Shown one piece after another: positions 1-64,000 of a stretch of DNA of 64,000 bases. Under the pieces are notes generated by a model. That model was not told the DNA's origin. It made no database searches and was given only the letters and a program-made list of their open reading frames with translations. Made by a program: the position numbers and the translations under genes. This stretch comes from Sphaerosporella brunnea. Taxonomy: Eukaryota; Ascomycota; Pezizomycetes; Pezizales; Pyronemataceae. Numbering within the stretch: the stretch's first letter is position 1; each line of letters begins with the position of its first letter. The stretch spans positions 36,188 to 100,187 of the forward strand of contig VXIS01000171.1 in the NCBI GenBank assembly GCA_008704415.1. The letters are read 5' to 3'.

Positions 1-519
1 AACCACGTGCGGGGGATACTTGCTGATAGACAAAAGTCACAAAATACGACCGTGGCCAATCCTCACGTGACCTGTTGTTTTGCCTTTGTGTCATCATTGC
101 GCCAATGCGCTCGGTTCTTAGAGCCGAGGAGGTACAGCGAAAATTTACTCACAGAGCGTCACTCACTACGCCAAGCCACCTCGCGACGTCCATGAAAAGA
201 AAGCTACGAAGGGATACTTCGCCCCCCCATCGCTAGTTATCGAATTCCTCGCAGAGTTCGACTCCTCCTCCCCCCAGCCTTTCACTCTTCTTTTTCCCTG
301 TCTGTTCCTTGCTCTCTCCCCCCCACTATATCCGCCCTCTTCTCCTCCTCCCTTTTTCTTATCTCTCAACTTTCTCCGTTCAGCCTCCCCAGCGGCTCAA
401 CTGAACGTAACTGCAACGTAACGAAAGACTAACGAGACCTCACGAACCCACCTAAAACCTTAACGAGAGAACAAAACCCAAAATCCTTCGACCGATAAAT
501 CCAAATCACCTTTACAATC
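1..519. other. intergenic / upstream region of erv14
   Basis: No gene seen. The stretch from about 255 to 370 is strongly pyrimidine-rich on the plus strand (CT tracts with short C runs), a composition common just upstream of transcription starts in filamentous ascomycetes. It probably carries the promoter and 5' UTR of the downstream ERV14 gene. Short ORFs here lack any recognisable domain. Confidence 0.5.
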
Positions 520-1169
520 ATGTCCGGAGAAGCATGGCTATACCTGCTGGCGGTGTTGATTAACGCCGTCAACTTGTTCCTACAGGTCTTTTTCACAATA
601 ATGTCAGTGCGATGACCCCCTCCTGCCCCCCCAGCTGACATCATTCTGCTGGCGTATGTGAAACAGAACACTGTGGGCTAACCCGTCGCTATAGGTACTC
701 GGACCTCGAATGCGATTACATCAACCCTATCGACCTGTGCAACCGTCTTAACGCCTACATCATCCCCGAAGCCGCCGTCCACGCCTTCCTGACTTTGTTG
801 TTCCTGGTCAACGGATACTGGGTCGCTCTGATTCTGAACCTGCCGCTGCTTGCTTTCAATGTCAAGAAGTGCGTCGCTTTACACTCCGGCCATGCATGGA
901 GGGATATTCGGTGAAACTGGGCGCTGACTGCTTGCAACAGGATCCTCGACAATGCACACCTCCTGGATGCTACCGAAATTTTCCGCACCCTGAATAGGCA
1001 CAAGAAGGTTCGTTCGCACTTTGGGAGCACGTGGGGTTGGCATGGCGCTGGATAATCGCTAACGAGTCGTATGCAGGAGTCTTTCATCAAACTCGGGTTC
1101 CACCTGGTCATGTTCTTTTTCTACCTCTACAGCATGATCGTCGCGTTGATCCGGGACGAGACCCACTAA
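520..1169 (+). CDS. erv14: ERV14/cornichon family ER cargo receptor
   Basis: Four exons, 520-602, 695-868, 941-1007 and 1077-1169, give 138 residues, the same length as yeast Erv14. The introns have GT..AG ends; introns 1 and 3 carry a GCTAAC branch point. The protein reads as a cornichon protein throughout: an N-terminal hydrophobic segment, the motif [15 protein letters not shown], a second hydrophobic segment ending [32 protein letters not shown], and a last segment [15 protein letters not shown]. Family members sit in ER and COPII vesicles and act as receptors exporting transmembrane cargo to the Golgi. The start is the first ATG of the first exon and aligns with the family N-terminus. 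Identification is by family-wide conservation and is secure; cargo cannot be inferred. Confidence 0.95.
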
Positions 1170-1990
1170 ACACCTCCTCGGAGACGAACCACCTACCCGG
1201 TCAATTGCATCGGATAATGGTATGGGTGGCGGGGTTTTGCTCGCGCGGTGGCTTGTTTTATAGATATGGATACGGTGTGCGGTTAGTGTTGGGCGATATT
1301 TGTACGAGAGGATGGCCGCGTAATGAACTCTCCACGATCGATATGTTGCGTTGCTTGTTGCTTGCAGGCGGATATAGGGCGGGCGGGTGTTAAGGCTATT
1401 GTTTTGCTTTCTTTTCTCCTCACTTGTCGACGGCGGGTTTTGGCATCTAGTCATTGGCTGTACGGGATTCACGACGATATTATGGCATGTTATGATAGCT
1501 GATGGCTCTGATTTTGCCTTTGCTTTGCGTTTTCTTGTTATGCCGTGTTTTCCCGGCTTTTGCGGTGAATATCATATTGTCTAATCACCAGGTGCGTTTC
1601 AAGCTTTCTGTCTTCTGGAACTCCACACACCTCGTGTGCATGGGTCTCGCGTGGCTGGCTAGTGAAGGTCAAGCTGATGTGAGAGCCCAGCAGATGCCAT
1701 TGGCGATGGCCTGGCGGGGGTTTCTCCACACGGACATTTGTGCGCATTCAATGTTGTGCACGAGCATATTGATATCCAGACTGCGGCTGCTTCTGCGCTC
1801 TGGGCACTCTCCATAACTCGGAGCCGAAAGCACGGAGCCTGGACTCAATCCGTGACCTTGGCCCAGCACCGAGTGACGGCGCATGCTCCCGTGGCCGTCT
1901 TGGCCAAAACCACATCCGACTTAAATTTCTTGCCCAGGTTTCAGCTCCTGCACCACCACCTCCTCCTCCCCATCCCGCTCAATCCAAACT
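1170..1990. other. intergenic between erv14 and lys12
   Basis: About 820 bases holding the 3' UTR of erv14 and the promoter of lys12. No ORF here encodes a recognisable protein, and no RNA gene or repeat is visible. Confidence 0.5.
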
Positions 1991-3132
<1,142 letters not shown>

Positions 3133-3275
3133 AATTTACAGCAAGCTGGAGCGATAGGTGTTAGATACCAGAAAAGAGTTTTGGCTGTTGGGTTTATCAA
3201 TGAAGGATTTTCCATCATAATCTAAAAACTTCACTTCACATCACAACTATATAAAAAATCAGGACTTTCAACACA

Positions 3276-3797
3276 TTAGCTCCACCGCTTTATAACCCGC
3301 CGAACACGATCCTGCTCCGCCGCCGAGAGCTCATCAAACTCTTCCACCTCATCCGGCAGCTGCCTCTCCGTGGTGACGGCGACGGTGGCATGTTCCTCCC
3401 TCTCCTCCCTTCCCCCCCTCCCGCCAAAGTCTACCTGACCATACTCACAGGCAAAGTTCTCCAACGCATCCCACGACAATGGAGTCTGGGACTGGGGGTG
3501 TTCCGACTGCGGATCGACTGCGTGTGCATAGAACATAGGCGCGGCAGCAGTAGTATTTTCCCGAGCATATCGGTATACGTGCCGTGGCCGGTATTTGTCG
3601 CCCCAGTCTTCATCGCATGCATAGTCACAGGGCCAGGGGCGGTGGCGGCGGCGATGGCGGTGGCGATGGCGATGGCGATAGCGGTGGCGGCGCCGGTACG
3701 TATACCGGAAGAGAAGGTCTTCGAATGTTGTGTGGAGGTGCCCCCAGGAGCTGGGCAAGTAGTGGTAGTAGTGGTGGATGTGGGTGTGGATGTGCAT
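3276..3797 (-). CDS. hypothetical His/Arg-rich protein
   Basis: A single uninterrupted ORF of 173 residues, convergent with lys12 and ending 143 nt from its stop. I do not recognise a family. The N-terminus is histidine- and tyrosine-rich (MHIHTHIHHYYHY). Residues about 34-52 form a run of Tyr/Arg/His dipeptides, encoded by a GC-rich imperfect repeat at about 3640-3695. The C-terminal half has ordinary composition, with SWDALENFACEYGQVDF, an acidic stretch LPDEVEEFDEL and a basic amphipathic end EQDRVRRVIKRW. That end looks like a real helix rather than noise, which is the main argument for a genuine gene. No signal peptide or membrane segment is seen. A missed upstream exon is possible. Confidence 0.45.
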   Translation of the reverse strand: MHIHTHIHHYYHYLPSSWGHLHTTFEDLLFRYTYRRRHRYRHRHRHRHRRRHRPWPCDYACDEDWGDKYRPRHVYRYARENTTAAAPMFYAHAVDPQSEHPQSQTPLSWDALENFACEYGQVDFGGRGGREEREEHATVAVTTERQLPDEVEEFDELSAAEQDRVRRVIKRWS

Positions 3798-4164
3798 CTT
3801 GGGCTTTTGCCTGGAGGGAGGGGAGGGGGGAGGGGGGGTTTTATCGCTGGGAGATGAGGGGGATATTCAATGGCGTTTGCTGATGACGTGGCTGGGGAGG
3901 GTCACGGAAGGGGGGGGTGTTTGAAACTTTGGGCTTTGTGTTTGCATTCTTTGAGATCCTGGGACCCCTGTGGCGATGGGTTCTCCTTGATCTGGTTTCC
4001 AACTGCGGGTCCGGACACGGATAACCCAACGGCTCCGGACTCCTCCACCATTGACTCGCGGGAACTGTAGCAACTGATTGAGATGAGATGGGATGGATGC
4101 TTCGGGTCCCGTTGGCCCGGATCCGCGGTTCGACGCAGTGTTCCTAATAGCCAGCCCGCCCGTC

Positions 4165-4210
4165 GGGCTGATCGATAAGACGGGCGGGCTGATCGATAAG
4201 ACGGGCGGGC
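4165..4210. repeat. 21-bp tandem repeat (GGGCTGATCGATAAGACGGGC-type unit)
   Basis: The unit begins GGGCTGATCGATAAGACGG and repeats with a 21-bp period at 4165, 4186 and partly at 4207, flanked by further GGGCTG, GCGGGCT and AGCCCGCC words through about 4250. Words of both orientations lie close together, so a hairpin is possible. Similar GGCTGGCGGG words occur at 58681-58724. Confidence 0.7.
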
Positions 4211-5220
4211 TGTTTGGGCTGCAGCCCACGTCGGGCTGGCGGGCTTCCAGCGGATGCAGGATCACGCGCTATGGGGAATGGAGCAACAGCTACACAGAAA
4301 CACTCTGCATTTTCTTCAGTTTACGACGTAACTAGGTCAAACTGATGGTTGCATGACAGGTTCACCTTGTATAGACGGTGCATCCCCCAGCAGCAATAGC
4401 AGATCTAGAAGGTTTCTGGAAATATCTTCCCGGTGGTTGCATATGGCTAGAAGAGGGGTCCTCAAATTAGGCTGGTTGGAAATATGGAGTCGACATGTAG
4501 CCAAACAGAGATGGTGAGGGTTTTGGTGCTGCTGGCGGCTCAGAGCCGGGTGACGTCGTTATAACTTCTCAAGTCACGGACTCTTCCCATCGGCGGGCTA
4601 GTCTTCAGCTCTCGCCCAGCCTACTACTTCGCGAGCTAGAGCTAAGATAGAAACGAGCCTCCAATCGGAGGTGGTTGTCGCCACAATTTTTCCAGCCAGC
4701 CCGCTTTCCCGGCCTACTTTGAGGACCTCTAATGTAATGTATTGCTGCAGATTGACGCTCGCTGCTTGCGTCAGATGGCCAAGATCTGTTCAGATGTTCT
4801 TTGGCGAGGGAACCTTCTACGGCACTGTGATGGTGGGCGGAGGACTTGCAAGATGGTAGCGTGTCTTCACCAAATAGCACTCGCTTCTTGTGGTCACGTG
4901 GATCGTGTGATAACTAAGCGGGAGTCAGTGCCGAGTGAGATTCTATGTGGCAGCTCGGGTGATCATCACTTTTTGGCAACTAGAAGTCGGCAATCGCGCG
5001 TCTTCGTCTCACCGTCGAGTCGAGTCATTCAGGCAGCCCATTTGCACCGTCTGCGTTGCCTGCATGATCTCCAGCAGAAGACTTTGACTAGACGGAAAAA
5101 AAAGCCATCACCAATTTGCCGGTGCAACCCAACATGGCAGAACGCAGAATATCGACACGTCACTCGTAATCCAAGTTACCACAACCTGAGGGGTTGCCGC
5201 AACTTGCAATTGTGACATAC

Positions 5221-5313
5221 AACAACAACAACAACAACAACAACAACCAGCATTTTGCCCTGACTCACGACAACAAAAAAAAAAAAAACAAACACACACA
5301 CACACACACACAC
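5221..5313. repeat. microsatellite cluster (AAC)9, A14, (CA)n
   Basis: Nine AAC units at 5221-5247, an A run at 5275-5288, then CA dinucleotides from about 5292 to 5313. These explain the low-complexity ORFs read here on both strands (poly-Asn, and Cys/Val/Phe runs), which should not be annotated as genes. Confidence 0.9.
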
Positions 5314-8300
5314 GCACACGAAAATTTCTTCTCCTGCAAGGACGAGGCGTCGGTTCACGTGAGAGCGCGATATATCAGACGCGTATCTGCAGTACAACCA
5401 CACACACTCTCTCAGCCCCCCCCTATTGCAGCCGAAAGGTTCCCTCGTGGTGGTGGTGGTGTTTCTCACCCAAAAAGGGGTGGTGGTGGGGGTTGAGGGG
5501 AAACTCCTTTCTATCTCTCAAATGTAGTATCCTCCTCCGTTTCAAATACGTCGCAAGCAAAAAACACACACACACACACGATGCCTACCTCTGCTCAGCT
5601 GGACCGCGCAAACGCGACAAATCGGAGTTGCGCGACGACGCTCTCCGAGCTGGTTGTCCAATAGATAGTTTTTCGTTCTGCAAAAAGAAAAAAAAAGAAA
5701 AACGAAGATCGTGAGATGTCGACCCCCAGATATGCCGATCTTTCCATCGATAATCACGGGGTAGATAGGATACCTAGGTAGATATTTGTTTGAAGCTAGG
5801 GGGAGGGGGGGGGGGGGAGGGGGAACCAGTAGCATGTCTACCTACTCTATGCCCGGCCGGTGGAAGCCGTGTATCATTCTCTTTCGCAAACAGTTTGATA
5901 TTCCTCTCGCCAGGACCGGGGGGTAGTGGTTTGAGACATGAAGAAACACCTGCCTACTCGACATGTCCATTTTCGGCGGACAGAAGTTCCTCATGGCTTT
6001 CGACATACATGTGCAGAAAAGAAAGGATAGGTACAGGTATACATACATCCTTCAAAACAGCGCGTTACTGCACTTTGCTGGCCTGAAATGTGGCGCTTCT
6101 TCTCGCTAGCTCACGATGATGATAAAAATCAAATATCAGCTTATTTGGCTCTTGTTCCCCCCCGAATCCTTGACGTTATGTAAAACTTGTGATATTGATG
6201 TTATGGTTCCGGTATCATCGCTGGTGTGGTGTGAGCCCTGTAAGGTACCCACGAAGTGTGTTGGTGGAGCACATAGGGCAGTGGCGGCGCGGCCGCACAT
6301 GCCAGATGATACGTAGGAATTCCAAATGCTCGGGTTAGGTATATGTTATGCAACGATCCCACGATGTTTTGTTTCGATGCGAACACATGTCAAACCTTCT
6401 GCAATCGCGGATATGGCGGCCGGCCGGCGTACTACGACCTGCAATGCATCTGCTGAACGCTCGCGATCAAGCAGCAGCAACAGTCATAAAAAAATAAACA
6501 TCTACAATCTACAGTACAGTCATACACATACATAAACATCTATCTATGTATGCAGGAAAAGCCCTTCAGCGGCCGATAGGCTGCATTTTGCAGCGGAGAT
6601 GGCTCTCTTCCATTCGCTGCCAATCGAACCAGGTGCGAGGGTGCAGGAAAACCCGATGCAAGATCCCCCACACACAAGGAAACGCAGTGTAAGCAACAGA
6701 GTCACAGTTTTTTTCTGTCGCATCTCAGAAATGCTGCTGTTGCTGTCTCAAGGATGGTCGCTTGGGACCAGTCCGTCGCTACAGCCGTTAACTTCTTCTT
6801 CTTGTTTGCATAGTTAAAAACTTGACTGCAGTTTGCATGAAACTGCCTCGTGGTGTGTATTTCCGGTATCCGTCCGCTCGCTCCCTATTCGATAGCTGTG
6901 GTCATGCTGCCCTTTGCAATTGTCTGTTCCATGGCGCATATTTTGATTGTCATGCAGTTGAATGTCATGCAGTTTCACTCTTGCAGAACATCAACAACTC
7001 TTCTTGTGTGACGTGCCGATCATGACTCAAGGCAGCCATGGAGACAGACAGCAAACAGTCTCACTCCAGCTCTTGGTATGTTGCAGACGATGGTTCCGTC
7101 CCGTTTGGTGGAATGCGGGGCAGCTAGGAATGGAGGTTGACAGTAGCCTCGGTTTGCCATCCCGAAGGAAGAGCCGAAAGGGCCTTCCGAAGTTCTGAAG
7201 AGGCCTGTGTCGGCTGTTGACCGCAATCCAAGACCACAAGTCCAGACTCTTGTGGCGTCTATTGGCGTGTTTAACGAAAGACGATTACGCACTCCTTTGG
7301 AGCATTCTCTACTTTAAAGAAGTACCCTCGGTGCGGCTCTTCATGCAAAGTGGAAAGCCAGGGCCGTTGTGTTGCACCGGGCAGTGTTTCTTGAGGCAGT
7401 GCTGTAGAAAACTAAGGCCTTATCAAAAGTACCTAGGCTGCCCTCATGGCCAAGTTGACGATGTTATGTATTTATAAGTGCCATCGTCCTGACGGCAGGT
7501 AGATACTCGACTCTAAGCCCATCAGAGCTGCGGAGCGACGTGGGGTAAACAAGTGTGTGGTGTGGCTGGTGCTGATATGGCTGAGACGCGTACGGGTGTT
7601 GTACTTTCGGATGACGTTTGTTGTGCCGGAAACGAGGATAAAGCCCAGGAACGACAGGCATCATCGAGGCTGGACGCCGCTCGAGTTGAGAGGCAAAGCT
7701 AAAGCACCGGGGTTGTATGGAGGATGCTTGACGTGGGAGGCCGCATTGGATGACGAAGATGTTAATGAGCAGAGTATTGCATCGGCATCTGTTTCTACTA
7801 GCGCTTGGCGACAGCGACGGCTTTACCAGGGTCGCACCGTCGGATCTGGGTTCCTTGTGCAGTTTGCTGGAGCATCATGGGGCTGCGCTGCTGGGAGATG
7901 AACGGAATTAAATATATCACCCTCGCCAAACCAGTGGTCTCCGCCGCCGCCGGTTTCAGTTTCACTGTGCAGGCCAGGCGGCAGTGATCGCGAAGCGCGA
8001 TGACATGATCGAGGTTCGGCTGTGCGCTACCAAATGGAGGCCGCATCTTCCGATCCCGCTCGGGGACCAACGCAACAAACGGGACGGCCGTGTGAGGTTT
8101 CCACAAGAAAAACAACCAAAAAAACTTAAAGCAACGGGAGGAACGGCCGAGCTGCTGTGAATTCGGTACCTCTCCGCTCTGCTCTGCTCTACTCTACGTT
8201 CATCGCCCTACCCGGTACGTGTTTGAGTGGTACCGAGTTGTAGCCTTTGAGGATAGCGCCCGTGCGGGCAAGGTAAATTAACCATGCAGCTCCAAGACGT

Positions 8301-9634
8301 CGAAGGGAGCCTTCCATCACCACAACTGCAGCAGCCAGGAGGCTCGCAGGACCAAGAGCCGTGAAAAGGGGAGTCGAGAAAGCCTTTCGATTGGACCTAC
8401 CTCGCATTGCGCCAGTGGTATGGGCTTCTGCCTCTGGCGCTCTCATTCGCCCAATCCCGCACAACAGCTCCTCCCCTGTCCATACCTTTACCATGCAGAA
8501 ATCACTTAAGGGATCCCTTCGTTGCCGAGCCATCCATCTGTCTGGACTCTTGGTGTACTCTAGTACTTCGAATGCCGCGGGCTCTGTGCAGCGCTGTATC
8601 ATGTACATAGAGGGAAAGCAAAGCGAAACCCGGTTTGTGTCCCCGGGCCCATGGCTGCCTCCTTCAATGCACACGCACATCTGCAACGCAAGGGTTTGCC
8701 GTGGCTGTTGGGAGGTGAGCCGCCAGTATGCACATCCGTGTAAGATGTCAGAGCCCGGTTGGTCTTTATCCAAAGGCCAGGGGGGCGAACAGAATGATAC
8801 GTACGGAGATGCTCCTGTCCCATCTGTTAAGAGAAACAGGCAGTGGCCATGGTGAGGCGATGGGCGGCGGTGCAATGTTCCCAAATGCTTGAATTGAAGC
8901 TGCAGGAGCCGTGAGGCATCACGTCGCAAGCAAATAGCGGACCTTCGCTGGCCCGCAAGCCATAACCAGAAGTTTGGTACCATTGTGATTTGGCCGTCCG
9001 TTCATAATCAAAGAATGTTCACGAATACGATACATAAGTTGTAGTTCAGTAAATAAAGTATTATGCCCCCTCGCAGACAACACAGCCCAAAAGCCCGTTA
9101 ACCCAACCCTTGTTCGTCAGAAGTCATTCCTTACCTCGGGTTCCTCACCACCCTCTTTTCTCTTTCTTTCTCCTTCACCCCCCTCCTGCACACTCTCTAA
9201 CCTCCTCCTCCATCTCCTCCGCCACCCTCCCTGTCTTCCCATCGTCCGGCAGGTATCGTAATCGATTGCGCTTCGAGAGACGGTGTTTGGAGCTTGACTC
9301 GTCCCCGAGATCGATCTTCTCCGACCCCACCTCGTCAGCCTTCGAACCTACTATCTGTCGTTCCGGGTTGACCGTTCCCTCATTCCACCTCATTCCCTCC
9401 GCGAGTTACGGTCGGGACCGTTCAGCGAGACGGTTGGAACAGCTATAGAAGCCTCGTTGTTGTTGAGAGCTAGCCGAGCTGGTGTGTGCGTGAATGAGAG
9501 TTTAGGTGATCCCAAGAATACCATCAACCTCCAACTGTTAGTAGTGCCCCTAGCTTCTCCTTCTTGTTTATGTTTTTTTTTTTGTTTTTTTTTTTGTTTC
9601 ATCATTTTTGCATTTGAACCTGTGATCAAAAAAT

Positions 9635-9748
9635 ATGGTTTCCATCGAGACGTCAGCCCCGTCAATGGTCAGCCCCATTGCCGAGTCTCGAGGTTTTGTG
9701 GATTCCTGGGATGCAGCGCCCTCCTTTGGACTGGACAGCACACAATGA
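9635..9748 (+). other. 37-codon ORF, possible uORF in the cyclin leader
   Basis: An ATG at 9635 opens a 37-residue ORF, beginning MVSIETSAPSMVSPIAESRG and ending in TGA at 9746-9748. It has ordinary amino-acid composition, unlike the low-complexity ORFs around it, and follows a pyrimidine-rich stretch with T runs typical of a fungal 5' leader. It lies 1.6 kb upstream of the G1-type cyclin start. G1 cyclin messages in yeast (CLN3) are known to have long leaders and a uORF, but whether this ORF is on the cyclin transcript is an inference. It could instead be the first exon of an unrecognised gene or chance. Confidence 0.25.
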
Positions 9749-11383
9749 AGTGCGCATCGCGCGCATCAGATGAGGGCGGCGACTGGCATGAAAGGAACAA
9801 TGACGATGAGATGGCGACCGGGCGGTCGCGGACAGGTAGCGTTGTTGCTACCGTCCGTCTGGGAGCACCAGCAACAGCAAGCAGCTCCAACTCGATTTTG
9901 TAAGGGAAAGAGAGCCAATATTGAGAGAGGAGGCCAGAAAGAGAGAAAGAGAAGGATGCCATCCAGACACGTTTTCCTTTCCACGTACCAGGTTGCGGCC
10001 GCATCCGCCGGGTGGGATCGCGTGGCCACAACCCCGACATTGGCAGAGAGGAAGGAAGGAAGGAAAAACTCATGGAGAAAGCCATGCACGGGTTGCGAGA
10101 GATTTTGGCATCTCGGAGTGAGTGCTCGAGCCTCCCGTGCTCAACTCTGCACGTCCAATCCAGCAACCACCAACTCACACAGCTCGACCCGAAAAGCCCG
10201 AGTTCTCTCTCTCGGCTTGGTTCGAGTTGCGACTTGAGGACAGCAAAAAAATTAGACGCTTTCAACCACCCAGAAAAGTCACGTTCTGCACTCTGTCCAA
10301 GTCGCTGGCAAAAATCATCCACCCCTCCACTGTGGAGCACCAACCTATTCCGATTTAACGCAACCCCGTCTGTACTACGATTTAACACATTTTCTCTCTC
10401 TTTCCTTCCCTTTGTTGTCCCGCAACTGCCTTTTTTTTTTTTTTTTTTTGCTCCTACTGTGTCCTAGTTCGCTCTGCATCATGACCCGTCTTTTCCTGAC
10501 TAACGCACCCATTCCTTGTCTTACCCAGGTTGACCACGCTCCTTCATCTCCTGCTTTCCCTTTTACACCTCCTTTACCACTCATCATCAACCTCCTCCGT
10601 CCTCGAGAACCTCCACCCCGCATCTCTGGAGAGCGCTTCTGGTCCAGGACAACTCGCAAGAACACTGTCGCCTCGTCTTCGTGGTCCTGTACAGTCTTCG
10701 GTTCCACCGTCGGCTTCCAATACACTACCTGGGTTTCTCTTCTCTCAGAGACGTTAGCTCGTTCTTCTTCTGAGTAAAGGAAACCACCATTCCGTTCGCA
10801 ATCAAATATTTTGTCAAAGCATAACCGGATATATTCGGTTTATACTTCGGCAAAGTCCCATAGCGCAACGCGAGCGCCGTCGTTTTTGTGCCTAGGCCCA
10901 GTTGCACTCTCCTCAGATATATCGGTAGACGGTCACCTCAAATAAGGCCCCAGTGCAACCCAGATAGGAAAGCTCCTGATATTCTGGATCCGCATTCGCC
11001 ATTCACGCCCCTTTCACGCTACTGCTGTTAGTGTGTTGAGGTATGTAGAGATCCGCGAAGCCTCTTCATTTCCCTACTGCATGTCTATGGATCCACACGA
11101 ATATTGGCTGAGCATAGCTACGTATAGACCAGACCACCTCCCCCGTCTTCTACCATTCCACTCCTCGAGGCATCAACCGTCTTTTGTTTTTGTTTTCACA
11201 GTCACTCCCTAGACATTGTTTATCGCCTTGCTTTTTTTGCTTTCCCCTTTCAATATCGTTTTGCAAAGTACTTTTAATTGTTTAATATTTTTTGCTTTTT
11301 TTGCATTTCTCGGCCCTCTCAGCCCAGCCATATCGAAGATCGAGACTCGACGTCCACTCCTTTAATACTCACCAACCGCAATC
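9749..11383. other. upstream region / probable long 5' leader of the cyclin gene
   Basis: No recognisable coding sequence. Pyrimidine-rich tracts at about 10380-10450 (including T19 at 10431-10449), 10480-10620 and 11180-11330 suggest one or more transcription starts or a long leader feeding the cyclin ORF. ORFs of up to 239 codons here are low-complexity reading frames of these tracts. Confidence 0.4.
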
Positions 11384-12617
11384 ATGGATTACGAGCCAAC
11401 CGGTCCGTCGTCTGCCGTTCGGCAACGCCCCACCTGCGATTCCTACTTCGTTGAGTCCATGGATCAGGATGATGATGGGGTTTTTGTTGCCCAGAGGTCG
11501 AGGCGCGAAATTGCTCAGATGCACGCCGAGACGCAGATGGACATTGCGGAAGAGTTGTCGCGGAACGTGGCCGAGGAGTATCAGGAGGATATCCTTGACC
11601 ATATGGAGTACATGGAGGTAGGTTCTCAGTCTTCCATTGGCTCTTTTAGCTGTGCTTACCTAATTATTCTAGAACGAAACTCTGCCTGATGTGGCCAGTA
11701 TTGATATTCAGACGGAGATTCAATGGTTCATGCGTCCCTATCTCCTGGACTTTCTCATCGAGGCTCACACCGCTTTCTCTCTCCTACCCGAGACTCTTCA
11801 CCTGACCGTCAACCTCCTCGATCGGTACTGCTCAAGGCGTGTGGTGTACAAGCGTCATTACCAGCTCGTCGGTTGTGCAGCCATGCTCATTGCTGCAAAG
11901 TATGGAGACAAGAAGGACCGTGTACCCACCATCCGGGAGCTCAAGTCCATGTGCTGCAACCTTTATGACGAAGATATGTTCATTCAGATGGAATGGCATG
12001 TTCTGCAGACTTTGGGTTGGGTGGTTGGACATCCTACCGTTGAGAGCTTTCTCACAATGATTCTTCAGGAAGTCAATTATGATCCGGAGGTTGAATCAAT
12101 GGCTCGATACCTGTCCGAAGTTGCTCTCTTCCACAAGGAGTTCGTCAGCGTCCGCCCGTCGGTCATGGCACGTACCTCTTTGGCCCTCGCGCGGCACATT
12201 CTTGGCCGTCCGCAGGAGGTGCCCACTCATTCGGCGTGGTCAGCGAAATTTGATACCACCGTTCTTGTCCTCCTTTCACAGCAGCTTCACAATCCATCGC
12301 AGATACTTGTCCGGAAATATTCTAGCCCCGAATTTTCTTGCGTGTCCACCATCCTCGAGGATTTCATGGCGCAGCAAGCAGCGATTGCACGACAACGGAC
12401 TCCGCCAACGCCTCCCTCGGAAGATGCATATGGCAGCCAGCGAGAATCGAAGTACGACTCCACTTGCATGACTCCTCAGAAGAACGCGTCTCAAGGAAAC
12501 GGTTACATAACACCTCCTGTCACGCCCAATGGAGGTTATTACGTTGATGACTCATGCCCATCTCAGCGGATGCCGGTCACGCCGACCCCTCAGACCCAAG
12601 CCTATTACGTCCAGTAG
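11384..12617 (+). CDS. G1/S-type cyclin (Cln/Puc1-like)
   Basis: Two exons, 11384-11617 and 11673-12617, encode 392 residues minus the stop; the intron lies between the codons for YMEV-side Glu and Asn. The cyclin box starts near residue 85 with IQTEIQWFMRPYLLDFLIEAH and continues through LTVNLLDRYCSRR, LVGCAAMLIAAKYGDKK, PTIRELKSMC, YDEDMFIQMEWHVLQTLGW and a second helical repeat with LARHILGRP. The tail is rich in Thr-Pro and Ser-Pro (RTPPTPPSED, MTPQKN, ITPPVTPNGG, PVTPTPQ), as expected of an unstable, CDK-phosphorylated G1 cyclin with PEST-like sequence. The protein would bind and activate Cdc28/Cdk1 at G1/S. It is closer in pattern to the Cln/Puc1 group than to mitotic B cyclins, but a subgroup name is not certain. 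Its upstream region is unusually long. Confidence 0.85.
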
Positions 12618-14681
12618 TCGCCGTTCGCTGTTCTCATGGTGTGTTGTTGCGCTCTAATTAATTCCACTCTTGGCGCATAATCTGTCCAGCATTCACCAGC
12701 ATCAGTCAAGGAAATCTCAAAATGGAATTCAACACAACACCGGAGGTGTGTTGATTGCGTCTGCTTCGCCCACCAAATTGGCTTTGCTTTATCTCTAAAC
12801 AATGTGCAAAAATATTCTTGGAACTTTTTTCGTCGTCACCATCGACGTGGCTTGTTGGCTGCTTGCCGCTTGTCACTTTTTTTTTTGTTTCACCTACCCC
12901 TTTCGTTTTTTTTGCATCACAGTCGGGCATAGTTTTGTCGTTCTAGCGAGTTGTTTTAAGTCCCTTTTCTTTCATCGTCGTATACTTATACAGGCCGGGG
13001 ATGAAAGTCTGTTTTGTCACAGTCCACGGATGTGCAAGTGTGACGTTCTTTTGGATGGCGGTGGAGAGTGAGCAGTCAATGGTGTGGAGCGGACGTTGAG
13101 TCTGGATTTTGGATAGTTGCTGGGTGGAAAAGTTTGCATCATGGCGGCGGTGCGGGCGAACGGTGGCGGGGTAGTGCGTGAAGTTGACACAGCGGAGACA
13201 GAGTTTGGTGGGAAGGAGACAATTGAATGCATATTCGATCCTGCTGCGCGCGTTATTGCTTCTTGCGTCTTCTGCCTATGGCTACAATGTACACCTTCTG
13301 CTTGTTCTGTCTATTCTGCTTTTTCTTGTTCATTTACTATACCTTATACCGTTTGTGTTAGACTGGGAGACTTGAAGGGTTGTGGTTTACGCGGGTTAAT
13401 TTTGGATCGCTGCGCGTGAAGATACCTTCTGTATTCTAGTTTTTTCTTCTTTCAATCCTTGTCTTTGTACTTCAGGTCAGGGGTTTCGGTTTATTGATCG
13501 ATGCTCGTGGAATGTGTACAGAGACTTTTTTTTTTTTTTTTTTTTTTGTTTATTTCGTACATGCCGGCTTTTCGTTTCTTGTGATTGTGTCAGTCGGTCA
13601 TGCAAAAAGTGTCTTATAGATGATGTATATGTGCGATGTTATGTGCAAAGGGTTTCGGGTATGTAGGATGACGACGCATGATCCGCTTGTTTAATGATTG
13701 TTTCCTTGCCTTCTGAGCTGTCTGGGCTCATGTCTTATGCTTCGCGGGTGGTTGCGCCTTTGTGTGTATACGTCTGAACACAAGACCTTGAGTTTTGAGT
13801 TTTGAGTTTTTGGTGCAGCTGGTGACGGCTGGTGACGCTTCACTGCGGGTATGGGAGTTGGAATTCGCTAAGTAAGCGAGCTCGCCGCGCGGCTGATAGG
13901 TGCGTGATCTGTGTCACTCGATATCCCTTTGAGGATCTGGCTGGCGATGCAATTTGTTGATGAGAGGATCTGGAGCGATGGCTCTGGCAATGTATACTTA
14001 TTGCTGCACTGTAAGTATGGGGGTTTTTTTTTTTTCGGTGTTGGTCGGTGGATGGAGTGTTGCAGGTGGTTGGTTGTTGGCGTGACAAGAGGACGGGTGG
14101 GTTTTATTTGGTTTGTTTTGGGAATGGAGGTTTTGCAACTGGGGTGTGGGGAAGTCCTCGAGGTCGAATGACAGCCTGTGACTGGCCATGATCGTCTAAT
14201 GCAGGGAGACAACGGCTGGGCGGTGGCAGTGTCCTTGTTCTTGTGGATATTGCTGGTGCTTGTTAACGTTAACGTTGGAGATTGAGGCTTAGAGCTTTCT
14301 GCCCGGGGTTTGTTCACTTGCAGGCACGGCCGGAGAGAAACACCAAAGGAAGCTCCGAGGCTGTCCGTGGGGCTTTTTTGGAAAGCAGTTTCATGGAAGT
14401 CACACCTAGTTTTCGGGGATAAGGCTGTGGGGCGTTTGAACCTGGTTCGGAGGTCTCCTGTTTGGGTCGGAGCGGTGTTCCGAGTGATTCGTCGTGAAAT
14501 TAATTATGCACGACAAGCTTTTGTTGGGGGTAGCACTTGTCTCGGACACGGATTCAACAACCATCGTGTCGACCTTAAAAACGACAACACAACACCGCAA
14601 AATCACGGCGGCCCCACGACTTTTCCTCAGATCATCACTCGACGAAAAAAAAAAAAAAAAAAACAGCAACGGATTACCACG
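12618..14681. other. intergenic between cyclin and cupin genes
   Basis: Two kilobases with the cyclin 3' UTR at the left and the cupin promoter at the right. A T22 run lies at 13526-13547. GTTAACGTTAACGTT occurs near 14261. Open frames here have no recognisable domain; those at 13868-14317 (minus) are low-complexity. Confidence 0.5.
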
Positions 14682-15257
14682 ATGTCCGCACCGCCCGCAA
14701 ACACGCTCCGCACACCAACCATCTCCATTTCCACGCATGACCCCGCCACGAAGACGGCCAAGATCCACTCGGCGGAGCCGGCGGACTTCAAAGCCGTCGA
14801 CGAGAACCTGAGCATGGCGCTTTCGTACACGGTCAGCAACCCGCCGTCGCTTACCGACGACGCGGACGTGGCGGCGCACAAGGCGCTCGTCGCGTCCGGC
14901 TTCAGCGAGCTCGTTTCGAAGGGCGGCGCTGTGGTTCGCTTCGTCGACTTCGCGCCGGGATACGAGTGCGTGATGCACCGGACCAAGAGCTTGGACTTCG
15001 GCGTCCTGCTGGAGGGGTCGTTGCTGGCGATCTTGGATTCCGGGGAGCAGAAGCGGATGCAGAGGGGCGATCTGTTTGTGCAGCGAGCCACGATGCATCA
15101 GTGGAGGAATGTGGGCGAGGGATGGGCGAGGATGTTGTTTGTGTTGCTGGACAGCGAGGAGGTGGTGGTGGGTGGCGAGGTCCTCGAAACCAAGTTCATG
15201 AGTCCTGAGGAGCTTGCAGAGGCCAAGAAAGGTTGGGCAAAGGGCAACGAGGAGTAA
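14682..15257 (+). CDS. cupin-domain protein
   Basis: A single exon of 191 residues. The start is the ATG at 14682, just after an A-rich leader; the in-frame extension upstream to 14310 is untranslated-looking (poly-Lys from an A run). The C-terminal half is a single cupin barrel: GYECVMHRTKSLDFGVLLEGSL matches cupin motif 1 and GDLFVQRATMHQWRN matches motif 2. Only part of the usual metal-binding set is visible (His in motif 1, Glu replaced by D/F context, His in MHQW), so metal binding is uncertain. Homologous fungal proteins are annotated as cupin_2 proteins of unknown substrate, sometimes beside secondary metabolism genes. No such cluster is evident here. Family assignment is good; function is not known. 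Confidence 0.85.
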   Translation: MSAPPANTLRTPTISISTHDPATKTAKIHSAEPADFKAVDENLSMALSYTVSNPPSLTDDADVAAHKALVASGFSELVSKGGAVVRFVDFAPGYECVMHRTKSLDFGVLLEGSLLAILDSGEQKRMQRGDLFVQRATMHQWRNVGEGWARMLFVLLDSEEVVVGGEVLETKFMSPEELAEAKKGWAKGNEE

Positions 15258-18200
15258 GGTCTGTGGAGGAAGCCGTTGTGCTAGCGCTGGTCATGGTGTG
15301 ATTGCTGAACAGAAATGGTTGATAACACAAATGATGATAACTCTGGTTATATTTGCTCTCAAATGGTGCTGCCCACAACCAGTAAAACGGGAACTCAACA
15401 ACCGGTGAAACGCCCGCCTCCTCCTCGATATCAATTTATCCGCAGTCGTCCGACTGTTCATCAATAGCAATATTTTTCTACCCACAGAAAATTTTTCATT
15501 AGTCGGGCTTCCAACAACTGCGCCGCAATTTAAGCTTCTAAAACCCCAACGCAGGCGGGGGGCACAAGAACCAGGAACGGAAGGAAGCTTCTTTGACGGT
15601 TTCGAGGGCCGACCCCCTAGGAAGAAACCAATTCGATCACCTACCTCCATAAGCTTTCTAGCTTTGAAACATTCACAGCTTCCAGACTTGTTTTGGGCGC
15701 GTGCGCTTGGGGCCGCGCATGTTGGGCTACGACATGCTACGTAGAGTGTGATGAATATCGAAATTCCGTTGTTGCAAGTCTGAAATCCGCCTATCTACCC
15801 TAAATACATACGCAGAACGTTGCGTGTTGGTGTATCAGATCAGTGCACCACAACAGTTGCCATCCACGCTAGTTATTGAGGCTTCTATGGATGCATGGAA
15901 AAGGGGATCTCTCGCAACCAAGGTTTAAACCTGTGAAGCTGGGGCAGGTATGTAGGAATTATCTGTGCACGACCTGTCTGGCGTGAGGCTTGTTTAGGAG
16001 TTGCGGCGCTTGTTTCTTGTGTACCGAGCGTTTGGCGGAGGACCGATGTACATGTGGCAGGGAGTTGAGTCCAACAAAATCGAGTGATTGCCTGTGATTG
16101 GACCTTCGGTGACTCGGTGACTCGTTGATGGTTCCGTGAAGATTGCTTTCTTGGCCCCGGGCTGGCTAAATCTCTTTGCTGATAGCCGTTCGTTGTAACG
16201 GAAGAACCTTTATCCAGGAAGGTTTCTAGCCGATCAGTTATCTAAACGCAAGCGAAAAAAAAACAAACGGTTATGGTAGGCGAAAACAATACGCTCTCAG
16301 GCCTTCCAGGACCTTCCGGACATCTGCCCTGCCGCCATTGGCCGAAGGGTTATGGACAGCGCCGCGCGGGCTTCCCAATAGTCGCAAGCTTCACGGATCT
16401 CTCCCTCTCAAAGCGGGCAGTTGGCTGATGCGGCCCGCCGAGCGGTTAGGGCGCTCTATAGCTATAGGCTAAGTGGTCTACATATATCCCGGGCTTTTGA
16501 ATCCCTCCGTCGGCTGTTATGGGTGTTGTTGTCCTCGGAATAAAGTGGGGGGGGGGGGCACCTCCGTTCGACTGCTTCGTGTCTTCCGGGATTTTCGCTC
16601 TGTCCGAAATCTGTCTGTCAACTTAGTTCTACGGTTCTTTTGGACGAAAGGTAACGCCGCTTTTCCACATAGGCGGCGGCGGGTGTTGTTGAAAATTTCG
16701 CCGCCCTTCATATCGATATCATCAAATATAAAAAAACTGACCAAGTAAGCAAGGGATCGTTAGTATACACGGCAACTTCGGCAAGTCTCTTGCATATGTA
16801 GTAGCACTGCAGCTATGCTCGCTTCGACTGCAAGCTGTTGGGACAACTGCTAGTATGACATTCTTGTTTTCTGCATATCTAATCCTTTCCGTCACAAACG
16901 ACCCTTGCGTTTTTTTGCTACGTATATCTCACCAGCCTCTGGTAGGTAAAGGACTCACTCACAAAATGAAGGCACAGTGATAACCATATGGGTGTTGGTC
17001 TATTCTGCTGCCTTGCAGAAGCAGAGGTTGTGACTACTGAGAAAGGTGAAGCCCAATCTAAATTTTCGGCGGGGAGTGCATAAGTCAAGTTGAATTGTTG
17101 TGGGTGGGGTGGACAGAAGGCTTGATCAGGTGGCGTCCACACCTTCGCTTTTCGGATATAATAAACTCTTGAGGGTGTTCCCCCGACGCTCGAATTTCAG
17201 GCCTATCTAATCACGTGATATTTTTCTTAGCACCAGTGAGTGACAGCTTATGAATGAGTATTAACTCTAACACTGCAATCCAGCGGATTACGGGAAGCCC
17301 CAGAGTCCAGATGTCGTCCTCTTCAACGGCGTTCTTGTGCCTCGCCACCCATGACAACTTAACATTGCGATTGAGCGGCGGCGATACCGATGCAACGTTA
17401 ACGTTGTCCAAGCGTTGGCGGCCCACGACGTTTATAGGGATCGAATCTTTCGCCTCGCTTGCGTAGGTTATACGTTCGTGACTGTAAGATTTCTAAGGTT
17501 TCGCCCAAAAATACCGCGATCTAATACCGCTCAAAAAAGACTCAAAAAATAGCTTTCTCGTGACATTTTTAAATGCGGATCACTCGTTTTCTTTAGCTTT
17601 GCTATGGCTTTGCTATAGTTTGACGTAATCTTGGGTAATTTTACGTATTTAACTGAAATTGTACCGTACGAAAAAATTGTATATCATCTTCTCAGACCAC
17701 TAGACGTTTAAGCCCGGACGGACCGTGGGCTTAGGTTCGTTACCTAGCTAATAATCATGGACGGGATTGCCGCACCGGAGATCATGCCGTGGGCCGGGGA
17801 ACGTGTTACACGCACGTTGTGCATACGTGACAGCCGCGCGCCCGCGTAGTACTCGGCTGTGACGGCAAGTGAAGCAAATCTCTTGTTTTTTTGTGTTTGC
17901 GAGATTCAAACTCCGAGATCTCGGAGATTTCGTTGTTTTTTTTTTTTTTTTCCGGAGTGCCGGTTCCGAAAATGAAACACACAGCAAAAAAAAAAAAAAC
18001 GTTTAGCGGGCTGCGGGGAGGCCTGGTGCTCTGGAGAATTATTAACTCCGCCGCTGTCGTCAAGGGGCCGATGAGATTCGGAGCCCGCCCCTTCCGGAAC
18101 GTGTGTTGATGGGTCTTTAAGGCAACACAATTGCTTTTATGGTCGCTTTTGTCTGTGGCTTACCACGCACCTTCAAATTTTTACTTCAACTTCATCGCCA

Positions 18201-19138
18201 GCCCGCTCAGCACCACAATTTGTTCACCGCCTGCCGTCTATTACATCAGATTCACCTAATAGCTCGCTTTCTATCACTACCGAAACCAAATAGAAATGCG
18301 GTGGTTTGATGAAGTTGATTTTTTGTGTTTTTTCCCACACAAAGAGCGGCCAGCGGGAAAGGTACCTCTCCACATGCTGCTTCATCTCACTACAACAAGA
18401 ATACCGCACCATCTCCGAGAGGCATCCTCGCTCGAGAATTTTTATGGCTTCGCATTTTGAAGATTTTGCGTTGTCGTTGAGTTATTCAGTTCTGAATGGC
18501 ATCCCTGTCGCAACGCATGAATCGCTTCCGTCGAAGGCCGATGGCCTCGTCAACCTCTGCCAGGCCGTGCCCACTTCGGTCCCCCCCTGTCCTGGAGCTC
18601 TAGATCTGGGTCGTGGGGGTTGGGTTGCGGTTATGGTGAAAAGATTTCTCGTCTGGCCTCGTCATCAGCTTCTCCCTCCCCGCCTCCCCCCCTCCTTCTC
18701 TTTCAAATCTCGAAGGAGAGCTGCCGGATAAATATTTCGTGCGCGCCTAGGTCTTGGCAACTGTTGGTGGTGGCTTTGTGTATCAGCACTGAACGAATCG
18801 GAGAACTTTCCTGTTGAAACCTAACTCTTAGCTAAACCCGATCATCAAAATCATCATCACATTAATCATTACTACATGAGCGCTCGACATCTTTCATGAA
18901 ATGTAAAAGTACAAAACCTGTCCATGTTCAAGCAAAAAAAATCCAAAGAAAAAAAAAACCCCACCCACACACAAAAAAAAAACGTAAAAACAAAAAAAAA
19001 AGACGGCAGCGCTGAAACAAAAGGGTAGCACCATCGGCAATGCAGGAACATTTCGCCATTAGATATAGGTATGCTAACTACAAAAGTGACGTGAAACTGA
19101 AACAAAGGGTTTTCCGAGGGTTGTTTCGCCGTTAAGCT
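15258..19138. other. long intergenic region
   Basis: About 3.9 kb without a recognisable gene. A G13 run lies near 16547-16559. The stretch 17480-17700 is AT-rich relative to its surroundings. The palindrome CAACGTTAACGTTG is at about 17394. A-rich and T-rich runs lie at 17937-18000 and 18930-19010, the latter probably in the 3' flank of the minus-strand transporter. A tRNA-like A-box/B-box arrangement at about 16431-16515 does not fold well (see rejected items). A 95-codon ORF at 18444-18731 (plus) shows no family signature. Confidence 0.4.
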
Positions 19139-20073
19139 TTAGTCGGTGCGACCGGCCTTCTCGTTCTTGACCTGCTCGCTCCAAGGGAAGTGAAGTACCT
19201 TGGTTGTACCGTTAGCTTCTATATTATAAACCCCCCCCCCCCCCCAATGCCCCCCCCCCCCCGGCTCGTATTTTGGGGCCTAGACACAGCAGCAGACTTA
19301 CCGGCACCATGAAGAAGCTGTTCGAATTCTCGAGCATACCGGCGGCCGCGTTCCACCAAGCGATGAACGCGGTAATCAGACCGAAGACACCGGCGGCCTT
19401 GGTGCATCCCGCGTGGGGAGCACCGGCGGCATCGAGCTGGAAGTGGGCGACGGCGAGGAGGAGGAAGGTGATGTCGAGGAAGAAAAAGAGCGAAAAGAAG
19501 GCGAGGGTCGACTTCAAAGTGCAGATGAGGCAGATGGTGGTGAAGATGAACCATCCAGCGAGGAAGAAAGCGACTGCGTAGTTGGTGTCTCTGGCGGACT
19601 CGTAACCAGCGAGGAAGCCGAAGTTCGAGGTCTCAATCAACGCCCAGGAGATCCAGAAACCACCGTACGAGGACAGAGCGGTAGCACCAAAGGTGTCTAT
19701 ATATTCGGTCAACAAAAAATGTATCACGATACAAACAAAGCTCGGAGTGCTCACTTCCAACGGCCATCTCCCACATTCCGGCAAGCAATTGGATCAATCC
19801 ACCGTATGCGTATGCCGATGCAACAACGATTCCGGGTACAGTGACACCACGAGTGCTGCAGTTGATCAAGGATAGGATGAAGGTGGTGAGGGCGAAAGCG
19901 CAGAGACCCAGCGGCGCAGGGTTGGCGAACTTTCGGAAACTGGGCTTGTATGGTGCGGGCTGGAAGGCACCACCGAAGGCGGGCATCATCATGGTTTGCG
20001 TCCTGTCCAGAGGAGCGCCATTGGCCTGGATAACATGGGTGGCCGACTCGAGATCAACCTTCTCGGAAGACAT
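19139..20073 (-). CDS. GPR1/FUN34/YaaH family transporter (acetate permease-like, Ady2/AcpA)
   Basis: Three exons, 19755-20073, 19298-19696 and 19139-19218, give 265 residues. A short polar N-terminus precedes FANPAPLGLCAFALTTF, the NPAPLG signature of this family, followed by six hydrophobic helices (GLIQLLAGMWEMAVGN, SYGGFWISWALIET, AVAFFLAGWFIFTTICL, STLAFFSLFFFLDITFLLLAVAHF and the closing AFIAWWNAAAGML). Members carry acetate, and some were linked to ammonium export, across the plasma membrane. The second intron is odd. Splicing at the best GTAAGT donor (just below 19302) puts the last exon out of frame; a GTCTGC donor four bases on restores it and gives a sensible tail ending FPWSEQVKNEKAGRTD. 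That intron also contains two long homopolymer runs, so sequence error is an alternative. Substrate cannot be read from sequence. Confidence 0.88.
19231..19262. repeat. paired C runs (C15, C13) inside a transporter intron
   Basis: Two cytosine runs, 19231-19245 and 19250-19262, separated by AATG, lie within the last intron of the minus-strand transporter (G runs in the transcript), starting 12 nt from its acceptor. Such runs are error-prone in sequencing, which matters because the intron's frame is unusual. Confidence 0.9.
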
Positions 20074-23000
20074 TGTTGCAGTTGAATTTAAGGTTGCGGG
20101 AAGCTGTAGATAGGCGGATCTGGGATGCTTGTTCGGTGGTAGAGCTCGACACAGGGTGGAGGGTGGGTAGGCGGGAGCCTGGAGTTATAAAGACCCTTCC
20201 ATCCAGGTCTTTTTTGGGATCAACGATTCCTGGGGGAAAGCTAGATCACGGAATTCCTCTAAACCGGAGTGTGGAGAACACTAAAACTGTGGAGGGGACC
20301 GTCAAGTCCCAGAGATTCCAATCTCGCTGTTTTCCCGGGTATTATTGCCGTGTGCGTGGTCCGCTCACGGAGTTACCGGGGGATGCTGTCATTATTCGCC
20401 GTTATGGACTTGCTGGGTTTCTAGGATAGTTGCGTCACGGAGGCCAAGAAGGGTCCATCATTTCACGGAAGGGATAATGGCTTGGTATGTTACCTCCCCA
20501 TGACTCGATCGTCCTGGGATGGCCTCCAATCACAGTGGCGTGAGGTCTAAAATCCCTTTCGTCCGGTCAGTTAAGGTTGGTAGCAGTTAGTAGAATTGCC
20601 ATATGCGGAAGTAGCCGCGCGGACCTGCGCTCACTGGCACGTGTATATTGTTTGGTCGTGCACAGCCTGAGGACATCAACCAGAGTAGGCACATAGAAAT
20701 TACAGGCTTATTTGCTTGAATTGACTGCCAGCTTCTCGAGGTGGCATACACCTTTATCGTTTCAACTTTGCCGCAGATCTACCATATCATACACGCTGAC
20801 ACGGCTTGCGTAGCTGCTAATTCCCATGTACCATACTTGCCGTGGGTTGGGCTATGGTGTTTCTCTGATCAGATCCAGCAAAGATTTAGAAGTGCTCTAT
20901 ACCCTGTGATCGTCAGCAACTAGCAAGCGAGCCATTCGTGGGTACATAGTAGCCACGGACTTGCGGGGTCGCCGGCGAATCAGACGAGATCATGGGGCCA
21001 GCTCTGGGTTTTTTTGGGCTTCTAGGGTCTTGGGCCCCACCAGATGTGAAGCTGTTTCGTGTTGCGTTGGCTCCGGGGCAGCGGAGACCTTTGCTGTTTT
21101 ATGGGGGGTCCCCCAAGAACTTCGCGATCCACAGGTCCTGTACCCAGCAACATGTTAACCATGTGCATGTGCAATTAGATATTTTTGTGAGAGGTATGCA
21201 TGATGGCGGGTATACGGCATAGCCGGATTGTCGGGCCTGCAGTCGGTTTATGTAAAGCAGGTCAATTTGTTGGGCGTGAAGCACCTACTTGAGAGGGCAG
21301 GTTGTGTGTGGATCGTTTCGATATCCTCCTAATTTTGGCTGATACTTACTATATTCGCCGGTGAGAGAGTTTTAGGCTTAAACCGACCGGCGGCGAACCA
21401 CGGCCCATGATTCACAATTGGAAATTACTTTGATCGATTTAGAGTTCCAGAACAAATTTTGCTTCCTCAACACAGACGTTGTTGGGGACTGAGATTGGTC
21501 TATTTGGACTGTATTATTACCCCGGATTCTGGGTGGAGTCTGTGGAGATAGTTCTAGATCCGGATGTCTGGATTCGGATGTCGAAAAATGGATTCGGATT
21601 AACCAGGGCTGGCCTAATTCCTAGCTTCCGGTAGGTTGTCCGTAACACACACCACTAAATCATGGACTCGGAGGAACGGATTCTCCCCTCGTCCGTCTCT
21701 CTCGCGCGCGCTTGGCCATTGCAAAGTGGCTGCCCAGCCACAGTAAATCTAAATCGCACCATGAACGAGTCACGGTCACCACAAATCCGCAGGGACTTGA
21801 GGAGGGTGTGGTTATTTACAAGTAATTCAATTTGCAGCCCCCCCTCATTCGGGTCCCCACAATTTAGTAGCGGCTGGATAGGCGGCATTGGACGCGGTTA
21901 CGGTAAGCTGCAGATTAATAATGGGGTTTGCGAAACTGAGGCTTTCTGCCCACCCAAAAGAGAACGCGAAAGGTGAAAGAAAAAGGTCTCAGCCCGTCAG
22001 TCTAAACTGTTACTGGTGTATCTTGACCATCTTGAGCTTGAGAGGTGTGATCCGTCAGATTTGGCGTCCCGCAATACTCTCGGTGGTTGGTGAAGATTAT
22101 CGTTGCAATGTTGGCTGCCGACGATTCGCCATAGTATCTACTGCAATGGAACGGCAATTGTAAGTGTCTCAAATCCAGAACCAGCGAGGTTGAATCTGGA
22201 CATCGACGACAAAATGACGTGTGCCAATGTCGGACAGCGACGACCTAGAAATAAAACGAAAAGCCTTCCGCTGCGAAACGCAAACGATAACTAGTACATA
22301 GCGCCAGTTAACGTTAATTCGGCCGCATTAAACAAGGCATATCATTCATTTACTCTACATACGTATATGAAAGGGGATCCCAGGGACCTACTAAATGGAC
22401 CAGGCCTTCGGGACCTACAACAAACACAACATCGATGGACATTGAAGAGCGAGTGACATATTGTGAATTGCTACCTTAACGTCAAGAGAAAGCCGCACAA
22501 AAGTGTGCCACAACGGAAGCTTACTTGGAATTTGAAGCTAGGGTCTCAATGTCTCGTCCTTGAAGGCAGGTCGAACCACCCAGAAACAGAGTTCTGATTT
22601 TTTTTTTTTTTTTGTTTTTTTTTTAATCATTTTGCATTCGGCCGCTTGCGGCCATGGCATGTAAATACAGAATCATCGCCACCCCTAGGCACGTGTCCTA
22701 CTCTGGGGCCCGCTCCGGACAGAGTTCTGAAACGTCGACCCATCATGAAGTCTGGTTCTGGTTACATAAGTAGGTCCATTACCGAACTGCGGGGCGTTCC
22801 CGCGGTTGTGCAGCTCGACCTACACGCTCCCCTGCTCCGTATCCCGCCGGATGCTCCGGCAATCGTCTGTCACTTTTTCCCCATGGGGTAGTCCAGCCTG
22901 GAGGAAGTCTCTTGGTATGCCAGTTGTCAGCTAGCAGCGCCGGCTTAATGGAACAGAGGGTCTCCAAGCCAGCTGCCTCGGGATCGACTTGTTGAATTTG

Positions 23001-26000
23001 TGATGCCAGGCAGACACCTCCTCGGAGTTCCCCGAGTAACAGCCGTCGATGCTGCTTTCGTGCATGATACAAGGCTTGGCTCGTTATTGCGGGGTTGAAC
23101 GCTCATGGCGAGGCTGTGGAGACGGGGGGTGATGGCTGCATGCTGTGCACTTGCGATCATAGGCGGCGTAGAGTGACCCGTGCGGAGGGCTGGGAACAAC
23201 TAGTGGAGTGGCGGGTTCAAAAGCTGAAGAGTGTCCAATTGCCTCCTGCGGCCATTCAAAGAAGTCACAAGTATAGACTGAATACTCGTGTTGTCTGTAG
23301 GTTGTGAAGTTATGGGCATGACCCAGGTTGAGGAGATGCATACTTGCACGTGAGGGTGCGACAATGATGGGAGAGACATCAATGTTACTCAGGAAATGGT
23401 GTAAAGATAGAGAGACAGAAGGAAGAGGGAGAAAGATATTCTGTTTAAACATATAACAGCTGGTTAGCTTTTCGATGGACTGTTTGGGAAGCAAATCTCC
23501 GAGGGGCGAAGACATGCCCCGGGCCCGTGTGCAAGAACACCTATGATTCTTCCCAGGGCGTACGCAGAGGCAACACCATGAAGATCTGAATCAGGCTGAG
23601 TGTGCGTGAAAGGGCTGTCTCAAGTGACCTCTCCGGGTATTGCGCACCAGACATCGAGTAAGAAGCGAGCTGAGTACATAATGTATACTTATTTCAGTGT
23701 TAAGGTTGAGTCCTGATGTATGAACGAGTACCAGCGAGCCGCGAGTATCTAATGGTGAGTGTATACTACCGAGTGTGGCGAAGGCGATTCTCAGAGCACT
23801 TGATTGAACTGGCACATCCTGAAGGAAGACGTGATCTCCTAACATGGTCAAGCAGATCAGCGGATATACTACTTTCCTGCAGCGTATTGCCCTTGTTGGT
23901 CACGTATTGCAAGCTGCAGTACCTGAGAGGTCCTTACTTCACCCAGAATCTCTCATACCTTGAGCATTGGGATGGGTGTGGTGGACACACGAACATAATG
24001 GACAATTTCATCCTACAATCCCGTCAGAGGGTAACCGACCACAAGCCCAAAGCCGAAGAGCAAGACAGGCGGTACCCTCGGCAAAAAAAGGGGAAAGCAC
24101 CGACTACAACCTTTCAATACTAGAGGTCCACCTCAAGCAGAAAACCAACCAGAACAAACCGCAGAAGTGCAAGGACACCATGGCCAGCCAGAAGGAAGAA
24201 GGCCTGCTAAATGCCGAGCTGCTCTGGGCCATGGCGGGAGGCTCGAGGGCTTCTCAAAAATCCCGGCTGGCGAACTACTATAAAGCTAGTGCACGTTACT
24301 TGGTTTGGAGCTTGCCCGGGGCTGGATCAATAGGCAGCAATCTGTCACTAACAGCCTATCAAAGCCCGGCTCTTTCAAACAGCCTTGAGCTATTGCAATT
24401 ACTAGCCCAACTAACCCCACACCCGTTTCTATCCGCTGCTATTTCAAACGTTCCCCGAGTCTCCGAGTTCCTCCAGCCCGTGGAGATTACAGACAGCGTT
24501 CTCAAAAGCTAGCCAACCGGGCCAGCTGCAACGCTCAAGCCGCAAACGTAAATGTAAACACCAATACCCGCGCCTCCTCGCCCCACAATCTTTGCTACGC
24601 CGGCCTGCACTTGTCTGTTTGGCGGTGCTGGGTAGAAATAATCTCCAAACCCATGAGGATCGGAATCGTTTGGTCCGTCATCGTTGGGTATCCTTTGTTT
24701 GTAATCAAGCTTATTGTCGGTATGCGACCGCGAGCGAACATGAAAGACCCTATTAGGTATTCTCGGGGAATGCTGAGTGCTCACCCGCGCACCCAATTGT
24801 GATGGTTCACTGAATATCACTCAGTCCATGAAAGCATACAGTACATAAGATTTCACGACTATTATGCCCCATACCCCAAAAGAGGCGAAATGTCTTTGCT
24901 ACCCCCCAATTTTATGAGTATGCAGTGTACCCCTCAAAATACAGTGATAGCGCATGATGAGCGACGTCTCGCCGGTGCGCACACCAGGACCTATATTCGA
25001 CAAAATGATTCAATCCCTACACCTCCGAGCCATGTAGTATATCCCATACGTATGACGCCTTCTACACTTAGTTGCATAGTGGCTCATTTTGCCATAACAT
25101 CTAGGAGGTGCGCGATCTGGAATCGGCCGGCGCTCCCCAGGGACTGCTCGTTTGTTACCCCTTCTCCGAACATCACCCTTTCGCATCCTCTTTTTTGTCG
25201 GGCGTCCCCTAGGAGCCAGCGTCACCAGAGCTTCGCATGTTGCAACCTGCATACCACTGGTGGTACAATGTACTCGAATGCTCCGACTCCGATTCAGAGT
25301 CTGATTCGAACCGCGACCCAGTGGCACAGGAGCCCGCGTGTCCATGATGAGGTGAAGGCTGTTATGTTGGGACGGGGTTCCTAGTTGGTGGCGACCAGTA
25401 CAGGTTGTGGGATGGCTGTGGGTCAACTTGGTGTGCACTCGCGAAGCATCATGATACATCACTCACTGCATTTTGGGGGGCGCTGCATACTCATAAAAAT
25501 GGGGGGTAGCGAGGACATTTCGCCTCTTTTGAGGGGTATGGAACATGACAGCCGAAGATTTAATTTGCCAGCACAGGCACAGGAAAGGCAGCCGTCAACA
25601 AAGGCCAATAATAAATTTTCCGTGCATTCACCAGGGCCAGCAATTTCACACGATCTCACCTACATACACCTCAAGCTGGGTGACATCTCATGATCACCAC
25701 ATCGTCCGAACGAACAAAGCAACCATCAAATATCAGAAAGATGAAGAAGTATATATACATTATGATGCACCCATGCAACTCGCAACCATGTGTAGAAGCA
25801 GATAAGCAAGAAGTAGAAAGTCCCAAAGGAGAGAGCGCAAAAGAGAGAGTTCAAGCCTTATATGAACATTCTCATAAAAAAAAAAAGCCGACACCCACAA
25901 CGCAAAACGCCTAAAGAATGCCCACTCCATTTGACGATCACTCCCAGGTATGGTTCAACGAATGAAAGAAAAAAGTAAAAAATTGGAAATAAAAAAAAAG

Positions 26001-26020
26001 AAACGGAAAAAAGGGAACAT
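20074..26020. other. long gene-poor region with one transposon-like element
   Basis: Nearly 6 kb without a recognisable gene. It begins with the promoter of the minus-strand transporter. It includes the inverted-repeat element at 24856-25554, a direct repeat of GGATTCGGAT near 21570-21600 and T runs at 22589-22625. The last 300 bases are the 3' flank of fab1. A 110-codon ORF at 24180-24512 in good start context and one at 23084-23515 (minus) have no family signature and are not called. Confidence 0.45.
24856..25554. mobile_element. non-autonomous inverted-repeat (MITE-like) element
   Basis: The sequence at 24856-24963 reappears as its reverse complement at 25441-25554. From the outer ends inward the arms share CCATACCCC, AAAAGAGGCGAAATGTC, GCTACCCCCCA, TTTTATGAGTATGCAG, CAAAAT and CAGTGA. 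Differences between the arms are mostly C/T or A/G changes plus a few single-base gaps. The roughly 480-bp interior has no ORF resembling a transposase. Long terminal inverted repeats around a short non-coding core fit a miniature inverted-repeat element or a decayed internal-deletion derivative of a DNA transposon. I could not identify a clear target-site duplication, so the exact ends (about 24856-24869 and 25541-25554) and superfamily are open. Confidence 0.7.
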
Positions 26021-29000
26021 CTACGCCTGTTGCTGCTGACCATCTTGAGCGGCATCGGCCTTCCGCTCACTCATCTCAGCCTCCGCCGATGCAGCGGCTG
26101 TATCCCCGATTTGCACCGAATCCCCCCGTCCTCGAGTGCTCTGCAGTTGCAGAGGGAGTGCGCCCATGTAGTTCATTCTGAAGAGGTGCCAGCAACTATT
26201 CACTATCAGCACTAGAGCTTCCAACTCGTTGAGAGGGGTCTGGCGGTTTACCTAGGTGCTTCAAGCACATATCTCTCCATCGCTTCTCTGAACCTATGCT
26301 TGTACTCCCTCGGGCTGGTGACGGTAGGTTTGTTCCTTCCACCACCCGCGAACCCCTTCTCCTTGACCCAACTTTCGAGTTTCTTGTCCCACGTGAAAGT
26401 CCTGATGCAGTCGATGATACCGACACAAAGCTCCTTACGGTTCTCATCAATTCCGATCATGAGGGAGTAGTCCATTACGTTTTGTCGCGAGAGGAAGAGA
26501 GTGTCATTCCACAAAGACGCACGAAGCAGCTTCTTGGAGTGTTCCCGTACGAACAGAGGAGACTCGTAGATGAACTCGACCATGTTTTCGTCTAGAAGGA
26601 CTTCGTTTTGTTCACCCGTGGACTGCATGTATCGGTTTCGCATAGAACCCTTGAGATCGAAGATTCGTGTCGTTTTGCGGTCGTAAAAGAGGTTCTCCAT
26701 CACCAGGATATCCCACTTGATCTCGGTACCCGTGCTGGGGTTCTTGATCATGATCTGGTAGAAGCCCAGCATCTTAGCGATGACAGTTGGCAGCTAAAAC
26801 CCGTCAGTCATGTCTCTGCCACTTAGTGATAAAAGAACTCACTTCGTGGAAGAATGCTTCACTCATAAACTGGAAGTACGCCGGTGCAAACTTAATGAAC
26901 GCGGCGGTCTCGATAGGACTCAAACTCTTTAGAACAATCCTCTCGTCCTGCGTTTTGAGAAATACACTTCTTGTCTTTCCACCCTTACTGTCCCACTTAA
27001 TGCATCGACTCAAACTTTCCACGTATCTATCAGCGATGCCACAATTCCTTCTGAGCGCATCGAACTGCTCCGCATAGAAAATCTTGCAGAACATCTTCGC
27101 GGTTCCTTCTTGGAATTGATACTTGAGGTGCGTCCCAGTGGTCTTGAGTAGACTCCGTTCAAGTTCCGGGTGCTCCTGAAGGTTGAACGAGTGTCTGTGG
27201 ACCTGCTCCCCAGAGCTAGTGGGCCTGTCGCTGCCAATGTGCGAATAGTCCGAATTACGAATATCGTTGAGTTTCTCACGGTAATCGCCGCAGTCGAGCG
27301 TGAACGCAATCAACGAACTTGGTTCATCCTCACGCACAATGATGTCCGAATCGTTGAAGACGTGATCCGTCGGGTGCAAAGGATAATCGAGGGAAGACCA
27401 GCCACTGGCGGACCGTTCAGCCCAGAAGTTACTCAACATCTTCATCCAGCGATGTTGCTGGGGAAGACCAATCTTCAGTTCCAGGCCAGGCCCCTCCGCA
27501 TCCGTGTCGTTGGAGGGCGGCAAGGCCTCGCCGATGGGAGGCACACCACCCAAGGTTTCCGGATCGCTTGTCATGGACATCTCTCCGTCGCTGGCATACA
27601 CGTCGGAATGGGACTGGCTTAGAGGCTGGGGGTCGACAAAGGTGTCAGGAGTGGTACCCAGTTGACTTGCTGCATCGGTTTCCGGAGGTGAGATCGATTG
27701 CTCTGGAGACAGCACAGGCGATATGGTCTTGAATGTGGAACCAGAGCTGACCGTCATACCGCTTGTCTCTCGTTCCGGCACTGCAGGAGGCTGGCCCTCT
27801 GGTTGTTCCTCATCCGATCCCTCTTCGACGGCTTCGTTGACGTTTTTGTACACCTCAACGATAGGGCGCGAAGTCGCCACAGGCAAAGCCCGCGCTCGTT
27901 TGGCGGCAAGTTGACGCCTCTCTCGGGCCCGCTCCCTCTCAAACTCTTTGCTAAGTTGCTCAAAGTGTTTTGCCAGACTGGATACCTTAGTGGCTTGAGT
28001 GATCGGTCGCTTGAGCCCCATCTGCATGGCGTTCATGTGGACAGTGGGAACGGAACGCGGAATCTGAGACGGTGGCTCCTTCTCTTGTGGCTTCTTGGAA
28101 AGAGAGGATAGTCGGAACTTATCCAGCTTCTTCTCATTTCTGATCTTCTCCGTGGTCTTACCAATGATACTGGGTTTGTTCTTGAGCGGGATCGTCGGGG
28201 ACCTGCGTCCAAGACCAGCGCTTGCAGGGCCAGCCAAGTCCTTTCGCCGAGTGACCTCTGGGACTGATACCGTTCTAGAGAAGGTTGGTGGTGGCCTGCG
28301 TCGTGAGGTGTCAAGCCGAGGGATTGCGGAAACTTGTACCATGCGGGAGCTGTCCGGAAGACTGGGACGCTTCGCCATTGACGGAGTAGATGACTCACTC
28401 TCAGAAGATTCTACCGCAGGAAGGGTCTTGGGCTGTTCACCCTCAACTGGGATTGCTGGGGTAGTTGGCTGGCTCACAGTCTCTCGAGCGGCTTGGTGTT
28501 CGACATGCTGCTCAGCCTCAGGAGGAGGCGGAACAGCCTGTTCCGTAGGTTGTTCTTGCCGCGGCGTCAAATCTCCATGATCAGAAGCCTCCAATACTGA
28601 AGTGGATGGGGCTTCCGCCGTCACATCCTGCATGCTTGCGGTTCCCGCCTGGTCTTGCTTCTCCTTATCCTTTTCCTGCTCCTCTTCTACGACAGACACA
28701 AGAACATCGTGAGCTTGCTCGGAAGAAAACGGAACCGGCGAGTTGAGCGCGCTCGTATCGGAAGTATTAGCACCGTCGATCGAGGTAGTCTTAATGCCCT
28801 CTCCCTTTTCTTGAGCTGGGGTTGGCTCATGGAGAGAAGTAGTAGTAGTGTTATCCAGGAAGATCTTCTTGAGCTGCAATGTAGCAAGACGTCTAATATC
28901 TTTCTCTGAAGGGAAATATTGATTGTCGAAAGCGTTGAACTTCGAATCCCATTCAACCACCTTCTCTTGCAAGGCCCGAAGCGCACGGTTCAACGGTATG

Positions 29001-32000
29001 ATCTCGTAATACTTCGACTTGTTGTACTTCTCTTGCAATTTAGCAATTAACCAGTCCTCGTCTTCGCGCGCCCGAGCCTTGAGCGTCTCGATCTCCGCTA
29101 TACATGCTTCGATCTTTTCTGGACTGACAGACTCGACGTTGATACTCTTCAAACGGGCTTGGACCGATGCAAAGAAACTCCTGATCTTGGCCTCATTTTG
29201 AATGTACTGCTCATTCTTGACGCGAAGGTCAATCTCAGGCTTGTAAGTTATCCTGGTGCGAGGCACCACAATCTCCAGCAACTCAATCGGATCATGTTGG
29301 AAGAGCACAGTTAGCCCGCGATAGCCGAAGCATCGTACGTGGTCTCTGTTGATGTCGTGTGGGCAATTACTGTCCCGTATCTTCATCTCAGAGCTCCAGA
29401 AGGCAAGCTCGAGATACTTGCCAAATGAATACTTCCAGGAACTCTCGGACATTGGTATTGCGGGCGTGTTGGTGTTGACGCACTTCTTGCAATAACTCCA
29501 CATAAGAATGGTATTTTGTAATCCCTTTATTGGGCAGGCAATTTGATCGCTAACCAAAACGCTGACACGAGCCTGGCCATGGACGTACGAACGATGATGT
29601 TCGATCATCTTTCGATCGCATGAGACCGAGTCGCAAGTCCAATCGGCGGTTTCGCAGAGCAACTCGATGTATTGTCCTAGAGTGCAATCTGACTTTCCTG
29701 TCTGCCAATCGGTGTCTTGGAAATAGAACTCAAGCCGTCGAATCTCCGGGCCCTCACATGGCACAGTAGTCACAGTGCATACCATGCTGTAAAGAATGGT
29801 GATGCTCTGATGGGCAAAAGGATCAAACAAGTCATCATACTGAGAGAGATAGTTCTCCCATTGCTTCTTCTGAGTTTCGTAGACGTGCAAAGCCTTATCG
29901 TACTCGGCGTCATAGATAGCCCTAAGGACCTCTTTGGCTTTCTTACTAGCTTTGATGTTGCTTTCGCCGTGAACTGCCTCAGGGTCAACCAGAACAAAGT
30001 TCTCGTCTGGCTTAGGCGTCTCGATCAAAGCCATCTTCTCAGGGTCAATATTTGCCAACTTTTCAGGGTCCATGGTTTCCTTGTCCAATTCGTCTTCATC
30101 CTCTTCGATGACAAGGCTGTCTCTAAGGCGGCGGAGGTACGCAAGTTTCCGTTCAAGTTCCCGAGCGCGGGTAAGAAGGTAAGGTTGCATGTAGCTCACG
30201 AACGGAGAAGCAGACAGGATCTTTGTCTCGTGCTTGCGCACCATATCTTCATAATAGGTTGGATGTGGGATGTCATCAGGCAATGGATCATCAGAAAGTC
30301 TGGCCCCTGATGTAGTCCTGACAATGAGAGCCATCTCTTTATTCTCCGCCGGGGGCGACTTTGCTGCTGCGTCAAGTTTGCTTCCCTCAATTTCAATTTC
30401 TCCCGCTGGCTTGGGGGTGGAATCATCATCGCTGTCAATTTTCTGTTCCCCTTCCGACTCAGCCCGGAAGGTCGTTTCTCCACTGCTATCAGAGTCGACC
30501 GCAGAACCCAGCACCACTTCTATGACCGGTAACGGAGTTTCTGGAGGCAGCGCACCAGGTGGAGGGGATACAGGTCCCGTGGGAGATGGCGGGATGACAA
30601 CGAACTCGTCCCTCATCAGACACGTCTCCAACTTGAGGTTGTATACGACGTACACCATAAGCTCCGTGATCTGTTTGATGATAGCTAGAGTGTTCATATC
30701 AGCGCCCCTCAGGATGATGGTGCAACCAAGCTCCTTTTGGCACCCCGAAAGGTACATGAACGTCTTTTTCCTCCCAGGGATATCGTCATGGACAAACGTC
30801 TTGACGTCGAAGCTTTGACAACGCCCAAGGCGGAAGTTCGTCAAGGCTAGCTTGTCGATAGATGAGAATATATCGGCCTGGGCACACCGAGAGACAGCTT
30901 CAATGACCGAAGGCTTGACGAGGTGCGCCGTCGCAACGTTCGCCTGGGCCAGAAGTGACAACGCATAACCCGACACATTCTTCTGGACAAGGAGCAGATT
31001 TGGCCGCAAAGCAACGATCCTATTGACCATGTTCTGCAAGAACTCCTTTTCCTGAGCGATAACTGGCTCGAGGCTCATAAGTTGCTGCTGATGCCGCGAA
31101 TATTCGATAGGGAACGTCAAGATCAGGATTCTAGGTTGCGGTATATTCCTCGGCATGCTCTTGAGCGCAAGGTTCTTGGTAAAAACGACGCCGGAGACGT
31201 AGCTGGTATCACTAGCACTTCCACCGGGGATCCTCTTGACTTTGACGTAGTGGCGGATATCGATGTCATCCCCAGCGCGGACATTGGGATTGAGATCGTC
31301 TGTACATTTTAGGAGAATTGGAATGAGCGCCTTCTCCCACTTCTCGACGTGCGGAATTTCGGCGTCGCTAAGGAGCTGCTTGAGTAGTTTCTTGACGTGC
31401 TCCAAGCTGGCGGAGTTGAGCTCCACATTCGGCGCGAGTGGCCCACGCATTGCTGCGCCTCTCGATGCTCTCGGCGATGAATTAGCTGGGGCTCCGGATG
31501 TGGAAATGTTGGGCTGTCCTCCTCCTCCAACGCTTTCAGCCAATGACCTCATGAGGCCTCGGCTCTTTCCTCGGGTCACGGGACGTTGTAGTGGCGCAAT
31601 GAAACTCGAACCTCGACGTCGTGCGGCTCGTTTCGGGGTTTCGCCACCAATGTTTGAAGTTTCGCCACCCGATATGATCGCACCTAATCCACTGATACTC
31701 CCTCGACTCTTTGATCTTGGTCGTCGAACACGTGCAGAACCACTTCCTGATATCTTTTCAAATCCTTTGTTGCTTGAAACTGGAGTACTTGCACCAGTAC
31801 TTTCTGTTCCATTCGCAGGGACGGGGGCGTCCACAAGCTTCGGGGCGATGGTCGCAAATACGCTCATTTGTTCGTCGTCACTGGCGTCCCCGTCGCTCAT
31901 GAAGGGCTCCAGGTCAGGGTCAAGAATGTTGTCAGCGTGGAATGCTGGAAGCAACCTTTGTTGTCGTTTCTCGTCTACGATGCTGCGGTGGAACGGCGCC

Positions 32001-34298
32001 CTCTCGTCGGATGGAACTCCTGACAAGCGATGGTGGGACCGGGTATGCTTGTGGTGGGTATGGGAGTGAGAGTGAGAATGGAGCAGTGAACTACCAAACA
32101 GAACTTTAGTATTTGACCCTGAAGTGACTGGTCTTGGGAACCCCTTGATGGAGCGTGATGAAGTCGGCCGTGGGGAGGAGGGAATGTCAGCGTTGATCTC
32201 AAGAATCTGGGAGCGGCGATTAGGATTGTTTCCAGCCGTGGTGCGAGTTGCAGGTATCGCCATCAGAGGAGTTTGCCCGGGGCGGATATTGCTCGGCATC
32301 CTGAAGCCAGTTGGTGATGCTTCACTTGCGGGAGCCGCTTTAGAGCTATCTACAGGAGGAGGAGGCGGCGGTGGTGGCCGGCGAAACACAGCAGCTGAAG
32401 GAAAATCGTCGGAATCGGATTCGTCATGATAGTCATTTACAATCTCCAGACACGGGCTACATACGCGCATGGAGCCTTGGTGACCAAACTTATCGCCGGA
32501 GATGAGAGTGGTGCATTTCGAGCAGAATATCTGACCGCAAAGCCCTGCAAATCGTAAGTACGAGTAAGTGCGAGTTTGCTGATGAATCAAAGAACTTACG
32601 GCAATGGTGCTTCCTTCTCCAGGCGGTGAATGTGGCAGCACACAGGAAACAATCCTTGCAAACTTCATCCTTCATCCAGAAATCTCGAGTCAAATTGCCC
32701 ATCCTGAGTTGTCTCAGTGCCTGGTTGACTGCCTCGGTGCTCCCGATGGTTCCTCCAGCGTTGATGCCGTTCGCCATCTTCCCCGATCCATCATCACCAA
32801 ACACACCTTGCCTATAAACAGACGACGTTGCCTCTCCTTTCTGTTCGGTACCCGTTAAAGAGGTGCCGGTTCCGGCTGGACTAGAGTCGGCATCAGAGCC
32901 TGCGATCTTGAATCCCGGCAAAAGCAAGGTCTGATCCGTTGCTGGCCTCTTCCGCGCAGATTCTTTGTGACGTTCTTGTTCTACGGATGGCCGCCGTATG
33001 TTGCTACGATCTGGCGCTTTCGATTGCAGGTTGAGTGCTGAAAGTTGGGGCAAGTTGGAATCAGATTTTCCTGATACTGAAGGCGAAATGACGTTTATTA
33101 GTGGATTGGAGTCGTCTGGTGTAAGCATATTGGTATCAGGAGCTGTCGCAGAGTCTGATGTCGCTGGCGGAGGGAGATGGGAATCATTTTTTGGATCTCT
33201 CCCGGAAATCGACGGCCGCGCTCTCTTTTGAAGGTCAGCTCCCTTAGAGTTTCGGTCCTTGGTTTCCGGCACCGGTCGTCCCCGTGCAGCCCCAGCAGGG
33301 AGCTTGGAATGAAGCATGACGACGTCGTCATCGCTGCTATCACTCAAAGTTTCGTCCGACGCGGAATCATCAAAATCTTCCTCCGCTTCCAGAAAGGAGT
33401 TGCCAGTATCATCACTCCGAGGCGTCTGACCAACAGGTTCCGGAGCCTTCATAGAGTTGCCTGACAAAGATGTGCCAAATCCGGCGGTGGAAGTAACAAC
33501 GGCGCCGACAGCGCCGACAAGAGCCGCAACAGTGGTATTCGTGTTTTGTGGCCCAGAGTTCTTACTAACCCCCACATTGATGCCCCCACCCGTGCCGCCT
33601 ACATTCTGCTGATTGTTGATGCCGCTACTCTTACTCGCATTTGCACTGGCGCCGCCGTCATATATAGCTTCAGCTGCAGTCCCGTCACGAAACACTGTTA
33701 TTGGTGCCACCGCAGGCGAGGTCGTTGAGCGGGGCGTCGAAGTGAATCGCCTTAGAGCAGACGGTTGCGCATAGTCCGCGCTGTGCACGGATGCGTTGTC
33801 GGATATCCGCGAACTACTTCGGCTATGCATCGAAGTAAGAGATTGCTGTCTCAGATGACTGCGGGAGAATATGGACGACTTCGTCGGGGAACGAAAGGAT
33901 GCTGCATCATCGGAAGCCCCACCAACACTGAGAAAAGAGTCTTTACTAGTTGAATGCTGGTTATACTCGTCGCTCCCGAGCTTCGACTTGTCTGAACTGG
34001 AACCATGCCCTACGACACCTCGAACAGCTCCAGCCAAGCTCTTGACGCGAGAGTAAAGTTTATTCAAAGAAAGTGGTTCAGTGGCCCTAGTCGGCGGGGG
34101 AGAGCCCAGGGAAAACGAGGTCAAACCCGGAGCTTGCGACGAGGAGGCATGTATCTGTTCTAAGTCGGCCAACGGCGGGGGAGCCGTCCAGTCAAGGGAT
34201 AGGGTGTGGGAGAGTGAAAGCGATCCCCGACGCTGAGTGAGATTCGGTTGTTGTTGTTGTGGTAGTGGTGGCGGAGGGGGAGCGGTACTATCGCTCAT
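26021..34298 (-). CDS. fab1: 1-phosphatidylinositol-3-phosphate 5-kinase (Fab1/PIKfyve)
   Basis: Four exons, 32600-34298, 26843-32544, 26252-26793 and 26021-26177, sum to 2,699 residues. The enzyme makes PI(3,5)P2 on vacuolar and late-endosomal membranes, controlling vacuole size and retrograde traffic. Order of parts: a low-complexity Ser-rich N-terminus; a FYVE zinc finger at about 540-601, with CKDC, RRKHHCR split by intron 1, and CSKC/CSPC cysteines for PI3P binding; a Ser/Arg-rich linker; a CCT/TCP1-like chaperonin domain at about 990-1280 ([27 protein letters not shown]); the Fab1 cysteine-rich region at about 1400-1650; a long disordered stretch; and the C-terminal PIP kinase from about 2280, with [11 protein letters not shown] at 2511-2521 and [10 protein letters not shown] at 2574-2583. 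The catalytic motifs look intact. It is longer than yeast Fab1 (about 2,280 residues) because of its disordered linkers. It is divergent from the TPP1-like gene across 961 bp. Confidence 0.96.
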
Positions 34299-35259
34299 CT
34301 TTTGAAGGATGCGCTATCACCTGGGGCTTGTCAGTGTTGAGTCGGAAATATTTTATGAGGGATCGAGAGTAAAAGTGGAGAGGGCACACTGCTGCTACTA
34401 CCTGTTGTTCAAGATGGTGTCTCAACGACGACCGTGTAGCCAATATGGCGTGGCGATGGTGGATGACTTGGGTATGTAGAATACGTCGTCTACATAAAAA
34501 ACAGCCGGTAACGAGTAAGCTGCAGGATTCTTTCCGCACGCATGCGATCTCCAGTCAAGGGTTTGGGGGACGCACTATACAGCTCGGATAAGGTACGTTC
34601 GCGCTAAGGTGTGGCACAGCTTTCCAAAGCTATGACAGGATCACCGTCATGCTGGAACGGGTGGCAGGTGGTGCTTCAGCGCGTCGTCGTCGTCGTTTGT
34701 TTCGTTATCGATAGCTGCGGAGTGCTGGGTGGAAGGGCTGCGAGCGGGGAAGAGTTGAGTGAGCGGTCTTGTGTGAGTGTTTGTGATGGGGGGGAGAGTA
34801 GAGTAGTGTGGCGGCGTTTACTTATGCACGCTTTTTGTCTGCCGCATAGAAACAACGTTGTCCCGCCAGCAAGAAACGCGGCTCTGGCTCGGAGGTGAGA
34901 GAGCGGGAGAGCGAAAGAGAACTCTTTCCTCCGCGCAGCAACAAACGAAACGCCTCTCACCCGCACTCAGCGTCATTGGCCGTTTGCTGACCCACAGAAG
35001 ACACGTTGCCAAGCCTGTCATGTGACGTGACGCAACATCAACCCCCCGCAACCCCAACCCGCGCGGTACGACCCGCAACCCCATTCTAAAGCCAAAACGC
35101 CAATCACCTCTACCTTGAAACGCATGCACGTTAGACGCGTCAAAGTCGCGTCAATCTCTCTTGTGTTTTGAAGTTATCTCAGGAAACCAAACCTACAACA
35201 ATCCTCATACCAACTCGAAAAGGAACCAATTCAATCGCACCGCTCCCTTGCATGCGACC
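34299..35259. promoter_or_regulatory. divergent promoter region, fab1 / TPP1-like gene
   Basis: A 961-bp spacer between two start codons facing away from each other, so it must hold both promoters. No ORF of note. I see no specific operator that I can name. Confidence 0.55.
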
Positions 35260-38200
35260 ATGACCGAACTTATCAAACCGTGGATTGTAGGTAGGCTACA
35301 AGCTGCCTTCGAAGGCCGACCATCGGACATCGTCACCACTAGCTCAGGGGAAGTAGCGGTTTCCAACCCGAAAAAGCCCTTCGTACAATTACTTCAGGTA
35401 ACTTCACCAGTTGGTACAGCATTGAGAATGATTTTAACATTTCCATCTTTTCAGGTCCTAACGCTGGACCCGACAGTCACAGCTATCGTGTCAGACAAAG
35501 ATGTTAAAATTGAGGCGGAATTCACAAAATCAGCCATTGCAGCCCTTCAAAAGCAACTGCCCAAGAAACTGTTAACGGCCTATGGCCATGCGACCTTTCA
35601 CCTCCTCCGTTACAAGCTGGTATTTGAGGGCAGTTCTACAGTGTTGTACAACGAGGGTGAAACATTTGCGCAGCAACTAGTTGCACGGACTGCCGCGAGG
35701 GAAGACAAAAACGTCGACCTTTCGATGTCTAGGGCCAGGTCGACCCTCCGACTGATTGTTGAAGACGTAAAATATACAAGTGGAGATGCCAACCCCATCG
35801 TTGGCAAACCCCGCTCAGCGTCTAGGCATCAAGACATACGTACAATTCTACAACGAATCCCGGTGAAGGAACTCCGTTTCCCAGCACTCCCCGCATCAAG
35901 GCTCATGACATTGTCGAACGAAGAAAGCATCAGGCAATCTCCGGATTCCCCAGCGAGGAGCAGCAGCCCGTTCTTCGCGACTCAGGCAAAGCCACGTAGT
36001 TATCGCTGTAGTGATGACGACGGCGACGACGCTGGGGTGGTACTTCGGCAGGGAGGCGAACGGCAGGGTGCTGCAATTTCGAAATCACGACCTCCCGCGC
36101 CATCTGTTTCAAAACAAGACAAACGAAAGTCCAAAAAAGAGAAGCGCGCAGACAATTATGTGGACCTGGAGTTTCCGGGTACAACAAGCCCTACATTTAC
36201 TGTACGATCGCTGGCTAATGCTGCTGTGGCAGCGGGTACCCCCACATCTTCACCACCGATTGGACACCAGATTGATCCTCAGGCGTCAAAACCGATTCCT
36301 GCTGTCGGTCTTGTTGCTGGCTGGAGTGACATGACAGAAATGAATATGGAGGTGACGAGAGTACCCAAAGACCAGCGCAAAAAGCTGGAGAAGTCTGGAT
36401 GTGGGTGTTCGTAGTGTTCTTCTTTTCCCGAAACTGTATTGCAAGGCTGATAATTTCGACAGCTTGGTGGCCTCCGACAGGTTCTCAGTGTGCGTCTGGT
36501 TACGATCAAATTCCAAAGGTCCAACTAGTCCCAAATTCTCGGCCGCCGAGAGTACGGACAGTAGCCGTTGAGGAACCCACTCTCCCTGGATCCCCGCCGC
36601 AATCGGAAAAGCCTTCAGAGGAGCAGTATGAGTCGGACGCTACGGAGTATTTCCCTTGGTCCGCAAGTAGTCCAATCACACAACCTCCACGAGACCTCAA
36701 CATGCCACCACCAAGCAGCTTCGACATGCCGAGTTCGCCGATTCAGACCCAGAAGTCTTTATGTCCCCAGCACGCGTCTCAGTTATCCGTCCAGCCCGCT
36801 GCTTCCAAGGAAAATGATGAAGAGATCCCCGAAGTAGCTAAAGGTGTAGACACCAACCCTGCTAACGACAAATCGTACCCCGAAGCCAAACCGGAGCTCG
36901 ATAGTGACTTCGAGGTCTCCACTCAGGTGATGAAAGAGATGCTGCAATCCGGAGCCAAAGACAGGTCGCCGACTCCTGAAGAACCAGAAATCGACCAACC
37001 ACAGATGAGCTTTGACGCCAGCGGCTCAGCAACCTCTGTGGATGGTGCCAAAGAAGCTGACAAGATCTCGAAAGTCCGAACAACTAGTCGCAAATCCTCA
37101 GGATCGGCATCCGTTTCCGGGGAGGAACGTCGCACTTCGAAACGAGTCACCAAGTCTGCGACCCAGGTATCGGAGTCTTCCAGCTCCCTATCGGCTCGCG
37201 GCGAGGGGCCTAGAAGCCAGCGAGTCACCAGGGCTTCAAACGGAATTTCTAAGTCTGCCCAGACACCTTCAACACAGGTTTGTTCCCCTTAAAGTTTAAA
37301 GCTGAAGCGAAATTGACCTTTTCTATGTATATAGGAGCAGAAGAAAACACAGAAAAAGGGCGAACAGGAAAACCGCTCGGCCCGGAAACGTGCAGCGCGG
37401 AAATCTACCCGCAGCCCACGCAACAAAGAGAATTCCGAACCACCACCACCAGCCCGCAGATCGCCCAGCGAAGAGCCGCCATTTCCAGTCAAGAACCCCC
37501 ATGGTGTTACGCCTGTTGACAAATATGGAACTCTGGGTGCCCAGCAAGTGCTTAAGTGGAAGGAGGAACAGAGCCGAAGGAGGAACAGAGAGAAACTTAA
37601 GCAACGTCTCTCCGGACAGTATATCTTTGTCAGTGATAACGAACAAGACGATGAGGACTGGATGAAGGGCGAGGAAGCGGATGAAGATACGCAGGATGCG
37701 GATATGAAGGAACCACCGCCACCGGAAGCAGCGTCGCAGCCCGTCGCAGCTGCCCCGACAGTGGTCATATCCAGAAGGCCTGCATACAACGCCGATGATG
37801 ATGAGGATGACTTCCTATCCGCGCCGGCGGTTCCTCTTGGCCAGAAGCCTGCATCTGCAGCCGGAGCCCTGCAGAAGACCTCGAATGCCGTCATCTTGAA
37901 CGCCGTCACGGCACCGCCTCCATCAACTGCTCCTAGCCTCGGGCCAGTTGTGCAGGTCAAGGAAACCCCAGCCCGCCGCGCCGCTAGTGTGTCGGGCTCA
38001 CCGGCCGCTGTCAAGATTTGCTTTGACGGAGCTCGTGGCCCAGGCGGCGAAGACAGGATTCCGGCAACTCATGAGCCCCCGCCCGAGAGTTCTATGGAGA
38101 GCAGAGATGAAGTGCTAGATGGACAGCCGGCTAGTTCGATGCCCAATGATAGCTCCATGGAGAGCCAGGACACAATCCCTGATCGGCAACCGACAAGTTT

Positions 38201-39101
38201 TGTCGTGTTCTCACAGAAATCATCCACCACCGACGACTCTGAGGTCAAGTCACCGGGCATCAAGACCCAAGTCACTATCGCCGCCGCTGCCGCCACAGCA
38301 GCAGCAGCACCCAACAAAGACACCAACACCCGCATCGAAGTCCCGAGAACCCAATCCCCCACTAAAAAGGTCCTCAAATCCGCCTCCTTCGGGACACAGG
38401 AGCTACGTTCGGAAGTCGACGTCCCGCGCGTGTTGGAAGAGCAATACCGCAACTTCCTGAGCCGCAATGTGGTGCGGCCTTGGTCCACCACCGTCTCCTC
38501 GGTGCCAGAATCTTCACCCCCCGCCCAACCCACCGCCACCACTAAGAAACGTCCATCCACATCCTCGCAGGCCCTGCCACTGCCGCAAGCACTTAAGAAA
38601 GCCAAAACCGCGGACTCGGCGCTCAGCGACACAGACTCGGACGTAATCGAAGCTTACGCGCCTCCCCCGCTCGAGGCGAATGCAGGAGTTCTCTACGTCC
38701 CCAAGGCGAAGCAGCCCGATACTAAAGGACAAGGCAAGCAGAAGAAGAAGGAAAAACAACCGGAAATGTACGGGGGCCTCCGCCCACGGGTTCTTGCCGG
38801 CGAGGACCACCTTACTCCCGCGCAGAAGCAGGAGCTTGACCGCCGCCGCCGCGAGTTCTTGGGTACCGACCAGCCGCCGCTGAAGCCTTATATCTCCACC
38901 GACACGGTCGTCACATCCGCCTTCACACGATTGGAGAGGGAGCGCCAGCGCCAGCTGGAGCGACAGAGAGAGGAAGAGAGGAACAAGAGCAAGGATAAGT
39001 GGTGGCTGGAAGACGACACGCCAATGAAGAAGTTTGTGCGGCAGTTCCAGGGGCTGAAGGCTCTGAGGAAGGAAATGGGGTTGTTGGACGAGGAGGCGTG
39101 A
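35260..39101 (+). CDS. TPP1/Tpz1-like shelterin protein (N-terminal OB fold)
   Basis: Four exons, 35260-35397, 35455-36400, 36463-37277 and 37335-39101, encode 1,221 residues. The first 170 residues resemble the TPP1 (ACD/Tpz1) OB fold. ELIKPWIVGRL corresponds to the LRPWI opening strand of the family; a VSDKDVKIEAEFTKSAI strand pair resembles the VSDGTHSVRCLVT segment; later strands include ATFHLLRYKLVF and STLRLIVEDVKY. TPP1 proteins cap telomeres in shelterin and regulate telomerase. The remaining thousand residues are mostly disordered and Ser/Pro/Glu-rich, ending in a charged helical tail with PMKKFVRQFQGLKALRKEMG. A basic segment LKWKEEQSRRRNREKLKQR lies near residue 705. The first intron is 57 nt and in frame, so retention would insert 19 residues. 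Identification rests on the N-terminal pattern alone. An alternative is that exons 3-4 belong to a separate gene, though the frame is continuous. Confidence 0.6.
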
Positions 39102-39748
39102 AAAAAAAAAAACCCCTTGTGGGGGTGGTAAGCATTGGCGGCGTTGGCGATTATGTGGTCTACTACTTGCTGTATATGCAAATATTAAGGTACATACATA
39201 CCTAGAGAAATTGATGTGCATATTGTTCTTGCTACATACCATGGCCTTTGCACTTTTGCACTTTTACTTTTGCCCTTCTGCGGCTGGTAGAACAGCTCAA
39301 CATGGTTTGTGTAGCTCATGCAGGCGGTGGGGGGGTTGTGCATGAACTGTGCGAAGCCACATTGGCGAACTGGCAAACTGTCTCACTTACATAGGATTCT
39401 AACGGTGTGACGTTGAACACATACACAAAACACCCCTGTCCCGTCGAGTGATGAGTGTGAATCTTCCATTTTTCACACCTGTCCCTAAAACCTGGGTGTT
39501 GCATTCTCCATAGCCAGCAGGAATTTCGAGAATCTGAGTTTGATGGGTGATAGGGGGAGCGAAAACAAGCACACTTTCAATGTTCTTTTTGAAAATAAAT
39601 CTTTTGTGGTGGAGTATAAGCCGCCCAAAGTGGGGGTACCTATCCACACCGGGCGGATAGGGGTCCCCAACCAGCACAACTCTACCAAGAATTTTTTATT
39701 TTTTTGCTGCAAACCCCACCGTATAATCGCATAAGATCCCTTAACTCC
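39102..39748. other. short convergent intergenic region
   Basis: Holds the 3' UTRs of the TPP1-like gene and the MEMO1-family gene, which converge. No ORF of note. Confidence 0.6.
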
Positions 39749-40840
39749 CTAGATGACAGCAAAAGCACTCACATAACTAACCGAGCTATCACTCGGCTCG
39801 GTGACCTTCGAGCTCTGCTCGTAGCGCACGAGCTTGAACCGCCCCTTGCCCTCTTCACCTCCTTCGAGCTCTAAGGTTTCTATCGCGGACATGACTACGC
39901 CGATCGGGTGGCGTCCGCAAATAGTGTTGTGAGTTTTCCGCAGGTACTCCACAAACTCTTCGTGGGAGCCCGTCTCGATCGTGGACATTCCCAGGCGGTC
40001 GAGGGCCTCAATACTCTCGTGGATTCTGTGGGGGCCTGTAGGACGAGAGCGGGAGGTGAGAGAGACGGATGGGGTGTCTGCCGTGGGTGTTTCGGTGAGA
40101 GTGGGGTAGTAATGCGTGTACGTGAATCGTGTCCCCCAGTGACAGAAATCGGACGAAACAACAAACACGTTCTCTTCATCTGCCAAATACTGTGCCAGGG
40201 CTTTTCCATACGCACGCTCTTTACGCGAGTTGATTGCGCCCACCATTATCGGTACGATCTTGGTTTCGGAGAGCTTGTTTGCCCGGGAGAGGAGGTGGTA
40301 GACGTACGGAAGATGCATCTCCAAAGAGTGCTCGTCTTCGTCCGCTGCCTTGGTCATGTAGGTGAATTTGGCGTCCGCGCCATCGCTGTTGACGAGTGTG
40401 GAGCAGAGCGATGTGTCCACGGTTAGGTTCCCGAGCGGCGTCGAGTAGTATTGGCAGCCGGACACGGCACAGTGGTCGAGGTATATGTGGTGCGAGGGAC
40501 CAAGAATGAAGACCCGCTTGACTTTGGAGATGTCAAGGCTGGCATAGGCCCAGGCGGCCGCGGGGCCGGAGTAGGAGTAGCCGGCGTGACTGTGGGGAGT
40601 GTTAGCCAGCCAACGATAAATGAGGGAGGTGAAGGTGAAGAGTACAAGCTAGAGGAGAGAATTGGGGGGGGGGGGGGGGGCTCACGGAGCTATAATAACC
40701 CTCGCACTCTTTGGAGGGAGCTCGCCTACGCCCTCAATAGACTTTGGAACGGCACCCAGCCAGGTGTCCAGCTGCTGCGGCAGAGTGGTTGGGTTGCCCG
40801 TGTACCAGGAGTTTGCATGCGTTGCTACGCGGGTGGTCAT
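39749..40840 (-). CDS. mho1: MEMO1 family protein
   Basis: Two exons, 40686-40840 and 39749-40589, give 331 residues, close to the usual length plus a short insertion. The family (human MEMO1, yeast Mho1) shares the fold of extradiol dioxygenases, binds copper or iron and has been tied to redox and cytoskeletal signalling; the reaction is unsettled. All expected metal-site residues are visible: His in PHAGYSYSGP (residue 53, split at the intron), His in GPSHHIYLDHC, His in SSDFCHWGTRF and Cys in TICGRHPIGV. The C-terminus VSYVSAFAVI matches the conserved family end. The 40-residue segment ETPTADTPSVSLTSRSRPTGPHR is a Ser/Thr-rich insertion. The intron donor is followed directly by a 17-base C run in the transcript. 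Confidence 0.92.
40664..40680. repeat. G17 run abutting the MEMO1-family intron donor
   Basis: Seventeen guanines on the plus strand, immediately inside the intron of the minus-strand MEMO1-family gene after its GTGAG donor. Length may be unreliable in the assembly; it lies wholly in the intron, so the protein frame is not affected. Confidence 0.9.
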
Positions 40841-42418
40841 GGTGATTGATGATTTGGGAGGATGAGGCGACGTGTTGCTGGGGTTGGATTCTTAAGCTTT
40901 GCAACGAAAGAGTGGGGGGTATCTGTGAGTGGGGGGGGTATCTGCGATGGGACGGTTGGGACGTTGAGTTAGAGCTCCGAACCTCGTGGGTGGGGCAGCC
41001 TGCAGCGGGGATGGAGCTCTCTCGGGGTGCTGCACCCCATTTTGCTCTACATACATACCAAGCACTTGTTGTTCAGCAGAGAAACGGAGAAAACGGAGAC
41101 GCAAGCAAAACGGAAAAACGGATCGAGGGTTTAAAGTGATCGCATCGAGCCACACTCACGACCCCACACCCACACACTGCACTGACACTCTACCCCCGCG
41201 TCCGCAGTGACGTCGGCGTACTTAGCGTGCGCGTTGCTGTGCTGACTGCTCTTTTGGCCGCGCATGCACCTAAAATAGAGTAGAGTAGACCTGATGATGC
41301 ATCCGTCTGTGATAGCAATAATACACATCGATATCGCCTTTTCAACGGCTGGAACAACGATTGCTGCATGGCATGGAACCCAACGTTGCTGATAACTGTC
41401 GGGTATGGAGACAACCAAGGGTGGCTGTCTCGCATGAGGTGTCACCATGAGCCTCCTCGCCGGGACTTGGTTGTCATGCCATGGCTGACTCTACAAGTGA
41501 AGTGACGACCTGCTGCTTGACTCTCTTCTCCCCACGCGATCTCCATACACTATGCACTACTTAGTGCTGCTTTTCTTCACTCAACCCGAGATTGAGAGAG
41601 TCAATGTTAACTCACAGCGGCTTTGCCTTGACGCCAAAAAGAACCCGCTGTAATCCACACAAACAAACACAGCACCCACCGCCAGTCAGACATACATACA
41701 CGTCCATTTCGATATCGACCGCTGGTGCAACTCCCTCACCTGGATCCGCCCAGTCAATTCCTGCATCACCGTCCTATATCGGCCATCACCATTGATCAAC
41801 AACAACAACAGCAGCAGCAACAACAACAACAACAACAACCTCCAAGCCGCCATCGCTGACCCCCCCCCCCCACAATCAACACCTCAACCAACCCCCCCCA
41901 ACCCGCCCCAATATTGATCTCGCGAGATTCCAACCCCCCCCCCCCCCCCCAAAAAAAAAATAAAAAAAATAAAAAATAAAAAAATAATCACACCTAACTC
42001 TCTCCCACGATACTTTCTTTCTTCCTCTTTCTTTGCGTGTATGTCTGCTTGATAAGCCCTCCGCTATTTTCTTCTCCTTCGCCCGCTCTGTTTCTGCGCC
42101 ATGATTACGCCGCCTCGTCTCCTCGCTCCGCAATCCCATTGAGTATCACGCCCGCCCATTCCACCTCGCCACCCTGCAACGCAACCTCTGCCTACTCTAA
42201 ACCTTACTCAATCGCCTAACCCGTCGATTCCTGAATCATATCGCCCCCAACTCCGGTGCGACTTGGCGCCAATTTGTGTCCGCCCCCGCCCACTCCCCCT
42301 CCCCCCCCCCCCCCCCAAAACTCGTCACCCTTGGGGATTCAGCTGCTGTCCCTGACGTTGTCGCTGAGCGTTTAAACTCTCCTCCGCTGCTGTTCGCAGG
42401 CGCGCGCAACCGCACAAT
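40841..42418. promoter_or_regulatory. divergent promoter region, MEMO1-family / cet1, with 5' UTR repeats
   Basis: About 1.6 kb between divergent starts. A TGACGTCG sequence (CRE-like) lies near 41209. The right part, the probable cet1 leader, is C- and A-rich: CAA/CAG triplets at 41797-41839, a C17 run at 41934-41950 followed by an A-rich tract to about 41988, and a C16 run at 42301-42316. No coding sequence recognised. Confidence 0.5.
41797..41839. repeat. (CAA)n(CAG)3(CAA)n microsatellite in the cet1 leader
   Basis: CAA units interrupted by three CAG units, about 580 bp upstream of the cet1 start. The same triplets encode the poly-Gln tracts inside cet1, suggesting the same slippage tendency. 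Confidence 0.85.
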
Positions 42419-45125
42419 ATGGATCTCCGTGCTATGCTCAATAATGACGCACCCGCGCCGACAGTCTCGTCTTCAGCTTCGCCGTTGAGGCCCCCCGTTC
42501 AGCAGCCTCAACCTCGCAGGCCAGCTCCTCCCCCGCCTATTCAGCCTCCTCATTCGCCTTTCCCATCACCGAACCAGCGTCCTTATGTCCATAGCCAGCA
42601 TTCGCCGTACACCGCGTCTCCGACTACCTCAAAGCCAGCCTATCCATTTCCTTCCCCCGCCCAGTCATCGCAGTTCCCACCACCCCAATCTCCACTCTCT
42701 CATCACCACCAGCAGCAAGGCTATGCGTCATCACCGATCAGTACCCCACATGGCACTCCTCACACTCCGCATCCCTTGAGTGCACATTCCACTGTCCACA
42801 GTGGCACGCCGACGAGTACCGTATCTTCGTCGCCGCATACCCACTTCCCACCACCACAGCCTCCTCCACAGCAACAGGGCCAGTCACATCATTATTCGCC
42901 CTTACAGCAGCAGCAGCACCATCAGCACCAGCAGCACCAGCCGTTTCCCCAACCCCCACCCCCACCCTCACACTACCCCTCGCTGCCCCAGCACCAGCAG
43001 CACGGATATCACCGACCGTCTCCAATTGCCTCCCCTGTGGAGGGAAGGTCTAATTTCATCGCACCCACGAGTGACAGAGCCGCCTCTTCGATTGGATCAT
43101 CCCTTGCAGCACGTGAGAGGGAGCGGGAGCGGGAAAGGATGGAAAGGGAGCGTGAGCGCCAAAGGCAACGCGAGCGCGACGTTAGCATCAGTCCCAAGAC
43201 AAAAGTCCCATACCTCCCTGTACCTGATGATGATTTTTCTCCGGTGATTAAGAAGGAGCCAGGATACAGAGGTGATTCAACTTCGTCGGGGACTTTGTCG
43301 CGACCAACTTCTCAACCCCAACAGTATCCACCTCCGCCGCCGCCCCAGTCGGGCCTTATGTCACAACAGCAGCAACAACAACAACATCAACATCAGCCGC
43401 CACAGCATCAACAACACGTTGATTACCCGCGTCCGAATTCGGCTGTTGCAGGTCAAGACCGGCGGGGAGACGCGATGGATGTTGACAATACGACCCCTGA
43501 GGAGCGCAAGTGGAACGCGGACAAAATTAAGCTCAACGGTTCCGGGTCTGAAAGGAGGGATGACCAAAACCAAGGACATGCGGCTCCACAGCATTCAATG
43601 AACAACCTATCACACCAGCATCAAAAGTCTCCCCCAACAAAGGAACCGCCCACATCACAGCCTCAGCGATCCATGCCTACAAATTCATCCGCAAATTCTG
43701 CACGGGCTCCGGCACCGCCGAGTCCCAAGTCGCAGCCGCATCAGCAGCCTTTACGACCTCCTCCCACTCCGAATCAACGGCCAGACAACGCGTCTGACGG
43801 TCAGAGCAGCAGTCCCAGCTCGTCGGGTCCCCCAAGGAAGCGACCGAAGCGAAACGACGAAGCTCCCATCTGGGCTCGGAAGGCTAGTCGAAGCTCCAGC
43901 AGCAGCCCCGTGATGGCGAACCGACGACCGCACCCCCAGCTCCAACAATCATCACAGCATCAGCCTCCCCAGAATCAATCTGCTCCTCAACATTCTGCGC
44001 CGCCCCCACCTCCTACCGGTCAACCCGCTCGCCCTCCTATATCTATGCATCCCGGTCCCCCCGTGCCGCAAGCTTCCGTCCCGAAAATGCTACCGGGATT
44101 CCACCGCCCATGGGAGCAAAACATCATCAACAAGGATCAATACGATGAGATCGCCTCACAGGTTGCGGGCTTCTTGTTTCACAATGTCGTCAGCCAGGAC
44201 GATCCGGCGTTGGTCGGCGGTGGACCAGATGCGCCCATCATTGAAATTGAGGCCAAGCTTGGGCATATCATTGACAGGAACATGAACCACAGACTGCGCC
44301 TGCCGGTACGGACAGAGACGATACTCGACACTCAAGATCCCGGTTTAAAGGTGCAATTCCGGAGCAGCATGACAGATGTATGTTTAACCTACCCGTCTAC
44401 CTGAGGAGACCAGAACAGTGCTGACAGCAGACCAGATGCAACACAGACACTTCAATCAATTCCTCAACCAGATCTATATGGATTCGAAAAGAGGCGCCCT
44501 GGACCCCGAACCTTCACGTGTTCCCCTCGAGTACCTGCATACCCGCGAATGCGACTCCTTCTATGAGCTTCCTCCAGACCAATACGACATCCTTCCCCGC
44601 ACAATCCGGGAGACGCGCAATCCCCGGCATAGCGTCCGCGTCAGAGCTACGACCGATCAGAAGACCGGGAAGGTGATTAAGAAAATTATCAAGACTCGGA
44701 TTGCGGATCTGAACGTGTACTCGCCTCTTACGGCGTTCGACTGGCGGATAAGTGTGAACATGGAAATGCCATACAATGGTGACCTCGAGAGGCTCACTCC
44801 GGCTGGTGGTGGTGGTGCGAACTCGAGCGATGGGGATCGCAACAAGGATAGGATGAGTTACCGCCATATAATCTACCAGGTGGACTTGACTCAGGTGACG
44901 GATGTGAGTATTCCCCGCCGATTCCCTTCGGTCCGTCGAGCTGACATTTTACAGAAACACGGCAAGAAGGAGCACGAGCTCGAAGTGGAAGTTGATGGGG
45001 AGGAGATTCGGAAGCAGGGAATGCTGCTGAGGGAGAAGAGGCCGAACAGTTACGAGCAGCTGATCAAGGGATTTGTGGATAACGTGAGGGTTCTGATTAG
45101 AGCAGTTCCTCCACCCGAGAGATGA
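42419..45125 (+). CDS. cet1: mRNA-capping enzyme beta subunit, RNA 5'-triphosphatase
   Basis: Three exons, 42419-44377, 44436-44903 and 44955-45125, encode 865 residues. The enzyme removes the gamma phosphate from nascent RNA polymerase II transcripts, the first step of capping, in the nucleus. Residues 1 to about 560 are low complexity: Pro, Gln, Ser and His runs, plus an Arg/Glu repeat near 225-245. The catalytic tunnel domain follows, with the metal-binding motif IIEIEAKLGHI near 609, HFNQFLNQIY, the strand FDWRISVNMEMPY, YRHIIYQVDLTQV and HELEVEVD, which supplies the third acidic pair. These mark the fungal metal-dependent triphosphatase family, unrelated to the animal enzyme. The N-terminal extension is much longer than in yeast Cet1. 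The second intron is only 51 nt and in frame (retention adds 17 residues). Confidence 0.94.
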
Positions 45126-45722
45126 TGGAGATTGATGCCTCTTGTTGAATATCTGTTCTGATCTGGGATATTGTATGTTTTATTGGTCGCTGGTTTGTTC
45201 GTTTTTTCATCTGTGGTTCGTTCAATTGGCACTTCCTGGATTTTCATTCACTTACAGCTACTGTATGATGGGAGATACGTGGTTCTGGTGCAGCGCTGGC
45301 TGGCACTGGTTAGGACGTTGGTGGTGTTTGGATTGCGCGTTTCCTTGCGTTCGTTTTTCTCATTGTAGCCCTTGTTCTCATCCCTGGCGTGTTGTGAAGG
45401 CGAATGCATTGCAACTAAGATTGGCTGGCTTACCACTCGCTGAACGCAGTGGTGATCCACTCTCGGCAGGCTTCGGGCTAAGGTATCTACGACGATCGAC
45501 AAAACCGAATTGTCGCCTCCGGAAGCGTCCTACCGAGTGAGCCGCAATGACCGCCTAGCGCAGCGCCCCGCCAAGAAACACTCGAGAAACGCCCCCTCCC
45601 ACCTCAATCCTGAACTACCCGCGGCACGACGACCCCACGGCCGGAACCAACTTACAAACCCCTCGGCGAGCACATTTGCGGGAACAACTTCTGCTGGGGA
45701 AAACCGGCGGGGCGCCTGGACG
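45126..45722. other. intergenic between cet1 and cox10, with a minimal uORF
   Basis: Carries the cet1 3' UTR and the cox10 promoter and leader. An ATG at 45547 opens a three-codon ORF (Met-Thr-Ala-stop, 45547-45558), 165 nt before the cox10 start. The cox10 frame is open back to about 45510 but has no ATG there. Confidence 0.5.
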
Positions 45723-47156
45723 ATGCTTCTGCACAGAACGATCGCATCGCGGCTGGCGACATCCCCGCCTGCCAGATTCAACACCACCAACCGGGTGTGC
45801 TACCAATGTCTCAACACGCTCTCCCGAACCTCACCAGAACACCGCAATTTTTCGAGCACGTTTTCTAAGCTGCAAACGCTTGCAGCTGCACCGGAGACCT
45901 GGCGAAAACCACAACACTACTTCCTTTCCAACCGGTTTCTTTCGAAGCGGGGCAGAAGCTCCGTCGTCGACATTGTCCCGCCCGTGTCCGCGCTCCCTCC
46001 GCACCGGCGACGCCGAAAGGAAAAAGCCGAGGCTGCTGCCGACAATACCGCGATTCCACCGGACGCCTCGTCTCTCCTGTCCACCTCTTCGGCGGCACAA
46101 AAATCGGCGCTGCATAGAGATGCACTCGCGTACCTTTCGCTCGCGAAGCCGCGGCTGACGGCGCTCATCGTGCTGACGACTATGGCGTCGTATGCGCTTT
46201 TCCCTGTGGACCCGCTGCTGAGCTCGCCGGCGGCGCCCACCCTGAGCGCTCTAACCCTCGTCTACCTCACCGCGGGTACAGCGCTGTGCTGCAGCTCTGC
46301 CAATGCGCTGAATATGGCGTACGAACCCAACTTCGACCGGCTGATGTCTCGGACGCGGAACAGGCCGTTGGTCAGAGGGCTGCTCAGTACATCTCAGGCA
46401 GTGGGCTTCGCCGGTCTCACAGGCGCAGCGGGAATCGCCGCGTTGCACCTGGGCGTAAACCCCACCGTCGCTGCGCTAGGCGCGCTAAACATCTTCATCT
46501 ATGCGGGCGTGTACACGCCCATGAAGCGAGTTTCGGTTGCAAACACGTGGGTGGGTGCCATCGTCGGCGGAATCCCGCCGCTGATGGGGTGGGCTGCGGC
46601 CTCCGGTGCTGTTGCGCTCGACGGCACGTTTATGGAGCTGTTATCGCATCCCGGCGGGTGGTTACTAGCTGCGCTGCTGTTTGCGTGGCAGTTCCCCCAC
46701 TTCAACGCCCTCAGCTGGCCCATCCGCGAGGAGTACAGGAATGCAGGGTACCAAATGGCGGCGTGGAAGTACCCCGCGCTCAACGCTAGGGTGGCGCTCA
46801 GGTATTCGCTGCTGTTTTTCCCCATCTGTGTCGGCCTGTGGTATTATGGCGTTACCGATGTCGGGTTCTTGGTCGATAGCAGCGTTTTGAATGCCTGGCT
46901 GGTGAGGGAGGCTTGGAAGTTCTATCAGAAGGGAGGAGAGGGTGGTAGGGCACGAAGCCTGTTTTGGGCGAGCGTGTGGCAACTGCCGCTGCTGCTAGTC
47001 TTGGCGATGGCACATAAGGCCGGCTTGTGGAGAGGCGTGTATGAAAAGTTCTTAGGTGTGGGGCAGGAGGAGGAGGAATCCTGGGAGGAGGAGGAGGAGG
47101 AGGGGGAGGAGGTGACGAAAGTGCAGGAAGAGGCCCAGACTGTTACTCATAGATAG
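45723..47156 (+). CDS. cox10: protoheme IX farnesyltransferase, mitochondrial
   Basis: A single exon of 477 residues. The protein transfers a farnesyl group to heme b, making heme O for cytochrome c oxidase, in the mitochondrial inner membrane. The first ATG in frame starts MLLHRTIASRLATSPPARF, a basic Ser/Arg/Ala-rich presequence without acids. A hydrophilic segment leads to about eight membrane helices from residue 140. The prenyl-diphosphate motifs are present: NALNMAYEPNFDRLMSRTRNRPL near 195 and YTPMKRVSVANTWVGAIVGGIPP, then WQFPHFNALSWPIREEYRNAGYQM in the next loop. The C-terminus is a Glu-rich tail (EEEESWEEEEEEGEE), encoded by GAG/GAA triplets and not part of the conserved domain. Confidence 0.95.
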   Translation: MLLHRTIASRLATSPPARFNTTNRVCYQCLNTLSRTSPEHRNFSSTFSKLQTLAAAPETWRKPQHYFLSNRFLSKRGRSSVVDIVPPVSALPPHRRRRKEKAEAAADNTAIPPDASSLLSTSSAAQKSALHRDALAYLSLAKPRLTALIVLTTMASYALFPVDPLLSSPAAPTLSALTLVYLTAGTALCCSSANALNMAYEPNFDRLMSRTRNRPLVRGLLSTSQAVGFAGLTGAAGIAALHLGVNPTVAALGALNIFIYAGVYTPMKRVSVANTWVGAIVGGIPPLMGWAAASGAVALDGTFMELLSHPGGWLLAALLFAWQFPHFNALSWPIREEYRNAGYQMAAWKYPALNARVALRYSLLFFPICVGLWYYGVTDVGFLVDSSVLNAWLVREAWKFYQKGGEGGRARSLFWASVWQLPLLLVLAMAHKAGLWRGVYEKFLGVGQEEEESWEEEEEEGEEVTKVQEEAQTVTHR

Positions 47157-47656
47157 TAATAACAGCAAAAGTCGTAGGGTTGGGGCTTACTATTTTATTT
47201 GGGATGGTATGGAGGGTATGTACCTGTTGGGTGTCTGTCTGTATTGTATGCTGGAATTTTTTTTTACCCTTCTCTTTCAGATTGTATTGTAAATATGAAG
47301 TATGTAAGATGTACGTGTTGTGGTTTCTTTGTGGCTTTTACAATTAGGTAGGAATGAATTCGTCCGTGCTTCTTCTTCTGATCATAACGGATCACGCAGT
47401 GCCCTGCCGGTTCATGATCTTGAGCCCGTAAGACTTTCCCCGCCGGAATTTCGGCGTTTGTAGAAGCATTGAGGCTAGCACTGTCGGACTGCTGGCCGGA
47501 GCCCCCTGTATTCCTCCCGTCGCGTGTTAGCTAGCCGTCGTGATGCAGTTACGTCATCATTCAATGGACACAACACAACCCCGCCGAGCATATATGTAAC
47601 CTCTGGATAACCCACCACCACCACCGCCTGCAACAAGAAGAAGTAACCACAACACC
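47157..47656. other. intergenic between cox10 and the ALDH gene
   Basis: Five hundred bases with 3' flank of cox10 and promoter of the ALDH gene. No ORF of note. Confidence 0.55.
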
Positions 47657-49586
47657 ATGCAGCGCCTCACATCACTGGTAGCTCCTACGCTCCGCTCGCG
47701 AGCACAGCTTTCGCTGCGCCGGTCTACGCGGGTTGTTCTCCGCGCGGGTATCAGCACGCATACCGTTCCTCCCGTAAGTACAACAAGCAACAGCAAAAGA
47801 GTACATTATATTTTATATATATGTGTAAGGGATGGATGGGTTGGGATGGGAAGAATGGGTGATTGGTATTATTTGAATAAAAAATAAATAATAATAAAAA
47901 AACAGCTCAAAGATCCAAGCCTGCTCCAGCCGTATCCGTTCATCGACAACGAGTTCATAATCCCCACGACGCCGTACCAAACCTTCAGCGTGCGCGACCC
48001 GGTCAGCGGCCTCAAGATCGCAGACGTGCCGGACCAAACCGTCGACGACGCCAAGATCGCGATCAAAGCGGCGGCGGCCGCGTTCAAGAGCTTCCGGGCC
48101 ACGGCGGCGCGGGAGCGCAGCAACTGGCTGCGGCGGTGGAACGAGCTGGTGCTCGAGAACAAGGGGGACCTGGCGACGCTGATCACGTGGGAGAACGGGA
48201 AGCCGCTGGCGGACGCGAGCGGCGAGGTTTCGTATGCCGCCAGCTTTTTGGAGTGGTTCGCCGAGGAGGCACCCAGGATCTACGGCGATACCATTCCCGC
48301 CAGCGTCAAGGGGAACAGAGTCCTGACGCAGCGACAACCCGTGGGCGTGTGCGGCCTCATCACGCCCTGGAATTTCCCCGCCGCCATGATCACGAGGAAG
48401 GTTGGCCCCGCCCTGGCCGCTGGGTGCACCGTCGTGATCAAGGCGCCAGCAGAAACGCCGCTGACGAGCCTTGCGCTCGCGGAGCTGGCGCGGAGAGCGG
48501 GGATCCCCAAGGGCGTGATCAACGTCGTCACGACGATGGAGAACACGCCGGATGTCGGCAAGGAGCTGTGCACCAACCCCGTGGTCAAGAAGATCTCGTT
48601 CACGGGGAGCACGGCGGTCGGAAAGCTGCTGATGAAGCAGGCTTCGGGGACGCTGAAGAAGCTGAGCTTCGAGCTCGGCGGCAACGCGCCGTTCATCGTG
48701 TTCGACGATGCGGACCTGGACACCGCCGTCGCTGGCGCCGTAATTTCCAAGTTCCGCAGCTCCGGGCAGACTTGCGTCTGCGCAAACCGTATCTTTGTCC
48801 AGGAAGGCATCTACGACAAGTTTGCCGAGAAATTGGCGATGAAGGTTAAGGAATTTAGGGTCGGCTCGGGGTACCAGGAGGGAACCACCCATGGCCCGTT
48901 GATCCATGAACGTGCCGTGGAAAAGGTGCACGGCCATGTTGTGAATGCGCGCGAAGCGGGCGCCGAGGTGGTGCTGGGCGGGAAGAAGATGGAGCATCTG
49001 GGAATGAACTTCTACGAACCCACCGTGCTGACGGGGATGAGCAAGGAGATGGTACATATAATAAGCCCCTCAGTTCTCAAGTCTCAACTCCCCCACCCCT
49101 CCCTCAAAATCTCACAAAAATAAAATAATATGTAGCTCCTATACAAGGAAGAGACCTTCGGCCCGGTCGCAGCCCTATTCCCCTTCAAGACCGAGAAGGA
49201 AGTGGTCGAGATGGCGAACGACACGGAAGTCGGTCTCGCCGCATACTTCTTCTCGAAGGATTACAGCCGCATCTGGAGGGTTGCCGAGGCTCTGGAAGGT
49301 TTGTTCCTCCCGCCCCCCCCCCCTCCCCGTGAGGGTCAACATACTGATCTGACAAACCCGAACTACCTACCTAGTCGGCATGGTCGGCATCAACACCGGA
49401 TTGATCTCGGACCCTGCCGCGCCGTTTGGCGGCGTTAAGCAATCGGGCTTTGGCCGCGAGGGAAGCAAGTATGGTGTTGATGAGTGTATGTTACCCCCCC
49501 TCCTCCTCCGGCTGGCCTAATCATTCGTAATAGACACGGTCGTCAAGATGATGACGTTTGGTGGAATCGGGGATTTGCAGGAGTAG
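47657..49586 (+). CDS. succinate-semialdehyde dehydrogenase-like ALDH, mitochondrial
   Basis: Five exons, 47657-47773, 47906-49051, 49136-49298, 49375-49485 and 49534-49586, give 529 residues. Exon 1 is a basic, Ser/Arg-rich presequence. The rest is a full aldehyde dehydrogenase: [16 protein letters not shown] for cofactor binding, [11 protein letters not shown], the general base in [18 protein letters not shown] (Glu about 295) and the nucleophile in [12 protein letters not shown] (Cys about 329), then [14 protein letters not shown] and [22 protein letters not shown]. The [11 protein letters not shown] and [10 protein letters not shown] patterns match the GabD/Uga2 group, which oxidises succinate semialdehyde to succinate in the GABA shunt. 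The Cys two residues after the nucleophile is typical of that group. It lies beside the quinate-type locus, but no link is evident. Long antisense ORFs here are shadows. Confidence 0.9.
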
Positions 49587-50015
49587 ACGGCCAGCAGAAA
49601 GTGTGGATTGGATGAAGGGCGTTCCGCGGCTCGAACGCCTTGTGTGGTGCTTGCTCCCCGGGAGCGTTGGTAGTGGAAAAAAGAGGAGCAGATAAACACA
49701 TGCAATCATAACACACGACTGGTAGACTCTGTACACCCAACCGTGACGAGAAAACATGCAGAATATCGAGTACCACGGAGCTATTGGATCTACTAAGTAG
49801 CTTGTCGCTCCTCCGCTGGCTTGCATCTACTATTCACAATCAATCACTCGGTCTTCGCCCCCCCCCCCGTTAACGTTGACAATCTCCAACAATTCTCCAG
49901 CCTATATACATCCCAGATCTTGTAGTCAGACCAGCCATGGTATACACTATTTTTTACATCAAAAAAAATACAAAAAAATACAAACCCAAACGCCCTGCCC
50001 CCATAAGACCGGCCA
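49587..50015. other. convergent intergenic region
   Basis: 3' flanks of the ALDH gene and the fusion gene, which converge. A short C run near 49859-49868 is followed by GTTAACGTTGAC. Confidence 0.6.
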
Positions 50016-53000
50016 CTAAAACAACCCCCTCCCACTCGCCATCCTGACAAAATCAAACGGCACACGTTGCCCCACAAGCACCTCAAGGGCCTGCACCGTC
50101 ATCCTGGCCGCGATATCCGAGATACCATACGTAGTCCATCCGCATGCGGCGGCAACCCCCAGGGGATCACCGCGGCGGGGGCCGTTGGCAAGGTCTACAA
50201 AGACCTTTCCGCCGGTGCTGCCAACCTTGACCGCGGGATGGTTATCGATAAGTTTCAGCAGCGGGTTGATGAGGTGTGCCTGTTCGCTGCACAGCGCCGA
50301 AACGACAACGAACGGCCTTGCAAGCTTCTGCACGGACTCGAAAGAGCTGCATTGCTCGACGCCACGGACGCCATCGACTCGGAAGCCGATGGTGTAGATC
50401 GTGCCGCAGTTGAGCTTGCGGAGCGCCCACATGGCTGTCGAGGCCTCCTCGAACGAGTTGGAGACCACCAGCACTGGCTGGCCTGCATATGCCGACGGCG
50501 CAAAGTCGCGGGTCAGCATTTTCCTGAGCGCTTTGGCGGTTGCGTTGTCGCCGACGACGACGCTTTGGTTTCCGACGGTGCGGACGAAAACCGTGTCCAC
50601 CGCGCCGCTTTCCTGCGCTTCCTCCGTGAACGTGGAGATGAAGGACGGCTGGCCGGTGAGCGGGGGCTGAACTATTGCTCCGCCGAAAGAGAGCTGCCGG
50701 GTTAGAGTTTGCACCATGCTCTCGGAAATCCTGTCCACCGAGACGTAGTGGTGTGGGAGACCAAGCTCATTGAAGCACTTCTCCCAAAACATGCCCAGTG
50801 GGATCGCGCGCGCGTTGCCGATGGTGTAGATTGTCTTCTTCGGCATCTGGCCCATGATGTGCAACGCGCTATTGATCTCTGCGGCACTGAGCTGCCCAGG
50901 CGCAGCGGCCATGGGGAGCAAGGGGTGCGTTGTTGGTGTGAAGAACGGGTTGAGAATGCGGGACAGCTGCCCGACCTGACCGGCGTTAATGGCCAACAAC
51001 GGGTGGTTGAAACTGGCATTGACGCTGGCTCGGAAGAATTCCAGCTCATAGTTATCTGCCAGAGCCGTCGCAAACCCAACAATCTTGATCACATCACCGT
51101 ACGATCTTCCGGTGTGGTAACATCTCAACGTTTCGCCTGAGGGCCATTTCAAGTTGCCGGCGAGATCGTGGTAGGCAGCAATGATTTTGGTTCTACCCTT
51201 GTTCGCTGCCAAATGGTTGCGTATTTCCACAGCAAGACGGATCTCTACATCAATGTATTCGCAACCCCACTGCAATGCCTTCGAGAGGAAGTATTGAGTA
51301 GTCCTCTCATCACTATTAGGGCACCTTCCACCCTCGGCTTGAGAGCGTAGGGTGAAGATGATCGGAAGATCCGTTCGCTGCCGCAGCCACATCATCTGCT
51401 TGGCAACATAGTCGAGGCTAGGAACGGGATTGTAGGGTCCGACACCGGCTCCTTCCCGGAGAAGATCGACACGAAGCTCAACAGCGTCGGCTCCAACTGT
51501 GAGGATGTCGAGGTTGGGGAGGGCTGTCCGAATATCAGGGAAGGTGAGTGCAATGAACGTCGAACGTGGCTTCCGGAGCAGATCTTCGTGAGGCTTCGTT
51601 TGGCCCAGGATAAAGGAAAGGAACCGTGTCAGGTCGTGGCGGGCAAACTCCGCCTTGGGGAAGAGGAACTCATAGTCACAGAGCTGGGATATTGCCTCCG
51701 ACGAGTCATCCAGCGGACCATTCTCAATGCAATGCATGTTGATGCTGATGGACTGAGCCTTGTCCACATTGGCCAACACGGTCGCTGCATCGACAAGTGG
51801 GACACCAACAACAGCGCCCCTCTCCTTGCCATCAGAGCTCCTAGGTCGTCCAAGGATATCTGCAACCAAATCCACAATGTTTTCGCATCCCGGCTCAAAA
51901 ACAACCAATAAGCCTTTGGGCGCCTCTCCGTCTCCAGCTTCTCCAGTGGATTGAGGAGTCAGAGCGGAGCTGACCTTCATTGCGAGATTTCGTCGTTCAT
52001 GGTGGATCGACATACGAATAGGAGCGTTGATGGACGCAAAGTGCTCATAGCCGTTAATTCTCTGGACGATCTCAAAGAAGAACCTGTCCCGGAACTGCTC
52101 GGTCGAAAGGTGCAAGAACTCGCCCTTGTCATCGCGGTCGTACATGATGTTGTAATTTCTCATCTTGGTGATAAAATCAGCCGACAGGTCATAGCGGACC
52201 TGGAGGTCATCGTAATAATTCTGCGGAACTCGAAGGAATCGGTCTTGCGAAGAATTTTTGAGTAACGATGCGACAGTCTCGAAGATGTCGGTCGTTTCGA
52301 AAGCAATATGGTGCACGACGGATCCAGCCGCTTCCCGGACCAATCTTCCAATGCTGGTGTCCTTCTCATCGGAGATATTCAACGGGAAACGAAGGGCCTG
52401 GTTCAGAGAAACCATAGCACGGGATTTGGTCATTCCGTAAGGGTCCTGGAGCTCAACGACCTGCTGCGGCATCATTCCGAATACCGATTTGTAAAACAGC
52501 ACGAACCTATCCATACTCAGCCGGTCCAATGCCTGAGCGATATGGTCGACGGCAGCATATGAAATCTGTGGCCCATTCGAAACGGTGGTTTCAAAATCGA
52601 ACACGAAGTCTTTCTTCCAGAACTCATCGCTGTCGACCAGGTAGATAAGACTCTCATCTGGCGCCTGGATGGCAATTACGTGCTGTTCGCCCTCCCCAAG
52701 CTTGGACGGAGGGACGACTGGGCAACCCAGGCACGCCGCTCTGTCAATAGTTGCCTGAATGTCCTTAACTCGCACCGCAATAGCACAGACAGAAGTGTCA
52801 TGCAGTAGCAAAAAAGCGGATGCAAAGGACTCTGGCTCCGCGTTGATTATGAAAGAAACACCACCTGGCCATCATGAGTAAAAGGAGGAGTGAAAAATTT
52901 GCCGGGAGAGCGCCCACCTTGGCGATACAAACAGACGTTCTTCGATCTATGCCGGGCAACTTTCTGCAAACCCATATCCAAGAACAGCGATTCAAGCTGC

Positions 53001-54025
53001 GAGATCCGGCCTTCGTCCACCGCAAATTCAACATACTCTATCCGCTCTACCTCCGGTAGTGGTGGCAGGATCGAACCCTTGTATAGCTCGGACTGCAAGT
53101 AGAGCAAACTCCTCAGACCGTCTTGTGCTATCCGCTTCGACGGTGCCGCACGGAACTCATCATTGAAGATCTCAAGGGACAGCGGCCCAGTGTAGCCGGC
53201 CTGGATGATCCTCTTCATGAAGGGTATGATAGGGAAGGCGCCCTGGAGCGGGTAGTTACGGTGATGCCGCGAGTAGCTCAGATGATCCATCTTCAATATT
53301 GGGGCATCAGCCAACTGTATGAAGAAAATCTTCTCCGCGGGGACGTTCGCAATCGCCTCGATATCGCTTTGCCTGGAAAAGATGTGGAAAGTATCGAAAC
53401 ATATTCCCAAGTTGGGATGGTCGACTTCCTTCACAAGCTCCCAGGCGTGGTCCCACGTGTAAACATGCTGTGCCCAAGCCAACGCCTCGTACGCTATTCG
53501 CTTGTTGTATTTCGCAGCGAGCTCGGCGGCGGCGCGTAGATCTGACACCAGCTTGTCTTTATCACCAACCTTTGTCGGTGTGAGTTCCCGGTACAACACA
53601 ACTTTAGAGCTGCGAAAAAGATAAAAAAAAAAAAAATAAAAAAAAACACTTACGGAATTTGGCGAGCAATTCGAACACAGTAAAATCAAGTCTGTGTGAA
53701 GTTCATCCATCCACTGAAACTTCTTCTCCAGCCTGTCCAAACTCCGCTTCAACTCCTCGGGAGCAGCCGCACCCTCCAGATCGCGAAAGGGCTGGTACAT
53801 CTCAATCTTCAACCCGAGCTCCTGGCACACATTGTAGACGTCTCGACGCGAGCCGGGGTAGTGCAGCAAATCCGTCTCAAAGATTTCAACGCCGTCAAAA
53901 CCGGCCTCGGCAATGGCCGTCAATTTATCAAGCAGGATTCCGGACACGCAGACGGTCGCAATCGACGTGCGATGCGGCAGCTCTGTCTTCTTCGGCGCAT
54001 TGGGAGACCTGGAGGCGAGATTCAT
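50016..54025 (-). CDS. multidomain 3-dehydroshikimate dehydratase / 3-dehydroquinase fusion with SDH-like C-terminus
   Basis: Three exons, 53654-54025, 52918-53569 and 50016-52864, encode 1,290 residues. Domains: (1) residues 1-290, a sugar-isomerase-type TIM barrel with the 3-dehydroshikimate dehydratase metal ligands Glu152 (YEALAW), Asp183 (FDTFH), Gln209 (IQLAD) and Glu257 (LEIFN); (2) 300-620, an HPPD-like double VOC domain with His449, His527 and Glu606 in metal-site positions, as in bacterial QuiC1; (3) about 655-760, a weak shikimate-kinase-like remnant; (4) 775-1010, a type I 3-dehydroquinase with Glu804, Arg806, Arg848, His907, Schiff-base Lys935, Arg977 and Gln999; (5) 1018-1290, a shikimate-dehydrogenase-like domain lacking the usual Ser, Lys, Asn and Asp. 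Predicted role: dehydroquinate to dehydroshikimate to protocatechuate, in quinate catabolism. Segments 3-5 follow AROM/QutR order. The first intron uses an acceptor at 53570; a nearer one shifts frame. Confidence 0.88.
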
Positions 54026-54908
54026 GGTTTTGAAAACAACCCTGACCTGAAAAGTCCGGAGCGCGTGTAGTTATTCGCCGCGTGACTTTAGCGCCTGCAA
54101 GCCTCGGGGGTGGGTTGTGGGGGATTTGCGATGCCGAGGGGAGATGCAGCAGAACTGATGAAAGAACGACGAGAACGTGTGTCTAACACAAGGGGGGAGG
54201 GGGGAGATTCAAGATTGGTACGGCCTTGGGGATTCGGATTCGATATGTATATCACGACAACACAGGTTAATATTACGGCTGACGATTCTCCAGCATCGTG
54301 GCGTTCCGGCCCCGGATAAACGAGACACTGCGGGGACAAGGATTAGCGTTTTGTGGGGTCGGCCTGGCCACAACTCAAATCCCACGAATCACAGAACGAC
54401 TGAGCCTCTTCGGACGAGAATAGAACCCAGGGTCAGGGTTTGGACTGCATCTTGGGACTTTCGTGGCACGTGTTTCGGTTTCCATCGCTTTGATACGTGC
54501 ACTTATTATTTCGAGATCACGATATCGGGTCGACGCTGGTTGCAAATCTTCCCTGCACGGTTGAAGATGGCCGGCCAATTGCGGCACAACAAAGACGTAA
54601 CTCTAGCTGTGCCTCGAATTCCAGACAAGGCAAGTGCAACTACGGGTTGTGAGCCGGCCGTGAAAGAAGAATTTGGCGTACAAGTGAGAGAAGCACATCT
54701 CAGCAGCATCTAGAGCCAAGACGCTAACTGACCTTCCAGGAGGCCGTCTCTTACTATAAAAGGAGGGGATTCTAAGAATTCGAAAGCCCCAAATTTCTCC
54801 TCCGTAACGGCCTTTCCTAAACTTCCCCTCCTGCGGCTGGAGTAAAGTTTCTCCGGGGAAATTGAGCCAAACAAGCCATCTAGATAGCTCCCGCTCTCTC
54901 GGATCCCC
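54026..54908. promoter_or_regulatory. divergent promoter region, fusion gene / permease
   Basis: An 883-bp spacer between two divergent starts. A TATA-like TATAAAA lies at 54755-54761, about 150 bp before the permease ATG. CreA-type words (SYGGRG: GTGGGG or GCGGGG) occur at 54117, 54330 and 54353; the word is short, so chance is possible. CACGTG is at 54467-54472. A GGATAA half-site at 54314 recalls one arm of the QutA/QA-1F palindrome, but the second arm is missing, so I do not claim a QutA site. Confidence 0.55.
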
Positions 54909-56778
54909 ATGTCAGCCAACCGGGCCGCCGAAACAGTAATAGTCCCGGCAACGCCAGCGGAAATTTACAATTGGCGGAGTAAGTCCTTCCCGCCACAGTC
55001 CGTCCCACTTCCGGTAACGTCGTCGAGAAAGTACCGGTAGTAGTGGGAAGTGAGTGCTGATACCGAGCCAATTGCAATATCTCAGTCTACACTGTGGGAG
55101 CCTGTGCCTGTTCAGGTGCCTTGATATTTGGGTATAACAATGGAGTCATCGGCACCTGTATCACTCTACCATCGTTCCATCGAGACTTCAGCCTTCCAAA
55201 CTATGGCACTTCGGACTACAGCTATATCACAGCCAACATCGTGTCGGCGATGCAAGGCGGCGCCTTCTTCGGCTCGCTGCTTACTTTCCCGATCACCGAG
55301 AAAATCGGGCGGCGATTCTCGCTCACCATTGCCTCGATGATGTTCTTTCTGGGTTCCGCAATAATGGTGCGCCATATGTGACCGAGCGCGTGCCGTGGTT
55401 ATATTTTTCTTATCTTTTCGATCCGCCGTGAACCTCAAAGTCCAAAAGAGACCATCTTTGTTAACTAGAAATGTAGACATTCTCTGATGGCTCATTGCCC
55501 ATGATGTACGCCGGCCGCTTCGTGGGCGGCCTAGGCGTCGGCCCCGTCTCCCTTCTGGTTCCGATGTATATCAGCGAATTAGCACCGCCAGACATCCGCG
55601 GGTTCCTAGTCGGGATGTTCGAGATCGGCAATCAACTTTCGTCCATGGCCGGGTTCTGGGTAAACTTTGCAGTGCAAAGCACCATGAAAGAATCCTCCGC
55701 GCAATGGATGTTATCGCTTGGGATCCAGTTGATTCCCGGGGGTCTCCTGTTTCTCGCCAGCATCTTCATTCTTCCCGAAAGCCCACGCTTCCACGTCAAA
55801 AAGTTCAAGCCGGAGCAAGCCCTAAAGACCCTAGTGTGGCTGAGGCAACTACCGCCGGACCATGAATACGTCGTCACTGAACTGGGAGCGATGCAACAAC
55901 AGGTTGACCGCGAGCTAGTGCAGGCACCTTCGAAGCTAAGGATGATGCGGGAGCTTTTCTGGAGGGGAAATCGCAATAGGCTGGGAATGGGGATGCTTCT
56001 GATGATCTGCCAAAACACCACGTTTGTTGCCCTTATCCTCCATAGCCACAACAAACCCTGACCGGTAAACAGCGGTATCAACGCTTTGAACTTCTACTCT
56101 CCCTCCATCTTCCGTTCAATCGGCTTCACGGGCATCAGCGTCTCCCTCTTCGCCTCCGGAATGTGGGCGCTGATAAAATCCGCCTCAACAATCCTCAGCA
56201 TGCTCTTCCTCGTGGACCGTCTCGGGCGGCGGAAGCTGCTTATTCTCGGCGCCATCGGAATCGCAGTAACAATGATCTACATCGGCAGCTTCATCACCGT
56301 CTCCGGGGTGGATCCAAACCATCCCGGTGCAAAAACGCCTGCTGCTTGGTTGGCGATAGTATGTCTCTACCTCTTCGCCGTGTTCTTTTGTATCGGCTGG
56401 AACTCGATCCCGTGGATTTACTGCTCCGAGATTTTCCCGAATCGCCTCAGGAGCTTGTGTGTCAGCATCACGACCGCCACGCAGTGGCTTGCGTGTTTTG
56501 CTGTGGCTAGAGCTACTCCGTATATGCTGGAGGGTATTAGGGGTGGCACTTATTACTTCTTTGGAGCCTGTATTGTGTTGACGGTTATTTGGGTTTGGTT
56601 TTGTGTACCCGAGACTAAGGGCGTTACGCTGGAGGATATGGATTTGCTGTTTGGAGTGCCGCATGGCGAAGGGAGAGATCCACAGGTGACGGCGGAGGCC
56701 CAGCAGGTGGGAGATGTGAAGGATGAAAAAGAGGAAGTTGAGCGCAAGGCTACGGATATAGCGGGGCCGAAGTTTTGA
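54909..56778 (+). CDS. MFS sugar-porter, quinate permease-like (QutD/QA-Y type)
   Basis: Four exons, 54909-54978, 55086-55366, 55477-56021 and 56073-56778, give 533 residues, the usual length of QutD. The protein is a twelve-helix sugar-porter transporter of the plasma membrane. Marks: PAEIYNWRIY just before helix 1, as in fungal quinate permeases; GYNNGVIGTCITLPSF; EKIGRRFS after helix 2; MYAGRFVGGLGVGPVSLLVPMYISELAPPDIRG; LPESPRF; INALNFYSPSIFRSIG; DRLGRRKLL; and the closing VPETKGVTLEDMD. Exon 3 uses a TAG acceptor at 55476, giving TFSDGSLPMMYAGR. The quinate assignment rests on the N-terminal motif, overall pattern and head-to-head placement with a dehydroshikimate dehydratase/dehydroquinase gene. 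A related sugar or sugar-acid substrate cannot be excluded. Confidence 0.85.
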
Positions 56779-58248
56779 TAGGTGAAGCTAGATGTTCTAC
56801 ATACCAACTTAAAAAATAGAAATAATGAACCAACGAACCACTCCTAGACAGTATGGATTATCGACCTCGGTTGTTGGACTCCAGGGCCCAGGCGATGGGT
56901 GGCCGTGCGGGCGATGAGGTCGATGCAGTCCTAGGGAGATGCTTCACACGATGTCACTCAACCACATTCCGGATCGCCACTGGCCAGGGCGATCCAGACG
57001 CAAAAATTCGGAGCAGCCACTTGCCGTTAAAGGCAAGAAAGGCACCAAAAGGACCGGGAGCGCCGATTCGCCAAACCAACACTAAGCGACAAGGAACGGC
57101 CAATTGTGAAAGCTCTAACACGTGTTGCATGGGTTCAACGTTCTGATTATATACGCAGGTACTCCCGCCGAGGCACTTCGGAAGGAAAGAAATCTCAAAA
57201 TGTGCATGGTGATCGCTGCTCGCGTTTAGGTGGTGAGAACGATGGCTGTAATCACAACTGAAGCATACTGAAGCAAACACAAAGTAGTTCGGGGTCAACA
57301 TTGCACCCAGGATCCGGGCCTTCCCTCTCCGTTCCGCACGCGGATTATATATCCCCCCCCCCCCCACCCAAAAAAAAAAAAAAAAAAAAAAAAAACTCGT
57401 TTGGGATCAATTCGCACATGAAAAACTCACGAGAAGCAGCAGCTGCCATCGATCAGGTACACAGGTAATCCGAAAGGCCCGACGAGCCCACCGGTTCGCC
57501 ATCTCATCTCATCTCAGGGATGTGTATTGTTCGAAAGTAGCGGAATCCGAGGGTTGTGATTGGTAACTACCTAGGTAGAGTAGAGTAGCCACCAACAATC
57601 ATAAAACTTGTATGCAAGGGGCGAGGAGCTCGAGGCGAAAGATGCTTCGTTTGACATCTCAGGCTCTCGTCATCCGTGTAGACAATTCTGCTGAGAGCCT
57701 TGAGGGTCAAACAACTATTCCGAAATAGACACTGAAGACACTTTTCTAATCAATTCGGTTCACGGGACGGGAAGTTTCCCGTTTGGGGAATAGGACGCTG
57801 GTAATATAGCCGATAGCAAATTAGTGATCGGGATGTTGAAGTCGTTCCAAGCGCCTTCCGAATGGAGTGGCTGGGCTCCGGCGAGTGTAAAACAGCGGAT
57901 TTCCGGTGGTGATAGATCCGGTGGTATGAGTGTGTTTACCGGCCGCTGGAGGTTATCATAGAAGGGTCAGATAGGAAGTGGCTGAATACGGGAAGAAAAA
58001 CAAGCAAGCATAGGTCAACCTTAATAAAGTGCACAAGTGACAACCGAGGCCGCTCGATCATTACGAAACGCTAGCGCGCGCAACCAGTCGATCTGATAAT
58101 TCCGATAATCCTGTGTCTCTCATCTCACAAGCCCATAACTCATAAACAAAACAACCTATTAACGCCCCAAGCCAAATCCAAAATGTCGCCAAAGAAAGGA
58201 AAGCACTCCGACATATCTACTCCTCGTACATGGCCACCGGCCCTCTTC
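56779..58248. other. intergenic region
   Basis: About 1.5 kb without a recognisable gene. A C13 run and an A26 run lie at 57353-57395. ATCTC and CTAGGTAGAGTAG repeats occur near 57510 and 57575. An open frame starting at 58183 (plus) overlaps the small-subunit gene on the other strand and is not called. Confidence 0.45.
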
Positions 58249-58611
58249 TCAATCTCGCGTTTTGTTCATGACCAACTGCAGAGACGTCGACCCCAGTCCG
58301 TCTGTCGTTTTCGGCAGTAGCTGCAGCATTCGCGGGCGGATCTCTATATTTGGTGCGAAACTCGTGATGAGGCGGGAGAGCATGATTGCTATCAACATAA
58401 ACGAGAGGACCACAAACGAATCTGCCTCCGTCAATCGCTCGGTCCGGAGGGCCGGATGGGGGCAAGATGGTTATATACTGAAGATCCACTTTTCGACGGG
58501 AGTCATTACGTAGAGTGAGAACGTAACTTCATACTGGTAGATCTTGAGCCGGAGGAAGCGGAGTAGAGCGTTTTCTTTTGGCTTTGTTGGCTTGCTGCCG
58601 GCAAACATCAT
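58249..58611 (-). CDS. serine palmitoyltransferase small subunit-like protein
   Basis: Two exons, 58479-58611 and 58249-58421, encode 101 residues. The gene is easy to miss because its 57-nt intron splits the core motif. The joined sequence reads LKIYQYEVTFSLYVMTPVEKWIF, then NSFVVLSFMLIAIMLSRLI. This matches the SPT small-subunit pattern (YQYxVTxxLYMxEPWExxxFNS followed by one membrane helix). Such subunits, functionally like yeast Tsc3, bind and stimulate the Lcb1/Lcb2 serine palmitoyltransferase in the ER, the first step of sphingolipid synthesis. The start is the first of two adjacent ATGs (58609-58611); the frame is open further upstream through a Pro/Ala/Ser-rich repeat but has no ATG. 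The C-terminal 40 residues after the helix are unfamiliar. Proline replaces the usual Glu-Pro order (TPVEKW), a small variation. Confidence 0.75.
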
Positions 58612-60446
58612 CGGACTGGGGCTCGGACTCGGGGACGAAGGTGGTGCTTCACTATTGTTTCTTGACTGGCTTGGCGGCGGGCTGGCGGGCTGGCGGGCTG
58701 GCGGGCTGGCGGGCTGGCGGGCTGAGGGCGAAGAAGCTTTGGAGATGCAATTAAGATTTGGAAGTACGAAGTTTGGCTTTTCGGTTGTGTTCGCGTGAGG
58801 TAACTCCTGCGGGAGCTTCAAGGTGCAAGCTTCGTCTTATATATGTTCAGAGCTCCCTAGCAGGTACGGCCGTAAAAATCCGGATATCGGCCTGAGGTTT
58901 TTTTTTTTCTTCCTGTCATGGGAGTCGGCAGGGCGGCACGCCGAACTATCCGATGGCCATAAGCTTTTCGGCAAGCTTAGTCTCACTGCGTGGCATCATA
59001 CCTGTGCGCCAGTATACTTCAGTGGTTTCGGCCGCATGGCTTGTCACTCATTTATTGGTGCTGCCGGAGTCCGAGATCGGGCGATGCTGGTAAAACCGCC
59101 GTTATGTGCGATGGCTTATGTGCTTACTTAGTGAGTCACTGATTTGGCAGACAGTCTTTTTGGAGTCCGTGCGCAGTGACGTTTTTTTTTTTTCGTCCCT
59201 GAAAGAAGGCTGCAGTTTCGACCCTGCCGAAGATCAGTTTCGGCGCGCGAAAGGAGACTGCAGGCCAACTTACAAACCTGAGCAGCCATTTTCGCTTACA
59301 CTGCGCTGCGGTCTTCGCTTGGGATCGTTTGTTGCGGTATACGAGTCGGCGATGGGCGGGATCCCCGATGAGAGCAGACTTTTACCCTTCATAATACAGC
59401 TTTTGCCCCGGCTGAAAACAGGAGGTTAGGAAGTATGTAAGTGATGCTTTTGTACGGCAGTTTTAGTGCAACGCTCTGACCATCCAGCAACGCGTGGATC
59501 ATGGGCACGAATTCGGCTTGCCCGCACGGTTCCGTAGAGACATCCCGACGGTCGGTCCACCGCAGTCACCGAGTCCGCCGACCACTGAGATGACCCGGAA
59601 ACGCAGCAGACCAGCCGTCAACTCTCATGGCTACCTAGATAACTACTCGGGGCAGGCATTTAGAAGTTAGAACCAAAAAAGGCGGGAGGGCGAGACTCTC
59701 TCGATCTGATGCGCCTCAATTGAGCTCAATGATGTCTCCTTCGAGTAACTAAGTTTCAGCTGTTTGATGCAGTTGTATTTTTTGGCTCGAAATGCCGGCC
59801 TATTTGCCTACTCGTGCCTGCATCGGGCTGCAGGAATCTGGAAACGTGCGGATTTCAACATCGCTCTGGTTACATAACGGCCATCTCTGCTGTGGGCTTA
59901 GTCGCCGATTTGTAATCATCGCTCATTGGGTGGTGTCACTGAGATCGGAAAGGTCCGAAGGACATTCTGGGGTAAGCAGCACGAGATGGCGCTGGCCCTT
60001 TCCCCACATGTATCACCGAACGAAACCCAGAGCACACGCGCCACACTACGCGGGCTTGCCCTCGAAAAGCCGTGGGCGAAAAACCCCCAAAGCTGAAGAA
60101 ATGAACTGGAACGGTTGGGAGACCATCGCCATTTCCTTGAAACCTCATCCCGAACCAGCCAACATCGCAGCTTGCACTCAAATTTGGGCCCCGCGCCCGT
60201 CTGCATTCACCGATACTTGGGGCACCGCCACTCCCCACCAAACATCAGCCAAACTCTCCCCAAGTAACGTAACCGGTTTACCCCATCCCGGAAGCTGGGG
60301 CTATCCGAGGGTCAGAACCTGTAATACCCACACGCTCTGCAGTACCACATTGTGATCAATCGCGACTTCACTCGAAGCTTACGGCTCGGTTTGTGTCGAT
60401 TTCGCCGGCTCCAACAGTCTGTGTGGGAACGTAAGTCCTACCCGCC
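58612..60446. other. intergenic between SPT small subunit and Zn2Cys6 regulator
   Basis: About 1.8 kb between divergent genes. The left end is the 5' leader of the small subunit gene with the 8-bp tandem. T runs lie near 58900 and 59184. An ORF at 59792-60355 (plus, 187 codons) ends just upstream of the regulator and has no recognisable domain. Confidence 0.45.
58681..58724. repeat. 8-bp tandem repeat GCTGGCGG
   Basis: Five perfect GCTGGCGG units from 58681 to 58720 and a degenerate sixth, 70 bp upstream of the SPT small subunit start codon and probably in its leader. Read from the gene's strand it keeps the frame open and would encode repeats of ARQPASPP. Confidence 0.9.
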
Positions 60447-62990
60447 ATGTCGTTACCAATTCCCGCCGGCAGCAGCAGCACGGCAGCAGCCCAGCAGCAG
60501 CCGGCGGGCACGCTTCCGATTTCGAAGTTACCCGCGACACGCCGATATTCGAGCGAGGCACGTGAGAATATGAATTGCAAGAGCTGTCGAAAGCGCAAGG
60601 TGAGGGCAATGAGTTCGTGTCGTTGTAGTGCATGGAAGAGTATTCCTGACACTTCGAGGGACTCTGCGCAGATCAAGTGTTCGAGGACCAGACCTTCCTG
60701 TAACGCTTGCGATGTATTTCGCTGCGAATGCATCTATGGTACATCACTTTTTCTTTTTCGACCTCTACGTTGTGGCATCTGCAGGGAGCTGAGTCGTGAC
60801 GGCTAGACGCGGTTCCGAAGAAGCGCGGTCCTAAGACCGAGGTGTTGGAAGAGCTCCTGAAGCGCATCGACGGCCTTGAAAAACGATTGGGCGAGAGTGA
60901 AGGTGGCACCAATGGGAATGCAACTGGAGGATCACCAACCGCTGAGCTGAGCAATACCAGCAGCACCGCGTCGAGGAAACGGCATGCTGCATCATCGCCG
61001 GAGGAGATATCTGGGCAATCGCCTGTGGCCAGTGTCACCCCGTCAGGAAGTGTGACAACTACAGACGAAAGATTGGTGCGGAAGCTAGTAGACGTCTTCT
61101 TCGAGCGATGTAGTGGAAAGCCATACACCCTTTTCCATGAAGGGATGTTTCGGCAACACTGGGCAGAGGGAAGAGTTCCTGACCATATACTTGACACGCT
61201 CTGTGCGGTCGCCATCAGGTATATGATATAGAAGCAAGCAATTATGATGGCTCCCTGTTAATATTTCACAGATATACACCTGCTCATGACCTGGGCGCGC
61301 TGTCAGCGCATGAATACAGCGAAATGTTCGCAACACGCGCAAGGAGACAAGTAGATTCCGACGAGCCTTCGCTCGAGAATTTGCAGTCGCTGCTGCTTCT
61401 TTCTATGACTTACTATGCGATGGGATACGGCAAAAAGAGCTTCATGCAAATGGGTAGCTTTTTGAATTTCGCTTTTTTGCTCTGACGCTGATCATTGTAG
61501 GCTCCGCTATCCGTATGACCCTCGCGCTCGATCTTCACCGAGAACTGCCCTCACCCCATCTTGCATCACCACTGGAGCGAGAAATCCGTCGCCGCGTTTT
61601 CTGGACCTGCTACATGATGGACCGCTTCACCGTTTGTGGCTCTGTTCGTCCACCTTGTTTCTCTGACCGCTCAATATACCTGCGGTTGCCCTGTACTGAG
61701 GACTCTTTCCGCCGGGGAACCCCATCAGAGTCTCCGTTTTTCTCCGAAAACGGCGTGGGCTTTGGCATTGGCATTCCGATTTCCAACAGTAATCTCCTTG
61801 TAGACGTCGTGCGTATATTAGGACGAACAATACGCTATACGCAATCCGGCGGTGTGAAGGGCGATTCGCACTTCCCGTGGCATGCGGCATCCAATCTCTC
61901 CCGGATACGGACCGAACTCAATGCGTGGGCATCCTCACGAGACCTTCGTGAAGGTGTTCCAGCAACCCCTGATGCCACCAGCCTTTTCCTTGCCCGCAGT
62001 GTCTGGCATGTAACTCATTGTATCATGTATCGCAACTTCCTCCCCATCGATCTGACTGAACTCGATGGCAACGGAACGCAACAAGCCTGGCAAATGGAGG
62101 CTACAAAAGTGTGTTTCCAGCACGCGAATGCCCTGGTTGACTTAATATCTGTTGCTGCGATAACCCCCACCATCGAATGGCCAGCCTTTGCCGGCTTTTG
62201 TCTCACGACGGCTGCTAGTGTCCTAGTCCATGGCGTCTTCTATAAGGGCTCTGAGGCGTTCCGTCGCTGCCGAGACAACCTGGTAACAGTGCTGACACAA
62301 GCACGGGCGTTAACGGGTCTCTGGTCATGTATGCGGCAGCAGCTTTATATGCTTAAGAAGCTCTACCGTTGCCATGAGAAGCTGGTGTCTTCATATTCCC
62401 CGGACAAAAGACCATCTAGTGTTTTTCATCTTGACGACTTTTATGCCCGCTACGCAGCACACGATTGCGGGTTCGAGGCTTCTCATGTCCCGTTCTTTGA
62501 TGCGTCGGATGAGGATGCCGATTTGTAACTTTCCCCCATCCGGTTCGGTATCGGTGTCTGTGGCTAAAACACTATCAGATCGTCTTTAGGCGTGTCGTCT
62601 GTTCCGGTTCAGCAGACCAATGTCTTCAATCCACTGCCTCCTCCGCTACTCCAACCGCCGCAATCGCAGCAACCGCAACAGCCGGCACAGTATCTCGAAG
62701 AATATCCGTTCTCGCCAACCACGCCACAGGATTTGCAATTTCTGTCTGTTGCGAATTTCGGGGGTCATGGTTATGATTATGACGACTTTTCGCAAGGCTT
62801 CTTGCAGCTGCAGTCGGTTGGGGATGACTCGACACAGGACATGAGCGGTATCGAGCAGCAAAGAGATCCATTGTTGAGTATGCTGGCAGAGATGGCAGAA
62901 AGGGATGGGTTCGAGCCTGGGGCACCGGCGGAGGAGGGCCGGGAAGGCGATGATGTCTGGATGGGAATCAGTAACGGGGATGGTCAATAG
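60447..62990 (+). CDS. Zn2Cys6 fungal-specific transcription factor
   Basis: Six exons, 60447-60599, 60672-60738, 60807-61218, 61272-61453, 61501-62524 and 62579-62990, encode 749 residues. The binuclear zinc cluster uses Cys44, Cys47, Cys54, Cys61, Cys64 and Cys71 (C-x2-C-x6-C-x6-C-x2-C-x6-C) and is split by an intron after CRKRK. A basic linker VPKKRGPKTEV and a short coiled coil LEELLKRIDGLEKRLGES follow, suggesting a dimer. The fungal_trans domain spans about 195-440: LVDVFFERCSGKPYTLFHEGMF, LQSLLLLSMTYYAMG, GSAIRMTLALDLHRE, EREIRRRVFWTCYMMDR. The C-terminus is Gln/Pro- then acid-rich, as in an activation region. If the last intron is not spliced the protein stops at 62528 and loses 137 residues. 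It is not an obvious QutA orthologue. Its position near the permease and fusion genes makes it a candidate regulator of them. Confidence 0.88.
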
Positions 62991-64000
62991 GACCTGTCGT
63001 CAACGGCAGAGGGAGGAATATTTCGATCCACGTTTCGGGTTGGAATGACCTCTCGCCGGAGCAATGGGCCGATTTATGAAGGCACACGAGTGGCGTGTTT
63101 CATGCCTGTGGTATGTAGGTGGAAAGATCATATTTCGTGATCATGGGTGTAGTGCTGTATATTCTCTTGGGGGGACGTTGTCTGCTTGCTTGCCTGCCAT
63201 TGGAGTTTGCTTGTCTTTGGGTGCTATGGCGTGTAGGATATCGATACCAGGTTATGATTCAGGCAGGTGGTTGCTGATTTTTTGCCGCCCGTTTTCATAT
63301 GGTGCGATTCTTCCGTTTTTCAATTCGCGAAATCATGAGACATCGGCCCATGACAGACGATACCTTGTGGAAACGTTCCGAACGTGCAGATCGGCTCGCG
63401 CCGCGGTACTGAAGTCTACATATGGTGCACGCAGTTCTACAAAGGTGGGTAAAAAAGCGGCCGTAAAGGCTCAGGATCCAGCCCCCGGATAGGTAATCAA
63501 AAATACGTTACGGCGAAGAGCCGGAGAAGATGTTTTCATGGCACATAATTATTATAGAGAACGAAAGTCGAAGCACTTTGCATGGTGAAAACCGTCCCAT
63601 GCACCAAATGTCCAAAAACTCAATCTATGGATATAAAAAAAAATCCTTTTAAGTGAGAGAGAAAACATTCTCCTGGGCCTTCTGGTACTCTGCGTTTGTT
63701 GATTCGCACATCTGAACAAAGCTGAGCTCTGGAATGGAGCTGTTGTCCCGCTATCGCTGGGTTAGGGTTCCGATCGTGTGAAATTTGGTGTATCTTCTTA
63801 CAGACTGCGTGCACCATACTCTATTCGCGAGCTCATCGTAGGATCCGATACACATTGTAGTCTTCTTACCGCAAAGAAAGAAAAAAAAAAAAAAAAAAAA
63901 AGGGACTTGATCTTGCAATTATGGGCTTAAGCTTGTCACCGGTAAATATACCGCCAGCCGATACTTCAACCAATGATTGTCAGCAACAAGTCCAACAACG
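62991..64000. other. 3' flank and intergenic region
   Basis: The 3' flank of the regulator gene and about 1 kb of sequence with no recognisable gene up to the window edge. An A21 run lies at 63881-63901. Confidence 0.5.

Follow-up and report, generated by a model that had tools for sequence, protein, structure and literature searches.

Is a fungal protein that joins a dehydroshikimate dehydratase to AROM-like domains a catabolic enzyme, a sensor of a catabolic intermediate, or both? The question is raised by a gene of Sphaerosporella brunnea lying in the window, by which we mean the whole 64,000-nucleotide stretch of DNA analysed. The gene and its exons are as follows.

50016..54025, minus strand: fusion gene, predicted QuiC1-type dehydroshikimate dehydratase plus GaaX-like repressor half, 1,290 aa (spliced translation; identity to P0001)
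53654..54025, minus strand: exon 1, residues 1-124 (spliced translation)
53570..53653, minus strand: intron 1, 84 nt, stop-free and in frame (GTAAGT donor; missing from relatives' models)
52918..53569, minus strand: exon 2 (spliced translation)
52865..52917, minus strand: intron 2, 53 nt (spliced translation; relatives' models)
50016..52864, minus strand: exon 3, a single open frame spanning the VOC/repressor-like junction (open-frame list, spliced translation)

In the spliced translation both introns are of the GT..AG type and the joined exons make up 3,873 nt, corresponding to 1,290 codons and a stop. The predicted product matched the NCBI hypothetical protein FN846DRAFT_960877 of S. brunnea (P0001) with 100% identity over 100% of its length, the deposited model being also a prediction. 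The three exons, in-frame splicing and 1,290 residues proposed by an earlier, sequence-only reading of this DNA were thus confirmed. In the alignment with relatives, P0002, an unspliced-looking frame, had extra residues exactly at both intron positions, and the models from Geopyxis (P0004), Rhizina (P0005) and Orbilia (P0011) had none at either, which supports both introns. Because intron 1 is stop-free and in frame, its retention would lengthen the protein without breaking the frame. Pfam matched the full product to AP_endonuc_2 (residues 36-279), Glyoxalase_5 (301-431), Glyoxalase (458-559) and DHquinase_I (778-1009; E 2.6e-52), with Shikimate_dh_N below the cut-off (E 0.058).

The junction between the VOC and repressor-like parts (residues ~634-655) falls inside exon 3, within one 951-codon open frame, so the fusion is independent of any predicted intron; there is no stop between the HPPD and dehydroquinase parts that would separate two genes. 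Since the deposited gene model is a prediction, annotation might have merged two neighbouring genes, but this is very improbable: the 951-codon frame contains the junction, the shorter frames P0006-P0010 and P0013, which start in or near the VOC domain, likewise continue into the dehydroquinase part, and the linker region is similar across the Pezizomycetes and Orbiliomycetes rows aligned. We therefore rejected a gene-model artefact, the junction being common to relatives.

The N-terminal half contains two domains.

53105..53920, minus strand: TIM-barrel dehydroshikimate dehydratase domain, residues 36-279 (Pfam AP_endonuc_2, E 1.3e-43; 10 QuiC1/QsuB active-site residues)
51990..53041, minus strand: HPPD-like VOC domain, residues 301-633, with H449, H527 and E606 (Pfam, NCBIfam profile, 5hmq alignment, residue check)

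This order, a TIM barrel followed by an HPPD-like VOC domain, is the two-domain layout of QuiC1. The QuiC profile NF042435 matched residues 20-633 (E 3.8e-198), at a score of 659.9 bits, below its equivalog cut-off of 1200 bits, in a library built for bacterial and archaeal annotation. Residues 20-627 aligned to chain residues 5-622 of the QuiC1 structure 5hmq (637 residues). H449, H527 and E606, which we take to occupy the HPPD metal-ligand positions, are kept at these positions in all nine fusions aligned. The ten QuiC1/QsuB active-site residues (list from PMC7442255, which is represented here, like the other papers cited, by excerpts) were all found in the window protein, placed by motif; relative to QsuB, the numbering of nine is shifted uniformly by 18 and that of Arg64 by 17. 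In the nine aligned fusions the residue is kept wherever a row has a letter at these columns, with the exception of one alanine in the Ser206 column. The profile match, the structural alignment and these residues bear out the earlier assignment of the two N-terminal domains, and on this evidence the N-terminal half (residues 20-633) is predicted to be a 3-dehydroshikimate dehydratase of the QuiC1 type that retains the active-site residues and probably makes protocatechuate from 3-dehydroshikimate. The HPPD-like domain of QsuB was described as lacking activity on protocatechuate and a role in oligomerisation was proposed for it, and fungal dehydroshikimate dehydratases were classed as single-domain enzymes (PMC7442255). 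Among the best 120 of 7,996 matches to the N-terminal half, few have an organism name, and those are bacterial. In the N-half tree, which has no true root, several long branches and an unresolved Saitoella row, P0212, a standalone fungal-looking protein of the QuiC1 type, was placed among the fusions (value of 99). We therefore make no claim that the N-terminal half was acquired horizontally.

The C-terminal half (residues ~655-1290) has the fold of the last three domains of AROM.

51579..51926, minus strand: shikimate-kinase-like remnant, residues ~655-770, without Walker A, the least conserved part among fusions
50862..51557, minus strand: type I dehydroquinase domain, residues 778-1009, with E804, R806, R848, E852, H907, K935, R977 and Q999
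50019..50843, minus strand: shikimate-dehydrogenase-like domain, residues ~1016-1290, having lost the catalytic Lys/Asp and the nucleotide motif; C-terminal tail conserved

It is thus an AROM-derived block of shikimate-kinase-like, dehydroquinase and shikimate-dehydrogenase (SDH)-like parts from which the kinase and dehydrogenase catalytic motifs are gone, and the fold and the loss of Walker A agree with the AROM-like domain order and kinase-like remnant of the sequence-only reading. The kinase-like segment, folded alone without an alignment, gave a pLDDT of 40, and this model was set aside. We take the type I dehydroquinase catalytic set to be E46, R48, R82, E86, H143, K170, R213 and Q236; the titles of PDB entries for type I dehydroquinases name mutants of E86, K170 and Q236. 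All eight are present in P0001, including the Schiff-base lysine; seven are kept in 16/16 fusions and E86 in 14/16, these 16 rows including near relatives and 7 shorter frames and thus not representing 16 independent cases. The intact dehydroquinase site of the fusion is equally compatible with an enzyme and with a sensor.

Active-site residues that are intact, a long open frame and an identity to P0002 that is 90-94% in four domains and still 83% for the kinase-like segment make it extremely improbable that the gene is decaying without function, as the weak conservation of the kinase-like part (23% to Saitoella) might suggest.

The main rival to a regulatory function is a plain bifunctional catabolic enzyme, in which the dehydroquinase domain would form dehydroshikimate and the dehydratase would convert it to protocatechuate, with no regulation. 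This would be in keeping with the catalytic residues listed above and with the dehydroquinase domain being the best-conserved part toward the distant fusions P0015 (Saitoella, 65%) and P0016 (62%). However, GaaX-like proteins keep the same residues, the site being intact in nearly all of them (K170 is Lys in 122/128 rows), so enzymes and regulators are not separated in this way, and the kinase- and SDH-like parts have been kept as folds without catalytic motifs. Furthermore, two positions (AroD numbering) are replaced in the fusions: S21 is Ala in 15/16 and Thr in 1/16 but Ser in 128/128 GaaX-like rows, and M205 is Ala in 16/16 but Met in 127/128, so the ligand or the chemistry may differ. Conserved residues by themselves do not tell catalysis from covalent sensing, and we therefore keep this rival, which we consider possible but on balance unlikely.

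QutR, GaaX and TanX are fungal repressors described as AROM-related in the literature. Among the best 120 of 1,017 matches listed, the standalone proteins nearest to the C-terminal half are GaaX-like, with 40-51% identity, in a set that contains neither QutR, QA-1S and TanX nor the GaaX of A. niger itself. By these comparisons the C-terminal half is closest to GaaX-like repressors among the proteins retrieved, a label reached through relatives and not through A. niger GaaX. We call the standalone relatives GaaX-like because one source gives this name to P0020, because P0022 and P0024 continue from the repressor into a Zn(II)2Cys6 activator of the same orientation, because PF01487 is the only AROM domain that Pfam sees in them, and because most of them have V, L and V at the positions V653, L676 and V684, at which mutations inactivate GaaX (PMC6528562). 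The kinase and SDH domains were not recognised in GaaX, and A. niger gaaR and gaaX are arranged head to tail, the other three modules having a potential bidirectional promoter (PMC10512348). If GaaX is taken to be 698 residues long, as PMC6528562 implies, and the C-terminal ends to be equal, P0001 has V, L and V at the three positions, which were matched in 10, 12 and 11 of 12 standalone proteins compared; for the fusions the counts were 7, 6 and 6 out of 7, P0016 departing at two of the positions. Loss of GaaX or QutR renders the target genes constitutive, and the inducer (2-keto-3-deoxy-L-galactonate or dehydroquinate) has been proposed to bind the repressor, freeing the activator (PMC10512348, PMC6528562). 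The sequence-only reading was right to raise a sensor on the polypeptide as a possibility.

The neighbouring genes also bear on this choice.

60447..62990, plus strand: GaaR-like Zn(II)2Cys6 activator, 745 aa, the end computed from this length (Zn_clus and Fungal_trans; best genomic match of the P0024 activator part)
60447-60599, 60672-60738, 60807-61218, 61272-61453, 61501-62523 and the last from 62590, plus strand: proposed exons of the activator
54909..56778, plus strand: sugar-porter-family transporter, divergent from the fusion and lying between it and the activator (span given from a proposed start codon)

The GaaR-like gene is 6.4 kb from the fusion and divergent from it, with the transporter and a further ~3.7 kb between them. 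P0024 is an Aspergillus pseudoustus activator joined to a GaaX-like repressor; when its activator part was compared with the whole genome, the best match was the activator in the window (292 bits), and nothing outside the locus exceeded 37 bits. The window's own activator, compared with the genome, had its next match elsewhere at 50 bits. The nearby Zn(II)2Cys6 gene is likely, by similarity, to be the matching activator for the fusion. A scan with the consensus that we assumed for each element found neither the QutA-type palindrome nor the galacturonate-response element more often than in shuffles, and the lone match near the gene (54970-54978) is inside the first exon proposed for the transporter or at its end. 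These motif results, the divergent orientation and the intervening transporter weigh against control of this activator by the fusion.

QutE/QA-2, the catabolic dehydroquinase of model fungi, is a type II enzyme. The S. brunnea genome has one type II dehydroquinase (contig C62), close to a shikimate/quinate-dehydrogenase-like gene, and one further DHquinase_I gene, which is AROM; a single-domain dehydratase-like protein on contig C111 is 27% identical to the first domain of the fusion. Quinate catabolism might thus proceed even if the fusion had no enzymatic part in it. The type II dehydroquinase and the GaaR-like activator close by both weigh against the plain two-step enzyme, and the C-terminal half need not be the catabolic dehydroquinase suggested by the sequence-only reading; two consecutive quinate steps on one polypeptide may nevertheless occur, since the dehydroquinase residues are intact. 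The same residue conservation, taken with the activator neighbourhood, would also suit a protein that performs both catalytic steps and represses, a trigger enzyme like bacterial PutA; we regard this combination as doubtful. We make no claim that the galacturonate pathway is absent, as the DHDPS and MR_MLE families are present in the genome and no GaaB/GaaC reference was used.

The architecture is not confined to this species. In a full-query search yielding 46 proteins, nine carried both AP_endonuc_2 and DHquinase_I (seven of them from Sphaerosporella, Geopyxis, Rhizina, Orbilia, Drechslerella, Dactylella and Saitoella), and seven further rows (P0006-P0010, P0013 and P0016) were shorter frames starting in or near the VOC domain; AROM proteins among the 46 had 29-42% identity over 13-42% of the query. 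The fusion therefore recurs in three ascomycete groups, namely Pezizomycetes (Sphaerosporella, of the Pyronemataceae, and Rhizina), Orbiliomycetes (Orbilia) and Saitoella (Taphrinomycotina); Pycnora, of the standalone group, belongs to leotiomyceta, and the remaining taxon placements of fusion and standalone rows are taken from general knowledge. The search of other Pezizomycotina suggested earlier was thus positive in Pezizomycetes and Orbiliomycetes, and a lone new architecture was rejected. That the architecture was unfamiliar holds insofar as we found no description of it in open-licence PubMed Central papers; the architecture is not unique.

The C-half tree (78 rows: 16 fusions, 15/15 longer and 38/113 shorter GaaX-like proteins and 9/15 AROM) was rooted on AROM, with a long root branch and QutR-type and TanX rows absent. 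Fusions and GaaX-like proteins split together from AROM (100/100), the GaaX-like rows formed one clade (100/100), and the fusions formed a weak clade beside it (83/40; branch side in 82% of 200 bootstrap trees). This tree leans to the fusions and GaaX-like proteins as sister groups, GaaX not being nested in the fusions. P0034, in which Pfam found AP_endonuc_2 and glyoxalase, is not an AROM protein and was left out. The presence of the fusion in both Saitoella and Pezizomycotina favours by parsimony an old fusion, unless it has moved sideways, and, as the standalone GaaX-like proteins form one clade beside the fusions, an enzyme half may have been lost on the way to GaaX. Tentatively, and as a rather unlikely scenario, the fused form may be older, the Aspergillus/Neurospora lineage having dropped the enzyme half to leave GaaX; both forms would then be Schiff-base keto-acid sensors, covalent or turning over, on the retained dehydroquinase lysine, and not dead enzymes.

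Our preferred reading, to which we give a probability of about 0.55, is that a dehydroshikimate dehydratase is tethered to a GaaX-type inducer sensor/repressor, so that catalysis and gene switching may be functionally coupled. The activities, activator binding, ligand and feedback that we infer are these. The N-terminal half would convert 3-dehydroshikimate to protocatechuate, and the C-terminal half, a remodelled form of the last three domains of AROM, would keep the GaaR-like activator encoded nearby in an inactive state until a keto acid of the pathway occupied the dehydroquinase-type pocket, probably bound to K935 as a Schiff base, and freed the activator. The tethered dehydratase would drain the same intermediate pool, and the protein would thus report and lower its own inducer. 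If so, a single protein would link metabolic flux to gene regulation in the catabolism of aromatic acids. A natural fusion of a pathway enzyme and a repressor-like protein, found in three early-branching ascomycete groups and here with a likely matching activator nearby, offers a concrete form for study, and the intact dehydroquinase residues of GaaX-like proteins make the assumption that they are inactive directly testable through one lysine.

The fusion resembles several known systems in part. It shares with AROM the fold of the last three domains and most dehydroquinase catalytic residues, but it is without the DHQ synthase and EPSP synthase parts and has lost the kinase and SDH motifs, so that the five active domains of AROM are not found; in this genome AROM has a gene to itself, and its product shows 34% identity across residues 107-621 of the C-terminal half. 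With the bacterial dehydratases QuiC1/QsuB (5hmq) it shares the full-length TIM barrel and HPPD-like domain and the ten active-site residues, and its N-terminal half is 46-50% identical to full-length relatives among the matches listed; it differs in being fungal, in the repressor-like protein joined to its C-terminus, and in scoring 660 against the 1200 bits of the NCBIfam cut-off. If both halves were active, they would carry out the same two reactions as QutC/QA-4 and QutE/QA-2, which are encoded by separate genes in model fungi (PMC12610400). With QutR/QA-1S, set beside the fusion by literature description, it has in common the AROM-derived domain order, and the fused dehydratase ties it to the quinate pathway, whereas QutR/QA-1S is standalone. 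The likeness to GaaX comprises the AROM-type SK/DHQ/SDH order with only PF01487 above the Pfam cut-off in the C-terminal half, the degenerate kinase and SDH motifs and the conserved C-terminal tail. However, GaaX is a standalone protein of about 700 residues (about 670-750 for GaaX-type repressors), whereas the fusion has 1,290, with a dehydratase of ~630 residues in front and S21 and M205 altered. A gene for a Zn(II)2Cys6 activator lies in the vicinity here too, but a transporter gene separates it from the fusion, and the two diverge, like the A. niger pairs qutA/qutR and tanR/tanX and unlike gaaR/gaaX (PMC10512348).

Intron 1 of the fusion gene (window 53570-53653) comprises 28 codons, in frame and without a stop, so a longer fusion protein produced through retention of this intron is possible. 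The fusion is adjoined on its downstream side, on the opposite strand, by the following gene:

47888-49600 (window), + strand, aldehyde dehydrogenase (NCBIfam match below cut-off)

The top NCBIfam match of this gene, below cut-off, was succinate-semialdehyde dehydrogenase.

Two further proteins contain QuiC-type domains. P0212, a standalone QuiC1-type protein of 640 residues with intron-like insertions, is probably of fungal origin, and it was placed together with the fusion N-halves in the N-half tree. P0034 (945 residues) has the Pfam domains of QuiC and an N-terminal start resembling the end of a shikimate dehydrogenase; it may represent a further fusion, or else have arisen as an artefact of the reading frame.

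Candidate quinate-pathway genes were also identified on other contigs of the S. brunnea genome:

L003, contig C62, type II dehydroquinase
L010:702-1685, contig C62, shikimate/quinate-dehydrogenase-like gene
L013:1441-2487, contig C111, single-domain AP_endonuc_2 frame of 349 codons

The two C62 genes lie about 1 kb or less apart, and could form a small quinate cluster separate from the fusion locus. The C111 frame may encode a dehydroshikimate dehydratase of the QutC/QA-4 type. On contig C160 (33483-37041), MR_MLE dehydratase-like and DHDPS aldolase-like matches were found less than 4 kb apart, a possible sugar-acid catabolic cluster.

Among the matches listed, the standalone GaaX-like repressors (P0017-P0031 and P0047-P0159) have dehydroquinase catalytic residues that are intact as judged from the alignment, with the Schiff-base lysine (K170, AroD numbering) present in 122 of the 128 rows. 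This counts against the published suggestion that enzymatic functions were lost in GaaX-like repressors.
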